Assembly (NCBI RefSeq): GCF_003075095.1
Contig: NZ_QCZF01000011.1
Span: 1 to 64,000, forward strand
DNA: 64,000 nucleotides
Direction: 5' to 3'
DNA from: Blastococcus litoris
GTDB lineage: Bacteria > Actinomycetota > Actinomycetes > Mycobacteriales > Geodermatophilaceae
Shown here: piece by piece, positions 1 to 64,000 of the stretch
Layout of the letters: every line of letters starts with the position of its first letter
How positions within the stretch are numbered: position 1 is the first letter of the stretch
The notes under the pieces: model-generated
Told to the model about the DNA's origin: nothing
Databases searched by the model: none
What the model saw: only the letters and a program-made list of their open reading frames with translations
Position numbers and translations under genes: made by a program

Positions 1-488
1 AGCGCCCGGGCCCGCGGCCAGTCCACCTCCCCGTCGGCCAGCGCCGCCCACGTCGCGGGCAGCCGGTCGCGCAGCAGCAGCGCGCAGTCGGCCAGCTTCG
101 TCGCCGCCGTCCGGGAGCAGCCCAGGATGATCGCCAGCTCGTCGGCGAAGAACTCGCTCACCCCCGCCGCCGGCTCCCGGCCCGGCCCGGGCAGCCAGTC
201 CGGCGACGCCGCACCCGGCTCACCGATCTGCCGGTCGTGGGTGTCGGGGCGGCGGTCGGCGAGCTCGGCGACCACCTCCAGCTTGTAGGCGGCCAGCTGC
301 CCCTCCGCCTGCTCGATCCGCTGCAGCTCGACGGCCAGCTCGGCGTCGGTGCGCGAGGAGACCGGCAGCAGCTCACCGAGCCGCGTATCCCGGGCGGTCA
401 CCCCCGCCGGCAGGAACTCCGGCTCCGGCGGGCCCACGTCGACGGACGTGACCGTCACGCCGACCCCGAACCCACCACCCTCGAACAC
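1..488 (-). CDS. DUF222 / HNH-endonuclease family protein, 5' part only
   Basis: The reading frame starts at GTG 488 and runs leftward off the window, so only about 162 N-terminal residues are visible. It begins MFEGGGFGVGV and continues with the helical, Glu/Ala-rich pattern of DUF222 (13E12) proteins, which usually end in an HNH nuclease domain. That domain would lie outside the window. The frame is open to the edge. A -10-like TACGTT lies 7 bases before the GTG, so the message is probably leaderless. Members of this family are numerous in Geodermatophilaceae and mycobacteria and their role is unclear. The family call rests on general resemblance of the N-terminal half and is moderately sure. 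Confidence 0.6.
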   Translation of the reverse strand, partial: MFEGGGFGVGVTVTSVDVGPPEPEFLPAGVTARDTRLGELLPVSSRTDAELAVELQRIEQAEGQLAAYKLEVVAELADRRPDTHDRQIGEPGAASPDWLPGPGREPAAGVSEFFADELAIILGCSRTAATKLADCALLLRDRLPATWAALADGEVDWPRARA

Positions 489-495
489 ATGAGCG

Positions 496-501
496 AACGT
501 A
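496..501 (-). promoter_or_regulatory. -10-like hexamer of the DUF222 gene
   Basis: TACGTT on the minus strand lies 7 bases before GTG 488. The spacing places the transcription start at or next to the start codon. No Shine-Dalgarno sequence is seen. Inferred from sequence only. Confidence 0.4.
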
Positions 502-603
502 CGCGCGGGGTACGACAGTTCTGGCTGGTCAGGCTCGCGGCCGCCGGCCCGACGGAACCGTCAGCGGCGGGAACGCCGGCGGCGCCGGCCGCGGCACCTC
601 GGT

Positions 604-1770
604 TCAGAGCGGTGAGGTGCCTGCCGCGGACGGCGGGAGGATCCGGAGCACCCGGTCGTCCTCCTCGACCGGCGTACCGATGCCGTCGCGGTTGGACGTG
701 GTGATCCACAGGGCGCCCTCGGCGTCGAGGACGACGGTGCGCAGCCGGCCGTACTGCCCGCCCAGGAACTCCTCCGGGTCGCCGACCACCGCACCGGTGC
801 CGTCGAGGGCGAACGCGTGGATCCGCTGGCCGTCGAGCGCGCCCAGGAAGACCGCACCGCCGACCGCGGCGCACCCGCCCGGGCCGCCCTCCTCCGCCGG
901 CACCTCGATCAGCGGCGCCACGACGCTGTAGTCGGCGCCCTCGGTGACCAGGTCGACCGCGTCGGGACCCTCGGTCGCGTCGTCCGTGGCGTAGAGGGTG
1001 GCGATCGGCTCCTCCTGGGCCTCCTCGTCGGCCACGACCACCTGGCACAGGGCCGTCACGTCGCGGTGCCCGCGGCTGTAGACCGGGGTGGGACCCACGG
1101 GCCGGCCGAAGACGTCGATCCGCAGCACCTTCCCGTTCAGGGAGTTCGGGTCCTGCGCTCGGACCGGGTCGCCCGCGTCGCCGGTGCCGACGAAGAGGTG
1201 GCCGTCGGGGCCGAAGACCAGGCCACCTCCGTTGTGCCGCTCGCCGCGCGGGATGCCGGTGAACACGGGGTTCGGGGTCCCGCCGAGGGGGAAGCGCACC
1301 ACCCGGTTGTCGGTCGCGGTGGAGACGTACGCGTAGAGCAGCCCGTCCTCGAGGTAGGTCGGCGAGGCGGCCAGCCCGAGCAGCCCGCCGTCACCGGCGG
1401 TGTCGATGCCGGGCACGGTCATGAGCTCGCGCGCGGGGGAGCGGTCGGCGAACACCTGCAGCAGCCGGCCGGTGTCGCGCTCGCCGACGATCGCGCTGCC
1501 GTCCGGGAGCACCACGAGCCCGGTGGGCACCGCCAGCCCGGACGCGACGACGTTGGGGTCGCCGCCCTCCTCGCCCGAGCCCGGTTCCGCGGGCTGACCC
1601 GGCACCGGGGCCTGCGACGTGGGCGGCCCCACCTCCGGCGGCGCCCCCTCGGGGAGCGGGCGGAACGGGCCGCTGGGCTCGTAGCCGTCGTCGCCGCAGC
1701 CGGTCAGGACGGCGGCGGCCAGCACGACGGCGAGCACCCGCGCGGTGCGTCGTCCCGGCCGTCGTCCCAC
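604..1770 (-). CDS. PQQ-dependent sugar (glucose/sorbosone) dehydrogenase-like lipoprotein
   Basis: This 388-residue protein starts with a basic stretch, a hydrophobic core and the lipobox LTGC (Cys about residue 23), so it should be exported and lipid-anchored. A Pro/Glu-rich linker follows, then a beta-propeller of the glucose/sorbosone dehydrogenase type. Visible family motifs are GLVVLPDGSAIVGERDTGRL, GGDGGLLGLA-like segments, GERHNGGGLVFGPDG and GKVLRID. Family members oxidise aldose sugars with PQQ; the substrate here is unknown. GTG 1770 is chosen because TACTGT lies 7 bases upstream on the same strand; GTG 1779 would add three residues. It diverges from the dehydrogenase at 1819. Confidence 0.8.
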   Translation of the reverse strand: MGRRPGRRTARVLAVVLAAAVLTGCGDDGYEPSGPFRPLPEGAPPEVGPPTSQAPVPGQPAEPGSGEEGGDPNVVASGLAVPTGLVVLPDGSAIVGERDTGRLLQVFADRSPARELMTVPGIDTAGDGGLLGLAASPTYLEDGLLYAYVSTATDNRVVRFPLGGTPNPVFTGIPRGERHNGGGLVFGPDGHLFVGTGDAGDPVRAQDPNSLNGKVLRIDVFGRPVGPTPVYSRGHRDVTALCQVVVADEEAQEEPIATLYATDDATEGPDAVDLVTEGADYSVVAPLIEVPAEEGGPGGCAAVGGAVFLGALDGQRIHAFALDGTGAVVGDPEEFLGGQYGRLRTVVLDAEGALWITTSNRDGIGTPVEEDDRVLRILPPSAAGTSPL

Positions 1771-1777
1771 CCGGATC

Positions 1778-1783
1778 ACAGTA
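1778..1783 (-). promoter_or_regulatory. -10-like hexamer of the sugar dehydrogenase gene
   Basis: TACTGT on the minus strand ends 7 bases before GTG 1770, consistent with a leaderless transcript. It sits within the 48-base divergent gap to the gene at 1819. Confidence 0.45.
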
Positions 1784-1806
1784 CGTGCGCCCGACGGGTC
1801 GCCGCC

Positions 1807-1812
1807 TAGAGT
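1807..1812 (+). promoter_or_regulatory. -10-like hexamer of the hydroxyacid dehydrogenase gene
   Basis: TAGAGT ends 6 bases before GTG 1819. This is the ideal spacing for transcription to begin on the start codon. No Shine-Dalgarno sequence lies between. Confidence 0.5.
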
Positions 1813-1818
1813 CCAGCC

Positions 1819-2766
1819 GTGCCGCAGCTCCCGCTGGACCCCGACGAGACCCTCCACGTCCTCGTGCCCTCCCGGGCCATCGGAGCGGCGGTCGAGGCGC
1901 TCTCCCCGCGCGTCCGAGCGCACCGCTTCGACCCGGCCGACGGTCTGCCCGCCGGTGAGGCCGCGCTCGCACAGGTGTGGGTGCCCCGGTCGGGCGGCGC
2001 CGCGCTACCGGGGCGGGACTTCTTCGACGCCCTGCCGGGGCTCCGGCTGGTCCAGCTGCTCAGCGCCGGGGCGGAGAACTTCGCCGGGCGGCTGCCCGAA
2101 GGTGTCCTGCTCTGCAACGCGCGCGGGGCGCACACGCCGTCGACTGCGGAGTGGGCGGTCGCCGCCACCCTGGCGGCGCAGCGCGGCATCCCGTTCTTCG
2201 TGCGGGAGCAGGAGGCGGGCCGGTGGACCTCGAGGACGCACCGGTCGCTCGTCGGCGCCCGCGTCCTCGTGGTGGGCGCCGGTGACATCGGCCGTGCGAT
2301 CGGCCGGATGCTGGTCGGCTTCGACGTGCGGCTGACCTACGTCGCCCGCACCGCCCGCGACGGGGTCCACGCCATGGAGGAACTGCCGGCCCTGCTCCCG
2401 CACGCCGACGTCGTCGTCGTCGTCGTCCCGGTGACACCGGAGACCACCGGCATGGTCGACGCCGGCTTCCTGGCGGCCATGCCCGACGGCGCGCTCCTGG
2501 TCAACGCCGCCCGCGGGGTCGTCGTCGACACCGACGCGCTGCTGGCCGAGCTCGGCGCCGGCCGCCTCCGGGCCGCCCTCGACGTCACCGACCCCGAGCC
2601 GCTGCCCGGGGGTCACCCGCTGTGGGAGGCGCCCGGCCTGCTGCTGACCCCGCACGTCGGGGGAGCGGTGCCCGAGACCAACGCCCGGGCCGCGGCTGCC
2701 GTCACCGACCAGGTCGAGCGGATCCTGGCCGGTCAGCCGCTGGAGAACGTCGTCGGGAGCTACTGA
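1819..2766 (+). CDS. D-isomer-specific 2-hydroxyacid dehydrogenase
   Basis: A 315-residue NAD-dependent dehydrogenase of the D-2-hydroxyacid family. The nucleotide-binding motif GAGDIGRAIG is near residue 152. The three catalytic positions are present: Arg in NAARGVVVD, Glu in DPEPLPGGHPLW, and His in TPHVGG. Length is typical of the short members (about 310-330 residues). The substrate cannot be read from the sequence; glyoxylate/hydroxypyruvate or other 2-oxoacids are possible. The C terminus overlaps the convergent gene at 2760 by 7 bases. The GTG start is supported by the TAGAGT hexamer just upstream. Confidence 0.85.
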   Translation: MPQLPLDPDETLHVLVPSRAIGAAVEALSPRVRAHRFDPADGLPAGEAALAQVWVPRSGGAALPGRDFFDALPGLRLVQLLSAGAENFAGRLPEGVLLCNARGAHTPSTAEWAVAATLAAQRGIPFFVREQEAGRWTSRTHRSLVGARVLVVGAGDIGRAIGRMLVGFDVRLTYVARTARDGVHAMEELPALLPHADVVVVVVPVTPETTGMVDAGFLAAMPDGALLVNAARGVVVDTDALLAELGAGRLRAALDVTDPEPLPGGHPLWEAPGLLLTPHVGGAVPETNARAAAAVTDQVERILAGQPLENVVGSY

Positions 2767-3194
2767 GCCGGCGGCGGCGGGACGTCGATCCGGCCGCCCG
2801 AGGCGCTGGCGAGCAGGGGCAGGTCGCGCGCCCGCATCACCGGCAGGTGCACCTCCGTGCCGTGCGTCGTCACCAGCCACAGGTCGCCGCGGGGGGCGAC
2901 GCGGAGCCCGGCGATCTCGGTCCACGGCACCCGGCGCTCGGCGGCGAGCGACCGCACGGTGACGGCGTCGTCGCCGATGTCCACGCCGACCCGCAGCACC
3001 CAGAGGGCGGCGACCACGGGGACGAGCAGGACCGGCAAGGTCCAGGGCGGGGCGCCGAACGCCAGCGGCACCGCGCACACCGCGAGCAGTCCGACGGGGA
3101 GCAGCGCGGTCCGGTTCATCCGCAGACGGGCAGGGGCGGCCACGTCTGCCGATGCTCCCAGACGGCGCCGGGACGCCGGCGGCCCGGCGCTCAC
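2760..3194 (-). CDS. Small membrane protein with bacterial PH-like domain
   Basis: A 144-residue protein with an N-terminal pair of hydrophobic helices (from MNRTALLPVG onward). A compact basic/aromatic domain follows (DAVTVRSLAAERRVPWTEIAGLRV), resembling bacterial PH domains of the bPH/YdbT-like membrane families. GTG 3194 overlaps the TGA of the upstream regulator gene as GTGA, which suggests translational coupling. ATG 3119 is a second possible start that removes about 25 residues lacking any recognisable feature. Its 3' end overlaps the convergent dehydrogenase gene. No specific function can be assigned. Confidence 0.6.
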   Translation of the reverse strand: MSAGPPASRRRLGASADVAAPARLRMNRTALLPVGLLAVCAVPLAFGAPPWTLPVLLVPVVAALWVLRVGVDIGDDAVTVRSLAAERRVPWTEIAGLRVAPRGDLWLVTTHGTEVHLPVMRARDLPLLASASGGRIDVPPPPAQ

Positions 3195-4009
3195 GCCGTC
3201 ATCCGTGCGAGCTTGGCGGCGGAGTCCGTGCCCACCGCGGCGGTGTAGACGACGAGTTGGAGCCCCGGCGCGTCGGCGGGGGTCAGCTGGTGGTGCTCGA
3301 GGAGCAGCGTCCCGACCTCCGGGTGCTCGAACCGCCGCTCGCCCGAGCTGAACCTGTCGACGTCGTGGCTGGCCCAGCCGGCCCGGAAGTGCGGGCTGGC
3401 CGCCTCCAGCCGGGCGACCAGGTCGACCACCTCCGGATCGGCGAGGCGGGGGCCGACCTCGGCGCGGAACTGGGTGAGGAAGCGCCGGCTGTCCGCGGTC
3501 CAGTCACCCAGCAGCTCCCGCACCGCGGGATCGGTGAACACCAGCCAGAGGAGGTTTCGCTCGTCGTCCGGGCAGGCCGCCACCCCCGGGTAGAACCGCT
3601 CGTAGGCGCGGTTCCACCCGACGATCGACCAGCTCGACGTGATGACGTAGGCGGGGGAGGAGCCGAGCGCGTCCACCAGCCGCTGCACGTGGGAGGGCAT
3701 GCCGTCGGGCGCCCTGGCCGCGACCGACCCGCCGTGCCCGGCCAGGCGCAGGACGTACTCGTGCTCGGCCGGTGACATCCGGAGCGTGCGGGCGAGCGCG
3801 TCGACGACCTGCCGGGAGGGCCGGATGTCGCGTCCCTGCTCGAGCCACGTGTACCAGGTGTGGCTCACGCCCGACAGCAGCGCGACCTCCTCGCGGCGCA
3901 GCCCCGGTGTGCGCCGCGCGCCGCCGGACGGCAGGCCGGCCTCCCGCGGGTCGAGCTGACGACGGCGCGAGGCGAGGAAGTCGGCGAGCTCGCGACGGGA
4001 CGACGACAT
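3191..4009 (-). CDS. XRE-family regulator with MmyB-like ligand domain
   Basis: A 272-residue DNA-binding regulator. Residues about 5-75 form a helix-turn-helix ([26 protein letters not shown] is the typical recognition region). Residues about 95-265 resemble the MmyB-type ligand-binding domain found in many actinobacterial HTH proteins ([48 protein letters not shown]). These proteins usually repress a nearby dehydrogenase or oxidoreductase gene. ATG 4009 is chosen because GGGAG lies 8 bases upstream; longer in-frame starts would run into the promoter region. A perfect 14-base palindrome at 4031-4044 is a likely operator. Confidence 0.85.
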
Positions 4010-4030
4010 GGGATCTCCCGGACTCGGTGG

Positions 4031-4044
4031 TGGTACCGGTACCA
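4031..4044. promoter_or_regulatory. Perfect 14-base palindrome, candidate XRE operator
   Basis: TGGTACCGGTACCA reads the same on both strands. It lies in the 86-base gap between the divergent regulator (start 4009) and ilvD (start 4096), where a dimeric HTH protein could act on both. Binding by the adjacent regulator is inferred. Confidence 0.5.
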
Positions 4045-4081
4045 GTATCGACGCTCTCCTTGTCCCCGGCGACGACCGGCC

Positions 4082-4087
4082 TAGCAT
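4082..4087 (+). promoter_or_regulatory. -10-like hexamer of ilvD
   Basis: TAGCAT ends 8 bases before GTG 4096. The predicted ilvD message has almost no 5' leader, so no attenuator is possible there. Confidence 0.5.
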
Positions 4088-4095
4088 CGGCGCTC

Positions 4096-5808
4096 GTGAC
4101 GACGCTCGAGGAACGCCCCGCAGGCACTGGCACCGCCGACCTGAAGCCCCGCAGCCGCGAGGTGACCGACGGGGACGCGAAGGCCCCCGCCCGCGCCATG
4201 CTGCGTGCCGTCGGCATGCAGGACGAGGACTTCAGCAAGCCGCAGATCGGCGTCGCGTCGTCCTGGAACGAGATCACCCCGTGCAACCTCTCCCTGGACC
4301 GGCTGGCCAAGCGCGCCAAGGAGGGCGTGCACGCCGCCGGCGGGTTCCCCCTGGAGTTCGGCACCATCTCGGTCTCCGACGGCATCTCGATGGGGCACGA
4401 GGGCATGCGCGCCTCGCTGGTCTCCCGGGAGGTCATCGCCGACTCGGTCGAGACGGTCATGTTCGCCGAGCGCCTGGACGGCTCGGTCCTGCTGGCCGGC
4501 TGCGACAAGTCGCTGCCCGGCATGCTCATGGCCGCCGCGCGCCTCGACCTGGCCAGCGTCTTCCTCTACTCCGGCTCCACGTTGCCCGGGACGCTCGGTG
4601 ACCGCGACGACCTGACGATCATCGACGTCTTCGAGGCCGTCGGCGCCTGCGCGCGCGGCCTGATCACCCGCGACGAGCTGACCGCGATCGAGAAGGCCGC
4701 CTGCCCCGGTCAGGGCTCCTGCGGCGGCATGTACACCGCCAACACGATGGCCAGCGTCGCCGAGGCGCTCGGCATGGCACTGCCCGGCAGCGCCGCGCCG
4801 CCGGCGCCCGACAGCCGTCGAGACGCGTTCGCCGTCGCCTCGGGCGAGGCGGTCGTCAACCTGCTGCGCAAGGGCATCACCGCCCGCCAGATCATGACCA
4901 AGGAGGCGTTCGAGAACGCCATCACCGTCGTCATGGCCCTGGGTGGCTCGACCAACGCCGTCCTCCACCTGCTGGCCATCGCGCACGAGGCGCGGGTCGA
5001 CCTCACGCTCGACGACTTCAACCGGATCGGGGACCGCACCCCGCACCTGGCCGACGTCAAGCCCTTCGGCCGCTTCGTCATGACCGACATCGACCGCGTC
5101 GGGGGCGTCCCGGTCGTGCTGCGGGCGCTGCTCGACGCCGGGCTGCTGCACGGCGACGCGCTCACCGTCACCGGCAAGACGATGGCCGAGAACCTGGCCG
5201 AGATCGCGCCGCCGGACCTCGACGGCACGATCGTGCACGCGATGAACAACCCGATCCACGCGACCGGCGGCCTCACCATCCTGCGCGGGTCGCTGTCGCC
5301 GGAGGGCGCGGTCGTGAAGTCGGCCGGGTTCGACGCGGAGGTCTTCGAGGGCACCGCGCGCGTCTTCGACGGCGAGCAGGGCGCGATGGACGCCGTCACC
5401 GAGGGCACGCTGCAGGCCGGCGACGTCGTCGTCATCCGGTACGAGGGCCCCCGTGGCGGCCCGGGCATGCGGGAGATGCTCGCCGTCACCGGCGCGATCA
5501 AGGGCGCGGGCCTCGGGAAGGACGTCCTGCTGCTCACCGACGGCCGGTTCTCCGGCGGGACGACGGGCCTGTGCGTCGGCCACGTCGCGCCCGAGGCGGC
5601 CGACGGCGGCCCGATCGCCCACGTCCGGGACGGCGACCGGATCCGGCTGGATCTCGCCGCCCGCACGCTCGACCTGCTCGTGGACGACGACGAGCTGGCC
5701 CGTCGGAAGGTCGGCTGGGAGCCGCTGCCCCCGCGCTACACCACCGGCGTCCTCGGCAAGTACGCCAAGCTCGTCGGATCGGCCGCGCAGGGCGCCATCT
5801 GCGGCTGA
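4096..5808 (+). CDS. ilvD: Dihydroxy-acid dehydratase
   Basis: A 570-residue IlvD/Edd-family enzyme that dehydrates 2,3-dihydroxy-isovalerate and 2,3-dihydroxy-3-methylvalerate, the third step of valine and isoleucine synthesis. Iron-sulfur cysteines are visible in [11 protein letters not shown] and [15 protein letters not shown], and the C-terminal motif [15 protein letters not shown] is intact. Length is full. GTG 4096 starts at VTTLEERP; the frame is open upstream, but only this start fits both the family N terminus and the TAGCAT hexamer. It stands apart from ilvBNC, separated by the two GGDEF-EAL genes. Confidence 0.96.
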
Positions 5809-5818
5809 TCGGGGCGCA

Positions 5819-5868
5819 CCGTCACCCCTGGTCACCGGTTCGGGGCGCTTCACCCCGATGGGTGACGG
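5819..5868 (+). terminator. Bulged hairpin downstream of ilvD
   Basis: CCGTCACCC (5819-5827) pairs with GGGTGACGG (5860-5868), and inside it CGGGG (5841-5845) pairs with CCCCG (5853-5857). There is no T-run. It begins 10 bases after the ilvD stop and ends 48 bases before the next gene. It may be a terminator without a T-run, or a structured leader of the gene at 5917. Confidence 0.4.
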
Positions 5869-5916
5869 CGTCCGCGGGCGGCTCGTCCTCCCCGGTGACG
5901 CTGCCGAGAGGACGGT

Positions 5917-8559
5917 GTGGACTCTCGTCGATGGTGGCTGCTCGCCGCCGCTGTGCCGGTCGCCCTCGGGTGCGCGCTGGCCGCGGCGCGCCCCGCGCTG
6001 CACGCCGCCGGTGAGATCGCCGTCGTGGGCGCCGGCCTGCTCGCCGCGGCCGTGCTCTGGACGACCGCTGCCCGCACGGCCCGCCCGCGGGCCTGGCGGC
6101 TGTTCGCGCTGGCACCCCTGTTCCCCGTGGCCGCCGCGCTCGTGGCGGCGGTCGCCTCTCCGGTCGAACCCGTCCAGCTGGCGGTCCTCCGCTGGGTGCC
6201 GACGGTCCCCGGCTACCTGATCGCCATCATCGCGATCCTCAGCCTGGTCGACTGCCGCGGGCTGCGCGCCCGGCCGAGGGCCGTGGTCGAGGTGGCCCTG
6301 TTCCTCTTCGCGTCGCTGATCATGGTCAGCCTGCTCGTCGTGGGTCCGGCCGGCCGCTGGTCCGCGCTCGGGCTCGACGAGCGCGTGGTGCTCGGCGCCG
6401 CGGTGCTCACGACCTCGGCGACGATGGCCGCGGCTCTCACGGCGCTGGGCGCCGTCGAGCCCAGCCGTCGGACGATGGCCGTCGTGCTCCTGGCCGGCAC
6501 GGCCCTGCTGACCGCCGGCCGGGGGCTGAGCACGTCGGCGATGCTCGGCGGTTCGCCGGTGCCCCTGGGTGCGGCGCGCTTCCCGGTCGCCGCCGGGCTC
6601 CTGCTGCTCTCCCTCGCCGTCCTGCTGGACGCCCGGCCGGTCGAGGACACCCACCGACGACAGGGACGGCGCTCGTTCGACCTCGGGCAGGTCCTGCCGC
6701 ACCTCGCGCTGTTCGCCGCCGTGGCCAGTGTCGGCGCCGTCTCGCTGACCGGTGAGCGTCCGACCAGCGGGATGGTCGTCGGTCTGGTCTTCTGCGTGGC
6801 GCTGGCCGCCCTGCACCGGTGGATGACCGCGCGCGAGGAGAACCGCCTCACCGCCCGTCTGCGGCGCAGCGAGTCCTACTTCCGGTCCGTGGTCCAGTCC
6901 TCGGGCGACGCCGTCGTCATCCTGGACGACGACCTGCGCATCACCTGGGCCTCGCCGGCGCTGGACCGGGCCCTCGGGGAGGCGGCGACGCGCCTGGTGG
7001 GGCAGCCCCTGCTCGCCTGCGTCCACCCCGACGACGTCCCGGCCCTGACGGCCGCGCTGCCGGAGGCCGGCGCCCTCTCCGCGCCGGTCGCCACCGACGC
7101 CGGCCTGCTGACCGTCCGCCTGCACGACGCGGAGGGGGACTGGCGCTACCTGGAGGCCGGCGTCTCCGACCTGCGCCGCGACCCCGATGTCGGCGCCGTC
7201 GTCCTGCACTGCCGCGACATGACCGAGCGGCACGCCCGCGAGCAGGCGCTGCAGGGCATCGCCTACACCGACCCGATGACGGGTCTGCCCAACCAGGCAG
7301 GTGTGCTGTCGACCCTGCAGGCGACGCTGACCGAGCCGCAGGACGTCCCGTCGACCTTCCTGATGATCGAGATCGTCGGGCTGGCCACGGTCCGCGAGAA
7401 CGCCGGCCGCGACACCGCCAGCGCCGCGATGACCGAGATCGCCCGCCGGCTGCGCGCCACGGTGCGCGGCGAGGACACCGTCGCCCGGCTCGGCGGCGGC
7501 GCCTTCGCCGTCCTGGCCCTGGGCGAGGACGCCGACGCCGACCGGCTGGCCAACCGGTGCCTGTCGGTGGTCGAGCAGCCGATCGTCACGCAGGCCGGGC
7601 TCGTGGAGCTCACGGCCGGGATCGGGATCGTGTCCATCGAGCCCGGCATCGGTGTCGAGGCGGTCCTCGAGCGGGCCGATCTGGCCGTGCGCGCCGCCCA
7701 CGAGGCGGGCGAGGGCACCGCCCGCCGCTACGACGTCTCGCTCGGCGACGCCGCCGCACGCCGGGAGCGGCTGCGGCACGACCTGCGCAGCGCCCGCGGC
7801 CGGGACGAGCTCTACCTGCTGTTCCAGCCGATCGTGTCCCTCGAGCAGCAGCGGATCACCGGCGTCGAAGCCGAGCTGCGGTGGCGGCACGGCACCCTCG
7901 GTGAGATCGCGCCGACCGAGTTCATCCCGGTCGCCGAGCGCGCCGGCCTGATCGGCGAGCTCGTCCGCTGGGGCCTCGAGGAGGCCGCCACCGCCGCCGC
8001 CGCGCTGCCCGTCAGCGGTGCGCCGCTGCGCATCGGGATGAAGGTCTCGGCCGGCTACCTCGCCGGCGGCACCGTCGTCGGCGACGTGGAGTCGGCCCTC
8101 GCCCGCTCCGGGCTGTCGGCCGAGCGCCTGGTCCTCCAGGTCGGCGCGCCGGCCGGCGGTGCCGACGACGAGCGCCTGCACCTCGACATCTCCAGCCTGC
8201 GGCTCATGGGCGTGCACGTGGCCCTCACCGGGTTCGGCGGCCAGTCGTCGGCGCTGGCCCACCTGACGCGGCTGCCGATCGACATCGTGAAGCTCGACCG
8301 CTCGCTGATCACCCGCATCGACCGGGACCCGCAGAGCCGGGCGCTGTGCGAGTCGGTCGTGGGCATCGGCCGGGCGCTGGGGCTCGACGTCGTCGCCGAG
8401 GGCGTCGAGACGACGGCCCAGCTCGCCGCGCTCACCGGCTTCGGCTGCGGGTTCGCCCAGGGCTTCGTCATCTCGCGCCCGCTGTCCCTGACCGGCTTCC
8501 TCGAGCTGCTCACCGACGGCGACGACGTGCTCCTGCCCGGTCTGGTGGGTGCCCGATGA
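5917..8559 (+). CDS. Membrane PAS-GGDEF-EAL protein with degenerate catalytic motifs
   Basis: An 880-residue protein with a hydrophobic N-terminal third (several membrane helices to about residue 305), a PAS-like segment (about 315-440), a GGDEF domain (about 449-610) and an EAL domain (about 620-865). The GGDEF signature reads GGGAF (526-530), yet the inhibitory RxxD site is kept as RGED (517-520). In the EAL domain the motif is EAE (651-653), the usual Asn of NVS is Lys (MKVSAGYL), and the DDFG metal site is TGFG (771-774). Both activities are probably lost, and a c-di-GMP-binding or regulatory role is inferred. GTG 5917 follows a GAGAGGA ribosome site. The gene overlaps the intact paralogue by ATGA. 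Confidence 0.88.
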   Translation: MDSRRWWLLAAAVPVALGCALAAARPALHAAGEIAVVGAGLLAAAVLWTTAARTARPRAWRLFALAPLFPVAAALVAAVASPVEPVQLAVLRWVPTVPGYLIAIIAILSLVDCRGLRARPRAVVEVALFLFASLIMVSLLVVGPAGRWSALGLDERVVLGAAVLTTSATMAAALTALGAVEPSRRTMAVVLLAGTALLTAGRGLSTSAMLGGSPVPLGAARFPVAAGLLLLSLAVLLDARPVEDTHRRQGRRSFDLGQVLPHLALFAAVASVGAVSLTGERPTSGMVVGLVFCVALAALHRWMTAREENRLTARLRRSESYFRSVVQSSGDAVVILDDDLRITWASPALDRALGEAATRLVGQPLLACVHPDDVPALTAALPEAGALSAPVATDAGLLTVRLHDAEGDWRYLEAGVSDLRRDPDVGAVVLHCRDMTERHAREQALQGIAYTDPMTGLPNQAGVLSTLQATLTEPQDVPSTFLMIEIVGLATVRENAGRDTASAAMTEIARRLRATVRGEDTVARLGGGAFAVLALGEDADADRLANRCLSVVEQPIVTQAGLVELTAGIGIVSIEPGIGVEAVLERADLAVRAAHEAGEGTARRYDVSLGDAAARRERLRHDLRSARGRDELYLLFQPIVSLEQQRITGVEAELRWRHGTLGEIAPTEFIPVAERAGLIGELVRWGLEEAATAAAALPVSGAPLRIGMKVSAGYLAGGTVVGDVESALARSGLSAERLVLQVGAPAGGADDERLHLDISSLRLMGVHVALTGFGGQSSALAHLTRLPIDIVKLDRSLITRIDRDPQSRALCESVVGIGRALGLDVVAEGVETTAQLAALTGFGCGFAQGFVISRPLSLTGFLELLTDGDDVLLPGLVGAR

Positions 8560-11261
8560 CCTCCGCCCTCCGGCGCGGCTCGCGGGCGACCTACCTCCTG
8601 CTCGCCGCGATCGCGCTCGTCATGACGGTGCTGCGGCTGGCCGCGCCTTCGGCCGCCGCCGCGCTGGCCGCGCCCCTGCTAGGCCTGGCCTCGGGCGTCG
8701 CCGCGGTGGTCCTGATCCGCCACGCGGCCCGGCTCCCGGCCCGCTCGGCGCGCCCCTGGCGGGCCGTCGGCCTCGCCGGGGCGCTCCTCGCGGTCGGGCA
8801 GGCGGTGGCCACCTTCACGTGGGGCGGCCCCGAGCGCGGCAACTGGGGCGACGTGCCCACGCTGCTGGCCGTCCCGACCGTCGTCACGGCCTGCCTCCTG
8901 CTCCTCCCGCCCAGCACGGGGCGCCGCATCGGCTCGCGCATCCTCCTCGACGGCGCCATCGTGCTGGTGGCCGTGGCGCTCCTCGGGGCCGTGGTCCTCC
9001 GCGACGTCGTGGCGCGCACCGACGGCCTCGCGTCGGCCCTCATCACCGTCGGCTACCCGGCGGTCGGCGCGCTGCTCTGCGGCGTCGGCCTGATCGCCCT
9101 GGCCCGCGTGCACGACACCCGCCGGCGCGCCGCCGCGTGGCTGCTCGCCGCGGTGGTCGCCATGACCGTCGTCGCGGTGTCCGGCGCACTGGGCCGGGTC
9201 CTCGGCAGCGCGATGTCGGAGATGCTGACCGTGGTGGCCTGGACGGCGATGCTCGCCGCCGCCGTCCGCGCCGTCGACTCCGACCCGGGTGAGCCCGCCG
9301 AGGTGCTCGAGCCCTCCGCCGGCCTGCCGCTGCTCGGGTTCTGCGTGAGCACGGTGTCGGCCTACGCGGTCGGGGCCTTCGTGCTCGTGCAGCTGTTCAC
9401 CGGTCGCGCGCCCACGGTGCTCGAGGGCGTCGGCCTCGGCGGCCTGCTGAGCCTGAGCTTCGTCCGCCAGCTGCTCTGGGCCCGCGACGGCGCCCGGCTC
9501 ACCGGGCGGCTCCAGCGGACCGAGGCGTACTTCCGCGCGCTGGTGTCCAGCGCCGAGGACGTGACCGCCGTGGTCGACGCCACCGGGACCGTCACCTGGC
9601 TCTCCGGTGCCGTCCGCACCCAGCTCGGCTGGACCTCGCAGGACCTCACCGGCCGCAACCTCACCGAGCTGCTGCACCCCGACGACCGGAGCATGGTCGC
9701 GCGGGCATCGGCCGTGCTGTCCGGCGCGCCGGCCGACGGCCTGCCCGCCACGGTCCGCCTCCGCACGCAGGACGGCGGGTGGCGCGACGTCGAGATCACC
9801 GGCGCCGCGCGCGCCGGCGTCCCCGGCACCGCCCTGCGGGACGGCCTGGTGCTGCACCTGCGCGACGTCACCGAGCGGCGCTCCAGCCAGCGGGAGCTCG
9901 AGCGGCTGGCGTACACCGACTTCCTCACCGGGCTGCCCAACCGCGCCCGCCTCATGGCCGGCCTGTCGGCCGCACGGGCACGTGTCGGCACGGGCCGGGC
10001 GGCCAGCCTGCTGCTCCTGGACCTCGACGGGTTCAAGCCGGTCAACGACGTCGCCGGGCACGAGGCCGGCGACCACCTGCTCGTCCAGGTGGCGGAACGG
10101 CTGCGGGCCAACGTCCGCGACGGCGACCTGGTGGGACGCCTGGGCGGTGACGAGTTCGCGGTGCTCGTGACCGACGGGCTGGAGGAGGCCACCGCGCTCG
10201 CCGAGCGGATCGTGGCCGACCTCCGCACGGTGCGGCCGGCGGTCGGGACCGCCGCCCACACCGACGGCGTGGTCTTCGACATCTCCGGCAGCATCGGCGT
10301 CACGGAGCTGGACCCGGCCGACGACACCTCCGCCACCATCCGGCGGGCCGACGTCGCGCTGCGCGCCGCCAAGGCCGCCGGCAAGAGCTGCGTGCGCACC
10401 GCCGGCCAGGCCGTCGACACGGCGATGGGCCGCCGGGCCCGGCTCGCCCACGACCTGCCCGAGGCGATCGAGCAGGGGCAGTTCCGCGTCGTCTACCAGC
10501 CGGTCGCCGGCGTCGAGGAGCGCCGCATCCTGGGCCTGGAGGCGCTCGTGCGGTGGGACCACCCGGTCCTCGGCACCGTGCCGCCCGACGAGTTCATCGC
10601 CCTCGCCGAGGGTGACGGTCTGATCGTGCCCCTGCAGCAGTGGGTGCTGCGGCGGGCGACCGCGGACTTCGCCGGCCTCGTGTCCGAGGGGCGCGACCTC
10701 AAGCTCGGCGTCAACGTGTCCGTCCGGCACCTGCAGGCCGGCTGCCTCGCGCCGGACGTGGCGCAGGCGCTCGCCGACTCGGGTCTGGCCCCGGACCGGC
10801 TCATGATCGAGGTCACCGAGTCGGTGCTCCTCGACGCCGAGGACCGGCTGGAGAGCGACCTGGCGACGCTGCGCGAGATGGGCTGCATCATCTCGCTGGA
10901 CGACTTCGGCCGCGGCTACTCCTCGCTGGCCTACCTCGCCCGGCTGCCGGTCGACGTCCTGAAGATGGACCGCGAGTTCATCGGCGACATCGAGGGCGAC
11001 CCCCGCGGCGCGGCGCTCGTCGCGGCGGTCGTGGACCTGGGCCGGACGCTGGGCATGGACGTCGTCGCGGAGGGGGTCGAGACCCTCGGGCAGCTGCGCG
11101 CGCTGCAGGAGATGCGCTGCCGGTACGTCCAGGGCTGGCTCCTGGGCCGCCCGATGGATCTGGTGGACCTGCGGCCCTTCCTCGCCTCGTTCGACCCCGC
11201 GCTGTTCGACCCGGCCACGGAAATGGACAGCGATGTCCATCTGGTGGGACGGGCTGGTTGA
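8556..11261 (+). CDS. Membrane PAS-GGDEF-EAL c-di-GMP turnover protein, motifs intact
   Basis: A 901-residue paralogue of the preceding gene with the same layout: hydrophobic N terminus to about residue 310, PAS (about 325-450), GGDEF (from about 455) and EAL (about 640-885). GGDEF is intact at 530-534 with the RDGD inhibitory site at 521-524. EAL is intact at 662-664, followed by VNVSVRH, IEVTES, DDFGRGYSS and AEGVET. It could therefore make and degrade cyclic di-GMP at the membrane. ATG 8556 overlaps the upstream stop as ATGA, so the two are translated together. Its last bases also form part of the likely ilvB -35 element. Confidence 0.92.
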   Translation: MTSALRRGSRATYLLLAAIALVMTVLRLAAPSAAAALAAPLLGLASGVAAVVLIRHAARLPARSARPWRAVGLAGALLAVGQAVATFTWGGPERGNWGDVPTLLAVPTVVTACLLLLPPSTGRRIGSRILLDGAIVLVAVALLGAVVLRDVVARTDGLASALITVGYPAVGALLCGVGLIALARVHDTRRRAAAWLLAAVVAMTVVAVSGALGRVLGSAMSEMLTVVAWTAMLAAAVRAVDSDPGEPAEVLEPSAGLPLLGFCVSTVSAYAVGAFVLVQLFTGRAPTVLEGVGLGGLLSLSFVRQLLWARDGARLTGRLQRTEAYFRALVSSAEDVTAVVDATGTVTWLSGAVRTQLGWTSQDLTGRNLTELLHPDDRSMVARASAVLSGAPADGLPATVRLRTQDGGWRDVEITGAARAGVPGTALRDGLVLHLRDVTERRSSQRELERLAYTDFLTGLPNRARLMAGLSAARARVGTGRAASLLLLDLDGFKPVNDVAGHEAGDHLLVQVAERLRANVRDGDLVGRLGGDEFAVLVTDGLEEATALAERIVADLRTVRPAVGTAAHTDGVVFDISGSIGVTELDPADDTSATIRRADVALRAAKAAGKSCVRTAGQAVDTAMGRRARLAHDLPEAIEQGQFRVVYQPVAGVEERRILGLEALVRWDHPVLGTVPPDEFIALAEGDGLIVPLQQWVLRRATADFAGLVSEGRDLKLGVNVSVRHLQAGCLAPDVAQALADSGLAPDRLMIEVTESVLLDAEDRLESDLATLREMGCIISLDDFGRGYSSLAYLARLPVDVLKMDREFIGDIEGDPRGAALVAAVVDLGRTLGMDVVAEGVETLGQLRALQEMRCRYVQGWLLGRPMDLVDLRPFLASFDPALFDPATEMDSDVHLVGRAG

Positions 11262-11287
11262 CGGGCCCCTCCGACCAGGCGCACAGT
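11258..11287 (+). promoter_or_regulatory. Candidate ilvBNC promoter
   Basis: TTGACG (11258-11263) and CACAGT (11282-11287) are separated by 18 bases. The expected start near 11294 coincides with a GTG in frame with the leader peptide. The -10 lies inside the palindrome GCACAGTGTGC. Confidence 0.4.
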
Positions 11288-11291
11288 GTGC
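11281..11291. promoter_or_regulatory. Palindrome sharing the NdgR-site core, candidate operator
   Basis: GCACAGTGTGC is a perfect palindrome around G11286. Its 9-base core CACAGTGTG is identical to the core of the palindrome between ndgR and leuC at 32657-32671. It overlaps the proposed -10 of ilvB, where a bound repressor would block polymerase. The regulator assignment is inferred. Confidence 0.45.
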
Positions 11292-11329
11292 AGGTGCCTC
11301 GCGCCAGCATGCTTCTCGTAGTCGCCTAG
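11288..11329 (+). CDS. ilvB leader peptide (attenuator sensor)
   Basis: A short frame ending MLLVVA-stop: ATG 11309 is followed by two Leu and two Val codons, Ala, and TAG at 11327. Upstream in-frame GTGs at 11288 and 11294 would give up to 13 residues (MQVPRASMLLVVA). GTG 11294 falls at the predicted transcription start. It precedes a hairpin and a strong terminator just before ilvB, which is the standard layout of ribosome-mediated attenuation. Shortage of leucyl- or valyl-tRNA would stall the ribosome on the control codons. The role is inferred from layout and codon content. Confidence 0.75.
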   Translation: MQVPRASMLLVVA

Positions 11330-11353
11330 CGCGCCGGTCCTGCGACCGACGCG
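11330..11353 (+). promoter_or_regulatory. Pause-type hairpin of the ilvB attenuator
   Basis: CGCG (11330-11333) and CGGTC (11335-11339) pair with GACCG (11344-11348) and CGCG (11350-11353) around a 4-base loop. It starts directly after the leader stop codon, so a ribosome at the control codons would mask its left arm. Confidence 0.55.
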
Positions 11354-11356
11354 CTG

Positions 11357-11389
11357 ACCCCTCCGTGCCTGTGGCACGAGGGGTTTTTT
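11357..11389 (+). terminator. Rho-independent terminator of the ilvB attenuator
   Basis: ACCCCTCCGTGCC pairs with GGCACGAGGGGT with one bulged C, followed by six T. It lies 55 bases before the ilvB ATG and downstream of the leader peptide, so it can only act as a regulated terminator. Confidence 0.85.
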
Positions 11390-11443
11390 GTTGCCCACGC
11401 CCCACCCGCTCCCTCGACGTTGCAAGGCCAGGAGAACGCCGCG

Positions 11444-13354
11444 ATGACCACCACCCCGAGCGAGCCCGCCGCTCGCCACTCCTCAGGGGACCCGGCCGCC
11501 CGGGACGCTGCCACCCGCGAGGCGGCGGCCGCCCTCGCCGGTGTCGAGACCACCGCCCGGTCCGTCGCCGAGGCCGCCGCCCAGCCGGCGACCGGCATCA
11601 CCGGGGCGCAGAGCCTCATCCGTTCCCTCGAAGCGGTCGGGGTCGAGGTCATCTTCGGCATCCCGGGCGGGGCGATCCTGCCCGCGTACGACCCGCTGTT
11701 CGACTCGTCGGTGCGCCACGTCCTCGTGCGGCACGAGCAGGGCGCCGGGCACGCCGCCACCGGGTACGCGCAGGCCACCGGCAAGGTCGGCGTCTGCATG
11801 GCGACGTCCGGCCCGGGCGCGACCAACCTGGTCACCCCGCTGGCCGACGCGCACATGGACTCGGTGCCGATCGTCGCGATCACCGGCCAGGTGCCCAGCC
11901 GCTCGATCGGCACGGACGCCTTCCAGGAGGCGGACATCCGCGGCATCACCATGCCGGTGACCAAGCACAACTTCCTCATCACCGACCCGGACGAGATCCC
12001 GCAGCGGATCGCCGAGGCCTTCCACCTGGCCGCCACCGGCCGCCCCGGCCCCGTGCTGGTCGACATCTCCAAGGACGCCCTCCAGGCGAGCACCGACTTC
12101 TCCTGGCCGCCGCGCCTGGACCTGCCCGGCTACAAGCCGACCACCCGGCCGCACGGCAAGCAGGTCCGCGAGGCCGCCGCGCTGCTCGCCGCCGCGCGGC
12201 AGCCGGTGCTCTACGTCGGTGGCGGCGTGCTCAAGGCCGCGGCCACCGAGGAGCTGGCCGAGCTGGCCGCGCTCACCGGCGCGCCGGTCGTCACCACGCT
12301 GATGGCCCGGGGCGCGTTCCCCGACAGCCACCCGCAGAACCTCGGCATGCCGGGCATGCACGGCAACGTCACCGCGGTCACCGCGCTGCAGAAGGCCGAC
12401 CTGCTGGTGGCCCTCGGCGCCCGGTTCGACGACCGCGTGACCGGCGACCTGGCCAGCTTCGCCCCGCACGCGCAGGTCATCCACGCCGACATCGACCCCG
12501 CCGAGATCGGCAAGAACCGCAAGGCCGACGTCCCGATCGTGGGCGACGCCAAGGAGACCATCGGCCAGCTGGTCGAGGCGCTGCGCGGCGAGCAGGAGGC
12601 CGGCCGCACCCCGGACCTCGCCGCCTGGTGGGCCCAGCTGGACGACTGGCGGACCCGCTACCCGCTCGGCTACGACTGGCCCGAGGACGGCTCGCTGTCG
12701 CCGCAGTACGTGATCGAGCGGCTGGGCGCCATCGCCGGCCCCGACGCGATCTACGCCGCGGGCGTCGGCCAGCACCAGATGTGGGCCGCCCAGTTCGTGA
12801 AGTACGAGAAGCCGGGCACGTGGCTCAACAGCGGCGGCCTCGGGACCATGGGCTACGCCGTCCCCGCCGCCATGGGCGCCAAGTACGGCTGCCCGGAGAC
12901 GACGGTGTGGGCCATCGACGGCGACGGCTGCTTCCAGATGACCAACCAGGAGCTCGCCACCTGCGCCATGGAGGGCATCCCGGTCAAGGTCGCCGTCATC
13001 AACAACGGCAACCTGGGCATGGTGCGGCAGTGGCAGACGCTCTTCTACGAGGGCCGCTATTCCAACACCAAGCTGCACGCCCGGAACCCCGACGGGACGC
13101 CGAAGCCGGTGCGCATCCCCGACTTCGTGACCCTGGCCGAGGCGCTCGGGTGCGTGGGGCTGCGGTGCGAGACCAAGGACGACGTCGACGCGGTCATCGA
13201 GAAGGCCATGTCGATCGACGACGCCCCGGTGGTCATCGACTTCGTCGTCGGCCACGACGCCCAGGTGTGGCCGATGGTCGCCGCCGGCGCCAGCAACGAC
13301 GACATCCTCGCCGCGCGAGACGTGCGGCCCGTGTTCGGAGAGGGCCAGGTCTAG
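11444..13354 (+). CDS. ilvB: Acetolactate synthase, large (catalytic) subunit
   Basis: A 636-residue thiamine-diphosphate enzyme joining two pyruvates, or pyruvate and 2-oxobutyrate, at the first common step of branched-chain synthesis. The N-terminal 45 residues are low-complexity Ala/Glu-rich. The catalytic Glu region is [19 protein letters not shown], the FAD/middle domain is in the centre, and the ThDP motif is [17 protein letters not shown] 11444 follows AGGAGA at 8 bases. It is first in the operon with ilvN (2-base gap) and ilvC, and is controlled by the leader-peptide attenuator just upstream. Confidence 0.97.
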
Positions 13355-13356
13355 AG

Positions 13357-13884
13357 ATGTCCCGCCACACGCTCTCGGTCCTCGTCGAGAACAAGTCCGG
13401 TGTCCTGGCCCGCGTCGCGGCCCTGTTCAGCCGCCGCGGGTTCAACATCGAGTCGCTGGCCGTGGGGCCGACGGAGAACCCCGACCTGTCCCGCATGACG
13501 ATCGTGGTCGACGCCGACACCCAGCCGCTCGAGCAGATCACCAAGCAGCTGAACAAGCTCATCGAGATCATCAAGATCGTCGAACTGGACTCCGGTGCCG
13601 CCGTCCAGCGCGAGCTGCTGCTGGTCAAGGTGCGCGCACCCATGGCGGAGCGCACGCAGGTGCTGCAGACCGCCGAGCTGTTCCGCGCGCGGGTGGTCGA
13701 CGTCAACCCCGACACCGTCACCCTCGAGGCGACCGGCACGCCGGACAAGCTGCAGGCGCTGCTCGCCGTCCTCGCCCCCCTGGGCATCAAGGAGATGGCG
13801 CAGTCGGGCACCGTCGCCCTGGGCCGGGGTCCGCGCTCGATGAGCGGCGCCGGTACCTTGCGGCCGGTCGAGCGCACCGCCTGA
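13357..13884 (+). CDS. ilvN: Acetolactate synthase, small (regulatory) subunit
   Basis: A 175-residue regulatory subunit that activates IlvB and gives feedback inhibition, usually by valine. The N-terminal ACT domain is clear (HTLSVLVENKSGVLARVAALFSRRGFNIESL, about residues 3-75). The C-terminal domain carries the usual RELLLVKVRAP and FRARVVDV segments. ATG 13357 comes two bases after the ilvB stop, and the GAG of CTAGAG is the only nearby ribosome-site-like sequence. Length is normal for the family. Confidence 0.96.
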   Translation: MSRHTLSVLVENKSGVLARVAALFSRRGFNIESLAVGPTENPDLSRMTIVVDADTQPLEQITKQLNKLIEIIKIVELDSGAAVQRELLLVKVRAPMAERTQVLQTAELFRARVVDVNPDTVTLEATGTPDKLQALLAVLAPLGIKEMAQSGTVALGRGPRSMSGAGTLRPVERTA

Positions 13885-13904
13885 ACCCGCCCCACCCCAT
13901 CCGA

Positions 13905-14975
<1,071 letters not shown>

Positions 14976-14977
14976 AC

Positions 14978-15027
14978 CACGCGACACGGCCCCCACCGCC
15001 TCGAGGCGGTGGGGGCCGTGTCGCGTG
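14978..15027. terminator. 50-base perfect palindrome closing the ilvBNC operon
   Basis: Positions 14978-15002 are the exact reverse complement of 15003-15027, centred on CCTCGAGG. It starts two bases after the ilvC stop and ends 9 bases before the stop of the convergent gene, so it can serve both strands. There is no T-run, as often seen in actinobacterial terminators. Confidence 0.8.
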
Positions 15028-15036
15028 AGGGGGCGG

Positions 15037-15633
15037 TCAGTAGCCGATGCCCCGCGAGGCGTAGTACTGCTTCGACTGCGGCTGGAGCAGCAGGAACACG
15101 ATCAGGATCGGCAGCACGAACGACAGCAGCCCGGAGAACCAGGTCTCCCCGTACGAGATCGCGAAGATCGTGTAGAGCAGCTGGACGCCGATCGAGGCGT
15201 AGCTGCCGAGCAGGAGGAGCCTCGGGGACTTGCCCTGGATGGCCTGGATGCCGCCCACCAGGACGACGACCGCGGTGGCCAGCGAGAGCAGGAACAGCAG
15301 GCCGAGGATCGCGCTGATCTGGAACAGCAGCCCGAGCGCGAACAGGCCGAGCAGCCCGAACAGCGACCCGATGCCGCCGATGACGATGCCGATGACCGCG
15401 GCAGCGGTCACCTGACCGGGGCGCTGACCCGCCCCGTAGCCGGCCGGAGCGCCGTAGCCGCCGGGGGCGCCGTAACCGCCCGGGGCCCCCGGAGCAGCGC
15501 CGTAGCCCTGCGGCGCCGGCGGCGGCGGAGGAGCGCTCCAGCCCTGCTGCCCGGGCGGCGGCGGAGGAGCACTTCCCTGCGGGTGGTTCGGGTTCGGACC
15601 TGGCTGGTCCGAACCGTAGGTGGGGCTGGACAT
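15037..15633 (-). CDS. Pro/Gly-rich small membrane protein, four helices
   Basis: A 198-residue protein of two parts. Residues 1-75 are Pro, Gly, Tyr and Gln rich with repeated GYGAPGGYGAP units. Residues 76-198 hold about four membrane helices (VTAAAVIGIVIGGIGSLFGL onward). This is a common actinobacterial design of unknown function, with the repeat arm probably in the cytoplasm. ATG 15633 has a strong AGGAGGAG ribosome site, and TACACT at 15685-15690 is a likely -10. It converges on ilvC and has a structural relative at 15744. No enzymatic motif is visible. Confidence 0.7.
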   Translation of the reverse strand: MSSPTYGSDQPGPNPNHPQGSAPPPPPGQQGWSAPPPPPAPQGYGAAPGAPGGYGAPGGYGAPAGYGAGQRPGQVTAAAVIGIVIGGIGSLFGLLGLFALGLLFQISAILGLLFLLSLATAVVVLVGGIQAIQGKSPRLLLLGSYASIGVQLLYTIFAISYGETWFSGLLSFVLPILIVFLLLQPQSKQYYASRGIGY

Positions 15634-15684
15634 GGGGCGTCTCCTCCTAGGCGTCCACTCCGCCGTGGCGGCGGTCGGTGGCGG

Positions 15685-15690
15685 AGTGTA
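15685..15690 (-). promoter_or_regulatory. -10-like hexamer of the gene starting at 15633
   Basis: TACACT on the minus strand predicts a transcription start near 15678 and a leader of about 45 bases with a strong ribosome site. Confidence 0.4.
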
Positions 15691-15743
15691 GGGCCCGCCA
15701 CCCGGTCATGGGAGCTTCCCGTGGACGGGGCGGATACAGCGCG

Positions 15744-16526
15744 TCAGCGCCCGCGACGCGCCCGGTGGGCGGCGAAGAAGTCCGCCGCCGGTCGGCGCGA
15801 CAGCAGGATCACGATCGCGAGGGACCCCGCGAGGAGCAGCAGGCTCCAGATGATCCCGCCGGCGCCGTTCCCGTTGCCGGCGTCCCCGAGGCTGCCCAGG
15901 AAGCCGAGCAGGGTGAAGGCCAGCGCGATCGAGCCGGCCACCAGGAGCAGCACCCGGCTGCGGCCGGTCAGTGCCCAGACCGACCCCCAGATGGTCGCGG
16001 CCGTCCAGGCGGCCATGAGCACCGCGAACAGGATGACGACGGCGAGGATCGAGTTCTCGACGTCGTCGTTGTCGGTGAAGTCGCCGAAGAACGTCGAGGC
16101 CGCGGACCCGGCCACCAGCAGGAGCAGGGTGAAGATGACGCCCAGCGCGCCGAAGACGAAGCCCAGCACCGACGCGGTGACGACCGAGCCCGGCTTGGCC
16201 GGCTGGGCCGACCCGTACTGGCCGTAGGCCGGCGCCTGGCCGTACTGCCCGTAGGCGCCGGGGTACTGCTGCTGGCCGTACCCCGTGGGGTCCTGGGCAG
16301 GCTGGCCGTACTGCTGCCCGTAGGGCTGCTGGCCGTACTGGGGCTGGCCGTAGGGCTGCTGCCCGTACTGCTGCTGCCCGTACTGCTGGTGCCCGTACTG
16401 CTGGTCCCCGTACGGGGGCTGCCCGTACTGCTGCTCGCCGTACCGGGGCTGCTGCCCGTAGGCGGGGTCGCCGCCCGAACCGGGGGTGCTGGACTCGGAA
16501 CGACCCTGGTCGTCGGACTGGCTCAT
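15744..16526 (-). CDS. YGQ-repeat membrane protein
   Basis: A 260-residue protein. Residues about 20-110 are dominated by repeats of the type [10 protein letters not shown], a prion-like Tyr/Gln/Gly composition. The rest contains four or so membrane helices ([77 protein letters not shown]) and ends in a basic tail. ATG 16526 is preceded by GGAGGAG. The architecture matches the gene at 15037, so the pair may be diverged duplicates. Function unknown. Confidence 0.7.
16240..16460. repeat. Degenerate tandem repeat encoding YGQ units
   Basis: The coding strand repeats a 9-15-base unit around TACGGGCAG (seen on the plus strand as CTGCCCGTA). It is an in-frame low-complexity tract within the gene at 15744. 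Confidence 0.6.
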
Positions 16527-16669
16527 GATCTCCTCCGTCGGCGCCGGCGTTCCCGGACTCCCGCGGTCAGGATGTCGGGGCGGTCGGACGGGCACAAGCG
16601 TGCCGCTCCGCGGCGTGGACGAGCGCCCCCTGCTCCGGGTGCGGTGTCGTCCCACTGGGTGGACGCTCC

Positions 16670-16675
16670 TAGGCT
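16670..16675 (+). promoter_or_regulatory. -10-like hexamer of serA
   Basis: TAGGCT ends 8 bases before GTG 16684, predicting a leaderless or nearly leaderless serA message. Confidence 0.5.
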
Positions 16676-16683
16676 GTCGCGCT

Positions 16684-18285
16684 GTGACCACGCCGCGGCC
16701 CGTCGTCCTCATCGCCGAAGAGCTGGCCCCGAGCGTGCTCGAGGTCCTCGGTGCCGATGTCGAGATCCGGCACGTCGACGGCGCGGACCGGTCGGCCCTG
16801 CTCCCGGCGCTGGCCGACGCGGCCGCCGTGATGATCCGCAGCGCCACGCAGATCGACGCCGAGGCGCTGGCCGCCGGTCCCCACCTCAAGGTCGTCGCCC
16901 GCGCCGGGATCGGCCTGGACAACGTCGACGTCGCCGCCGCCACCGAGCGCGGTGTCATGGTGGTCAACGCCCCGACGTCGAACATCGTCAGCGCCGCCGA
17001 GCACGCCGTCGCCCTCCTGCTCGCCGCGGCCCGACAGATCCCCGCTGCCGACGCGACCCTGCGCCAGGGGCAGTGGAAGCGCTCGACGTTCATGGGCGTC
17101 GAGGTCACCGGCAAGACCGTCGGCGTCGTCGGCCTGGGCCGGATCGGCGTCCTCGTGGCCCAGCGCCTGGCCGCGTTCGGCGTCACCCTGATCGCCTACG
17201 ACCCCTACATCCAGGCCGGGCGTGCGGCCCAGCTCGGCGTCCGGCTGGTCTCCCTGGACGAGCTGCTCCGCGAATCGGACTTCATCACCGTCCACCTGCC
17301 GAAGACCCCGGAGACGGTGGGCCTGATCGGTGCCGCAGAGCTGGCCACCACCAAGCGCGGCGTGATCATCGTGAACGCCGCGCGCGGCGGGCTGGTGGAC
17401 GAGGCGGCGCTGGCCGACGCCCTGAAGACGGGGCAGGTCGGTGCGGCCGGGCTCGACGTCTACGCCACGGAGCCGACCACCGACAGCCCGCTGTTCGGCC
17501 TGCCGAACACCGTCGTCACCCCCCACCTCGGCGCCTCGACCACCGAGGCGCAGGACAAGGCGGGCACGGCGGTCGCCCACTCGGTGCGCCTGGCCCTGCA
17601 GGGCGAGTTCGTCCCGGACGCGGTCAACGTCCAGGCCGGCGGGATCGTCGCCGAGGACGTGCGCCCCGGCCTGCCGCTGGCCGAGAAGCTCGGCCGGGTC
17701 TTCACCGCCGTCGCCGGTGGCCTCGCCCAGTCGGTCACCGTCGACGTGCGCGGCAAGCTCGCCGAGTTCGACGACTCGGTGCTCCAGCTCGCCGTGCTCA
17801 AGGGCGTGTTCTCCGACGTCGTCGAGGAGCAGGTCACCTACGTGAACGCGCCCCTGCTCGCCGAGCAGCGCGGCCTCGACGTCGGTCTCACCAGCGACGT
17901 CGAGAGCCCCGACTACCGGAACCTCGTGGCGCTGCGCGGAGCCATGGCCGACGGCGCCGAGGTCACCGTCTCGGGCACGCTCTTCGGCAAGAACCAGGTG
18001 CCCAAGCTGGTCGAGGTGCTCGGCTTCGACATGGACCTCGACCTGTCGGGCTACCTGCTGTTCTTCGTCTACACCGACCGCCCGGGCGTCGTCGGCACCG
18101 TGGGCGCGGCCCTGGGCGAGGCCGGCATCAACATCGCCGGGGCCCAGGTCAGCCGCACCACCCGCGGGGGAGAGGCGCTCATGGCCGTGACCGTGGACAG
18201 CCCCGTGCCGACCGAGCTGCTCGGCGACATCGCCGTCCGCATCGGTGCCCGCGAAGCCCGGGCCGCCGACCTCAACCCCCTCTGA
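16684..18285 (+). CDS. serA: D-3-phosphoglycerate dehydrogenase
   Basis: A 533-residue enzyme for the first step of serine synthesis, of the long form found in actinobacteria. The NAD site [13 protein letters not shown] is near residue 147. Catalytic Arg is in [10 protein letters not shown], Glu in [14 protein letters not shown] and His in TPHLGAST. An intervening domain (about 320-450) and a C-terminal ACT domain ([19 protein letters not shown] onward) allow allosteric serine control. GTG 16684 is supported by the TAGGCT hexamer and the family N terminus; the frame continues upstream without support. leuB follows after 16 bases. Confidence 0.95.
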
Positions 18286-18301
18286 ACCAGGAGTCGTCCG
18301 C

Positions 18302-19324
18302 ATGCGCTTGGCAGTGATCGCCGGAGACGGGATCGGCCCCGAGGTGGTGGCCGAGGGCCTCAAGGTCCTGCGGGAGGTGGCTCCCGACATCGAGCCCACG
18401 CACTACGACCTGGGCGCGATGCGCTGGCAGCGGACGGGTGAGCTGCTGCCCGACACCGTCCTCGACGAGCTGCGCGGGCACGACGCGATCCTGCTCGGCG
18501 CGATCGGCGACCCGAGCGTCCCGCCGGGCATCCTCGAGCGGGGCCTGCTGCTGCGGTTGCGCTTCGAGCTCGACCACCACGTCAACCTGCGCCCGGCGAA
18601 GCTCTACGACGGCGTCACCAGCCCGCTGGCCGACCCGGGACCGATCGACATGCTCTGCGTCCGCGAGGGCACCGAGGGGCCCTACGTGGGCAACGGCGGG
18701 GTCCTGCGCAAGGACACGCCGCAGGAGATCGCCACCGAGGTCAGCCTCAACACCGCCTTCGGCGTCGAACGGGTGGTCCGCTACGCCTTCGAGCGTGCCG
18801 TCGCCCGCCCCCGCAAGCACCTCACCCTGATCCACAAGACCAACGTGCTGACCCACGCGGGCGGGCTCTGGTCGCGGGTGGTCGAGGAGGTGTCCGCGGA
18901 GTTCCCCGAGGTCACCGTGGCCTACCAGCACGTCGACGCCGCCTCGATGTTCTTCATCACCGACCCGGGCCGCTACGACGTGATCGTCACCGACAACCTC
19001 TTCGGCGACATCGTCACCGACGTCGCTGCGGCGGTGACCGGCGGCATCGGGCTGGCCGCCAGCGGCAACCTCGACGCGTCGGGCACCAACCCGAGCATGT
19101 TCGAGCCGGTGCACGGCTCGGCCCCGGACATCGCCGGGCAGGGCATCGCCGACCCCACCGCGACGGTGCTCTCCGTCGGTCTGCTCCTCGAGCACCTGGG
19201 CCGCACCGAGCAGGCGAGGAAGGTCAACGCCGCCGTGGCGTTCGACCTCTCCACCCGCTCGCCGCAGGGACCGGTGCGCACCACCGACGTGGGCGACCGG
19301 CTCGCCGCCCTCGCCGGGGGTTAG
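18302..19324 (+). CDS. leuB: 3-isopropylmalate dehydrogenase
   Basis: A 340-residue isocitrate/isopropylmalate dehydrogenase family member, oxidising and decarboxylating 3-isopropylmalate in leucine synthesis. The substrate-binding region [27 protein letters not shown] is of the isopropylmalate type. The metal site appears in [30 protein letters not shown], and NAD binding in [21 protein letters not shown] 18302 follows CCAGGAG. It is probably co-transcribed with serA. The stop overlaps the convergent gene at 19321 by four bases. Confidence 0.96.
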
Positions 19325-19722
19325 GCCGGCGGATCGGTCAGGAGCAGGTCGCCCACCGGCACGGGCAGCCGGGCCTGCGCCCGGAGCTCGGCGGGCTCGC
19401 CCCACTCGAGCCTGACCCGGCAGCCGGTCGGCGAGGCCTCGACCAGCACGACGGCCGACCAGGCCCACTCCTCCGCGGGCTGCCCGGCGTCGGTCCCGTC
19501 GGTCAGCGGCGCCGGCAGCCGGCACCACCACCGGCGGTCGAGCGCGGCCAGGCCGTGCGATCGCAGGTGCGCCGTCGCCGTCGCCCGCTCCTGGGCCGGC
19601 CCGAGCGCCGTCCCCACCAGGGTGGTGGGGACGACGAGGTCCGGCGAGCCGTCCGGCACCAGGTAGCCGACGTGCTCGCCGTCCTCGGGGCGGTGCACCG
19701 GGTGCCAGTCCGTCGGGATCAC
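19321..19722 (-). CDS. Conserved hypothetical protein
   Basis: A 133-residue soluble protein starting [25 protein letters not shown]. It has acidic and Trp-rich stretches ([23 protein letters not shown]) and beta-like hydrophobic patterns but no motif I recognise. GTG 19722 is preceded 6 bases upstream by TAGACA, a possible leaderless -10. It converges on leuB and diverges from the cimA leader. Coding is supported by frame length and codon bias. No function is proposed. Confidence 0.6.
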
Positions 19723-19805
19723 CGGGGTTGTCTACCTGGCCGCAGGTCGCCCGTCCTCCGATTTCCGGGGCGGGGGACCGCCACGGCGCGGGTGAGCGTG
19801 CTTTC

Positions 19806-19847
19806 ATGGTGGCGATGCACACCGTCGGCACGATCATCATCAGCTAG
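19806..19847 (+). CDS. cimA leader peptide with three Ile codons (attenuator sensor)
   Basis: ATG 19806 opens a 13-codon frame reading MVAMHTVGTIIIS-stop, with ATC ATC ATC at 19833-19841 and TAG at 19845. A perfect 10-base-pair hairpin starts on the stop codon and a T-tailed terminator follows, all before cimA. This is the layout of translation-coupled attenuation. The end-product codon, isoleucine, matches the pathway of the downstream gene. The role is inferred from layout and codon content. Confidence 0.75.
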   Translation: MVAMHTVGTIIIS

Positions 19848-19874
19848 CGCGCAGTCACCACCCCGACTGCGCGC
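19847..19874 (+). promoter_or_regulatory. Perfect 10-bp hairpin of the cimA attenuator
   Basis: GCGCGCAGTC (19847-19856) pairs with GACTGCGCGC (19865-19874) around ACCACCCC. A ribosome stalled on the Ile codons would cover the left arm. The freed loop bases ACCACCCCG could then pair with the CGGGG of the terminator's 3' arm. Confidence 0.65.
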
Positions 19875-19875
19875 C

Positions 19876-19902
19876 GACCTCCCGTACCCGGGGGGTCTTT
19901 TT
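19876..19902 (+). terminator. Rho-independent terminator of the cimA attenuator
   Basis: GACCTCCCG pairs with CGGGGGGTC (one G-T pair) around TACC, followed by five T. It ends 35 bases before the cimA ATG. Confidence 0.8.
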
Positions 19903-19937
19903 CGTGTTCGGGCCGGATCACCGCTCCAGGAGTCCCC

Positions 19938-21539
19938 ATGACCAGCACCGACTTCCACGTCTTCGACACGACCCTGCGCGACGGCGCCCAGCGCGAGGGC
20001 GTCAGCTACTCGGTGGCCGACAAGCTCGCCGTCGCGCGGCTCCTCGACGAGATCGGGGTGGGGTTCATCGAGGGCGGCTGGCCGGGGGCCCTGCCGAAGG
20101 ACACCGAGTTCTTCGCGCGTGCCCGCGCCGAGCTCAAGCTGCGGCACGCCCAGCTGGTCGCGTTCGGGGCGACCCGCAAGGCCGGGGTCCGCGTCGAGGA
20201 GGACCCGCAGGTCCGCGCCCTGCTCGACGCCGAGACGCCGGTCGTGTGCCTGGTCGCCAAGTCCGACGTCCGGCACGTGCGGGAGGCGCTGCGCACCACG
20301 CTCGAGGAGAACCTCGCCATGGTCGCCGACACCGTCGAGTTCTTCGTGGCGCACGGCCGCCGGGTGTTCCTCGACTGCGAGCACTTCTTCGACGGCTACG
20401 CCGCCGACCCCGACTACGGGGTCCGGGTCCTCGAGACGGCGTTCGCGGCGGGAGCCGAGGTGGGCGTCCTGTGCGACACCAACGGCGGGATGCTGCCGAT
20501 GGGCGTCGGCCGCGTGGTCGCCGAGGTGCGCTCGCGGACGGCCGGCAGGCTCGGCATCCACTGCCAGGACGACACCGGGTGCGCGGTGGCGAACACCCTC
20601 GCCGCCGTCGAGGCGGGCGTCACGCACGTCCAGGGCACGGCCAACGGCTACGGCGAGCGGGCCGGCAACGCCGACACGTTCGCGCTCATCGGGAACCTGG
20701 TCACCAAGATGGGTCTGCCCGTCGTGCCGGCGGAGTGCCTGCCCGAGCTGCAGCGGGTGAGCCACGCGATCGCCGAGCTGGCCAACATCGCCCCCGACGA
20801 GCACCAGCCCTTCGTCGGCGCCTCCGCGTTCGCCCACAAGGCGGGTCTGCACGCCAGCGCCATCAAGGTGCGCCCCGAGCTCTACAACCACCTCGACCCG
20901 GCCGTCGTCGGCAACGACATGCGCATCCTGGTCACCGAGATGGCCGGCCGCGCCTCCGTCGAGCTCAAGGGCCGGGAACTCGGCGTGGACCTCGCGGGGC
21001 ACGGCGACGCGATCGGCCGCGTCGTCGACCAGGTGAAGGTGCTCGAGGCCGACGGCTGGTCGTTCGAGGCCGCGGACGCGTCGTTCGAGCTGCTGCTGCG
21101 TGCGCAGCTGCCCGAGGCGCCGCCGCCGCTGTTCGAGCTGGAGAGCTACCGCACCTCCGTCGAGCACTGGGGCAACGGGGTGGTCGTCAGCGAGGCGACG
21201 GTGAAGGTGCACCTGCCGAACCCCGACGGCACCCGCGAGCGGGTCATCAGCACCGGCGAGGGCAACGGGCCGGTCAACGCCCTGGACAACGCGCTGCGCC
21301 AGGCGCTGGTCAGCCGCTACCCGCAGCTGGCAGACGTGTCGCTGGCCGACTACAAGGTCCGCATCCTCGGGTGGAAGGGCGGCACCAGCGCGACCACGCG
21401 GGTGCTCATCGACACCACGGACGGGGTGGGGGAGTGGACCACCGTCGGCGTCCACGCCAACATCGTCGAGGCCTCGTGGCACGCGCTGGTCGACGCGCTC
21501 GCCTACGCCGTCCTGCGCCGGCCGTCCACGGCCGGGTGA
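19938..21539 (+). CDS. cimA: Citramalate synthase
   Basis: A 533-residue HMGL/LeuA-family enzyme. It begins FHVFDTTLRDGAQREGVSYS, the metal- and substrate-binding signature of CimA rather than LeuA. HCQDDTGCAVANTLAAVEAG and the HxH-type HKAGLHASAIKV region follow. The C-terminal LeuA_dimer regulatory domain is present (about 400-530). It condenses pyruvate with acetyl-CoA to (R)-citramalate, giving 2-oxobutyrate for isoleucine without threonine. The product is then processed by LeuCD and LeuB, all encoded in this window. ATG 19938 has CAGGAG upstream. Control by the Ile attenuator just before it is inferred. Confidence 0.94.
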   Translation: MTSTDFHVFDTTLRDGAQREGVSYSVADKLAVARLLDEIGVGFIEGGWPGALPKDTEFFARARAELKLRHAQLVAFGATRKAGVRVEEDPQVRALLDAETPVVCLVAKSDVRHVREALRTTLEENLAMVADTVEFFVAHGRRVFLDCEHFFDGYAADPDYGVRVLETAFAAGAEVGVLCDTNGGMLPMGVGRVVAEVRSRTAGRLGIHCQDDTGCAVANTLAAVEAGVTHVQGTANGYGERAGNADTFALIGNLVTKMGLPVVPAECLPELQRVSHAIAELANIAPDEHQPFVGASAFAHKAGLHASAIKVRPELYNHLDPAVVGNDMRILVTEMAGRASVELKGRELGVDLAGHGDAIGRVVDQVKVLEADGWSFEAADASFELLLRAQLPEAPPPLFELESYRTSVEHWGNGVVVSEATVKVHLPNPDGTRERVISTGEGNGPVNALDNALRQALVSRYPQLADVSLADYKVRILGWKGGTSATTRVLIDTTDGVGEWTTVGVHANIVEASWHALVDALAYAVLRRPSTAG

Positions 21540-21540
21540 G

Positions 21541-21870
21541 TCAGCCGCGCGGCTGGATCTCGCCCATCGGTCCCCAGCCGGGGACGTCGGCGGCGTCGAC
21601 GTAGATGATCTGCGGCTGGGCCGCCACCAGGTCGGGTGCCTTCTCGACGAAGTCCGTGAAGGCCTGCGTGCGGACGTGGGCCGCCCCGGCGTCGGCGTCG
21701 CGGAACCCCTCGACGCACACCCACGTGCCCGGCTCCTCGACGCTGCGCGACCACTCGAAGAACAGGCTCCCCTCCTCGGCGTTCACCGCGCGGGCGTAGT
21801 CGGCGGCCAGCGCCGCCCACTCGTCCTCGCGCTCGGGCCGGACGGGCATCTTCACGACGATGAGAATCAC
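21541..21870 (-). CDS. Antibiotic biosynthesis monooxygenase (ABM) family protein
   Basis: A 109-residue dimeric ferredoxin-like-fold protein of the ABM/putative quinol monooxygenase family. The typical elements are the N-terminal strand ILIVVKMPVRPE, EEGSLFFEWSRSVEEPGTWVCVEGFRD, and the HVRTQAFTDFVEKAPDL helix. Family members include cofactor-free oxygenases, but many have unknown substrates. GTG 21870 has GAGG 7 bases upstream. It converges on cimA with a one-base gap. No pathway is implied by its neighbours. Confidence 0.82.
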   Translation of the reverse strand: MILIVVKMPVRPEREDEWAALAADYARAVNAEEGSLFFEWSRSVEEPGTWVCVEGFRDADAGAAHVRTQAFTDFVEKAPDLVAAQPQIIYVDAADVPGWGPMGEIQPRG

Positions 21871-21989
21871 GGGAGTTCCTCACTGTCGTGGCGAGCGGGG
21901 CCCGAAGGGCTCCGCGCAGCCACGACGAGACGGCTCAGCGGGACGGGGGTACGGCACCTGGCCGCGGTGTCGGCCGGAGGCCGACGGTG

Positions 21990-22370
21990 TCACAGCGGGT
22001 CGAGGCGCCGCTTCAGCAGGCAGAACTCGTTGCCCTCCGGGTCGGCGAGCACGTGCCAGTTCATCTCCGGCGTCTGCCCGACGTCGGTCCGGGTGGCGCC
22101 CAGCCCCAGCAGCCGCTCCAGCTCGGCGTCCTGGTCCCGATCGGTCGGGTTGACGTCGACGTGCAGCCGCACCTTCCCGGGCGTGGGGTCGGGCACCGGC
22201 GCGAACACGAGAGTGGGTGCGGCGCCGCCGAAGCCGACCTCGGGCCCGATCTCCACCGCGCCGTCGTCCTCCCGGCCCAGGACCCGGTAGTCCAGGACGG
22301 CGGCCCAGAAGGCGGCCAGCGCCTCGGGGTCGCGACTGTCGACGACGAGCTCGGAGAAGCGGCAGGCCAT
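21990..22370 (-). CDS. VOC (glyoxalase/bleomycin-resistance) family protein
   Basis: A 126-residue single-module VOC protein. It starts FSELVVDSRDPEALAAFWAAVLDY, the usual first beta-alpha unit, and ends with WHVLADPEGNEFCLLKR, the conserved metal-side strand with Glu. Such proteins are dimeric metalloenzymes or binding proteins of diverse function. ATG 22370 lies 8 bases after TACCGT on the same strand, suggesting a leaderless message. It diverges from the FAH-family gene at 22426. The substrate is unknown. Confidence 0.82.
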   Translation of the reverse strand: MACRFSELVVDSRDPEALAAFWAAVLDYRVLGREDDGAVEIGPEVGFGGAAPTLVFAPVPDPTPGKVRLHVDVNPTDRDQDAELERLLGLGATRTDVGQTPEMNWHVLADPEGNEFCLLKRRLDPL

Positions 22371-22378
22371 GGCGGTAG

Positions 22379-22384
22379 ACGGTA
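22379..22384 (-). promoter_or_regulatory. -10-like hexamer of the VOC gene
   Basis: TACCGT on the minus strand, 8 bases before ATG 22370. Confidence 0.4.
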
Positions 22385-22413
22385 GGGCGCCGGGGCGGCC
22401 CCCGCCCGGCGAC

Positions 22414-22419
22414 TAACCT
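22414..22419 (+). promoter_or_regulatory. -10-like hexamer of the FAH-family gene
   Basis: TAACCT ends exactly 6 bases before GTG 22426, predicting a leaderless transcript that could continue through gltX and the CPBP gene. Confidence 0.5.
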
Positions 22420-22425
22420 CGCCGT

Positions 22426-23238
22426 GTGCGCATCGTCCGTTTCGCCTCGCCCCAGGGCATGTCCTTCGGCGTCCTCGACGGGGACGGCCAGGTGGCCCAG
22501 ATCGAGGGCCACCCCTTCGGCCGCATCTCCTTCACCGGCGCCCGCTTCGCGCAGGCCGACATCCGGCTGCTCTCGCCGATCCTCCCCAGCAAGGTGGTGT
22601 GCGTCGGAAAGAACTACGCCGCCCACATCGCGGAGATGAACACCGGCGACGCCCCCAAGGAGCCGCTGCTGTTCCTGAAGCCGTCGACGGCGGTGATCGG
22701 CCCCGGTGACGCGATCCGCATCCCGCCCGGCAGCACCAACGTCCACCACGAGGCCGAGCTGGCCGTGGTCATCGGCGCCCGGGGCGCCCGCAACGTCACG
22801 CCGGAGCAGGCCGGCGCGAGCATCTTCGGCTACACGATCGGCAACGACGTCACCGAGCGGGACATGCAGAAGAGCGACGGGCAGTGGACCCGCGCCAAGG
22901 GCTTCGACTCGTTCTGCCCGATCGGCCCGTGGATCGAGACCGACCTCCCCGGGCTGGGGCTCGACCCCGCCGACCTCGAGGTCACGTGCACCGTCGACGG
23001 CGAGCCCCGCCAGCAGGGCCGCACCAGCCAGCTGATCTTCGACGTGCCCACCCTGATCTCCTACATCTCCCGGGTCATGACGCTGCTGCCCGGTGACGTC
23101 GTGCTCACCGGGACGCCGTCGGGCGTCGGGCCGATCCGGCCCGGCCAGCAGGTGGAGGTCACCATCCAGGGGCTGGGCTCGCTGACCAACGGCGTGGCCG
23201 CCGCCGAGGGCGTCTCGACGGCGGGCGGCGCCCGATGA
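22426..23238 (+). CDS. Fumarylacetoacetate hydrolase family protein
   Basis: A 270-residue protein of the FAH superfamily. The core begins [17 protein letters not shown] (about residue 56). Metal ligands are expected in [11 protein letters not shown] and [13 protein letters not shown], and the C-terminal [15 protein letters not shown] is diagnostic. Members hydrolyse or decarboxylate acylpyruvate-type compounds; in actinobacteria this gene next to gltX is conserved but its substrate is unsettled. GTG 22426 is set by the TAACCT hexamer. It overlaps gltX by ATGA, so the two are coupled. Confidence 0.88.
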
Positions 23239-24728
23239 GCCGTGTCCGCACCCGCTTCTGCCCGTCGCCCACCGGCATGGTGCACGTCGGCCTGATGCGG
23301 ACGGCGCTGTTCAACTGGGCGCACGCCCGGCACACGGGCGGCACCTTCGTCTTCCGGATCGAGGACACCGACGCCGCGCGCGACTCCGAGGAGTCCTACC
23401 GGCACATCGTCGACTCGTTGCGCTGGCTCGGGCTCGACTGGGACGAGGGCCCGGAGGCGGGGGGACCGCACGGTCCGTACCGGCAGTCCGAGCGGCACGA
23501 CATCTACCGCGAGGTGGCCGCCAAGCTGCTCGCGGCCGGGCACGCCTACGAGTCCTTCTCCACCAACGAGGAGGTCGACGCCCGCCGGCGGGCGGCCGGG
23601 CAGGACCCCAAGCTCGGCTACGACAACCACGACCGGTTCCTCACCGACGCGCAGAAGGCGGCCTTCCGCGCCGAGGGGCGCGAGCCGGTGCTCCGCCTGC
23701 GGATGCCCGACGAGGACCTGGTCTGGACCGACCTGGTGCGCGGCGAGGTGCGCTTCGCCGCGGGGTCGGTCCCCGACTTCGTGCTCGTGCGCGGCAACGG
23801 GGCCCCGCTCTACCCGTTCGTGAACCCGGTCGACGACGCGCTGATGGAGATCACCGACGTCCTCCGCGGTGAGGACCTGCTGCCCTCGACGCCGCGCCAG
23901 CTGGCCCTCTACGCCGCCCTCACCGACATCGGCGTCGCCCAGGGCACCCCGCGTTTCGGCCACCTGCCCTACGTCACCGGCGAGGGCAACAAGAAGCTGT
24001 CCAAGCGCGACCCGCAGTCCAACCTGGACATCTACCGCGAGCGCGGGTTCCTCCCCGAGGGCTTCGCGAACTACCTGGCCCTGCTCGGGTGGTCCATCGC
24101 CGAGGACCGCGACATCTTCTCGACGGCCGAGATGGTCGAGGCCTTCGACGTCACGCGGGTGAGCGCCAACCCGGCGCGCTTCGACCTGAAGAAGGCCGAG
24201 GCGATCAACGCCACGCACCTGCGCGCGCTCCCGGTCGAGCAGTTCATCGAGCGGGTGACGCCGTACCTGTCGGCGGCCGGCCTGGTCGAGGAGCAGCCGA
24301 CCGCCGAGCAGCGGCGCGTCCTGGAGGTCATCGCCCCGATGGCGCAGGAACGGATGATCGTCCTCTCCGAGGCCGTCGGCCTGCTGCGCTTCCTGTTCGT
24401 CGAGGACGTCGACATCGAGCCGGCCGCGGCCGAGAAGCAGCTGGCCGGCCCGGAGGCCGCCGAGGTGCTCGACGCCGCCACGACGGCCCTGCAGGAGACC
24501 GACTGGTCGACCGAGGCGATCGAGCAGGCCCTCAAGTCGGCGCTGGTCGACGGCCTGGGCCGCAAGCCGCGCCAGGCCTTCGGGCCGGTCCGCGTGGCGA
24601 TCAGCGGCCGCACGGTCTCCCCGCCCCTGTACGAGTCGATCGAGCTCCTCGGCCGCGACCGCACGCTGGCGCGGCTGGCCGCTGCCCGCGCCGTCGTGGG
24701 GGGCGCTGCCGGTCCTGCCGCCGGATGA
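23235..24728 (+). CDS. gltX: Glutamyl-tRNA synthetase
   Basis: A 497-residue class I synthetase. The ATP motif is [14 protein letters not shown] (HIGH type) and the second motif is KKLSKRDP (KMSKS type). The Glu-binding [15 protein letters not shown] and the C-terminal anticodon-binding helices are present. In actinobacteria without glutaminyl-tRNA synthetase this enzyme usually charges both tRNA-Glu and tRNA-Gln, the latter being corrected by GatCAB. One tRNA-Gln and two tRNA-Glu genes lie 1.3 kb downstream. ATG 23235 overlaps the previous stop. Confidence 0.96.
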
Positions 24729-25957
24729 CCGGACCGGGGGAGGAGCCCCTCGCCGAGCGTTACGACGGCCCCCCGCCCACGCGCCGCCCCGAGCCCTGGC
24801 AGGGACCGGTGCGGGGGCCGGCGGTCCTGCCCCCGCCCTGGCCGCCGCACCCCCCGCCGTGGGCGTTGCCGCCGGAGCCGCCGCCCTGGGCTGTGGCGCG
24901 GTGGGGGACGCAGGCGTGGGGCCCCGGGCAGTGGGCCCCGCCCGGCTGGGTTCCCGCGCCCCCGCCCCCCGCGGTCCGCTGGGCGCCGCCGGCCGGGACG
25001 CCGCCGCACGACGTCCCGCAGACGTTCCTGCAGGCCATGCGGGCGCGCGACTGGGCGTGGTGGCGGCCGCTGCTGGGCCTGCTCCTGCTGTCGGTCGTGT
25101 ACCTCGCGCTGTCGATCGCGACCGCCGTGGCCGGCGTCCTCGGCCTGCTGGCCGGTGGCGCCGACCCCGGCACCCTCCCGGACCTCGCGGTCGACGGGCT
25201 CACCGATCCCTGGGTGCTGCTGTTCCTCAACGCGTCGCTGATCGTCGCGATCCCGTGCGTGTGGATGGTCTGGACCGTGGCGCACGGCATGGGACGCGGC
25301 TGGTCGTCATCGGTGCTCGCCCGCCTGCGCCGGCGGCTGTTCGCGCCGTACGCGCTGATGGCCCTGGCCACCCTGGGGGTCGGGATCGGGCTGTCGGTGC
25401 TGGTCACGTTCACGGTGGGGGAGGAGGAGGTCACGGGACCGACCGCGTCCTTCGGCTGGCTGCTCGTCGTCGTCCTGCTCACGACACCGCTGCAGTCGGC
25501 CGCCGAGGAGTACGTCTTCCGCGGCTACCTCAGCCAGGCCGTCGCGGGCTGGATCCGGGCGCCGCAGGCCGGTGCCGTGCTCGCCGCGGTGATCAGCGCG
25601 CTGTTGTTCGCCGCCGCGCACGGCTCGCAGGACGCCCTGACCTTCCTCGACCGGTTCGCCTTCGGCCTGGCCGCCTCGGCCGTCGTCTGGCTCACCGGCG
25701 GGCTGGAGGCGGCCATCGTGCTCCACGCGGTCAACAACGTCCTCGTCTTCGTCCTGGCCGGCGCCCTCGGGGAGGGCGTCGCCACGGAGGAGGTCCCGGC
25801 GGGCATCGGCATCGGCTTCGCGCTGCTCAGCCTGGCGTCCATGGGCGCCTACGTCGCCGTCGTCGCCCGGTCCCGTCGCCGGCTGCTCCCGGAGACCCGG
25901 ACGGCGGCCGTCGACCTGCGGTGGCCGGTCGCGGCCGTGCCGGTCCCGGCTCGCTGA
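24725..25957 (+). CDS. CPBP-family intramembrane protease with Pro/Trp-rich N terminus
   Basis: A 410-residue protein. The first 95 or so residues are Pro/Trp rich ([20 protein letters not shown]). About eight membrane helices follow, carrying the ABI/CPBP motifs: EEYVFRG (EExxxR, about residue 262), FAAAHGS (FxxxH) and HAVNN. These form the putative glutamate-type active site of Rce1-like proteases. Substrates in bacteria are mostly unknown. ATG 24725 overlaps the gltX stop as ATGA, so it is in the same transcription unit. The N-terminal arm resembles other low-complexity cytoplasmic arms in this genome. Confidence 0.85.
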
Positions 25958-25990
25958 AGGGGGGTGCCCGTCCGGCCGGGAGGCGTCAGG

Positions 25991-25996
25991 TAGAGT
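25991..25996 (+). promoter_or_regulatory. -10-like hexamer upstream of tRNA-Gln
   Basis: TAGAGT predicts a start near 26003, 22 bases before the mature 5' end of tRNA-Gln. Confidence 0.45.
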
Positions 25997-26024
25997 CTTC
26001 TCCGGCGCCGCGAGGTGCCACCCA

Positions 26025-26096
26025 TGGGGTATGGGGTAATTGGCAGCCCGACGGTTTCTGGTTCCGTTAGTCTAGGTTCGAGTCCTGGTACCCCAG
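26025..26096 (+). tRNA. tRNA-Gln (anticodon CTG)
   Basis: A 72-base cloverleaf. TGGGGTA at the 5' end pairs with TACCCCA, discriminator G26096. The anticodon loop TTCTGGT carries CTG, and the T-loop is TTCGAGT. CCA is not encoded. It is downstream of gltX, which probably mischarges this tRNA with Glu before amidation. Confidence 0.93.
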
Positions 26097-26145
26097 CGAG
26101 GAAGCTGACGTCCTGGCAGCACGATTCCTCCGGCACCACCCGCAC

Positions 26146-26218
26146 GGCCCCGTCGTCTAGCGGCCCAGGACGCCGCCCTCTCACGGCGGTAGCGAGGGTT
26201 CGAATCCCTTCGGGGCTA
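26146..26218 (+). tRNA. tRNA-Glu (anticodon CTC), copy 1
   Basis: A 73-base cloverleaf. GGCCCCG pairs with CGGGGCT, with a G-T pair at 1-72 and discriminator A. The anticodon stem is CCGCC/GGCGG with loop CTCTCAC. CCA is not encoded. It differs from copy 2 by one D-loop base (C26166 against T26341). Confidence 0.93.
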
Positions 26219-26223
26219 CGCAT

Positions 26224-26258
26224 CGAGAGCCCCCGGCCTCCACGGCCGGGGGCTCTCG
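26224..26258 (+). terminator. Hairpin after tRNA-Glu copy 1
   Basis: A 15-base-pair perfect stem, CGAGAGCCCCCGGCC with GGCCGGGGGCTCTCG, around a TCCAC loop. It starts six bases after the tRNA. No long T-run follows. Confidence 0.75.
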
Positions 26259-26320
26259 GCGTCTCCGGGTCCGGCCCCGTGCACGCCCGCTCCCGGCAGC
26301 GTGGCAGACTGTGGGGGCAC

Positions 26321-26393
26321 GGCCCCGTCGTCTAGCGGCCTAGGACGCCGCCCTCTCACGGCGGTAGCGAGGGTTCGAATCCCTTCGGGGCTA
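26321..26393 (+). tRNA. tRNA-Glu (anticodon CTC), copy 2
   Basis: The same 73-base cloverleaf as copy 1 except for one D-loop base. The anticodon loop is CTCTCAC. Its own hairpin follows, so the tRNA plus terminator looks like a tandem duplication. Confidence 0.93.
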
Positions 26394-26400
26394 CACCGTG

Positions 26401-26435
26401 CGCGAGCCCCCGACCTCACCGGTCGGGGGCTCTCG
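26401..26435 (+). terminator. Hairpin after tRNA-Glu copy 2
   Basis: A 15-base-pair stem with one mismatch, CGCGAGCCCCCGACC with GGTCGGGGGCTCTCG, around TCACC. It is closely related to the hairpin after copy 1. Confidence 0.72.
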
Positions 26436-26487
26436 CCGTTTCCGGTGAACCCGTCACCCCGGAGTGGCCCGTGATCACCGGGCGGAC

Positions 26488-26493
26488 TAGCGT
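26488..26493 (+). promoter_or_regulatory. -10-like hexamer of the gal operon
   Basis: TAGCGT predicts a start near 26500, giving a leader of about 48 bases that contains an AGGAGG ribosome site for GTG 26548. Confidence 0.4.
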
Positions 26494-26547
26494 CGATGCG
26501 GCCCCTCACGCTCGGTGATCCGGCCGACGAGGAGGGGTGGCGCCGCA

Positions 26548-27633
26548 GTGATCCGCACGAGCCGTCGTCTGGCCGACGGCCGGGAGATCCTGTACTTCGA
26601 CCGCGAGCCGACCCAGCGCGAGGCCGTCGACACCCGCGACCTGCCCGCCGTCTCGAACCGCTCGCAGCTGCGCTACGACGCGCTGCTCGGCGAGTGGGTC
26701 GCCATCGCCTCGCACCGGCAGAGCCGCACCTACCTGCCCCCGGCCGACGAGTGCCCCCTGGACCCCTCGAGCCCGGGGCGGCCCACGGAGATCCCCGAGA
26801 GCAGCTACCAGGTCGTCGTCTTCGAGAACCGGTTCCCGTCGCTGGCGACGGGGGTCGAGCGGGACGTCCCGCCCACCGCGCCGGGAGCGCCGCTGGCGGA
26901 GCTGCGGCCGGGCTTCGGGCGGGCGGAGGTCGTGTGCTTCACCGACGACCACGACCGCGTGTTCGCCGACCTCGGCCACGACCGGGCCCGCCTGGTCGTC
27001 GACGTCTGGGCCGACCGCACGGAGGCGCTCAGCGCCATCGACGGCATCGAGTACGTCTTCCCGTTCGAGAACCACGGCGAGGAGATCGGGGTGACGCTGT
27101 CGCACCCCCACGGGCAGATCTACGCCTACCCGTACCTCCCGCCCCGCATCGAGCGGATCCAGGCATCCGTCCGCCGGCACCGCGAGGCGACCGGCGGCGA
27201 CCTCTTCGCGGAGGTGGTCGGGTCGGAGCGGTCGGGTCCCCGCGTGGTCACCGCCAACGAGCACTGGACGGCGTTCGTCCCGGCGGCCACCCGCTGGCCG
27301 TACGAGGTGCAGCTGTTCCCGACCCGGCGGGTGCCCGACATCCCCTCGCTCACCGGCGAGGAACGCGACGCCTTCGTCGACGTCTACCTCGACGTCCTCG
27401 GCCGGTTCGCGCACCGCATGGACACGCCCATGCCCTACATCGCGTCCTGGAACCAGGCCCCGGTGCACGTCGGGCGCGAGGACTGGTGGCTTCACCTCCA
27501 GGTGTTCTCGTTCCGGCGGGCGCCCGGGAAACTGAAGTACCTCGCCGGCTCCGAGTCCGGGATGGGCGCCTTCATCACCGACACCGACCCCGAGGACGTC
27601 GCCGAGCAGCTGCGCGCCGTGGTGCTGCCGTGA
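26548..27633 (+). CDS. galT: Galactose-1-phosphate uridylyltransferase
   Basis: A 361-residue HIT-superfamily enzyme exchanging UMP between UDP-glucose and galactose-1-phosphate (Leloir pathway). The active-site motif is HPHGQIYAYPYLP near residue 188. Other family segments are ENRFPSL, FENHGEEIGVTLSHPHG and WNQAPVH. GTG 26548 is chosen because AGGAGG lies 10 bases upstream; GTG 26515 would add 11 residues without support. The stop overlaps galK as GTGA. It is first of a four-gene galactose operon. Confidence 0.95.
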   Translation: MIRTSRRLADGREILYFDREPTQREAVDTRDLPAVSNRSQLRYDALLGEWVAIASHRQSRTYLPPADECPLDPSSPGRPTEIPESSYQVVVFENRFPSLATGVERDVPPTAPGAPLAELRPGFGRAEVVCFTDDHDRVFADLGHDRARLVVDVWADRTEALSAIDGIEYVFPFENHGEEIGVTLSHPHGQIYAYPYLPPRIERIQASVRRHREATGGDLFAEVVGSERSGPRVVTANEHWTAFVPAATRWPYEVQLFPTRRVPDIPSLTGEERDAFVDVYLDVLGRFAHRMDTPMPYIASWNQAPVHVGREDWWLHLQVFSFRRAPGKLKYLAGSESGMGAFITDTDPEDVAEQLRAVVLP

Positions 27634-28799
27634 GCTCCGACCAGGACGCCGCGCACCGCGCGCGGGAGGCCTTCACCGCGCGGTTCGGCGGGGAGCCCGA
27701 GGGGGTCTGGGCGGCGCCCGGCCGGGTCAACGTCATCGGCGAGCACACCGACTACAACGGCGGCTTCGTCCTCCCGATCGCCCTCGAGCACACCACGCGC
27801 GCGGCGGTCGCCCGGCGCGGCGACGGACGGTTCGCCGCGGCCTCCCTGCAGGACGACGGCGGGGCCGTGGAACTCGACCTCGCCGACCTGGCGCCCGGCA
27901 GCCCCGAGGGCTGGGCCGGGTACCCGGCGGGGGTCGTCACCGGCCTGCGCGACCGGCTCCCCGGCGGCATCAGCGTCCTGGTCGACAGCGAGGTCCCGGT
28001 CGGGGCGGGGCTGTCGTCCTCGGCAGCGCTGACCTGCTCGGTCGCCCTGGCCCTGCGCGACCTCGTCGCCCCGGAGCTGGACGGGCCCGACCTGGTGGAG
28101 ATCGCCCGCGGTGCGGAGAACGACTTCGTCGGCGCCCCGACCGGGATCCTCGACCAGTCCGCCTCCGTGCTCTGCACCGCCGGTCACGCCCTGTTCCTCG
28201 ACACCCGCGACCGGTCCAGCGAGCAGGTGCCCCTGGATCTCGCCGGCGCCGGCCTCGCGCTGCTCGTCGTCGACTCGGGCGTCACGCACGAGCACGCCGG
28301 CGGCGGCTACGGCGACCGGCGCCGGGAGTGCGAGGAGGCCGCCCGGCGGCTGGGCGTGGACCTCCTCCGCGAGGTCGAGGACGTCGACCGGCTCGCCGTG
28401 CTGTCCGACGGCACGGCCGAGGGCGAGCTGCTGCTGCGCCGGGCGCGGCACATCGTCACCGAGGACGCCCGCGTGCTCGAGGTGGTCTCCGCGCTGCGCG
28501 GGGACGCCGATCCCCGGACGATCGGACCCGTGCTGACGGCCGGCCACGAGTCGCTCCGGGACGACTTCGAGATCTCCGTCCCGCTGCTGGACGCGATCGT
28601 CGAGTCGGCCCTCGATGCGGGCGCGCACGGCGCCCGCATGGTGGGCGGCGGCTTCGGCGGCAGCGCGATCGCGCTGGTCGACGCCGACGCGGTCGACGCG
28701 GTCACCGCGGCCGTCACCACCCGTTTCGAGCGCGAGGGAGCCCCCGCGCCCCGCACCTTCGTCACCGTCCCGTCCGCCGGGGCGCGACGGCTCGCGTGA
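27630..28799 (+). CDS. galK: Galactokinase
   Basis: A 389-residue GHMP kinase phosphorylating galactose at C1. The galactokinase signature GRVNVIGEHTDYNGGFVLP is near residue 30, the ATP loop VPVGAGLSSSAAL near 122, and the third motif GGGFGGSAIAL near 335. GTG 27630 overlaps the galT stop; the frame is open further upstream through galT but has no galactokinase features there. Together with galT and the SSS symporter it forms a galactose uptake and catabolism unit. No galE is in the window. Confidence 0.96.
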   Translation: MSSDQDAAHRAREAFTARFGGEPEGVWAAPGRVNVIGEHTDYNGGFVLPIALEHTTRAAVARRGDGRFAAASLQDDGGAVELDLADLAPGSPEGWAGYPAGVVTGLRDRLPGGISVLVDSEVPVGAGLSSSAALTCSVALALRDLVAPELDGPDLVEIARGAENDFVGAPTGILDQSASVLCTAGHALFLDTRDRSSEQVPLDLAGAGLALLVVDSGVTHEHAGGGYGDRRRECEEAARRLGVDLLREVEDVDRLAVLSDGTAEGELLLRRARHIVTEDARVLEVVSALRGDADPRTIGPVLTAGHESLRDDFEISVPLLDAIVESALDAGAHGARMVGGGFGGSAIALVDADAVDAVTAAVTTRFEREGAPAPRTFVTVPSAGARRLA

Positions 28800-28823
28800 C
28801 CGCATCCGAGAAGAGGATCTGAG

Positions 28824-30509
28824 ATGGACGGCTCCCTGCAGCTCGACGCGAACGTCGTCGACTACGCGCTCGTCGCGGCCTACTTCGCCGTCGTCCTGGG
28901 CATCGGGTTCGCCGCCCGCCGGCGCGTGTCCGACAGCCTCGACTTCTTCCTCTCCGGGCGGTCGCTGCCGGCATGGGTGACCGGCCTGGCGTTCATCTCC
29001 GCGAACCTGGGCGCGGTCGAGATCGTCGGCATGTCGGCCAACGGGGCCCAGTTCGGCATGGCGACGATGCACTACTTCTGGATCGGCGCCGTCCCGGCCA
29101 TGCTGTTCCTGGGCGTCGTGATGATGCCCTTCTACTACGGGTCGAAGGTCCGCAGCGTCCCCGAGTTCATGCGCCGCCGGTTCGGCACCGGGGCGCACCT
29201 GGTCAACGCGATCAGCTTCGCCGTCGCCCAGGTCCTCATCGCCGGCATCAACCTGTACCTGCTGGCGCACATCGTCGAGCTGCTGCTGGGCTGGCCGCTG
29301 TGGGTCTCGCTGATCGTGGCCGCCATCGTCGTGCTCAGCTACATCACGCTGGGCGGGTTGTCGGCCGCCATCTACAACGAGGTCCTGCAGTTCTTCGTCA
29401 TCGTGGCGGCCCTGCTGCCCCTGACCCTGATCGGCCTGCACCGGGTGGGCGGGGTCGGCGGGCTGATCGACGAGATCACCGACGCCGGCAACGAGGACAT
29501 GCTCTCGTCCTGGCCCGCGACCAACCTGACCGGCTTCGAGAGCCCGTTCTGGTCGGTCGTCGGCATCATCTTCGGCCTGGGGTTCGTGCTGTCCTTCGGC
29601 TACTGGACGACGAACTTCGTCGAGGTGCAGCGGGCGATGGCCACGCACTCGATCTCCGCCGCGCGGGCGACGCCGATCATCGGGTCGTTCCCGAAGATGT
29701 TCATCCCCTTCATCGTGGTCATCCCCGGCATGATCGCCACGGTCCTGGTGCCGGAGGTCGTGGAGGCCAAGGCGTCCGGGGATCCGGACTTCGACTACAA
29801 CAATTCGATCCTCTACCTGATCAGCGACGTGCTGCCCAACGGCCTGCTGGGCGTCGCGCTGGCGGGCTTGCTGGCCGCCTTCATGGCCGGCATGGCCGCC
29901 AACATCTCGGCCTTCAACACCGTCTTCAGCTACGACCTGTGGCAGCAGTACGTGAAGAAGGACCGGCCGGACGGCTACTACCTGAAGGTCGGGCGCTGGG
30001 CGACGGTCGGCGCCACCGTGATCGCCATCGGCACCGCGCTGATCGCGTCGGGCTACACGAACCTGATGGACTACCTGCAGACGCTGTTCGGCTTCTTCAA
30101 CGCGCCGCTGTTCGCCACGTTCATCCTCGGCATGTTCTGGAAGCGGATGACGCCGACCGCCGGTTGGACCGGTCTGGTGTCGGGCACCCTGGCGGCGGTG
30201 CTGGTCGCCGTGCTGAGCGAGGACTCGCTGGGCGCGCTGTCCACGGGCGTGATCCCGCTCAGCGGCCAGGGTGCGAGCTTCGTCGCCGCCGGCGCGGCCT
30301 TCGTCGTCGACATCGTCGTCAGCGTCCTGGTCACGCAGGTGACCGCGCCGAAGCCGGCCGCCGAGCTGGTCGGGCTCGTCTACTCCGAGACGCCGAAGGA
30401 GCAGCGCACCGACCCGGAGGCGAGCCGGCTGCCCTGGTACCGGTCGCCCACGAAGCTGGCCGGGATCTCGCTGGTCATGGTCATCGCCCTGAACCTGATC
30501 TTCCGCTGA
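28824..30509 (+). CDS. Sodium:solute symporter (SSS/SGLT family), probable sugar transporter
   Basis: A 561-residue membrane protein of the SSS family with about 14 membrane helices. SGLT-like features include FFLSGRSLPAWVTGLAFISANLGAVE near residues 39-65, MSANGAQFG, and PEFMRRRFG in the loop after helix 3. Galactose as substrate is inferred from the galT-galK operon. ATG 28824 follows an AGAGGA site, 24 bases after galK. The next gene encodes a small two-helix protein that may be its partner. Confidence 0.9.
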   Translation: MDGSLQLDANVVDYALVAAYFAVVLGIGFAARRRVSDSLDFFLSGRSLPAWVTGLAFISANLGAVEIVGMSANGAQFGMATMHYFWIGAVPAMLFLGVVMMPFYYGSKVRSVPEFMRRRFGTGAHLVNAISFAVAQVLIAGINLYLLAHIVELLLGWPLWVSLIVAAIVVLSYITLGGLSAAIYNEVLQFFVIVAALLPLTLIGLHRVGGVGGLIDEITDAGNEDMLSSWPATNLTGFESPFWSVVGIIFGLGFVLSFGYWTTNFVEVQRAMATHSISAARATPIIGSFPKMFIPFIVVIPGMIATVLVPEVVEAKASGDPDFDYNNSILYLISDVLPNGLLGVALAGLLAAFMAGMAANISAFNTVFSYDLWQQYVKKDRPDGYYLKVGRWATVGATVIAIGTALIASGYTNLMDYLQTLFGFFNAPLFATFILGMFWKRMTPTAGWTGLVSGTLAAVLVAVLSEDSLGALSTGVIPLSGQGASFVAAGAAFVVDIVVSVLVTQVTAPKPAAELVGLVYSETPKEQRTDPEASRLPWYRSPTKLAGISLVMVIALNLIFR

Positions 30510-30525
30510 GCCAGGAGGCACTCCG

Positions 30526-30810
30526 ATGAGCAGCTCCCCGAACGGGTCCGGCGAGAAGCACGCCGCCGGTGCCTTCGACGTCCGCAACGTCATCGCCGCG
30601 CTGATCGGCTTCTACGGCGTCGTGCTGCTCGTCGTGGGACTGGTGGACGGCGACGAGGCGCTGGAGAAGACCGACGGCTTCGACGCCAACCTCTGGGTCG
30701 GCCTCGGCATGATCGTCTTCGCGCTGGCGTTCGCGCTGTGGTCGCGCCTGCGGCCGATCGTGGTCGCTTCGCCCGAGACCAGGGACGACGAGGAGAGCCG
30801 GCCCGCCTAG
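30526..30810 (+). CDS. Small two-helix membrane protein of the gal operon
   Basis: A 94-residue protein with two hydrophobic helices (VIAALIGFYGVVLLVVGLV and LWVGLGMIVFALAFALWSRL) separated by an acidic loop, with hydrophilic ends. ATG 30526 follows AGGAGG. It begins 16 bases after the symporter stop. Small proteins of this kind beside SSS transporters may stabilise or modulate them; this is inference from position only. The stop overlaps the convergent gene by four bases. Confidence 0.7.
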   Translation: MSSSPNGSGEKHAAGAFDVRNVIAALIGFYGVVLLVVGLVDGDEALEKTDGFDANLWVGLGMIVFALAFALWSRLRPIVVASPETRDDEESRPA

Positions 30811-31922
30811 CCCACGGCCGCGCCCAGCACGGTGACCGGCACGCGCTGGACGAGGTTGTTCGCCATGCCCTGGCGGTTCCACTCCGGCTCGACCGGCTGG
30901 GCGCCCTGCTCGTCGGTGGCGCGGACGAGCAGCTCGGCCGGCCCCGGTGACGCCGACCAGTCGTACGTCCAGGCCCGCCAGGCGAACGGGTGCGCCGGGT
31001 CGGCGGCGGCGAGGGCCGCCTCGTGCCAGGACGAGCCGGCATCGGTGCTGACCTCGACCCGGGTGACCGGCGCCCGTCCCGACCAGGCCCGGCCCGACAG
31101 CGGCACGACGCCGGCACGGACGAAGCGCTCCCGGGTCATGAAGTCGGGCCAGCCGGGCGGGGCCACGAGCGCCCGGGGCCGGATGCGGGTCACCGGCTCG
31201 CCGGCGTCCTCGGCGTCGACCTTCAGCCGGTAGGCGGTCGCGTTCTGGTAGCCGGTGAAGGGCTCGGTCAGGACGTCGATCCGCGTCAGCCACTTCACGT
31301 GCGCCATGCCGTACCAGCCGGGGATCACCAGCCGCACCGGGGCGCCGTGCTGCGGCGGCAGCGGCTGCCCGTTCATCGCCCAGACCAGCAGGGCCTCGGG
31401 GCGCAGCGCCTCGGCCACCGGGAGCCCGCGCGCGTAGTCCTGCTCCACCCCGCGCTCGACGCCGTGGTCGGCGCCGGTGAACACGACGTCGACGGCGCCG
31501 GGGGAGAGGCCCGCCTCCTCCAGCAGCGGCGCCAGCGGGGTGCCGGTCCACTCCGCGGTGCCGACGGCCTCCAGCAGCCACGGCTGGCTCACCGGGCGCG
31601 GTTCGAGCCGGGCCCGCCCGTTGCCCGCGCACTCGAGCAGCACCCGGGCGGTGACCGCGGGCCGGGCGGTGAGGTCCGCCAGGTCCAGGGTGACCGGCCT
31701 GTCGACGGCCCCACCGATCTCCAGCCGCCACGACCCCGGATCGACGGCCGGGATGTCGAAGTGGGTGAGCACGTAGTGCAGCCCGGGCGGGGTCACCTCG
31801 TAGCGCAGCGCCTCCAGCGGGAGGCCGTGGTTGCGGGTGGCGAGGGCCAGCTCGTCCAGGCCGATGCCCTCGCCGGGCTCGGCGATCCGGGCGCTCCCGG
31901 CGTACCTGTCAACGACGGTCAC
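30807..31922 (-). CDS. Sulfite-oxidase-like molybdopterin enzyme, cytoplasmic
   Basis: A 371-residue protein of the sulfite oxidase fold. The molybdenum-ligand cysteine is probably in RVLLECAGNGRA (about residue 95). Other conserved parts are VWAMNGQPLPPQHGAPVRLVIPGWYGMAHVKWL and the C-terminal dimerisation domain ending VPVTVLGAAVG. There is no Tat or Sec signal and no heme domain, so it should act in the cytoplasm or with an unseen partner. GTG 31922 is 18 bases after the ndgR stop, and a CACACT hexamer lies 6 bases before it. The substrate is unknown. Confidence 0.82.
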   Translation of the reverse strand: MTVVDRYAGSARIAEPGEGIGLDELALATRNHGLPLEALRYEVTPPGLHYVLTHFDIPAVDPGSWRLEIGGAVDRPVTLDLADLTARPAVTARVLLECAGNGRARLEPRPVSQPWLLEAVGTAEWTGTPLAPLLEEAGLSPGAVDVVFTGADHGVERGVEQDYARGLPVAEALRPEALLVWAMNGQPLPPQHGAPVRLVIPGWYGMAHVKWLTRIDVLTEPFTGYQNATAYRLKVDAEDAGEPVTRIRPRALVAPPGWPDFMTRERFVRAGVVPLSGRAWSGRAPVTRVEVSTDAGSSWHEAALAAADPAHPFAWRAWTYDWSASPGPAELLVRATDEQGAQPVEPEWNRQGMANNLVQRVPVTVLGAAVG

Positions 31923-31939
31923 CGGTGCAGTGTGGTCCG

Positions 31940-32641
31940 TCAGCGCGCCGAGCGGGAGATGGCTGCCGCCGCGTCGAGCACCGCGCCGATGACCTCGGGG
32001 CTGGGCCGCCGTCCCAGCCGCTCGACCGGCCCGGAGATGGAGACCGCTCCGAGGACCGCACCCGAGCTGTCGCGCACCGGCGCGGACAGCGAGGCGACGC
32101 CCGGCTCCCGCTCGGCCACGCTGTGCGCCCACCCGCGCCGGCGGACGTCGAGCAGCGTGCGGGCGGTGAAGCTGGCGTTGGGCAGCAGCCGGTTCACCTC
32201 GTCGGCGGGGGTGAAGGCCAGCAGCGCGTGCGCGGCCGAGCCGGCGGTCATGGGCAGCCGGGCCCCGACCGGCACGGTGTCGCGCAGCCCGCTGGTCCGC
32301 TCCGCGGCGGCCACGCACACACGGGTGGCGCCGTCGCGCACGTAGAACTGGGCGCTCTCCCCGCTGGCGTCGCGGAGGGTCACCAGGTGGCGGCCCGCCA
32401 GGTCCCCGAGGTCGGCACCGCCGCGGCCGAGTTCCGCGAGGGCGGGCCCCGGCGCCCAGGCGCCCTCCTGGTTCCGCCGGACCAGCCGGTGGCCCTCCAG
32501 CGCGACCGCCAGCCGGTGGGCGGTGGCCCGGGGCAGGCCGGTGCGGCTGACCAGCTCGGCGAGGGTGGCCGGCTCGTCGGCCACGGCGCGCAGGATGGTC
32601 ACCGCTTTGTCCAAGACGGCGACGGGGTTAGGCTGTCCCAT
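31940..32641 (-). CDS. ndgR: IclR-family regulator of leuCD (NdgR/LtbR type)
   Basis: A 233-residue IclR-family protein. The winged helix-turn-helix occupies about residues 8-65 ([35 protein letters not shown]) and the effector domain about 80-225 ([58 protein letters not shown]). Sequence and divergent position next to leuCD match NdgR of Streptomyces and LtbR of Corynebacterium, which control leucine genes. ATG 32641 (MGQPNP) is set by AAGTAT 6 bases upstream. A 15-base palindrome lies just beyond, so self-control is likely. Confidence 0.9.
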
Positions 32642-32647
32642 ACAGCA

Positions 32648-32653
32648 ATACTT
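32648..32653 (-). promoter_or_regulatory. -10-like hexamer of ndgR
   Basis: AAGTAT on the minus strand ends exactly 6 bases before ATG 32641. The operator-like palindrome begins four bases further upstream, within the promoter. Confidence 0.4.
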
Positions 32654-32656
32654 GCA

Positions 32657-32671
32657 TCCCACAGTGTGAGA
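32657..32671. promoter_or_regulatory. Imperfect palindrome between ndgR and leuC, candidate NdgR operator
   Basis: TCCCACA-G-TGTGAGA is symmetric at 6 of 7 positions around G32664. It sits 16 bases from the ndgR start and 45 bases before leuC. The core CACAGTGTG recurs at 11282-11290 over the ilvB promoter. Confidence 0.6.
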
Positions 32672-32715
32672 TCGCTACCGCGACGCACCGGGATGCCCCG
32701 GTGAGAGGACGGATC

Positions 32716-34128
32716 GTGCCGAAGACCCTGGCGGAGAAGGTCTACGAGGCCCACGTGGTGCGCAGCGCCGCGGGCGAGCCCGACCTGCTCTACATCGACC
32801 TGCACCTCGTGCACGAAGTGACCAGCCCCCAGGCGTTCGACGGCCTCCGCGCCGCCGGCCGCACGGTGCGCCGGCCCGACCTCACCATGGCGACGGAGGA
32901 CCACAACGTCCCCACCCTCGACATCCTCGCGCCGATCGCCGACCCGGTGAGCCGCGCGCAGATCGAGGCGCTGCGCGCGAACGCCGCGGAGTTCGGGATC
33001 CGGCTGGCCCCGATGGGCGACCGCGACCAGGGCATCGTGCACGTCATCGGCCCCCAGCTCGGGCTCACCCAGCCCGGCATGACGATCGTCTGCGGCGACA
33101 GCCACACCTCCACGCACGGTGCGTTCGGTGCTCTGGCCTTCGGCATCGGCACCAGCGAGGTCGAGCACGTGCTCGCGACCCAGACGCTGCCGCAGTACAG
33201 GCCCAAGCAGATGGCCGTGACGGTGAACGGGGAGCTGCCGCCCGGCGTCTCGGCGAAGGACATCATCCTGGCCGTCATCGCGCAGATCGGCACCAACGGC
33301 GCACAGGGCCACGTCATCGAGTACCGCGGCAGCGCGATCGAGGCGCTGTCCATGGAGGCCCGGATGACGATCTGCAACATGTCGATCGAGGCCGGCGCCA
33401 AGGCGGGGCTGATCGCCCCCGACCAGACGACCACCGACTTCCTGAAGGGCCGCCCGCACGCCCCGCAGGGCGCGGACTGGGACGCCGCGGTCGAGTACTG
33501 GTCGACCCTGCGCACCGACGAGGGCGCGGTCTTCGACGCCGAGGTGGTCATCGACGCCGCGACGCTGAGCCCGTTCGTCACCTGGGGCACCAACCCCGGC
33601 CAGGGCCTGCCCATCGAGGGCGTCGTCCCGGACCCCGCCGACTTCGCCGACGAGGGCCAGCGCAAGGCGGCCGAGCAGGCGCTGGCCTACATGGGGCTCA
33701 CGCCGGGCACGCCGCTGCGCGAGATCGAGGTCGACACCGTCTTCCTGGGCTCCTGCACGAACGGCCGGATCGAGGACCTGCGGGTCGCCGCCGAGCTGCT
33801 GCGCGGCAGGAAGATCGACCCGGGGACCCGCATGCTCGTCGTCCCCGGCTCCGTGGGGGTCAAGGCCCAGGCCGAGGCGGAGGGACTCGACACCGTCTTC
33901 CTCGAGGCCGGCGCCGAGTGGCGAGGTGCGGGGTGCTCGATGTGCCTGGGCATGAACCCCGACCAGCTCAAGCCGGGCGAGCGGTCGGCGTCGACCAGCA
34001 ACCGCAACTTCCAGGGCCGGCAGGGCAAGGGCGGGCGCACCCACCTGGTGTCGCCGTCGGTCGCCGCCGCGACCGCCCTCACCGGCAAGCTGACCGCCCC
34101 CGCCGACCTCGAGATGGCTGGAGTCTGA
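32716..34128 (+). CDS. leuC: 3-isopropylmalate dehydratase, large subunit
   Basis: A 470-residue aconitase-family subunit isomerising 2-isopropylmalate to 3-isopropylmalate; it also acts on citramalate in the CimA route. Iron-sulfur cysteines are in [11 protein letters not shown] and [11 protein letters not shown], and the substrate loop [32 protein letters not shown] is intact. GTG 32716 ([13 protein letters not shown]) has GAGAGGA upstream; the earlier GTG at 32701 has no ribosome site. leuD follows after 5 bases. Control by divergent ndgR is likely. Confidence 0.97.
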
Positions 34129-34133
34129 GACCG

Positions 34134-34733
34134 ATGGACGCCTTCACCACGCACACCGGCACGGCCGCGCCCCTGCGACGCTCCGCCGTCGACACCGACC
34201 AGATCATCCCGGCCGAGTACCTCAAGCGGATCACCCGCACCGGCTTCGAGGACGGCCTGTTCATCGCCTGGCGCACCAACGAGCCCGACTTCGTGCTCAA
34301 CCAGCCGCAGTACGCCGCCGCGTCGATCCTCGTCGCCGGCCCCGACTTCGGCACCGGCTCCTCCCGCGAGCACGCCAACTGGGCGCTGCTCGACGGCGGC
34401 TTCCGGGTGGTCATCAGCTCCCGGTTCGCCGACATCTTCCGCAACAACTCGACCAAGTCCGGTCTGCTGACCGTCGTCCTCCCGCAGGACCAGGTCGAGG
34501 CGCTCTGGACGGCGGTCGAGGCGGACCCGGCGCTGCCGGTCACGGTCGACCTGCAGGCGAGGACCGTCGCCTACGGCGACACGGTGGTGCCCTTCGAGAT
34601 CGACGACTACGTCCGCTGGCGGCTGCTGGAGGGCCTGGACGACGTCGGCCTCACCGAGCGCCACCTCGGCGACATCGAGGCCTTCGAGGCGAACCGGCCG
34701 GGTTTCCTGCCGAAGGCGCAGCCGGTCGCCTGA
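34134..34733 (+). CDS. leuD: 3-isopropylmalate dehydratase, small subunit
   Basis: A 199-residue swivel-domain subunit that completes the isopropylmalate isomerase with LeuC. Diagnostic segments are [14 protein letters not shown] and [44 protein letters not shown]. Length is typical. ATG 34134 lies 5 bases after the leuC stop, so the two are made together. The mutT1-like gene converges on it from the right with an 18-base gap. Confidence 0.96.
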
Positions 34734-34751
34734 CCCGGACGGTGCAGCAGC

Positions 34752-35681
34752 TCAGGCGGGCGCGTCCGGGTCGGCGTCGAGGTCGCGGTAGTAGTCCGCG
34801 CTCAGCCCGCCCGGGCGCCCGCCGAGCACCCAGACGCTGCCCTTCGCGGAGGGCGGGTAGAGCCTGACCCCCTCCACCCGCACCCCGAGCGCCATGAGCA
34901 CCGACGGGATCGCCCCGCCCTGGCTGCAGACGACGGTGACGCCGGGGGCCGGCCGGGGGGCCATCAGCTGCTCGACGGCGGCCAGCCCGGCCTGCGGATC
35001 GGCGGCGAACTCCTCCTCGCCCAGCTCGTCGAGCGGCTCCACGGGCAGCCCCAGCCGCTCGGCCAGCGGGGCCACCGTCTCCTCGCACCGGGTGCGCCGG
35101 GCCGAGAGCACGGCGGTCGGCGCGAACGCCGGCAGCACCTCGGCGAGCCGGGCGGCCTCGCGGCGGCCGCGGCCGTCCAGCGGCCGGAGGTCGTCGGGCC
35201 CGTCCCAGTCGCGCCGGCTGCCGGCGTGCCCGTGCCGGACCAGGAGCAGGGTGGGCATCCGCGGGACGTCCTCGCGCAGGAGGTCGGCGACCACCGCGCG
35301 GTCGTGCTCGTGGGTGCACAGCGCAGCGGCCTCCCCGGGCGGGAGCCAGCGCAGCTCGTCGACCTCGTCGTTGGGCTCGAAGGCGCCCCCGACGGCCTGC
35401 ATCACCCAGTAGTCGACACGCTTGACGCCCTCGACGACCGGATAGGTGGTGCGGATGCCGCGACGGCCGACCACCACCTCCAGGCCGGTCTCCTCCCGGA
35501 CCTCGCGGACGGCGGCGCCGAGCGCGTGCTCCCCGCGGTCGAGCTTGCCCTTCGGCAGCGACCAGTCGTCGTAGCGCGGCCGGTGGGCGACGGCGACCTC
35601 GAGGCCACCGTCCGTGCCGGGGCGCCAGACCGCGCCACCGGCCGCGGCGACGGTCGGGGGTGCCTCAGCCAGCGTGCTCAC
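34752..35681 (-). CDS. mutT1: NUDIX hydrolase fused to histidine phosphatase (MutT1 type)
   Basis: A 309-residue two-domain enzyme. Residues about 10-140 are a NUDIX domain with the box [20 protein letters not shown]. Residues about 142-305 are a histidine phosphatase domain with [11 protein letters not shown] and the second region [11 protein letters not shown], where the usual His is replaced by Gln. The combination matches mycobacterial MutT1, which sanitises 8-oxo-dGTP and diadenosine polyphosphates. It overlaps the upstream ppk by 17 bases, a conserved actinobacterial pair. The start is ATG 35681. Confidence 0.9.
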
Positions 35682-37752
35682 CGACCGAGGCCAGGCGCTG
35701 CGCGTGGTAGTCGGCGTCCCCGGTGCGCGTCCACTCGCCGTCCCCGCCCAGCTGCCAGCTGCGGATGTCGGGCGCCATGGCGGAGTCGAACATGCCCGCC
35801 AGCTGCCGGCGTGCCGTCTCGTCGCACACGCGGAGCAGCACCTCGACGCGGCGGTCGAGGTTGCGGTGCATCAGGTCGGCGCTGCCGAGCCACCACTCCT
35901 CGTCCCCGTCGTTGAGGAAGGACATCACGCGGGAGTGCTCCAGGAAGCGGCCGACGATCGAGCGCACCTGGATGGTCTCCGAGAGCCCCGGTACCCCGGG
36001 ACGCAGGGAGCAGATGCCGCGGATGAACAGCTCGACCGGGACGCCGGCCGCCGAGGCCTCGTAGAGGCCGTCGATGATCCGTTCGTCGACCAGGGAGTTG
36101 AGCTTGAACCGGATCCCCGACCGCTTGCCCTCGGCGGCGTTGCGGGCCTCCCGGCGGATCTTCTCCAGCAGCCCCGAGCGGATGCCGTGCGGGGCGACCA
36201 TCAGCATCCGGTAGTTGGTCTGGCGCGAGTAGCCGGTCAGCGTGTTGAACAGGTCGGTGAGGTCGGCGCCCACGCGGGGGTCGGCCGTCAGGATGCCGAG
36301 GTCCTCGTAGATGCGCGCCGTCTTCGGGTTGTAGTTGCCGGTCCCGATGTGGCAGTACCGGCGGAGCACGCCGTGCTCGCGCCGGACGACCAGCGCGGTC
36401 TTGCAGTGCGTCTTGAGCCCGACCAGTCCGTAGACGACGTGGCAGCCGGCCTGCTCCAGCCGTCGTGCCCAGCTGATGTTGGCCTCCTCGTCGAAGCGCG
36501 CCTTGATCTCGACGAGGACGACGACCTGCTTGCCCGCCTCGGCCGCGTCGATGAGCGCGTTCACGATCGGGGAGTCGCCGGACGTGCGGTACAGCGTCTG
36601 CTTGATAGCCAGCACGTTCGGATCGGCGGCCGCCTGCTCGATGAACCGCTGCACGCTCGTGGCGAACGAGTCGTAGGGGTGGTGGACCAGGACGTCGCCC
36701 TCGCGCAGCGTGGCGAACACGCTCTTGGGGGTCTCGCCCTCCGACAGCCGCGGGTGCGTGGCCGGCACGAAGGTCTCGTCCTTGAGCTCGGGACGGTCCA
36801 GGTCGTAGAGGGCCATCAGCGCCGCGAGGTCCAGCGGGCCGGGCACGGTCACCACGTCCGCGGGGCTGATCTCCAGCTCGGAGAGCAGGACCTCGAGGAT
36901 CTGCGGATCCATCGAGTCGGTGACCTCGAGGCGCACCGCCGGACCGAACCGGCGCCGGGCCAGCTCCCGCTCCAGGGCCTGCAGGAGGTCCTCGTCGCGG
37001 TCCTCCTCGACCTCCAGGTCCGCGTTGCGGGTCACCCGGAACAGGTGGTGGTCGAGCACGTCGAGGCCCGGGAAGAGCTGCGTGAGGTGGGCGGAGATGA
37101 GGTCCTCCAGCAGGAGGAACGTCGTCTCGTCGGCCGGCCCCACGGGGATGAAGCGCGGGACGTTGTTCGGCACCTTGAGCCGGGCGAACCGGGGTGCGCC
37201 GGTGTCGGGGTCGCGCACCGACACGGCCAGGTTCAGCGACAGCCCGCTGATGTAGGGGAACGGGTGCGCCGGGTCGACCGCCAGCGGGGTGAGCACGGGG
37301 AAGACCTGGTCGCGGAAGTACTCGCGCAGCCGCCGCGCGTCGTCGTCGGCCAGGTCGGTCCAGTGGACGATCCGTACGCCCTCGTCCTCGAGCCGTGGGG
37401 CGACGTCCTTGATGAACACGTCGGCGTGCCGCTGGACCAGCTCCTGGGTGCGGGCGGTGATCAGCTCCAGCTGCTCGCGGATGGTCAGGCCGTCGGGGGA
37501 GCGGACGGTGAGCCCGGTGGTCTGGCGGCGCTTGAGACCGGCGATCCGCACCATGAAGAACTCGTCGAGGTTGCTGGCGAAGATCGACAGGAACTTCACC
37601 CGCTCCAGCAGCGGCAGCTGCTCGTCCTCGGCGAGGTCCAGCACCCGCGCGTTGAAGTCCAGCCAGGAGAGCTCCCGGTTCAGGAAGCGATCGGCCGGCA
37701 GGGGACTGGTCCGCGACGGGCTCTCGGCAGGCACCGGTTCATCGTGCCGCAC
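35665..37752 (-). CDS. ppk: Polyphosphate kinase (PPK1)
   Basis: A 695-residue enzyme building polyphosphate from ATP. The N-terminal domain starts [23 protein letters not shown] and [13 protein letters not shown] follows. The catalytic core carries the phospho-accepting His in [10 protein letters not shown] and the second His in [19 protein letters not shown], plus [15 protein letters not shown]. Length is full. GTG 37752 is used; no clear ribosome site is present. The 3' end overlaps mutT1 by 17 bases, suggesting co-regulation of phosphate and nucleotide-pool functions. Confidence 0.96.
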
Positions 37753-37771
37753 CCAGGTGAACGGCGAGTGA

Positions 37772-38416
37772 TCAACTGCGCGGGTCCGGTGCGGCCAGCC
37801 GGGACGCCAGCGCGGTCGTCCGGGGCCCCGCCCCCAGCTGCACGGCCGCCCGCAGGTCGGCCTCCGTGTCCACGTCCCGCAGCAGCCCGGGCCAGGCGCC
37901 GGTCAACGCGACGGCGCCCCCGGCGAGGTGCGCCGCCGCCGAACCGGGGCCGAAGCGCGGGCGCAGGTCGGTGCCGACGGCGGTCAGCAGGGTGGTCCCG
38001 GTGCCCTGCGCGTCGGCGACGAAGGCGCGCGGAGCGGCGGCGGCGGCCGCGAGGGCGGCGCCGAGCTCCTCGGGGCGCAGCCCCGGCAGGTCCGACGACA
38101 GGGCCGCCACCGCCGGCCCGGGAGCGCTGCGCGCCCCGTGCTCCAGGGCGGCGTTGAGGCCGCGGTCGGGTGCGTCGGGGACGGTGCGCGCGCCCAGCTC
38201 GCGGACCAGCGACGCCGCGGCCGGCTCGTCGGTGACCACGACCACGGTGCCGACGGCGGGGCAGGCCGCCGCGGCGGCCACCGTGTCCGCGAGCAGCGCC
38301 AGCACGAGCTCCCGGTGGGCGGTCGCGGCGTCGTCCCGGCCGGCGGTGAGCGGCCGGAGGCGGGTCTTCGCGACGTCCAGCCGCTTCGCGGGGACGACGA
38401 CCGACCAGCTGCGCAC
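37772..38416 (-). CDS. cofC: 2-phospho-L-lactate guanylyltransferase (F420 synthesis)
   Basis: A 214-residue nucleotidyltransferase with the N-terminal signature [29 protein letters not shown] and [13 protein letters not shown]. CofC/FbiD activates phospholactate or phosphoenolpyruvate with GTP during coenzyme F420 assembly. GTG 38416 starts [12 protein letters not shown], the family N terminus; ATG 38434 would add six residues. It lies 19 bases upstream of ppk on the same strand and diverges from the acyltransferase gene. Its neighbours gpsA and ddl match the common actinobacterial order. Confidence 0.92.
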
Positions 38417-38534
38417 GCCCCCATGTGAGCACATGCGCGCGTGGGTGCCGCACGGACGGGGGACCCGGTGCGCGGCGGACGGGCGTGCAGGGTCGATCAT
38501 GGGCAGGATCACACGGGACGAGGGGAGGCGGCCG

Positions 38535-39368
38535 ATGGAGCAGACGTCCTCGGGCGGTGCAGGAGCCGGCAGCACGGCGGCGGTCGCCCGGCCGGGCGGG
38601 CGCCGACCGGCCAAGTGGCGTACCCGCGGCCGGCTGTCGTACGGGATGGTCGCCGCGGTGGCGGTCATCTACCCCGTCTCCTCGCTGATGTTCCGCCTGC
38701 GGTACCGGCACGGCGAGCGCATCCCCGTGACCGGGCCGGTCCTGCTGGTCGCCAACCACGTGTCGGTCCTCGATCCCCTCGCCTGCGCGCGGCTGGTCTT
38801 CGACAACGGCCGGCTCCCGCACTTCCTGGCCAAGCAGTCGGTCTTCAAGGGCTACGCGGGCACCCTGCTGCGCAGCGCGGGCCAGATCCCGGTGGCCCGG
38901 TACAGCGCCGAGGCGCACGGGGCCCTCGATGCGGCGAAGGCCGACCTGGACGCGGGCAACGTCGTCGTCATCTACCCCGAGGGGTCGGTGACCCGCGACC
39001 CGGACTGGTGGCCGATGCAGGCCCGGACCGGCGTCGCGCGGCTGGCGCTGACCACCGACGCCGTCGTCCTCCCGGTCGCCCAGTGGGGCCCGCAGGACGT
39101 GCACGACTACCACAGCAAGAAGCTGCACCTGCGGCTCCGGGCGCCGGCCGACTACCTGGTCGGGGAGCCGGTCGACCTGTCGGCCCAGCGGGCCGCGGTA
39201 CAGGAAGGCAAGCCGTTGAGCGTGGATCTGCTGAGGGAGACGACCGACCTGATCATGACCCGGGTCCGCGACCAGCTGGCCGAGCTGCGCGGCGAGCCCG
39301 CACCCCTGACCTTCCACGCGCGCCCGCGGCGCGAGCTACCCGGCGACCTGTCCGGGAGCGCGGCGTGA
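38535..39368 (+). CDS. 1-acyl-sn-glycerol-3-phosphate acyltransferase family protein
   Basis: A 277-residue PlsC-type acyltransferase. The catalytic NHVSVLD (HxxxxD) is near residue 75, and YPEGSVTRD (EGT-like) near 145. One hydrophobic helix ([20 protein letters not shown]) anchors it in the membrane. It adds the second acyl chain in phosphatidic acid synthesis or a related acylation. ATG 38535 has GGGGAGG upstream; ATG 38499 is a weaker alternative. It overlaps gpsA by GTGA, linking acylation with supply of glycerol-3-phosphate. Confidence 0.9.
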
Positions 39369-40360
39369 CGCGCGCGGCGGTCCTCGGGGCGGGCTCCTGG
39401 GGCACCACCTTCGCCAAGGTGCTCGCCGACGCCGGCTGCGACGTCATGCTGCACGCCCGCCGTCCCGAGCTGGCCAAGTCCATCACCGAGGACGGCGAGA
39501 ACCGCGACTACCTCCCGGGCGTGCGGCTGCCCGGGGCGGTGCGGGCCACCGCCGACCCGGCCGAGGCGCTGCTCGACGCCGACGTGGTGGTGCTCGCGGT
39601 GCCGTCCCAGTCGCTCCGGGACAACCTGACCTCGTGGTCCTCCCTGCTGCCCGGCGACGCCACGCTGCTGTCGCTGATGAAGGGGATCGAGCTGGGCTCC
39701 ACCAAGCGGATGAGCGAGGTCATCTGCGAGGTGACCGGCGCCGGCACCGACCGGGTCGCGGTGCTGTCGGGCCCGAACCTGGCCCGCGAGATCGCCGAGG
39801 AGCAGCCGGCGGCCACCGTCATCGCCTGCCCCGACACCGAGCGGGCACGGCGGCTCCAGGCGGCCTGCCACACCCCGTACTTCCGGCCCTACACGAACCC
39901 CGACATGGTCGGCTGCGAGCTCGGCGGGGCGGTCAAGAACGTCATCGCGCTGGCCTGCGGCGTCGCGGAGGGGCTGGGCTTCGGCGACAACACCCGCGCC
40001 TCGCTGATCACGCGCGGCCTGGCCGAGACCGCCCGGCTGGGCATGGCCCTCGGCGCCGAGCTGACGACCTTCGCCGGCCTGGCGGGTCTCGGCGACCTGG
40101 TGGCCACCTGCAGCTCGCCGCTGTCCCGCAACCGCACCTTCGGCGAGAAGCTGGGACGCGGCATGACCGTCGCCGAGGTGCAGGAGAGCACCCGGCAGAC
40201 GGCCGAGGGCGTGAAGAGCTGCCGGTCGGTGCTCGACCTGGCCCGGGCGCACGGCATCGACGTCCCGATCACCGAGGCCGTCGTGCGCGTCTGCCACGAG
40301 GGCGAGGCGCCGGCGCAGATGGTGAAGGAGATCATGTCGCGCGAGGCCAAGCCGGAGTGA
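39365..40360 (+). CDS. gpsA: Glycerol-3-phosphate dehydrogenase, NAD(P)-dependent
   Basis: A 331-residue soluble dehydrogenase making glycerol-3-phosphate for phospholipids. The Rossmann motif [17 protein letters not shown] is at the N terminus, [17 protein letters not shown] in the middle, and the substrate-binding [30 protein letters not shown] and [20 protein letters not shown] are intact. GTG 39365 overlaps the acyltransferase stop and its own stop overlaps the next gene, so three genes are chained. Confidence 0.96.
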
Positions 40361-41601
40361 GCGACCACTCCTCGGGCGGTGACACGACCCCCGGGTCCTG
40401 GGGCGATGACACGACCCCCGGGTCCTGGGGCGATGACACGACCCCCGGGTCCTGGGGCGATGACACGACCCCCGGGTCCTGGGGCGATGGCACGCGGTCG
40501 GTCCGGGCGGGGGAGAGCAGCCCTGTCGCAGGCGCGCCCCTGCGCCCGTCCCCGGTCTTCGCCGCCCCCTTCCACCTCGCCGACCTGCCGCCGCGCGCGA
40601 ACGGTGCCGACGCCTACGCCCGCACCGAGCAACCCACGCTGCGCGAGTTCGAGGCGGCGGTCGGCGAGCTCGACGGCGGCCGCTGCCTGTCCTTCGCGAC
40701 CGGCATGGCCGCGCTCACCGCCGCCGTCCTGTCCTGCACGGCCTCCGGTGACCGCGTGGTGCTCCCCTCGGACGGCTACTACACGACCCGGCTGCTCGCG
40801 GCCGAGGAGCTGCAGCGGTTCGGCATCGCGGTCGAGTACGTGGCCACCACGGAGGTCGGCGCCTTCGCACGCGACGGCGGGCTGGACGGCGTCCGGCTGG
40901 TGCTCCTGGAGACGCCGAGCAACCCGCTGCTCGACGTCTGCGACATCGCGGCGGTCGCCCGTGCCGCGCGGGCCGGCGGCACGCTCGTCGCCGTCGACAA
41001 CACGACGGCGACACCGCTGGGCCAGCGCCCGCTCGAGCTCGGCGCGCACATGACCGTCGGCAGCGACACCAAGGCGCTCACCGGGCACAGCGACCTGCTG
41101 CTCGGGCACGTGAGCACCGCCGACGACGAGCTGCATTCCCGGCTGAAGGGCTTCCGCGACCGGACGGGGGGCACGCCGGGCCCGTTCGAGGCCTGGCTGG
41201 GCCACCGCTCGATGAGCACCCTGGACCTGCGGCTGACCCGGCAGGCGGTCAACGCGGCGGCGGTCGCGGAGGTGCTGGCCTCCTCGCCGGCGGTCACCGG
41301 CGTCCGGTGGCCGTGGCGCCCCGACGACCCCTCCTTCGCCCTGGCGACGACGCAGATGCTCCGCCCGAACGGTGTGGTGTCCGCCGAGCTGGCCGACGAG
41401 GCGGCTGTCTCGCGCCTCCTGGCCGGCACCCGGCTCTGGACGGCGGCCACCAGTTTCGGCGGCGTGCACAGCACCATCGACCGGCGGGCGCAGTGGGGCG
41501 GTGACGCCGTCGCCCCGGGGTTCGTGCGGCTGTCGTGCGGCATCGAGGACACCGCCGACCTGGTGGCGGACCTGTCAGTCGCCCTGGCTGCCCTGGACTG
41601 A
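40357..41601 (+). CDS. Cystathionine gamma-synthase/lyase-family PLP enzyme with repeat-bearing N terminus
   Basis: A 414-residue fold-type I PLP enzyme of the Cys/Met metabolism family. The PLP-binding Lys is in [49 protein letters not shown] and TALGQRP-type segments support the family. Reaction specificity (gamma-lyase, gamma-synthase or another) cannot be read. Residues 9-44 are four copies of DTTPGSWGD encoded by perfect 27-base repeats. GTG 40357 overlaps the gpsA stop, and no other in-frame start lies between the repeat and the conserved core. The 3' end overlaps the convergent gene by 27 bases. Confidence 0.87.
40381..40488 (+). repeat. Four perfect tandem copies of a 27-base unit
   Basis: Units at 40381, 40408, 40435 and 40462 are identical, each encoding DTTPGSWGD in the frame of the PLP enzyme. 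The unit contains CCCGGG and is bounded by GGT and GGC. The perfect identity suggests recent or ongoing expansion. Confidence 0.95.
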
Positions 41602-42390
41602 CCGCCAGATCCGCCGGGCTCCGCCGCCGCGGGCGGTCAGCCAGATGCTCAGGCCCCAGTAGTAGGCCATGTAGCCGAGCGACACCGCGACCACCCACGG
41701 GTTCGGGTCGGGCAGCTGCACGACCAGCACGGCGTAGGTGACGAGCCAGACGAGCGTCAGCGTCAGCGTCAGCGCCTGCAGCGACCGCATCCGGGAGGGG
41801 TAGAGGTACCGGATCGGGACGAAGACCAGCACGGCGAAGACCAGGAGCACCACGGTCGTCCAGGCATGGCCGAGGTCGAGCACGATCACGTAGAACGCGA
41901 GGACGTTCCAGTAGCTCGGCCAGCCGAGGAAGAAGTGGTCGGCGGTCTTCGCGTCGACCCGGCAGAACTGGTAGCAGGACGCCAGGAGGGGGACGGCCGC
42001 GACCACCCAGCCCGGGGTGCCCTCCGGGAGGTAGCCGGCCGTCCACAGCAGCACGATCGGTGCGAACACGTAGGTGAGGTAGTCGACGATGTTGTCGAGC
42101 AGCGCGCCGTCGAACCAGGGGATCGTCTCCTTGACCCGGAAGCGGCGGGCCAGCATGCCGTCGGTGCCGTCGATGAAGAGCGTGGCCAGCCCGAGCCAGA
42201 GCGCCGTCTCCACCTCGCCCTCGAACGCCGCGAAGACGATGAGCAGGCCGAGGACCGAGCCGCTGGCGGTGTAGACGTGCACCGCCAGGCCCGCCAGCCG
42301 CATGCCCAGGGAGAACCGCTCGGCGGGGACCACGGCAGGCGTCGTCCCCGGGGTGGAGGGGACGGCCGCCGCGGCCGCGTCGTCGCGCAC
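41575..42390 (-). CDS. CDP-alcohol phosphatidyltransferase, phosphatidylcholine-synthase-like
   Basis: A 271-residue membrane enzyme with about eight helices. The CDP-alcohol motif DG-x2-AR-x(n)-G-x3-D-x3-D is complete in DGMLARRF and [11 protein letters not shown] (about residues 75-105). The overall layout resembles bacterial phosphatidylcholine synthase (Pcs), which condenses CDP-diacylglycerol with choline; another alcohol acceptor is possible. GTG 42390 is used, with AACCTT 6 bases upstream. It diverges from ddl and converges on the PLP enzyme. Confidence 0.85.
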
Positions 42391-42418
42391 GCGGGAAAGG
42401 TTGTCACACCGGCTCCAC

Positions 42419-42424
42419 TAGGGT
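42419..42424 (+). promoter_or_regulatory. -10-like hexamer of ddl
   Basis: TAGGGT ends 7 bases before ATG 42432 and 4 bases before GTG 42429. The spacing favours the ATG and a leaderless message. Confidence 0.45.
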
Positions 42425-42431
42425 CGCGGTG

Positions 42432-43583
42432 ATGAGTGGGATGGCGGGCAGCGGGTCGGGCGGCCGGATTCGGATCGCGGTCGTGTTCGGGGGCCGCAGC
42501 GCCGAGCACGCCATCTCCTGCGTCTCGGCGGGCAGCGTGATCGCGGCGCTCGACCCCGACCGCTACGAGGTCGTGAAGGTCGGCATCGCCCCCGACGGCG
42601 GCTGGGTCCTCGCCGACCCGGACCAGCGGCTCGCGATCACCGACGGCAAGCTGCCGGAGGTCACCGGGGGCACCGCCGTCTCCCTCGTCGGTGACCCGGC
42701 GGGCCGCGGCCTCGCCGTGCTCGACCCCGGCGCCGCGATCGGGCCGGCGTTCACCCGTGTCGACGTGGTCTTCCCGGTGCTGCACGGCGCCTACGGCGAG
42801 GACGGCACGATCCAGGGGCTGCTCGAGATGGCCGGCCTGCCCTACGTCGGGTCCGGGGTGTTCGCCAGCGCCGCCTCCATGGACAAGGAGTTCACGAAGA
42901 AGCTCCTCGCCGCCGCGGGGCTCCCGCAGGGCGACCACGTCGTCCTCCGGGACGCCACCGGCGCGATCAGCGCCGACCCCGCCCTGCTGGACGAGGCAGC
43001 CCGTCAGCGGCTGGGGCTGCCGGTGTTCGTGAAGCCGTCGCGGGCCGGCTCCAGCATCGGCATCAGCAAGGTCACCGACTGGGCGCAGTTCCCCGAGGCG
43101 GTCGCCACCGCCGCGGCCGTCGACCCCAAGGTCGTCGTCGAGGCGTCCGTCCCGGGCCGGGAGATCGAGTGCGGCGTGCTGGCCCGCGCCGAGGGCGGCC
43201 GGCCCGACGCGAGCCTGCCGGCGGAGATCCGGCTGCGCCCCGGGGTCGACTGGTACGACTTCTCGGCGAAGTACCTCGACGACTCCGTCGACTTCGACGT
43301 CCCCGCCGACCTGACGCCCGAGCAGACCGCCGCCGTGCAGGCCGCGTCGCTGAAGGCCTACGAGGCCATGGACTGCCAGGGCCTGGCCCGGGTCGACTTC
43401 TTCCTCGCCACCGGCCCCGACGGCCGCGACCGGCTGGTGATCAACGAGGTGAACACGATGCCCGGCTTCACCCCGATCTCGATGTTCCCGCGCATGTGGG
43501 CCGCCAGCGGCGTCAGCTACCCGGAACTCGTCGACCGGCTGGTCCGGTCGGCACTGGACGGCGGCACCCGGATCGCTCGGTGA
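42432..43583 (+). CDS. ddl: D-alanine--D-alanine ligase
   Basis: A 383-residue ATP-grasp ligase making the D-Ala-D-Ala dipeptide for peptidoglycan. The N-terminal [20 protein letters not shown], the [25 protein letters not shown] segment, [16 protein letters not shown] and the metal-binding [10 protein letters not shown] are all intact. ATG 42432 is preferred over GTG 42429 by promoter spacing. The stop overlaps the following lipoprotein gene as GTGA. Confidence 0.96.
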
Positions 43584-44245
43584 GCCGCGGACGGCGGCCC
43601 CGGCCGGACCGGGGAGCCGTCCTGCTCGCGCTGCTGCCGTGCCTGCTGGTCCTGACCGGCTGCACGCGGGCCGTCGACGGCACACCCACCGCCGCCGGTC
43701 CGGGACCGCTGCCGTCGTCGGCCGAGGAGCTCGGCGAGCTGGTCGTGACCGACGTCGCCTCCGGGCTGCCCCGGCTGCCCGACGACGAGCTGGAGCCGCC
43801 CGCGGGCCGCAAGGAGGCGGCCGACGTCGCCGCGTACGCCGACGACCCGGAACGCGAGCGGGAGGTCCTCGAGGACTACGGCTACCGGTTCGGCTGGGAG
43901 CGGTTCTGGGGCGAGGGGCCGGCCGCGATGACCGGCGTGTTCGTCGACCAGTTCGACACCCGCGCCGGGGCGGGCGCCTACGCCGCGGACCTCGCGCGCA
44001 ACGACGCCGAGCACTACGGCGCAGATCTCGACGAGCAACCGCTCGACCTGCCCGGCGGGTGCCGGCTGCTGTCGGTCGAGGACCCCGGGCCCGGCAGCGG
44101 GCTGACCGGGCCGGCCGCCCTCGTCTGGTGCGGCTCCGGCGTCTTCAGCGTGGGGGTCACGGCCGTCGCGGCGTCGGTCGACGACGCCGAGGACGAGGTC
44201 CGCGCGGTCCTGGCCGAGCAGCTGGACCGGCTCCCACCCGCGTGA
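43580..44245 (+). CDS. Secreted lipoprotein, hypothetical
   Basis: A 221-residue protein. Basic residues, a hydrophobic core and the lipobox LTGC (Cys at about 29) mark it as a lipoprotein. The mature part has a Thr/Pro-rich linker and an acidic globular region with aromatic motif [15 protein letters not shown] and two Cys (GGCRLL, VWCGSG) that may pair. GTG 43580 overlaps the ddl stop, so expression is coupled to cell-wall synthesis. No family function is recognised. Confidence 0.75.
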
Positions 44246-44252
44246 GCGGGGA

Positions 44253-44867
44253 TCAGCCGGGCTGGGGCTCGCGGTAGGGCAGCGCCGCAGCGATCTGCGG
44301 GGTCAGCGCGGTGACGGGAGCGCTGTCGACCTCGGGCGGCAGGGTGATCTGCACGTACACCGGCCGGTCGACCGTCGTCCAGACGGTGGCGTCGGGATCG
44401 CTGGTGTCGACGTACCACTGCACGCCGTTGATCTGGATGGCCGAGACCCCGACGACGTAGCCGGCCGGGCGGTCGACGCCGCAGATCAGCACCGTGGCGG
44501 GATCCCCCCACGCGTACGCGTACGGGGTGTCCGAGTCGACCCGGCGGGACGGCTCGCCGGCCAGCTCCAGCGGCAGCGTGCCCATGAGGGCCGGGCAGGA
44601 CGCGTCTGCCTCCGGGGTCGCCGGGGGCACCTCGACGGGGAGCACCGGGAGGTCCTCCCGCTGCGCCGGGGTGCTGCCGTCGACCGTGGCCGGGCCGTCC
44701 CCGTCGTCCGCGGGGTCGGACCCGCCGAGGACGTTCACCAGCACGACCAGCCCGACGACCAGCGGGACCAGGACGGCGGCCGCGATCAGGGCGATCCGCC
44801 GCAGGGGGTCCTCGGGTGGCCGGGCCGGTGCCGGGACGTCCTCGGTCAGGGCTGCCTCAGCGGGCAC
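44253..44867 (-). CDS. DUF3515 membrane-anchored protein
   Basis: A 204-residue protein with one N-terminal membrane helix (IALIAAAVLVPLVVGLVVLVNVL, about residues 25-47) and an extracytoplasmic domain. The domain shows the DUF3515 pattern CPALMGTLPLELAG, YAYAWGDPATVLICGVDRPAGY and VQWYVDT. The two Cys probably form a disulfide. Function unknown; the gene is a constant neighbour of ddl, the Lrp-like gene and thiL in actinobacteria. GTG 44867 directly abuts the stop of the Lrp-like gene, so the two are coupled. Confidence 0.85.
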   Translation of the reverse strand: MPAEAALTEDVPAPARPPEDPLRRIALIAAAVLVPLVVGLVVLVNVLGGSDPADDGDGPATVDGSTPAQREDLPVLPVEVPPATPEADASCPALMGTLPLELAGEPSRRVDSDTPYAYAWGDPATVLICGVDRPAGYVVGVSAIQINGVQWYVDTSDPDATVWTTVDRPVYVQITLPPEVDSAPVTALTPQIAAALPYREPQPG

Positions 44868-45101
44868 TCAGATGTTCACGACCGGGCAGGTCAGCGTGCG
44901 CGTGATGCCGTCGACCGACTGCACGCGCGCCACCACGAGGCGGCCGAGCTCGTCGACGGAGTCGGCCTCGGCCCGGACGATGACGTCGTAGGGGCCGGTG
45001 ACATCCTCGGCCTTGGTCACCCCGTCGATCTCGCTGATCGTCGCTGCTACCTGGGCGGCCTTGCCGACTTCGGTCTGGATGAGGATGTAGGCGTGGACCA
45101 C
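44868..45101 (-). CDS. Stand-alone Lrp/AsnC ligand-binding (RAM) domain protein
   Basis: A 77-residue protein consisting only of the RAM domain of Lrp/AsnC regulators: AYILIQTEVGKAAQVAATISEIDGV, TGPYDVIVRAEADSVDELGRLV, and RTLTCPVV at the end. It has no DNA-binding part, so it is likely an amino-acid-binding oligomer that may modulate partners. GTG 45101 has AGAGAGG upstream. It diverges from thiL. The position beside DUF3515 and thiL is conserved in actinobacteria. Confidence 0.88.
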   Translation of the reverse strand: MVHAYILIQTEVGKAAQVAATISEIDGVTKAEDVTGPYDVIVRAEADSVDELGRLVVARVQSVDGITRTLTCPVVNI

Positions 45102-45193
45102 GGGAAACCTCTCTCGGGCAGCACTGCCGGTTCGTCGTCCCCGCCGGCTGGCGGTCAGTTCGCCGAACCTACCTCAGCACCGGAAGGGAACCG

Positions 45194-46231
45194 ATGACTC
45201 GCCCCCGCCCGCTGGTCCCGCGAGGTGACCCGGCCGACACCGTCAAGGTGGTCGGCGAGTTCGGCGTCATCGGGCGGGTGCTGGCCCAGGCGGGCACGGC
45301 ACGGGCCGCCCAGGTCGGGCCCGGGGACGACGCCGCCGTGCTGCGTGCGCCCGACCGGCGCGTCGTCGCGACGACCGACGTCCTCGTGGAGGGGCGGCAC
45401 TTCCGCCGGGACTGGTCGTCGGCCGAGGACATCGGCCACAAGGCGGCGGCGGCGAACCTGGCCGACGTGGCGGCGATGGGCGGCGTGGCGACGGCCCTGC
45501 TGGTGGGTCTCGCCTGCCCGCCGACCACCCAGACGGCGTGGCTCGAGGGCGTCGCGGCGGGGCTCGCCGCCGAGTGCGCTCCGCTGGGCGCGGCGGTCGT
45601 GGGCGGGGACCTCGTCGCCGCGGCGGCCGACAGCGACTCCGTCGTCCTCTCGGTCACGGCGCTGGGCGACCTGGCCGGCCGCCCGCCGGTCCTGCGGTCG
45701 GGCGCCCGGCCGGGCGACGTCGTCGCGCTCGCCGGCCGTCTCGGCTGGTCGGCCTGCGGGCTCGCCGTCCTCCGGCGGGGGTTCAGCAGCCCGATCGCGG
45801 TGGTCGCCGCGCACCGTCGGCCCACGCCGCCCTACGCGGCCGGCCCGGGTGCGGCGGAGGCGGGCGCCACCGCGATGTGCGACGTGAGCGACGGGCTGCT
45901 CGCCGACCTCGGCCACATCGCCACCGGCAGCGGCGTGGTGGTCGACCTCGAGCGGGCCGCCGTCGAGCGCGCCTGCCTGGAGCCCGCAGGGCCGCTGCAG
46001 CAGGTCGGCTCGGCGCTGGGCGTGGATCCGATGGCGTGGGTGCTCACCGGGGGCGAGGACCATGCGCTGGTGGCGACCTTCCCGGCCCGCGCGGCCCTGC
46101 CCGTCGGGTGGACCCCCGTCGGCCGCGTGCGCAAGGGGCGGACGGCCGGCGTGCAGGTGGACGGGGAACCGGCGCCGGACGTCGTCCGGGCGATCGGCGC
46201 GGAGGGAGCGGGACATGTGCACTTCGGCTGA
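45194..46231 (+). CDS. thiL: Thiamine-monophosphate kinase
   Basis: A 345-residue PurM-like kinase converting thiamine phosphate to the diphosphate cofactor. The N-terminal GEFGVIGRVL, the metal-binding VGPGDDAAVLRAP, TTDVLVEGRHFRRDW and CDVSDGLLADLGHIATGS are typical, as is GGEDHALVATFP near the C terminus. ATG 45194 follows GGAAGGGA. It supplies ThDP needed, among others, by IlvB. The next gene overlaps its end by 17 bases. No TPP riboswitch is visible upstream. Confidence 0.95.
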   Translation: MTRPRPLVPRGDPADTVKVVGEFGVIGRVLAQAGTARAAQVGPGDDAAVLRAPDRRVVATTDVLVEGRHFRRDWSSAEDIGHKAAAANLADVAAMGGVATALLVGLACPPTTQTAWLEGVAAGLAAECAPLGAAVVGGDLVAAAADSDSVVLSVTALGDLAGRPPVLRSGARPGDVVALAGRLGWSACGLAVLRRGFSSPIAVVAAHRRPTPPYAAGPGAAEAGATAMCDVSDGLLADLGHIATGSGVVVDLERAAVERACLEPAGPLQQVGSALGVDPMAWVLTGGEDHALVATFPARAALPVGWTPVGRVRKGRTAGVQVDGEPAPDVVRAIGAEGAGHVHFG

Positions 46232-46751
46232 CGGGCACCTCGGGGGCGTCCTGCGCGACGGGACGGTCGCGACCCTGCGCCCCCTGCCCTACGACGACCC
46301 GCTGGCGCAGTACCTCGTCGAGGCGGTCCAGCAGGAGTACGTCCAGCGGTACGGCGGCCGGGACGCCGCCGTCGTCGAGCCCGCCGAGTTCCTGCCGCCG
46401 CAGGGGCTGTTCCTGGTGGCCGAGGTCGACGGCGTGCCGGCCGGCTGCGGCGCCTGGCGGGCGATGCCCGACGGGGCGGCGGAGATCAAGCGCGTGTACG
46501 TGGAGCCGGGCTTCCGCCGACGGGGCGTGGCCCGGCTGGTGGTCGCGGCGCTCGAGCAGAGCGCGGCGGCCGCCGGGCACCCGGAGGTCGTGCTCAACTC
46601 CGGCCGGGAGCAGCCGGAGGCCCTGGCGCTGTACGCCGACATGGGGTACCGCCCCGTCGCCGGGTACGGCATCTACGCCTGCGCGCCCGGCGCGGTGTTC
46701 CTGGGGAAGCGGATCGGCGGACCGGAGGAGGAGTCGTCATGGGCGTCGTGA
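46215..46751 (+). CDS. GNAT-family acetyltransferase
   Basis: A 178-residue protein. The GNAT core covers about residues 15-165 with the acetyl-CoA loop RVYVEPGFRRRGVARLVVAALEQ (Q/RxxGxG/A type) and LNSGREQPEALALYADMGYRPV. Substrate unknown. ATG 46215 overlaps the end of thiL and has GAGGGAGCGG before it. It overlaps the next gene by 13 bases, so thiL, this gene and the kinase-like gene are translated in a chain. Confidence 0.87.
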   Translation: MCTSADGHLGGVLRDGTVATLRPLPYDDPLAQYLVEAVQQEYVQRYGGRDAAVVEPAEFLPPQGLFLVAEVDGVPAGCGAWRAMPDGAAEIKRVYVEPGFRRRGVARLVVAALEQSAAAAGHPEVVLNSGREQPEALALYADMGYRPVAGYGIYACAPGAVFLGKRIGGPEEESSWAS

Positions 46752-47368
46752 CGATCTCGGCGGCCTACGGGGCCGCGGGCGCGGAGGTCGCGCCGGCCGT
46801 GGCGGAGCGGCTGGGTCTGCCCTTCCACGACCGGGCCATCCCCGCGCAGGTCGCCGGGCGGCTGGGCGTGCCGGTGGAGGAGGCGGAGGCCAACGACGAG
46901 ACGGTCGTCCGAGGGCTGTGGCGGCTGGTGGCGTCGCTCGGCACGATGCCCGACCCGGTCGGCGGGGTGGTGCCGACCGCCGGGATCCCCGACGCGCGGG
47001 CCTACCGCGAGCAGACCGAGCGGATCCTCGGCGAGATCGCCGGCGCCGCCGGGGGAGTGGTCCTCGGCCGCGGGGGCGCCATGGTGCTGCGCGAGCGGCC
47101 CGACGTCCTGCACGTGCGCCTGGACGGGCCGCCCGAGCGGCGGCTCGCGGCGGCGGTCCGCAGGTCGGGACGGCCGGTCGAGGAGGTGCGGCGCGAGATG
47201 GAGGCCAGCGACCGCGCACGGGAGGCCTACGTGCGGCACTTCTACCGGTGCGATCCCGCGGCCGCCCGGCACTACCACCTGGTGGTCGACGCGACGGAGC
47301 TGCCGGTGGACACGATGGTGGACCTCGTGGTCACGGCGGCCAGGGCGCGGGGCATCGGCCGGGACTGA
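46739..47368 (+). CDS. Cytidylate-kinase-like family protein
   Basis: A 209-residue P-loop-type protein of the cytidylate-kinase-like family (AAA_26). VTISAAYGAAGAEVAPAVAERLGLPFHDRAI replaces the classic GxxGxGKS loop, as is usual in this family. VVLGRGGAMVLRERPDVLHVRLDGPPERR and DRAREAYVRHFYRCDPAAARHYHLVVD follow. The substrate is not known. ATG 46739 has a GGAGGAGGAG site. It ends the thiL gene chain; a truncated gene begins 30 bases later. Confidence 0.82.
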   Translation: MGVVTISAAYGAAGAEVAPAVAERLGLPFHDRAIPAQVAGRLGVPVEEAEANDETVVRGLWRLVASLGTMPDPVGGVVPTAGIPDARAYREQTERILGEIAGAAGGVVLGRGGAMVLRERPDVLHVRLDGPPERRLAAAVRRSGRPVEEVRREMEASDRAREAYVRHFYRCDPAAARHYHLVVDATELPVDTMVDLVVTAARARGIGRD

Positions 47369-47398
47369 TCCGGGGGTGGCGGCGGCCACGGTGCCGCC

Positions 47399-47554
47399 GT
47401 GACCGATCCCGCGCGCCCCTGGGAACCGCCGATCGCCGGCAGCGAGACCGCGCACCTGGTGGGTGCGCTCGAGCGGCTGCGGGCGACCTCCCGCCGGAAG
47501 GCCGACGACCTCGACGCGGCCGGGCCGAACGCGACGAACCCCGGAGGTCGGTGA
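47399..47554 (+). pseudogene. Truncated DUF664/DinB-like gene (N-terminal fragment)
   Basis: GTG 47399 opens a 51-codon frame beginning VTDPARPWEPPIAGSETAHLVGALERLRAT and continuing RRKADDLDAAGP. This matches the first helix region of DUF664/DinB-fold proteins, normally about 170 residues. Similarity stops at AAG, and the remaining codons are the left arm of a terminator hairpin. The frame ends at TGA 47552 inside the hairpin loop. The gene appears to have lost its last two-thirds by deletion. The family call is from recall of the N-terminal pattern. Confidence 0.55.
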
Positions 47555-47571
47555 CCTCCGGGGTTCGTCGC
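47531..47571. terminator. 19-bp perfect hairpin between the truncated gene and rpmB
   Basis: 47531-47549 is the exact reverse complement of 47553-47571, with a 3-base loop GGT. It lies 15 bases after the rpmB stop on the other strand and can serve both directions. Confidence 0.82.
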
Positions 47572-47586
47572 GCAGTCAGGCGTGCG

Positions 47587-47778
47587 TCAGGCGCGGACGA
47601 CCTTGCCGGCGCGGATGCACGAGGTGCACGCGTTGATCCGGCGACGGTTGCCGGGGGCGATCAGCGCCCGCACGGACTGGATGTTCGGGTTCCAACGGCG
47701 CGGCGTGCGGCGGTGCGAGTGCGACACCGACATACCGAAACCGGGCCCCTTGCCACACACATCGCACACGGCAGCCAC
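47587..47778 (-). CDS. rpmB: Ribosomal protein L28 (zinc-binding form)
   Basis: A 63-residue L28: MAAVCDVCGKGPGFGMSVSHSHRR, then RRWNPNIQSVRALI and RRINACTSCIRAGKV. The two CxxC pairs (CDVC, CTSC) mark the zinc-binding, C-plus form. Many actinobacteria also keep a C-minus copy for zinc shortage; whether this genome does is not visible here. GTG 47778 has GGGAG about 11 bases upstream. It diverges from the DAK2 gene, as in other actinobacteria. Confidence 0.96.
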   Translation of the reverse strand: MAAVCDVCGKGPGFGMSVSHSHRRTPRRWNPNIQSVRALIAPGNRRRINACTSCIRAGKVVRA

Positions 47779-47937
47779 GGTTGAATCACTCCCAGAGAAT
47801 CGTTCACAGACGGCGGGGCAAGGCAGCACCCGCAGAAGACCGTCGGCCAGTCTAGCCGCTCCGCGCGCGTCGTGTCGCCGGACCCCCCGGAGAGGTGCCC
47901 GCCGCCGCGGACCACCGGTCCTGTCGGCTCCTCTGGG

Positions 47938-47943
47938 TACCCT
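47938..47943 (+). promoter_or_regulatory. -10-like hexamer of the DAK2 gene
   Basis: TACCCT ends exactly 6 bases before GTG 47950. The whole site GGGTACCC is palindromic. Confidence 0.45.
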
Positions 47944-47949
47944 CCGCCC

Positions 47950-49560
47950 GTGGTGGAGGCGCTGGACGACACCGCGGTCGGGCAGTGGTACCGGACCGCG
48001 GTCGAGGTCCTGTCCGAGTCCCGTGGGCGCCTCGACGACCTCAACGTCTTCCCCGTCCCCGACGGGGACACCGGCACGAACCTGCTGCTGACCGCCCAGG
48101 CCGCGGTCGCCGCGCTCGACGCCGAGGGCTCGCGCACCACCGAGCCGGCGTGGTCGGTCCTGGCCCGTGGCGCGGTGCTCGGCGCGCGCGGCAACTCCGG
48201 CACGATCCTCGCCCAGCTGCTGCGGGGTCTGGCCGACCAGCTCGCCGGTCAGCCACCCGCCGACGGGCCGGCCTTCGCGGCGGCGCTGCAGAAGGCCGCC
48301 GACGCCGCCTACGGCGCGGTCGCCGACCCGGAGGAGGGCACCTTCCTCACGGTCGCGCGGGCGGGCGCCGAAGCCGCGGGTGCGGCCGTCGACGAGGGGC
48401 GCACCGCGCTGGCCGACGTCGTCCGGGCGGCGGCGGACGGCGCCCGCGTCGCCCTCGAGGCCACGCCCGGTCAGCTCGCGGCGCTCCGCGAGGCCGGCGT
48501 CGTGGACGCCGGGGGTGCGGGGCTGTGCCTGGTCCTCGACGCCCTGGTGACGACGGTGACCGGCGTCGAGCCGGCGCGCCCCCCGCTGGCCCGCCGCGAC
48601 GAGGGCCACAGGCACCACTCCGGCGAGCACCTGCCGCACCCGCCGCCGGCGGGGCCGGGCAGCGAGGTCCAGTACCTGCTGGCAGACACCGACGAGGAGT
48701 CGGTCGCCCGGCTGCAGGAGCGCCTGGCCGCGCTCGGCGACAGCCTGGTCGTGGTCGGCGTCGACACCCCGTCCGGCCGCGAGTGGAACGTGCACGTCCA
48801 CGTGGCCGACGTCGGGGCCGCGATCGAGGCCGGCATCGAGGCCGGCCGGCCGTACCGCATCTCGGTCACCCCGCTGGCGCCGGTGGCGCCGAGCTCGCCC
48901 ATGCCCGGCACCCGCGCGGTCGTCGCGGTCGTGTCGAGCGACGGTCTGGCCGAGCTGTTCAGCGGTGAGGGCGTCCGCGTGGTCACCTGCGGGCCCGAGG
49001 GCGTGGGGGAGGAGGACGTGCTGGAGGAGGTGCTGGCCTCCACCGCCCACGAGGTCGTCGTGCTGCCCAACGACGCGGCGCTGCTGCCGGTCGCCGGCCG
49101 GGCGGCCACCCGCGCCCGGGAGACGGGGCGCGACGTCGGCGTCGTCCCCACCCGGTCCCCGGTCCAGGGGCTGGCCGCCATCGCCGTGTCCGACCCCGCC
49201 CGCCGGTTCGGCGACGACGTCATCGCGATGGCGGAGGCGGCGGCGGCAACGCGGTGGGCAGAGGTGACCGTCGCCGACCAGGAGGCCCTCACCTCGGCCG
49301 GGCGGTGCCAGCCCGGCGACGCCCTGGGCTCGGCAGAGGGCGACGTCGTCGTGATCGGCTCCGACCTCGCGGCCGTCGCCTGCGAGCTGCTCGACCGGAT
49401 GCTCTCGGCAGGTGGCGAGATGGCCACCCTGCTGGTGGGGGAGGACGACGAGCTGGGGGACACCGTCTGCCGGCACCTGGCGACGGCCCACCCCACGATC
49501 GAGGTGATCCGCTACGGCGGAGGGCCCAGCGGGATCCCGCTGCAGGTGGGGGTCGAGTGA
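47950..49560 (+). CDS. DAK2-domain protein (FakA/YloV-like fatty-acid kinase)
   Basis: A 536-residue protein. The N-terminal DAK2 (DhaL-like) domain has LNVFPVPDGDTGTNLLLTAQAAV (metal-binding aspartates) and GARGNSGTILAQLLRG. The C-terminal half is the FakA C domain with LPNDAALLPVAGRAA and VVPTRSPVQGLAAI. In Firmicutes FakA phosphorylates fatty acids held by FakB (DegV) proteins; no degV-like gene is in the window. GTG 47950 is set by the TACCCT hexamer. recG begins 5 bases later. Confidence 0.88.
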   Translation: MVEALDDTAVGQWYRTAVEVLSESRGRLDDLNVFPVPDGDTGTNLLLTAQAAVAALDAEGSRTTEPAWSVLARGAVLGARGNSGTILAQLLRGLADQLAGQPPADGPAFAAALQKAADAAYGAVADPEEGTFLTVARAGAEAAGAAVDEGRTALADVVRAAADGARVALEATPGQLAALREAGVVDAGGAGLCLVLDALVTTVTGVEPARPPLARRDEGHRHHSGEHLPHPPPAGPGSEVQYLLADTDEESVARLQERLAALGDSLVVVGVDTPSGREWNVHVHVADVGAAIEAGIEAGRPYRISVTPLAPVAPSSPMPGTRAVVAVVSSDGLAELFSGEGVRVVTCGPEGVGEEDVLEEVLASTAHEVVVLPNDAALLPVAGRAATRARETGRDVGVVPTRSPVQGLAAIAVSDPARRFGDDVIAMAEAAAATRWAEVTVADQEALTSAGRCQPGDALGSAEGDVVVIGSDLAAVACELLDRMLSAGGEMATLLVGEDDELGDTVCRHLATAHPTIEVIRYGGGPSGIPLQVGVE

Positions 49561-49564
49561 TCGC

Positions 49565-51754
49565 ATGGCGGTGACCCTCGAGACGCCGCTGAGCCGGGTG
49601 CTCGGCCCGAAGACGGCGACGAGCATGGCCGAGCAGCTCTCGCTGCACACCGTGCGCGACCTGCTCCGGCACTACCCCCGCCGCTACGCCAGCCGCGGCG
49701 AGCAGGCCGACCTCGCCGACGTGCAGGTGGGCGACCGCGTCACGGTCCTGGCCCAGGTCCGCAGCGTCACCACCCGCCCGATGCGCAACCGCAGGGGCAG
49801 CCTCACCGAGGTGGTCGTCGGCGACGGCAGCGGCCGGATGAAGCTGGTGTTCTTCAACCACCGGCACACCGCGCTCAAGGTCAACGCGTGGGGGATGTTC
49901 GCCGGCACGGTCGGGGAGTACCGCGGCGAGAAGCAGTTCGCCCACCCCGACATGCACCTGCTGGACGGCGACACCGGCGACGACGACTGGGCGCGGGCGC
50001 TCATCCCGATCTACCCGGCGACCAAGGACGTCTCGAGCTGGGTCATCCAGAAGTCGCTCAAGCTGCTCCTGGGCCCGCAGGGCAACCTCGCCGGCCTGGT
50101 CGAGGACCCGCTGCCCGAGGACATGCGGACCAGGCACGGGATCCTGCCTCTGGCCGCCGCCCTGCTCGACATCCACCGGCCCACCACGATGGAGGACGTC
50201 GAGCGCGCGGCGCACCGGCTGAAGTGGGACGAGGCGCTGGTCCTGCAGCTCACCCTCGCCGCCCGCCGGCGGGCGGCGGCCCTGGAGCCGGGAACCGCGC
50301 GGCCGCGCCGTGGCGGTGCCCTCCTCGACGCCGTCGACGCGGCGCTGCCCTTCGCCCTGACCGAGGGCCAGCGCGCGGTGGGGGAGGAACTGGCTGCCGA
50401 GCTGGACCGCGACCAGCCGATGCACCGGCTGCTGCAGGGCGAGGTGGGCTCGGGCAAGACCGTGGTCGCGCTGCGCGCGATGGCCCAGGTCGTCGACGCG
50501 GGCGGCCAGGCCGCACTGCTCGCGCCGACCGAGGTGCTGGCCGCTCAGCACGCCCGTGGGATCCGCGACCTGCTCGGCCCGCTCGGCCGGGCGGGGGAGC
50601 TCGACGGCGACCCGGCCGGCACCCGCGTGACGTTGCTCACCGGCTCCCTCAAGGCCGCCGCCCGGCGCGAGGCCCGCGCCGAGGTCGCCGAGGGGCGCGC
50701 CGGGATCGTCGTCGGGACGCACGCCCTCCTGCAGGAGGGCGTCGACTTCGCCGACCTGGGGCTGGTCGTGGTCGACGAGCAGCACCGCTTCGGCGTCGAG
50801 CAGCGCGACGCGCTGCGCGCGAAGGGCAACCGCCCGCCGCACGTCCTCGTGATGACGGCCACCCCCATCCCCCGGACGGTCGCCATGACCGTCTACGGCG
50901 ACCTCGAGGTGTCGACGCTGCGCCAGCTGCCCAGCGGTCGTGGCGGGGTGTCCAGCTCGGTCGTGCCGGTGGTCGAGAAGCGCGCCTGGCTCGACCGCGC
51001 CTGGGAGCGGCTGCGCGAGGAGGTGGCAGCCGGCCGGCAGGCCTACGTCGTCTGCCCGCGCATCGGCGACGAGACCGGCGCCGACGACGAGCCCGCGGAC
51101 GTCGACGGCGCACCCGACGACGAGCCGCAGACCGACCGCCGACCGCCGCTCGCGGTCCTCGACGTGCTCGAGCTGCTGCGGAGCGGCCCGCTCGCCGGGC
51201 TGCGGCTCGAGGCCCTCCACGGGCGGCTCACCCCCGAGGAGAAGGACGCCCGCATGCGCGCCTTCGCCGCCCGGGAGATCGACGTCCTCGTGGCCACGAC
51301 CGTCGTCGAGGTCGGCGTCGACGTGCCCAACGCCACCGTCATGGTCGTCATGGACGCCGACAGGTTCGGCGTGAGCCAGCTGCACCAGCTGCGCGGCCGG
51401 GTCGCGCGTGGCAAGCACCCAGGGCTGTGCCTGCTCGTCACCGAGGCGCCGTCGGCCTCGGCGACCGGCCAGCGGCTGGCCGCCGTGGCGTCCACGTCCG
51501 ACGGCTTCGAGCTGGCACGCCTCGACCTCGAGACGCGGCGGGAGGGCGACGTCCTCGGCGCGGCCCAGTCCGGCAAGCGCTCCGGGGTCCGCCTGCTCTC
51601 CCTGCTCGAGGACGAGGAGCTCATCGCCGCCGCCCGTGGCGAGGCGACGGCGCTGCTCGAGACCGAGCGCGGCCTGGCCGACCACCCGGGCCTGGCCGCC
51701 GAGGTGGCCCGGCTGGCCACCGACGAGCGCGCGGACTACCTGGAGAAGGCATGA
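49565..51754 (+). CDS. recG: ATP-dependent DNA helicase RecG
   Basis: A 729-residue branch-migration helicase that remodels stalled forks. The N-terminal OB/wedge region covers about 1-240. Helicase motifs include QGEVGSGKTVVALRAM (Walker A, about 294), VVVDEQHRFGVEQR (DExH type), MTATPIPRT and VVEVGVDVPNATVM, QLRGRVARGKHPGLCLL. An acidic insert (DETGADDEPADVDGAPDDEPQ) sits between the helicase lobes. ATG 49565 is 4 bases after the DAK2 gene. It overlaps rsmD by ATGA. Confidence 0.96.
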   Translation: MAVTLETPLSRVLGPKTATSMAEQLSLHTVRDLLRHYPRRYASRGEQADLADVQVGDRVTVLAQVRSVTTRPMRNRRGSLTEVVVGDGSGRMKLVFFNHRHTALKVNAWGMFAGTVGEYRGEKQFAHPDMHLLDGDTGDDDWARALIPIYPATKDVSSWVIQKSLKLLLGPQGNLAGLVEDPLPEDMRTRHGILPLAAALLDIHRPTTMEDVERAAHRLKWDEALVLQLTLAARRRAAALEPGTARPRRGGALLDAVDAALPFALTEGQRAVGEELAAELDRDQPMHRLLQGEVGSGKTVVALRAMAQVVDAGGQAALLAPTEVLAAQHARGIRDLLGPLGRAGELDGDPAGTRVTLLTGSLKAAARREARAEVAEGRAGIVVGTHALLQEGVDFADLGLVVVDEQHRFGVEQRDALRAKGNRPPHVLVMTATPIPRTVAMTVYGDLEVSTLRQLPSGRGGVSSSVVPVVEKRAWLDRAWERLREEVAAGRQAYVVCPRIGDETGADDEPADVDGAPDDEPQTDRRPPLAVLDVLELLRSGPLAGLRLEALHGRLTPEEKDARMRAFAAREIDVLVATTVVEVGVDVPNATVMVVMDADRFGVSQLHQLRGRVARGKHPGLCLLVTEAPSASATGQRLAAVASTSDGFELARLDLETRREGDVLGAAQSGKRSGVRLLSLLEDEELIAAARGEATALLETERGLADHPGLAAEVARLATDERADYLEKA

Positions 51755-52305
51755 CCCGGCTCATCTCGGGGAGCGCCGGAGGGCGCCGGCTCAAGGTCCC
51801 GAAGGCCGGCGTCCGGCCGACCGGTGACCGCGCCCGGGAAGCGCTGTTCAACGCGCTCACCCACCTGACCGACCTCCGCGGCGCGACGGTGCTCGACCTG
51901 TACGCCGGGACCGGCGCCCTGGGCCTGGAGGCGCTGTCGCGCGGCGCGTCCACCGTCGTCTTCGTCGAGTCGGGGCCTGCGGTGCTGCCGGTGCTGAAGG
52001 AGAACCTCGCCGCGGTCGGGCTCCCCGGCGGCCGGGTGGTCAAGGGGTCGGTGCCGACCGTCGTCGGCGGTGCGCCGCCGGCCCGCTTCGACCTCGTCCT
52101 GGCAGATCCGCCCTACGAGACGCCCGTAGACGAGGTGCTCACGGTGCTCGGGTCGCTGGTCCGCGGCGACTGGCTGGCGCCGGAGGCGGTCGTGGTCGTC
52201 GAGCGCAGCAGCCGCGAGGAGCCGTGGGAGTGGCCGACACCCCTCGTCGGGTTGCGCGACCGGCGCTACGGCGAGGCCCAGCTCCGGTACGGTCGCTCCC
52301 CGTGA
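51751..52305 (+). CDS. rsmD: 16S rRNA (guanine-N2) methyltransferase RsmD
   Basis: A 184-residue SAM-dependent methyltransferase modifying G966 of 16S rRNA. It starts LISGSAGGRRLKVPK, has the RPTGDRAREALFNAL segment, the SAM motif VLDLYAGTGALGLEALSRGA and the catalytic VLADPPY. Length is normal. ATG 51751 overlaps recG and GTG 52302 of coaD overlaps its stop, the standard bacterial order rsmD-coaD. Confidence 0.95.
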   Translation: MTRLISGSAGGRRLKVPKAGVRPTGDRAREALFNALTHLTDLRGATVLDLYAGTGALGLEALSRGASTVVFVESGPAVLPVLKENLAAVGLPGGRVVKGSVPTVVGGAPPARFDLVLADPPYETPVDEVLTVLGSLVRGDWLAPEAVVVVERSSREEPWEWPTPLVGLRDRRYGEAQLRYGRSP

Positions 52306-52790
52306 GGCGTGCCGTCTGCCCGGGATCCTTCGACCCGGTGACCAACGGGCACGTCGACGTCATCACCCGGGCGGCCGGGCTCTACGACGAGCTCGTCGTC
52401 GCCGTCCTGGTCAACCCCGGGAAGGCCGGCCTCTTCACGGTCACCGAGCGCATGGAGCTGCTGCGCGAGTCGGTCGCCGACCTGCCCAACGTCACCGTCG
52501 ACAGCTTCGAGGGGCTACTGGTCGACTACTGCCGCGCCCACGAGATCCCGGTGATCGTCAAGGGCCTGCGCGCGGTGAGCGACTTCGAGTACGAGCTGCA
52601 GATGGCGCAGATGAACCGCGAGCTGGCCGCGATCGAGACGCTCTTCGTGCCCACCGCGCCGCAGGTCGGCCACCTCTCCTCGAGCCTGGTCAAGCAGATC
52701 GCCACCTTCGGCGGGGACGTCTCCCGGCTGGTGCCGAAAGCCGTCGACGACCGGCTGCGGGAGCGCACGCGGCGGGACGCGTCGACGTGA
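52302..52790 (+). CDS. coaD: Phosphopantetheine adenylyltransferase
   Basis: A 162-residue nucleotidyltransferase for the fourth step of coenzyme A synthesis. The signature GSFDPVTNGHVDVITRAA at the N terminus, KGLRAVSDFEYELQMAQMNREL in the middle and HLSSSLVKQIATFGGDVSRLVP near the end are complete. GTG 52302 overlaps the rsmD stop. It is followed by a coiled-coil gene after 73 bases. Confidence 0.96.
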   Translation: MRRAVCPGSFDPVTNGHVDVITRAAGLYDELVVAVLVNPGKAGLFTVTERMELLRESVADLPNVTVDSFEGLLVDYCRAHEIPVIVKGLRAVSDFEYELQMAQMNRELAAIETLFVPTAPQVGHLSSSLVKQIATFGGDVSRLVPKAVDDRLRERTRRDAST

Positions 52791-52863
52791 CCGAGCTTGC
52801 GAGGGCACGCAGGGACAGAGCACCGTCGGGCCCGTGGACGCCGAGCGCCAGCGAGGTGGACGC

Positions 52864-53553
52864 GTGACCGAGGTCGTCTACCGGCTGTACGAGACCGTCG
52901 ACGAGCTGACGACGGTCATCGAGAACGCCCGCAGCGTGCCCATGTCGAGCTCCTGCATGGTTCCCCGCGACCACCTGCTGGACCTGCTCGACGACCTCCG
53001 CGAGTCGCTGCCCGAGGACGTCCAGGCGGCCGGTGCGATCGTGGAGCAGCGCACCGAGATCCTGCAGCAGGCGCAGGCCGAGGCGGAGCGGCTGACCGGC
53101 CGCACCCGCGGCGAGAGCGAGCAGCTGCTGTCGTCGGCGCGGCGCCAGCGCGAGGAGCTCCTCGGTACGGCCCGCCGCCAGCGCGACGACATGCTGGCCC
53201 AGGCGCAGGCCGACGCCGAGGACATGCTGGCCGAGGCGGAGGCCGAGGCGCAGCGCCTCGTGGCCGAGGCGGTCGCCCACCGCGAGGCCGTGATCGCCGA
53301 CGCCCAGGCGCAGCACGCCGAGATCCTCGCGGCCGCGCAGGCGGAGCACGAGCGGCTGATCACCGAGACCGAGGTCTACCGGGGTGCGGTCTCCCGCGCC
53401 GACGAGCTCGGCGCCCAGGCGCACGCCGAGGCCGCGCACACGCGCGCGGAGGTCGACCAGTACGTCGACAGCCGGCTCGCCGACTTCGAGTCGACCCTGG
53501 AGAACATGCTGCACTCGGTCGAGAAGGCGCGGACGACGCTGCGGGAGACCTGA
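52864..53553 (+). CDS. DivIVA-like coiled-coil protein
   Basis: A 229-residue, mostly helical protein. Residues 1-55 form a small head (VTEVVYRLYETVDELTTVIENARSVPMSSSCMVPRDHLLDLLDDL). About residues 65-185 are a long coiled coil rich in Gln, Ala and Glu with repeats like QAQADAEDMLAEAEAEAQ. The position after coaD and before DUF177-rpmF is conserved in actinobacteria, where such proteins are annotated as DivIVA-like or ATP-synthase-b-like. A role in cell envelope or division is inferred. GTG 52864 is preferred; GTG 52834 would add ten residues. Confidence 0.8.
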   Translation: MTEVVYRLYETVDELTTVIENARSVPMSSSCMVPRDHLLDLLDDLRESLPEDVQAAGAIVEQRTEILQQAQAEAERLTGRTRGESEQLLSSARRQREELLGTARRQRDDMLAQAQADAEDMLAEAEAEAQRLVAEAVAHREAVIADAQAQHAEILAAAQAEHERLITETEVYRGAVSRADELGAQAHAEAAHTRAEVDQYVDSRLADFESTLENMLHSVEKARTTLRET

Positions 53554-53603
53554 GGGAGCCCGGGGTCACCTCCGCTCCCCGCCGGCCGGTCGGGGGGATC
53601 GGG

Positions 53604-53609
53604 TAGTCT
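53604..53609 (+). promoter_or_regulatory. -10-like hexamer before DUF177-rpmF
   Basis: TAGTCT predicts a start near 53616 and a leader of about 77 bases before ATG 53693. Confidence 0.4.
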
Positions 53610-53692
53610 CGTCTCCTGGTCCGACCGCCGGTGGTGCCCCTGACGGGGTCGTCCCGGCCGGCCTCCCCCCACTGCCTACCGCGAGTACTGAC

Positions 53693-54343
53693 ATGTCTGC
53701 CGCTTCTCCGCTCCGCTCAGGTGCCGGGTCTTCTGGTCTCCGACCTCAAGACGCCCGGCGCCCCGCTGCCAACCCCTGGCGCGTGGACCTGCGGGAACTC
53801 GGCCGTCGCGCGGGATCGATGCAGGAGATCGACCGGTCCGCCCCGGCGCCCGACGACTGGCGCGTCGAGCTGATCGGCGTCCCGGCGGGCACCGAGGTGC
53901 ACCTGCACCTGCGTCTGGAGTCGGTCATGGAGGGCGTGCTCGTCAGCGGCGAGATCGACGCCCCCGTGACGGGGTCGTGCGCCCGCTGCCTCGAGCCGAT
54001 CGAGGACACCATCTCCCTGGACGTCCAGGAGCTGTACGCCTACGAGGGCAGCACCACCGAGGCGACCAGCGAGGAGGACGAGGTCCGCCGCATCGAAGGC
54101 GACTTCCTCGACCTCGAGCCGCTGGCCCGCGACAGCATCGTCCTCGCCCTGCCCCTGGCGCCGGTCTGCACCGAGGACTGCGCCGGTCTCTGCGCCGACT
54201 GCGGGCAGCGCCTCGACGACCTGCCGGCCGACCACGCGCACGAGGTCGTCGACGCCCGCTGGGCCGGCCTCGCGACCAAGTTCGGCACCCCTTCTTCCTC
54301 GCCGGGCGCCCCCGGCGAGAGCCCCACCACTGAGGAGAACTGA
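53693..54343 (+). CDS. DUF177 (YceD) family protein
   Basis: A 216-residue protein of the YceD/DUF177 family that is almost always linked to rpmF and implicated in 23S rRNA and L32 metabolism. Visible are [39 protein letters not shown], and a second Cys cluster [20 protein letters not shown]; the Cys pairs probably bind zinc. ATG 53693 is the first start that leaves the family N terminus intact. rpmF begins two bases after the stop, so expression is coupled. Confidence 0.9.
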
Positions 54344-54345
54344 CC

Positions 54346-54525
54346 GTGGCTGTCCCGAAGCGGAAGATGTCCCGCGCCAACACCCGTTCGCGCCGCTCGA
54401 TGTGGAAGGCCTCCGCGCCGACCCTCGCGCCGTGCCCGAACCGCGCCTGCGGTGCCCTCAAGCCCCCGCACCAGGCGTGCCCGACCTGCGGTCAGTACGA
54501 CGGCCGCCAGGTTCTCTCGGTCTGA
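54346..54525 (+). CDS. rpmF: Ribosomal protein L32 (zinc-binding form)
   Basis: A 59-residue L32: [21 protein letters not shown] at the start, then [27 protein letters not shown] with four Cys for zinc. GTG 54346 has GAGGAGA about 9 bases upstream, overlapping the end of the DUF177 gene. rnc follows in a different frame 15 or more bases after the TGA at 54523. Confidence 0.97.
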
Positions 54526-54539
54526 TCGCCGGATCGACG

Positions 54540-55322
54540 GTGGGCACGGTCGCCGGGGTGCGCTCCTCCGGGAGCGTGGCTGACGGCCGCCCACCGGGCG
54601 GTCCCGTGCACGCCGAGCGGTCCGCCGCCTGGCTCCGGGACGCCCTCGGGGTGGAGCTGCCCGACGGGCTGCTCGGCCTGGCGCTCACGCACCGGTCCTT
54701 CGCGTACGAGAACGGCGGTCTGCCGACCAACGAGCGCCTGGAGTTCCTCGGCGACTCCGTGCTCGGCCTGGTCGTCACCGACGAGCTCTACCGCAGCCAG
54801 CCGGACCTCCCCGAGGGCCAGCTGGCCAAGCTGCGTGCCTCGGTGGTCAACATGACCTCGCTCGCGGGCGTCGCCCGGCGGCTCGGCGACGGCGGGGTCG
54901 GCCCGCACCTCCTGCTCGGCAGGGGCGAGGAGACGACCGGCGGCCGGGAGAAGGACTCGATCCTCGCCGACGCCGTCGAGGCGCTCATCGGCGCGATCCA
55001 CCTCGGCTGCGGTCTCGACACCGCCTCGTCGATCGTGCACCGGCTCTTCGACCCGATGCTGGTCGAGGCCGCGACCCGGGGCGCCGGCCTGGACTGGAAG
55101 ACCAGCCTCCAGGAGCTCGGCGCCGCCCGCGGTCTGGGCGCACCCAGCTACCGCGTCGAGGACGAGGGCCCCGACCACGCCAAGACCTTCGCCGCCGAGG
55201 TCCTCCTCGCCGGGACGGTCTACGGCCGCGGCGGCGGGAAGACGAAGAAGGCCGCCGAGCAGGAAGCCGCCGAGGTCGCCTGGCGCACCTTGTCGCAGGA
55301 CATCTCCTCCCAGGACGGCTGA
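54540..55322 (+). CDS. rnc: Ribonuclease III
   Basis: A double-strand-specific endonuclease for rRNA and mRNA processing, 260 residues from GTG 54540. The nuclease signature [16 protein letters not shown] is near residue 64, the second metal site is in [17 protein letters not shown], and a dsRNA-binding domain ([34 protein letters not shown]) fills the C terminus. Start choice is uncertain: GTG 54558, 54576 or 54606 are also in frame and none has a good ribosome site. mutM begins one base after the stop. Confidence 0.93.
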
Positions 55323-55323
55323 C

Positions 55324-56199
55324 GTGCCCGAGCTCCCCGAGGTCGAGGTCGTGCGCCGGGGCCTCGAGCAGTGGGTCGCGGGGCGCACCGTCGCCTCCGT
55401 CGAGGTGCACCACCCGCGCGCCGTCCGCCGGCACCTGGAGGGCACGGAGCACTTCGTCGCGGCCCTGACCGGCCGGACGCTCACCGCCGCGCACCGCCGC
55501 GGCAAGTACCTGTGGCTTCCGGTGGCCGAGCCCGACGGGGCGTCGTCGGGGCGGGCGCTGGTCGCCCACCTGGGCATGAGCGGGCAGCTGCTGGTCGAGA
55601 AGCCGAGCCAGCCCGACGAGACGCACCTGCGCGCCCGCTTCACCTTCGCCGACGGGGGGCGCGAGCTGCGCTTCGTCGACCAGCGGACGTTCGGCGGGCT
55701 CGCCGTCGAGGAGAGCGCGGGCGAGGACATCCCCTCCCGGCTGGCGCACATCGCGATCGACCCCCTCGATGCGACGTTCGACGAGGCGGCGTTCAGCGCC
55801 GCCCTGCGCCGGCGGCGCACCGAGGTCAAGCGGGCACTGCTGGACCAGACCCTGATCGGCGGCGTCGGCAACATCTACGCCGACGAGGCGCTGTGGCGGG
55901 CCCGGCTGCACGGCGCGCGGCCCACCGACAAGCTGACCCGCGCGCAGGTCGCCGATCTCCTCGACGGCGTCCGCGACGTGCTGGGGGAGGCGCTGGCCCA
56001 GGGCGGGACGTCGTTCGACTCGCTGTACGTGGACGTCAACGGGCAGAGCGGCTACTTCTCCCGCTTCCTCGCCGTGTACGGCCAGGCCGACCGGCCCTGC
56101 CCGCGCTGCGGCACGCCGATCCGGCGCGAGTCGTTCATGAACCGGTCCAGCTACAGCTGCCCGACGTGCCAGCCCCGCCCGCGCGCCCGCCGGTCGTGA
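55324..56199 (+). CDS. mutM: Formamidopyrimidine-DNA glycosylase
   Basis: A 291-residue base-excision repair enzyme removing 8-oxoguanine. It starts [15 protein letters not shown] with catalytic Pro2 and Glu3. [15 protein letters not shown] is the H2TH region, and the zinc finger [24 protein letters not shown] ends the protein before a basic tail. GTG 55324 gives the exact family N terminus. It overlaps acyP by GTGA. Together with MutT1 (34752) it belongs to the system against oxidised guanine. Confidence 0.96.
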
Positions 56200-56465
56200 C
56201 GCGGCGGGTCGTGGCTCTGGTCTCCGGGCACGTGCAGGGCGTCGGCTACCGCTGGTTCGTGCGCGGCCTGGCGGAGGCCGCCGGCCTGGCCGGCCGCGCG
56301 CGCAACCTGGGCGACGGCCGGGTGGAGGTCGTGCTCGAAGGTGACGACGGCGCCGTGGCCGACGTGCTGGCCGCCCTCGACGGGCCGCGCGCGCCGGGCG
56401 CCGTGACCGCTGTCGACTCCCGCGACGAGCCCGCGCGAGGTGGGTCGACGTTCACCACAGAGTGA
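56196..56465 (+). CDS. acyP: Acylphosphatase
   Basis: An 89-residue enzyme hydrolysing acyl phosphates. The signature [22 protein letters not shown] contains the catalytic Arg (YRWFVR), and the catalytic Asn is in [14 protein letters not shown] 56196 overlaps the mutM stop. Full length for the family. Its place between mutM and smc is the common actinobacterial order. Confidence 0.94.
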
Positions 56466-56509
56466 CGAACGCGACATCACCCCGACACGGGGAGTAGGCA
56501 TTCTTCGCG

Positions 56510-56538
56510 TTGACCTGCGTGACCCGGCCTGTCACCCT
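56510..56538 (+). promoter_or_regulatory. Candidate promoter of the small coiled-coil gene
   Basis: TTGACC (56510-56515) and CACCCT (56533-56538) are spaced by 17 bases, giving a leader of about 70 bases before ATG 56616. Confidence 0.4.
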
Positions 56539-56615
56539 GGGGTTACCACACGCTCGCGCCGACCGGTATCCGGGGCGCCGGGCTCACCTCCTCGCTCGGA
56601 AAGGCCGTTGCAGTC

Positions 56616-56807
56616 ATGGCCAAGGCCCTGTTCGGTCACGTCGTAGCCCCCTCGGAACTCCGAGTAGCCGAGGAGAACGCCGTCCTGCGGGCCAAGGTGC
56701 GCCGGCTGGAGGCCGAGCTCGCCGAGCTGCGCCACCAGCGTGACGCCGCGATCGCCCACGAGCTGCTGTCGATGGCCGGCGAGAACGCCGAGCCCGCGCT
56801 CGCCTGA
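56616..56807 (+). CDS. Small coiled-coil protein upstream of smc
   Basis: A 63-residue protein, MAKALFGHVVAPSELRVAEENAVLRAKVRRLEAELAELRHQRD and on. The middle 35 residues form a heptad-patterned coiled coil (LRAKVRRLEAELAEL). Similar short proteins sit next to smc in other actinobacteria as conserved hypotheticals. ATG 56616 is clear, with GGAAAGG some 14 bases upstream. It has its own promoter-like sequence. Function is unknown. Confidence 0.75.
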   Translation: MAKALFGHVVAPSELRVAEENAVLRAKVRRLEAELAELRHQRDAAIAHELLSMAGENAEPALA

Positions 56808-56881
56808 CCGAGCGGGCCGAACCCCTCCGTCACACCTGCACCAATACCCCGGAGATCCGGGATCCCGGGCCTTCCCTGGAC

Positions 56882-56887
56882 TAGGGT
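56882..56887 (+). promoter_or_regulatory. -10-like hexamer of smc
   Basis: TAGGGT ends 9 bases before GTG 56897, predicting a 5' leader of only a few bases. Confidence 0.45.
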
Positions 56888-56896
56888 CCCCGTTCT

Positions 56897-59800
56897 GTGC
56901 ACCTCTCCAGCCTGACGCTCAAGGGCTTCAAGTCCTTCGCGTCCGCGACGACGCTCCGGCTGGAGCCCGGCATCACCGCCGTCGTCGGCCCCAACGGGTC
57001 GGGCAAGTCCAACGTCGTCGACGCGATCGCCTGGGTCCTGGGCGAGCAGGGCGCGAAGAGCCTGCGCGGCGGCAAGATGGAGGACGTCATCTTCGCCGGC
57101 ACCGCCGGCCGCCCGGCCCTCGGCCGGGCCGAGGTGACCCTCACGATCGACAACTCCGACGGCGCGCTGCCGATCGAGTACACCGAGGTGTCGATCACCC
57201 GCCGCATGTACCGCTCCGGTGAGAGCGAGTACGAGATCAACGGCGACAAGGTCCGGCTGCTCGACGTCCAGGAGCTGCTGAGCGACTCGGGCATCGGCCG
57301 CGAGATGCACGTCATCGTCGGCCAGGGCCAGCTCGACGCCGTCCTCTCCGGTCGCCCCGAGGACCGCCGCGCGTTCATCGAGGAGGCCGCCGGCGTCCTC
57401 AAGCACCGCAAGCGCAAGGAGAAGGCGCTGCGGAAGCTCGAGGGGATGCAGCACAACCTCGACCGCCTGGCCGACCTCACCGTCGAGCTGCGCCGGCAGC
57501 TCAAGCCGCTGGGCCGCCAGGCCGAGGTGGCCCGCCGGGCGGCCGGTGTGCAGGCCGACCTCCGCGACGCCCGCCTCCGGCTGCTCGCCGACGACCTGGT
57601 CCAGCTCCGCGACTCCCTCGACAAGGACGTCGCCGACGAGACCGCCGCCCGCGAGCGGCGCGCCGTCGTCGAGCGCGACCTGTCCGTCGTCGCCCGGCGC
57701 GAGGCCGAGCTCGAGTCGGACCTGGCCGCCGGCGCTCCGCGGCTGCAGGCCGCGTCGGAGACCTGGTACCGGCTCTCGGCGCTCGGCGAGCGCTTCCGGG
57801 GCGTCGCCTCGCTCGCCGCCGAACGCCACCGCCACCTGTCCGCCGCGGCACCCGCCGCGGGCGCCGGGCGCGACCCCGACCAGCTCGACGCCGAGGCCGA
57901 CCGCGTGGCGGCGACCGAGGCCGAGCTCGCCGCCGGGCTCGAGACCGAGCGCGGCCGGCTGGCCGCCGTCGTCGCGCAGCGCGCCGAGCTCGAGACCGCC
58001 CTGGCAGCGGAGGAGCGCGCATGGGTCGCCGCCGCCCGCGCGCTCGCCGACCGTCGCGAGGGGCTGGCCCGCCTCTCCGGCGAGGTCGCCGCCGCGCGCT
58101 CCCGCGTGGCGGCCGGCCAGGCCGAGATCGAGCGGCTCGCCCTCGCCGCCGGCGAGGCCGCCGACCGCGCCGAGGTGGCGGCCGAGCGGCTGGCCGAACG
58201 CCGCGAGACCGTCGCCGACCAGGAGGACGGCGACGTCGCCCTCGTCACCGCGCACCAGGACGCCGTCGCCGCCCACGCCGAGGCGGCCCGCCTGGTCGCG
58301 GAACTGATCGACGCCGAGCGCGCCGCCGAGCGCGACCGCGCCTCGTGGCAGGCCCGCCGTGACGCGCTGGCCCAGGGCCTCACCCCGGTCGACGGGGCCG
58401 CCGCCGTCCTGGCTGCCGGGCTGGCCGGTGTGCTCGGCCCGGTGGCCGACCGGCTGACCGTCCGGGCCGGTGACGAGGTCGCGGTGGCCGCCGCGCTGGG
58501 CGGGATGGCCGACGCGGTCGTCGTGGCCGGCGTGGCCGAGGCCGCCGCCGCGCTGGCGCACCTCAAGGGCGCCGACGGCGGTCGCGCGGGTCTGCTGGTC
58601 ACCGGCGGCCTGCCGCCCGTCCCACGCGACGGCTGGCCCGTCCTGCCGGCCGGCGCGCGCTGGGCCCTCGACGCGGTCGGCGCTCCCGACGAGCTGCAGC
58701 CCGCCCTCGCCCGTGCGCTCGAGCGGGTCGCGCTGGTCGCCGACCTCGACGCGGCCGTCGCCCTGGTGACCACCCACCCGCGGGTCCGCGCCGTGACCGC
58801 CGCCGGCGACCTCGTGGGCGCCGACTGGGCGGTCGGCGGGCAGTCCGACGCACCGGCGAACCTCGTCGTCCGGGCGCGGGTGGAGGAGGCGGAGGCCGAG
58901 CTGGCCGCCGCCCTGTCCCGCGCCGCCGAGCTGGCCGACCGGCTGGCCGGGGCCCGGACGGAGGCGCAGGCCCGGTCCGCCGACGTCGACGCCGCCCTCG
59001 TGGCGCGGCAGGCGTCGGACCGCTCGCGGTCGGCCGTGGCGGCACAGCTGGCCGAGCTGGGGGCCGCCGCGCGGTCGGCGCAGGCGGAGGCGGAGCGCTC
59101 GCTCGCCGCACGCGTCCGCGCCGAGCAGGCCCTGGAGCAGGTGCTGAGCGCGCTGGCCGGCCTCGAGGAGCGGCTGGCCGAGGCAGAGGCGGCACCGGTC
59201 GAGGAGGAGCCCTCGACGGAGGCGCGGGACCGGCTGCGCGCGGAGGTGGCGGCGTCGCGGCAGGCCGAGACCGAGGCCCGGCTGGCGGTCCGCACCGCCG
59301 AGGAGCGCGCCCGCGCCCTGCACGGGCGGGCCGAGTCGCTGCGCCGGCAGGCGCGGCAGGAGCGCGCGGCGCGGGAACGGGCCGCCGCCGCGCGGATCGC
59401 CCGCGAACGCGGGGCGGCCGTGGCGGCCACCGTCCGGCGCGACGCGGACGCCGCCCTCGTCGCGCTCGGTGCTTCGCTGGCCCGGGCGGCGGCCGAGCGG
59501 GACGAGCTCGCCGCGTCGCGGGCCGCCGCCGAGGCCGAGCTGCTCGAGGTCCGGGCGCGGGTGCGGGCGGCGACCGCCGATCTCGACCGGCTCACCGACG
59601 AGGTGCACCGCGACGAGGTGGCTCGCGCCGAGCAGCGGTACCGCATCGAGGCGCTGGAGGTCCGCGCGGCCGAGGAGTACGGCGTCGACCTGCCGACCCT
59701 GGTGGCCGAGTACGGCCCGGCCGCCGACGTCCCGCCGACCCAGGAGCAGGTCGCCGCCGCCGATACAGCGGGCGAGCCGGAGCCCGAGCCGGTGCCCTAC

Positions 59801-60463
59801 GACCGCGGCGTGCAGGAGCGGCGGGCCGCCAAGGCCGAGCGCGACCTGGCCACCCTCGGCAAGGTCAACCCGCTGGCGCTGGAGGAGTTCGCGGCGCTGG
59901 AGGAGCGGCACGGCTTCCTCGCCACGCAGCTGGAGGACCTGAAGAACACCCGTCGCGACCTGCTGACCGTCGTCCGCGAGGTCGACGAGCGCATCCACGA
60001 CGTGTTCGCCACGGCCTACGCCGACGTCGCGCGGGAGTTCGAGACGGTCTTCGCCACGCTGTTCCCCGGCGGTCAGGGCCGGCTGGTGCTCACCGAGCCG
60101 GACTCCATGCTCACCACGGGCGTCGAGGTCGAGGCCCGCCCGCCGGGCAAGAAGGTGAAGCGGCTCTCGCTGCTGTCCGGCGGCGAGCGCTCCCTCACCG
60201 CGGTCGCCCTGCTGGTGGCGATCTTCCGGGCCCGCCCCTCCCCGTTCTACGTCCTCGACGAGGTCGAGGCCGCCCTCGACGACGTCAACCTGGGCCGGCT
60301 GCTCACCCTGGTCGAGCAGCTGCGGTCGACGTCGCAGCTGATCGTCATCACCCACCAGAAGCGGACGATGGAGATCGCCGACGCCCTGTACGGCGTGAGC
60401 ATGCGCGGCGACGGCATCACCGGCGTGATCAGCCAGCGGCTCCGGGAGCTCGAGAGCGCGTGA
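56897..60463 (+). CDS. smc: Chromosome segregation ATPase SMC
   Basis: A 1188-residue condensin subunit organising and segregating the chromosome with ScpAB. Walker A is GPNGSGKSNVVDAIAWVLGEQ (residues 31-51). Coiled coils flank a hinge around residues 505-665 (GVLGPVADRLTVRAGDEVAVAAALGG). The C-terminal head carries LSLLSGGERSLTAVALLVAIF (ABC signature) and FYVLDEVEAALDDVN (Walker B). The arms are extremely Ala/Glu/Arg rich, as expected at this GC content. GTG 56897 follows a TAGGGT hexamer. Confidence 0.97.
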   Translation: MHLSSLTLKGFKSFASATTLRLEPGITAVVGPNGSGKSNVVDAIAWVLGEQGAKSLRGGKMEDVIFAGTAGRPALGRAEVTLTIDNSDGALPIEYTEVSITRRMYRSGESEYEINGDKVRLLDVQELLSDSGIGREMHVIVGQGQLDAVLSGRPEDRRAFIEEAAGVLKHRKRKEKALRKLEGMQHNLDRLADLTVELRRQLKPLGRQAEVARRAAGVQADLRDARLRLLADDLVQLRDSLDKDVADETAARERRAVVERDLSVVARREAELESDLAAGAPRLQAASETWYRLSALGERFRGVASLAAERHRHLSAAAPAAGAGRDPDQLDAEADRVAATEAELAAGLETERGRLAAVVAQRAELETALAAEERAWVAAARALADRREGLARLSGEVAAARSRVAAGQAEIERLALAAGEAADRAEVAAERLAERRETVADQEDGDVALVTAHQDAVAAHAEAARLVAELIDAERAAERDRASWQARRDALAQGLTPVDGAAAVLAAGLAGVLGPVADRLTVRAGDEVAVAAALGGMADAVVVAGVAEAAAALAHLKGADGGRAGLLVTGGLPPVPRDGWPVLPAGARWALDAVGAPDELQPALARALERVALVADLDAAVALVTTHPRVRAVTAAGDLVGADWAVGGQSDAPANLVVRARVEEAEAELAAALSRAAELADRLAGARTEAQARSADVDAALVARQASDRSRSAVAAQLAELGAAARSAQAEAERSLAARVRAEQALEQVLSALAGLEERLAEAEAAPVEEEPSTEARDRLRAEVAASRQAETEARLAVRTAEERARALHGRAESLRRQARQERAARERAAAARIARERGAAVAATVRRDADAALVALGASLARAAAERDELAASRAAAEAELLEVRARVRAATADLDRLTDEVHRDEVARAEQRYRIEALEVRAAEEYGVDLPTLVAEYGPAADVPPTQEQVAAADTAGEPEPEPVPYDRGVQERRAAKAERDLATLGKVNPLALEEFAALEERHGFLATQLEDLKNTRRDLLTVVREVDERIHDVFATAYADVAREFETVFATLFPGGQGRLVLTEPDSMLTTGVEVEARPPGKKVKRLSLLSGGERSLTAVALLVAIFRARPSPFYVLDEVEAALDDVNLGRLLTLVEQLRSTSQLIVITHQKRTMEIADALYGVSMRGDGITGVISQRLRELESA

Positions 60464-60509
60464 CGGGGCTCGACGAGCCGGGACGGCGTCGACGGGCCAG
60501 AGTGGGGGC

Positions 60510-60953
60510 GTGGGGATGAACGACGTCCACCCCGCCCGGCGTCCGCTGACGGCGACCGAGCGGGCGCTGCTGGACTCACTGCTCGACCACGACTTCGAGG
60601 GGGTCGAGGAGCTGCGCGTCCAGGCGCGGGAGGCGACGGCGTCGACGGGCTGCGAGTGCGGCTGCGTCACGATCGACCTGCACGTGCCCGACGGGGTGCC
60701 GGTGTCCACCGCGCCCAGCCCCGCGCCGGTCGAGGGCACCGTCGTCGACGCGGCCGGCGAGCCGATCGGCGGGGTGCTGCTGTTCGTGGCCGACGGGCGG
60801 CTGTCAGGCCTCGAGGTGCGCTCCCTCGACGAGCCCCTGGCGACGCTGCCGCCACCGGAGCGGATCGACTGGGAGACCGTGCCGGACCCGTCCGCGGAGC
60901 GGACGTCGTGGTGGCGCCGCGTGCGGTCGCGACCGCGGCGGGTCGCGACCTAG
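60510..60953 (+). CDS. Conserved hypothetical protein with Cys cluster
   Basis: A protein of about 147 residues. The N-terminal part (RRPLTATERALLDSLLDHDFEGVEELRVQAR) is helical. A Cys cluster, TGCECGCVTIDLHVPD, follows near residue 48, and a beta-rich region with a basic tail ends it. The three spaced Cys may bind metal. GTG 60510 or ATG 60516 is the start; neither has a well-spaced ribosome site. Its stop overlaps the convergent gene at 60950. No family function is recognised. Confidence 0.65.
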   Translation: MGMNDVHPARRPLTATERALLDSLLDHDFEGVEELRVQAREATASTGCECGCVTIDLHVPDGVPVSTAPSPAPVEGTVVDAAGEPIGGVLLFVADGRLSGLEVRSLDEPLATLPPPERIDWETVPDPSAERTSWWRRVRSRPRRVAT

Positions 60954-61765
60954 ACCCCGGAGGTCACCCGCAGGTCGACCATCAGCGGGAGGTGGTCGGA
61001 GGCGCCGGCCGCGTCGAGCACCTGCGCCGAGGCCACCGCGACCCCGGGGGAGACCCAGGCCTGGTCGATGCGCCGGTGGGGGGCGTGCGCCGGGTGCGTG
61101 TGCCCCTCGTCGCGCTGCCAGAAGCGCCAGCCCGCCTGGTCGTCCCGGTCGGCGGCCAGCTCCCAGGCGTCGGTGAAGCGCTCGCGGAGCGGGGCGAGCT
61201 CGGGGGCGTCGGGCCGCGTGTTGAAGTCCCCGACCAGGACGCCGGCGGCCATGTCCTCGGTGTGCAGGCCGGCCAGCGCCGCCACCTGCTCGGCCCGTTC
61301 CTGCGGCGACCGCGTGGTCAGGTGCGTCGCGGTGACCCACAGCGTGCCGCCGTCCAGCTCGAGCATCGTGCGCAGCGCGATGCGCGGCTCACCGCCGCCG
61401 GGCAGCGGGTGCACGTCGCTGACCAGGATCGGCAGGCGGGAGAGCAGTGCGTTGCCGTACTGCCGCCGCGGCTGGTCGCCGGGGCGCGGTTCGTCGATGG
61501 CCGGGCCCCAGGCCAGCTGCATGTCCAGCGCGCGCGAGAGCAGCAGCGCCTGGTCGACGTCCTCGCTGCGGTCGCCGAAGTGACGGTCGACCTCCTGGAG
61601 GCAGATGACGTCGGCCTCGACCGAGGCCAGCACCTTGGCCAGGCGCGGCAGGTCGTGCCGGGCGTCCCCGCCGACCCCGTGGTGGGTGTTGAAGGTGACC
61701 AGCCGCACCGGGATGGGCGGCTGGTCGGGACCAGGGGCCGGCCGCACGCCGTCGTCACCCGTCAT
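60950..61765 (-). CDS. Endonuclease/exonuclease/phosphatase (EEP) family hydrolase
   Basis: A 271-residue DNase-I-like metal-dependent phosphoesterase. Conserved motifs are TFNTHHGVGGD, CLQEVDRHFG (metal Glu), GDFNTRPDAPEL and the C-terminal SDHLPLMVDLRV (catalytic His). No signal peptide is present, so it is cytoplasmic. The substrate may be DNA, a phosphoinositide-like lipid or another phosphodiester; this is not readable. ATG 61765 follows GGGTGGGG. It starts 12 bases after the PhoD-like gene on the same strand, so the two form an operon. Confidence 0.86.
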   Translation of the reverse strand: MTGDDGVRPAPGPDQPPIPVRLVTFNTHHGVGGDARHDLPRLAKVLASVEADVICLQEVDRHFGDRSEDVDQALLLSRALDMQLAWGPAIDEPRPGDQPRRQYGNALLSRLPILVSDVHPLPGGGEPRIALRTMLELDGGTLWVTATHLTTRSPQERAEQVAALAGLHTEDMAAGVLVGDFNTRPDAPELAPLRERFTDAWELAADRDDQAGWRFWQRDEGHTHPAHAPHRRIDQAWVSPGVAVASAQVLDAAGASDHLPLMVDLRVTSGV

Positions 61766-61777
61766 GTCCCCACCCTG

Positions 61778-63451
61778 TCAGGCGTCGGCCAGCGGCATGT
61801 CGAGGACCTCCCGCAGGTCGGGCCGGCCGAGCTCGGTGACCGACAGCAGGAAGCGGGCCGAGCGGCCGTGGAGCACCAGCTCGCCGATCTGGTTGCCGAA
61901 GAACGGCCCCGCCTGCTTCTCCCACAGGAGCCGGCTGGGCGTCGCGCGCGCGACGCGGGCGAGGGACTCGGTCAGCCGGCGCGCCCACCGGCTCCAGCCG
62001 ATGCGGAACCCGACGCGGATCGGGTGCGGCGCCTGGTTGTGCAGCGGCGAGACCGTCAGCTGGTGCACGCGCGAGGTCAGGTCGTCCGGCCGGACCAGCT
62101 CCGCGGCGTAGGCGTGGTGGACGTCGCCGGAGAGGACCAGCGCGGTGGCCGGAGCCCGCCCGTGGTCGCCGCGCGCCACCGACGCGAGGGCCCGCCCGAG
62201 CCGCTCGAAGGAGTTCCCGAACGCCGCCCAGTGCTCGAGGTCGGCAGCCTGGCGCAGCTTCTCCGCGAGGCGCCCCCGCCAGCGGCCCTCGTGCCGCACG
62301 TTGAGCGTCTCGTTCCAGCGCTCCAGGGAGTGGATCGCGTGGGGGAGCAGCCATGGCAGCGACGTGCCGATGATCAGGTGCTCGACACCCTCGTCGACCG
62401 CGCGGCGCATCGCCGCCTCGATCCAGTCGAACTCGTCGTCGTCGACCATCTTGCGGTCCTGCTCGTCGAGCACCCGGCCGGCCCGGCTGTCGATCATGAC
62501 CAGCCGCGCGTCGCCCCAGTGGCGGACGTAGCTCCACCGGATGGACGCCGGCTCGGCGTCGGCCCGCTCGGCCATCTCGCGGAGCATCGGTTCGGCGTCA
62601 TCGGTGCCTTCGGCCATCCCCTGGATCGCCTGCCAGGTCTTGTTGTCGGCCAGCTCCTGCGGGCTCAGGTTGCCCAGGTGCTGGTAGACCCAGTAGCTGA
62701 CCAGCCCGCCGCTGATCCGGCCGGCCCACCACGCCTGGCCGGTCACCTCGCGCCGCCAGGCGGCCGAGGTGTTCCAGTCGTCGATCATCTCGTGGTCGTC
62801 GAAGATCATCGACGACGGCACGGTGGACAGCAGCCACCGCACCTGCGGGTCGCTCCAGGACTCGGCGTAGAGCCGCGTGTACTCCTCGAAGTCGGCCACC
62901 TGCTCGTCGGGGGCCGACGGCGGGGGCGTCCCGTCGCGGCCGCGGCGCAGGTCCAGCCACGACTTCGTGTGCGTGGTCAGCTCGTCGGCGTACACCTGGT
63001 CGCCGAGCAGCACCAGCGCGTCGGGCCACTCCTCCTCCGGCTGCGCCGCGATCCGCGCCGCGTACGAGTCGAGGGCGTCCGGGGGGATCTGCTCGTCCAT
63101 GCCCACGGTGCTCGGGGTGGCGTACCGGCACGAGCCGAAGGCGATCCGGAAGGCGCCGTCGCGGCCGGGCGTCCGGATCCGGCTGGCCGGGAACGTCGAG
63201 CTCGCCGATGGCCAGACCAGGACGCCGTCCAGGCGCACCTCGTACGGGGTCGTGCTGCCCGGCTGCAGGTCCTCCACGACCACGAGCGCGTAGTGGTGGC
63301 CACCGACGCAGAACGTCCGCGCGGTGCGCCCCAGCACGTCCACCGTGCACGGCCGGTCGGTCTCCACCCAGACGGTGGCCGAGACCGGGTCGACGTGCCG
63401 CAGCAGCGGGCCCAGCAGGAGGACCGGGTCCGGGGAGTGGGGGAGGGGCAT
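61778..63451 (-). CDS. PhoD-like alkaline phosphatase, no signal peptide
   Basis: A 557-residue metallophosphoesterase of the PhoD family. An N-terminal beta domain (LLGPLLRHVDPVSATVWVETDRP) is followed by the catalytic core FGSCRYATP, LVLLGDQVYADE, MIFDDHEMIDDWN, IGTSLPWLLP and LSGDVHHAYAAEL. PhoD enzymes are usually exported by Tat, but no twin-Arg signal is seen here, so this one is probably cytoplasmic with an unknown phosphoester substrate. ATG 63451 is chosen because GGAGG lies 8 bases upstream. It diverges from ftsY. Confidence 0.88.
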   Translation of the reverse strand: MPLPHSPDPVLLLGPLLRHVDPVSATVWVETDRPCTVDVLGRTARTFCVGGHHYALVVVEDLQPGSTTPYEVRLDGVLVWPSASSTFPASRIRTPGRDGAFRIAFGSCRYATPSTVGMDEQIPPDALDSYAARIAAQPEEEWPDALVLLGDQVYADELTTHTKSWLDLRRGRDGTPPPSAPDEQVADFEEYTRLYAESWSDPQVRWLLSTVPSSMIFDDHEMIDDWNTSAAWRREVTGQAWWAGRISGGLVSYWVYQHLGNLSPQELADNKTWQAIQGMAEGTDDAEPMLREMAERADAEPASIRWSYVRHWGDARLVMIDSRAGRVLDEQDRKMVDDDEFDWIEAAMRRAVDEGVEHLIIGTSLPWLLPHAIHSLERWNETLNVRHEGRWRGRLAEKLRQAADLEHWAAFGNSFERLGRALASVARGDHGRAPATALVLSGDVHHAYAAELVRPDDLTSRVHQLTVSPLHNQAPHPIRVGFRIGWSRWARRLTESLARVARATPSRLLWEKQAGPFFGNQIGELVLHGRSARFLLSVTELGRPDLREVLDMPLADA

Positions 63452-63518
63452 CGGCACAGCCTCCACCACGAACCTGTGTCCCGCCTGCATCCCTGCTGCG
63501 AGCTGGGAGACTCGGGCC

Positions 63519-64000
63519 ATGGAATTCGTCCTGATCGCCATCGCGATCCTCGTGGTCGCGCTCATCGCCGGGGTCGGCCTGCTGGTCGGCCGGGGTCGGC
63601 GCACCACGCGCCTGGACGACGACGCGGCGGCCGGGACGACGCTCACCCGGCCGCGGCCGCCGCAGCCCTCGCCCGCGGCGCCGCCGGTCGACCAGCCCGA
63701 CGCCGTGCAGCCGGAGGCGCCGCCGGTCGAGCTGCCGCCCGCCGAGCCGGAGCCGGGCCTGGTCTTCGAGACGCCGCCGCCGTCGGCCGGCCGCCTGGTG
63801 CGGCTGAGGTCCCGGCTGGCCCGCTCGCAGTCGTCCCTCGGCCGCGGCCTGCTCACCGTCCTCGCCCGCGAGAAGCTGACCGAGGACGACTGGGAGGAGG
63901 TCGAGGAGACCCTCCTGGCCGCGGACGTGGGCATCGCCGCCACCACGCAGATCGTCGAGCGGCTGCGCACCCAGTCGATGGTGCTGGCCACCGCCTCGCC
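63519..64000 (+). CDS. ftsY: Signal recognition particle receptor FtsY, N-terminal part
   Basis: The first 160 residues are visible and the frame runs off the window. One membrane helix (FVLIAIAILVVALIAGVGLLVG) leads into a Pro/Glu-rich acidic linker, then the start of the NG domain: RLRSRLARSQSSLGRGLLTVL, EDDWEEVEETLLAADVGIAATTQIVERLR. FtsY docks ribosome-SRP complexes at the membrane. The single N-terminal anchor is typical of actinobacterial FtsY. ATG 63519 has GGGAGA upstream. The GTPase motifs lie beyond the window. Confidence 0.93.
   Translation, partial: MEFVLIAIAILVVALIAGVGLLVGRGRRTTRLDDDAAAGTTLTRPRPPQPSPAAPPVDQPDAVQPEAPPVELPPAEPEPGLVFETPPPSAGRLVRLRSRLARSQSSLGRGLLTVLAREKLTEDDWEEVEETLLAADVGIAATTQIVERLRTQSMVLATAS

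Follow-up and report, generated by a model that had tools for sequence, protein, structure and literature searches.

The window, a 64,000-nt stretch of Blastococcus litoris contig NZ_QCZF01000011.1, contains a citramalate synthase gene, cimA, preceded by three closely packed features: a short open reading frame (ORF) with a run of isoleucine codons, a perfect hairpin (hairpin 1) that begins on the stop codon of this ORF, and a T-tailed intrinsic terminator (Table 1). An earlier inspection of this DNA (the original prediction) had described all three, and each was found where it had been placed. Hairpin 1 and the terminator are 1 nt apart, and 35 nt lie between the end of the terminator and cimA. 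RNA spanning positions 19845–19902 folded with both hairpins formed together at −38.1 kcal/mol, a stability reached by 0 of 200 shuffled sequences, and a terminator scan of 4 kb returned three overlapping predictions of the cimA-leader terminator (0.5 expected). Between leuB and cimA, the minus strand also carries an ORF of 133 aa (19321–19722), for which NCBIfam gave no match up to E 1e-10.

Table 1. Coordinates of leader features and cimA in the window
Feature	Position	Strand	Basis or detail
cimA, citramalate synthase	19938..21539	+	TIGR00977, 610 bits (cut-off 450)
Leader ORF MHTVGTIIIS*, 10 codons and TAG	19815..19847	+	Sequence reading and relatives
Ile codons ATC ATC ATC	19833..19841	+	First codon 14 nt upstream of hairpin base
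Closing codons of leader ORF: AGC, then TAG	TAG at 19845-19847	+	Sequence
Hairpin 1, putative sensor/antiterminator	19847..19874	+	Perfect 10 bp; covariation
Hairpin 1 arms	19847-19856 / 19865-19874		5' arm begins at the G of TAG
Hairpin 1 loop	19857-19864		
Intrinsic terminator	19876..19902	+	9 bp, loop of 4, T-run; terminator scan, fold, compensations
Terminator arms	19876-19884 / 19889-19897		T-run 19898-19902
-10-like box TTTCAT, probable leaderless promoter	19802..19807	+	Sequence; motif in 77 leaders
Homologous ilvB leader: GTG...ATG CTT CTC GTA GTC GCC TAG, hairpin, terminator	11294..11389	+	R1 match 11315-11392, 45.9 bits, E 6.4e-11

The leader ORF had originally been opened at the ATG at 19806, which does give a frame of 13 codons, but the ATG at 19815 is more likely the start, because the upstream ATG overlaps the −10-like TTTCAT, in the position of a −10 box, and because a TGTGnCAnACT-type motif, enriched at −17 to −7 across 77 leaders, stops roughly 7 nt short of the leader start. 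The related loci L007, L015, and L047 offer only an in-frame start giving 10 or 11 codons. A sigma-70 consensus scan around the cimA leader found no promoter. Judged from sequence, a leaderless or almost leaderless transcript is probable, and leader peptides of Streptomyces lividans, including IlvL, were reported as leaderless in the accessible part of PMC8079986.

Conservation and Architecture of the Leader

A near search covered 61 genomes; among 56 strongly matching CimA loci whose upstream regions were inspected, 47 carried the element. Counted by genome among carriers of a CimA orthologue, it was present in 15 of 15 members of the genus and 31 of 35 members of the family, figures that leave out two genomes (G007 and G035) in which the CimA match was not strong. 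The nine near loci without it were L026, L029, L030, L031, L039, L040, L048, L050, and L051. Across 30 family loci, mean pairwise identity rose from 0.36 upstream of the leader through 0.65 in the early leader ORF and 0.78 in the Ile region to 0.88 in hairpin 1 and 0.90 in the terminator, then dropped to 0.35 between the terminator and cimA. The alignment of relatives that the original prediction had proposed as a check therefore came out as anticipated, with the leader and both hairpins kept while the flanks drift. In a set of 80 contig loci, carriers included Blastococcus, Modestobacter, Geodermatophilus, Klenkia, Paractinoplanes, Micromonospora, Pseudonocardia, and Thermobifida; several loci lacked the element (e.g., L086, L092, L098, L102, L106, and L118), and L066 and L076 stop at a contig edge. 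The Streptomyces version (L123–L136) has a long hairpin 1 loop, which in S. muensis (L134), whose element was read in its entirety, holds an inner hairpin; the terminator still directly follows the GCGCGC base.

For a class-wide view we built a covariance model, R1, from 57 cimA leaders (alignment A1, which omits 34 of 91 candidate leaders under a near-duplicate limit) and applied it to 138 evenly drawn genomes, accepting CimA matches at E ≤ 1e-80 and R1 matches at E ≤ 0.01. CimA was found in 108 of the 138, and the R1 element lay upstream in 78 of these 108, a lower bound given that the stricter filters of the class scan lose weak matches. The R1 match lay 11–228 nt upstream of the CimA match in these 78 class leaders. 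Two further carriers were recognized by eye, G072 (gene split over contigs) and G155 (missed by the model), which reduces the CimA genomes lacking a match from 30 of 108 to 28; among the latter are family f32, the small-genome family f40, and G134, in which the contig does not extend over the upstream region.

At least one Ile codon was present in all 78 class leaders and at least two in 71, leaving seven with a single codon, although the model itself contains Ile columns and biases class counts toward Ile leaders. Over 100 shuffle rounds, chance produced leader ORFs with two or more Ile codons in 0.95 of the 78 on average and never in more than 4. As a check on the bias, a structure-only set retrieved with hairpin and terminator gave 100 distinct matches, 95 with at least one and 91 with at least two Ile codons, starting mostly at −14, −11, and −8 from the hairpin base; the five without were L081 (unrelated hairpins) and four Streptomyces loci in which the script placed the wrong arm. 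The predicted Ile-codon leader and terminator in front of cimA is supported, with codons mostly 8–14 nt before the hairpin base. In 74 of 78 class leaders, the first Ile codon lay 11–14 nt before the base. The stop codon was at −5 to −2 in 50 of the leaders, and in 28 it fell within the hairpin, by 7, 10, or 16 nt. ORF lengths lean toward 10 codons by construction, as the codon rule takes the in-frame start nearest to that length. Because the first Ile codon holds to −11 to −14 while the stop codon shifts, the constant spacing is that from control codon to hairpin rather than from stop to hairpin, as would be expected if the stalled ribosome is what matters.

Hairpin 1 covaries in A1. Two-sided changes occurred in 6 of 10 pairs vs. 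4.8 for shuffled alignments, 27 of 500 of which reached that number, and the number of cells with such changes was 76 vs. 22.6 (0 of 500). The covariation score was 0.336 vs. 0.105 in shuffled alignments (0 of 500) and collapsed when the register was slid. The count of further pair types did not exceed that of shuffles (338 of 500), and the four outermost pairs, being invariant, are uninformative on pairing either way. Terminator pairs −1 to +6 were standard in 72–78 of the 78 class leaders, with compensated forms AGACC/GGTCT, AAACC/GGTTT, and AGGCC/GGCCT; these pairs were counted in a register fixed on the CC of the 5′ arm, since RNAalifold on A1 mis-registers the terminator owing to differing loop lengths. 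The linker between the two hairpins was 0 nt in 43 class leaders, 1 nt in 18, 2 nt in 9, and another length in 8, hence 0–2 nt in 70 of 78; it was 0 nt in 71 of 78 leaders of the near set. Compared with the hairpin 1 span (20–76 nt) and the gap to CimA, both of which vary widely among class leaders, this linker is the tightest spacing.

High GC content, which favors hairpins, and the very short ORF would suit an accidental reading frame lying beside the ordinary terminator of the upstream genes. Such an accident is refuted by the class-wide conservation, the covariation, the codon positions, the drift test, and the excess of terminator predictions over expectation, and we assign it practically no weight. 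The cimA leader element is real and beyond chance.

The Same Scaffold at Other Genes

Although trained on cimA leaders only, R1 also recovered ilvB leaders, including one in the window itself, with Leu-Leu-Val-Val codons before its TAG and the same hairpin base and terminator layout, followed by IlvB from position 11444. In total, 67 R1 matches were not placed at cimA by coordinates. Of these, 44 precede IlvB (tblastn) and nine precede leucyl-tRNA synthetase (L148 and L160 by NCBIfam, with L148, a truncated piece, below the cut-off, and seven by eye). Six precede a threonine ammonia-lyase-like gene, three assigned by NCBIfam below cut-offs (truncated) and three by eye. L141 is a split cimA, and L143 and L166 precede a distant CimA relative, identified as LeuA by NCBIfam for L166. 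The remaining five (L139, L172, L183, L187, and L189) have no assigned target or are likely chance matches. The hairpin-then-terminator layout at the ilvB and leuS loci was judged by eye. On the evidence of homology in sequence and structure, the cimA leader belongs to the actinobacterial ilvB/leuS leader scaffold.

Like the cimA leader, the known actinobacterial ilvB leaders (Streptomyces IlvL, Mycobacterium, and Corynebacterium ilvB-II) consist of a short, often leaderless ORF with branched-chain amino acid codons, a hairpin, and a terminator; they differ in carrying Leu/Val rather than Ile codons and in their target gene. The Streptomyces leuS attenuator (LeuL2), also found by R1, shares the hairpin followed by a terminator but has Leu codons and a tRNA synthetase target. 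The LEU element of leuA works through a Leu-codon run that pairs with the leuA Shine-Dalgarno box, as outlined in the available text of PMC1262725, in contrast to the Ile codons and T-tailed terminator of cimA. That text assigns the LEU element to leuA in most Actinobacteria, yet loci L143 and L166 (family f25), from genomes lacking a strong CimA match, have Leu-codon leaders of the cimA-type scaffold ahead of LeuA-type genes.

All six threonine-dehydratase leaders (L157, L171, L185, L191, L192, and L193) come from family f32, and those inspected have one Ile codon beside Met and Thr. In the nine f32 genomes with CimA, no R1 match was found at cimA in any, even at E up to 1. Because the f32 leaders sit at threonine dehydratase and none at cimA, the distribution suggests that Ile control may have shifted between the two pathway entry enzymes. 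The window genome encodes a threonine ammonia-lyase scoring over its cut-off, with no R1 match nearby, and CimA is therefore probably not its sole route to 2-ketobutyrate. At L139 (G159:C6), a leader MFTPRIII*, a hairpin, and a terminator precede a 112-aa ORF that resembles an ACT-type small subunit by eye and for which NCBIfam returned no family.

Rfam returned no match up to E 5 for positions 18500–22500, sub-threshold matches only for the ilvB leader (e.g., Ms_IGR-5 at 11.0 bits vs. 45), and nothing above the gathering score, with sub-threshold matches only, in eight relatives. The accessible portion of a survey of Actinobacteria (PMC1262725) lists ileS T-boxes and leaders ahead of trp, ilvB, leuA, leuS, and cys genes without mentioning cimA, which is also missing from the eight leader peptides of S. 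lividans in the part of PMC8079986 at hand. No published cimA leader was found in a search of main texts available without subscription. A leader of this gene is apparently undescribed, as the original prediction had supposed; the kind of element is known in Actinobacteria from ilvB and leuS (as covered in the available sections of PMC1262725). The 150 premature transcripts reported for S. clavuligerus (PMC8269248, in part) or the Lopatovskaya 2010 survey may list one.

Proposed Sensing and Relief of Termination

We consider it likely that the cimA leader is an Ile-responsive, ribosome-mediated transcription attenuator built on a scaffold reused at ilvB, leuS, leuA, and sometimes threonine dehydratase. 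If so, transcriptional end-product control would act on the threonine-independent entry into isoleucine synthesis in most of the sampled actinobacteria with CimA, Streptomyces included, and a single leader scaffold would have been re-aimed by codon exchange. Precedents come from the C. glutamicum ilvBNC attenuator (PMC11857589, as excerpted) and from M. tuberculosis ilvB1, for which the available text of PMC13236596 gives a terminated leader transcript, ribosome footprints, and proposed attenuation.

Another possibility is that leader and terminator do control cimA but sense translation rate, ppGpp, or polymerase pausing, with the codons a mere trace of ancestry. According to the accessible part of PMC1262725, exchanging codons of the ilvB leader in S. 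coelicolor was reported to have no effect, and this silence is the main published result against the Ile-sensing reading. On the other side, the codons track the target gene on one scaffold (Ile at cimA, Leu/Val at ilvB, Leu at leuS and leuA), and replacing three Val codons in C. glutamicum abolished valine control according to the portion of PMC11857589 available. We regard sensing of something other than Ile supply as unlikely.

Of the features of a classical attenuator, the leader has the pathway codons and, as a sequence feature, the terminator; a base-paired antiterminator was not found, either from terminator probabilities or among pseudoknots of the loop with the terminator 3′ arm. This sets it apart from the E. 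coli trp, his, and ilv attenuators, which it resembles in having control codons just upstream of a stop codon at which a ribosome would mask the next arm. Published ilvB models assume that antiterminator and terminator have bases in common (PMC11857589, PMC10272879, and PMC13236596, each in the part accessible). A shared-pair antiterminator received no support across the 78 leaders: whether the hairpin arm was free or masked hardly affected the mean terminator probability (0.935 and 0.928, respectively), so that thermodynamic exclusion between hairpin 1 and the terminator is absent, and masking shifted the probability by more than 0.1 only in L233, downward. Inspection of A1, rather than a count, also led us to reject the C. 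glutamicum boundary-trinucleotide model, under which hairpin 1 would extend into the base of the terminator. That overlap model requires a boundary triplet that pairs both ways (PMC11857589, as excerpted), and in the cimA leaders the flanks show mostly A opposite A or C, unpaired, and the codon preceding TAG varies.

The original prediction had instead proposed that the hairpin 1 loop pairs with the terminator 3′ arm, which would form a pseudoknot that blocks the terminator. A loop-to-P2 antiterminator of this type has been proposed for the Corynebacterium ilvB-II motif (PMC10272879, available text), and ACCUCCCC and similar loops within the family match the 5′ arm of the terminator, with 28 loops fitting better than shuffles (0 of 300). 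We compared loops of 3–22 nt, which comprise 64 of the 78 class leaders, and a near set of 78 loops cleared of low-scoring, mis-registered, and duplicate loci. The near set also beat shuffled loops (0 of 300), but loops swapped between leaders did as well in 92 of 300 trials, giving no sign of co-evolution. Class-wide, the fit was 11.31 vs. 11.58 for shuffled loops, which equalled or bettered it in 250 of 300, and swapped loops did as well in 141 of 300. Short loops (ACAC, CAAC, and TACG) allow at most three pairs, L027 and L028 of the window's own family form only three loop pairs with their own terminators, and the window itself offers only five contiguous pairs (ACCCC with GGGGU). As a general antiterminator the loop thus found no support in the class, where it did no better than shuffled loops, and we judge the pseudoknot improbable.

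Because the two hairpins share no pairs and are separated by a linker of 0–2 nt, we propose by elimination that antitermination by the cimA attenuator works through contact. Transcription would start at the leader start codon or immediately beside it, with a ribosome translating the short ORF behind RNA polymerase. A ribosome covers up to 12 nt past the stop codon, according to the accessible part of PMC4833913, and the spacings in the class leaders agree with such a cover. With a 12-nt cover, a ribosome at the stop codon would mask 19847–19859; if its A-site held the first Ile codon (19833), the cover would end at about 19847. Under ample Ile-tRNA, then, a ribosome reaching the stop codon would mask the entire 5′ arm of hairpin 1, the terminator alone would form, and transcription would stop before cimA. 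Under scarce Ile-tRNA, the ribosome would stall at the Ile codons with its front edge only at the hairpin base, and hairpin 1 could fold and thereby report Ile starvation. Once folded, hairpin 1 would abut the base of the terminator and, we infer, spoil its closure sterically or kinetically, with readthrough into cimA. In leader attenuators generally, amino-acid starvation relieves termination, and the presumed response of cimA to Ile supply would run in the same direction. We also considered a pause-hairpin role for hairpin 1.

More tentatively, the cimA leader may represent a class of attenuator whose antiterminator shares no pairs with the terminator, in which a hairpin lying flush (0–2 nt) against the terminator blocks its closure by contact, and in which codon swaps re-aim the scaffold to Ile, Leu, Val, or Thr/Ile across cimA, ilvB, leuA, leuS, and threonine dehydratase; we hold this generalization to be possible, with the balance of our judgment against it. 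The attenuator proposed for cimA, if correct, raises the question of whether a hairpin without shared pairs can act as an antiterminator when it abuts the terminator, and it may bear on why exchanged codons were reported silent in the ilvB leader of S. coelicolor. The S. lividans IlvL peptide, MRTRILVLGKRVG in the available text of PMC8079986, ends in KRVG, which by back-translation only is the readout of a AAGCGCGTCGG-type hairpin arm.
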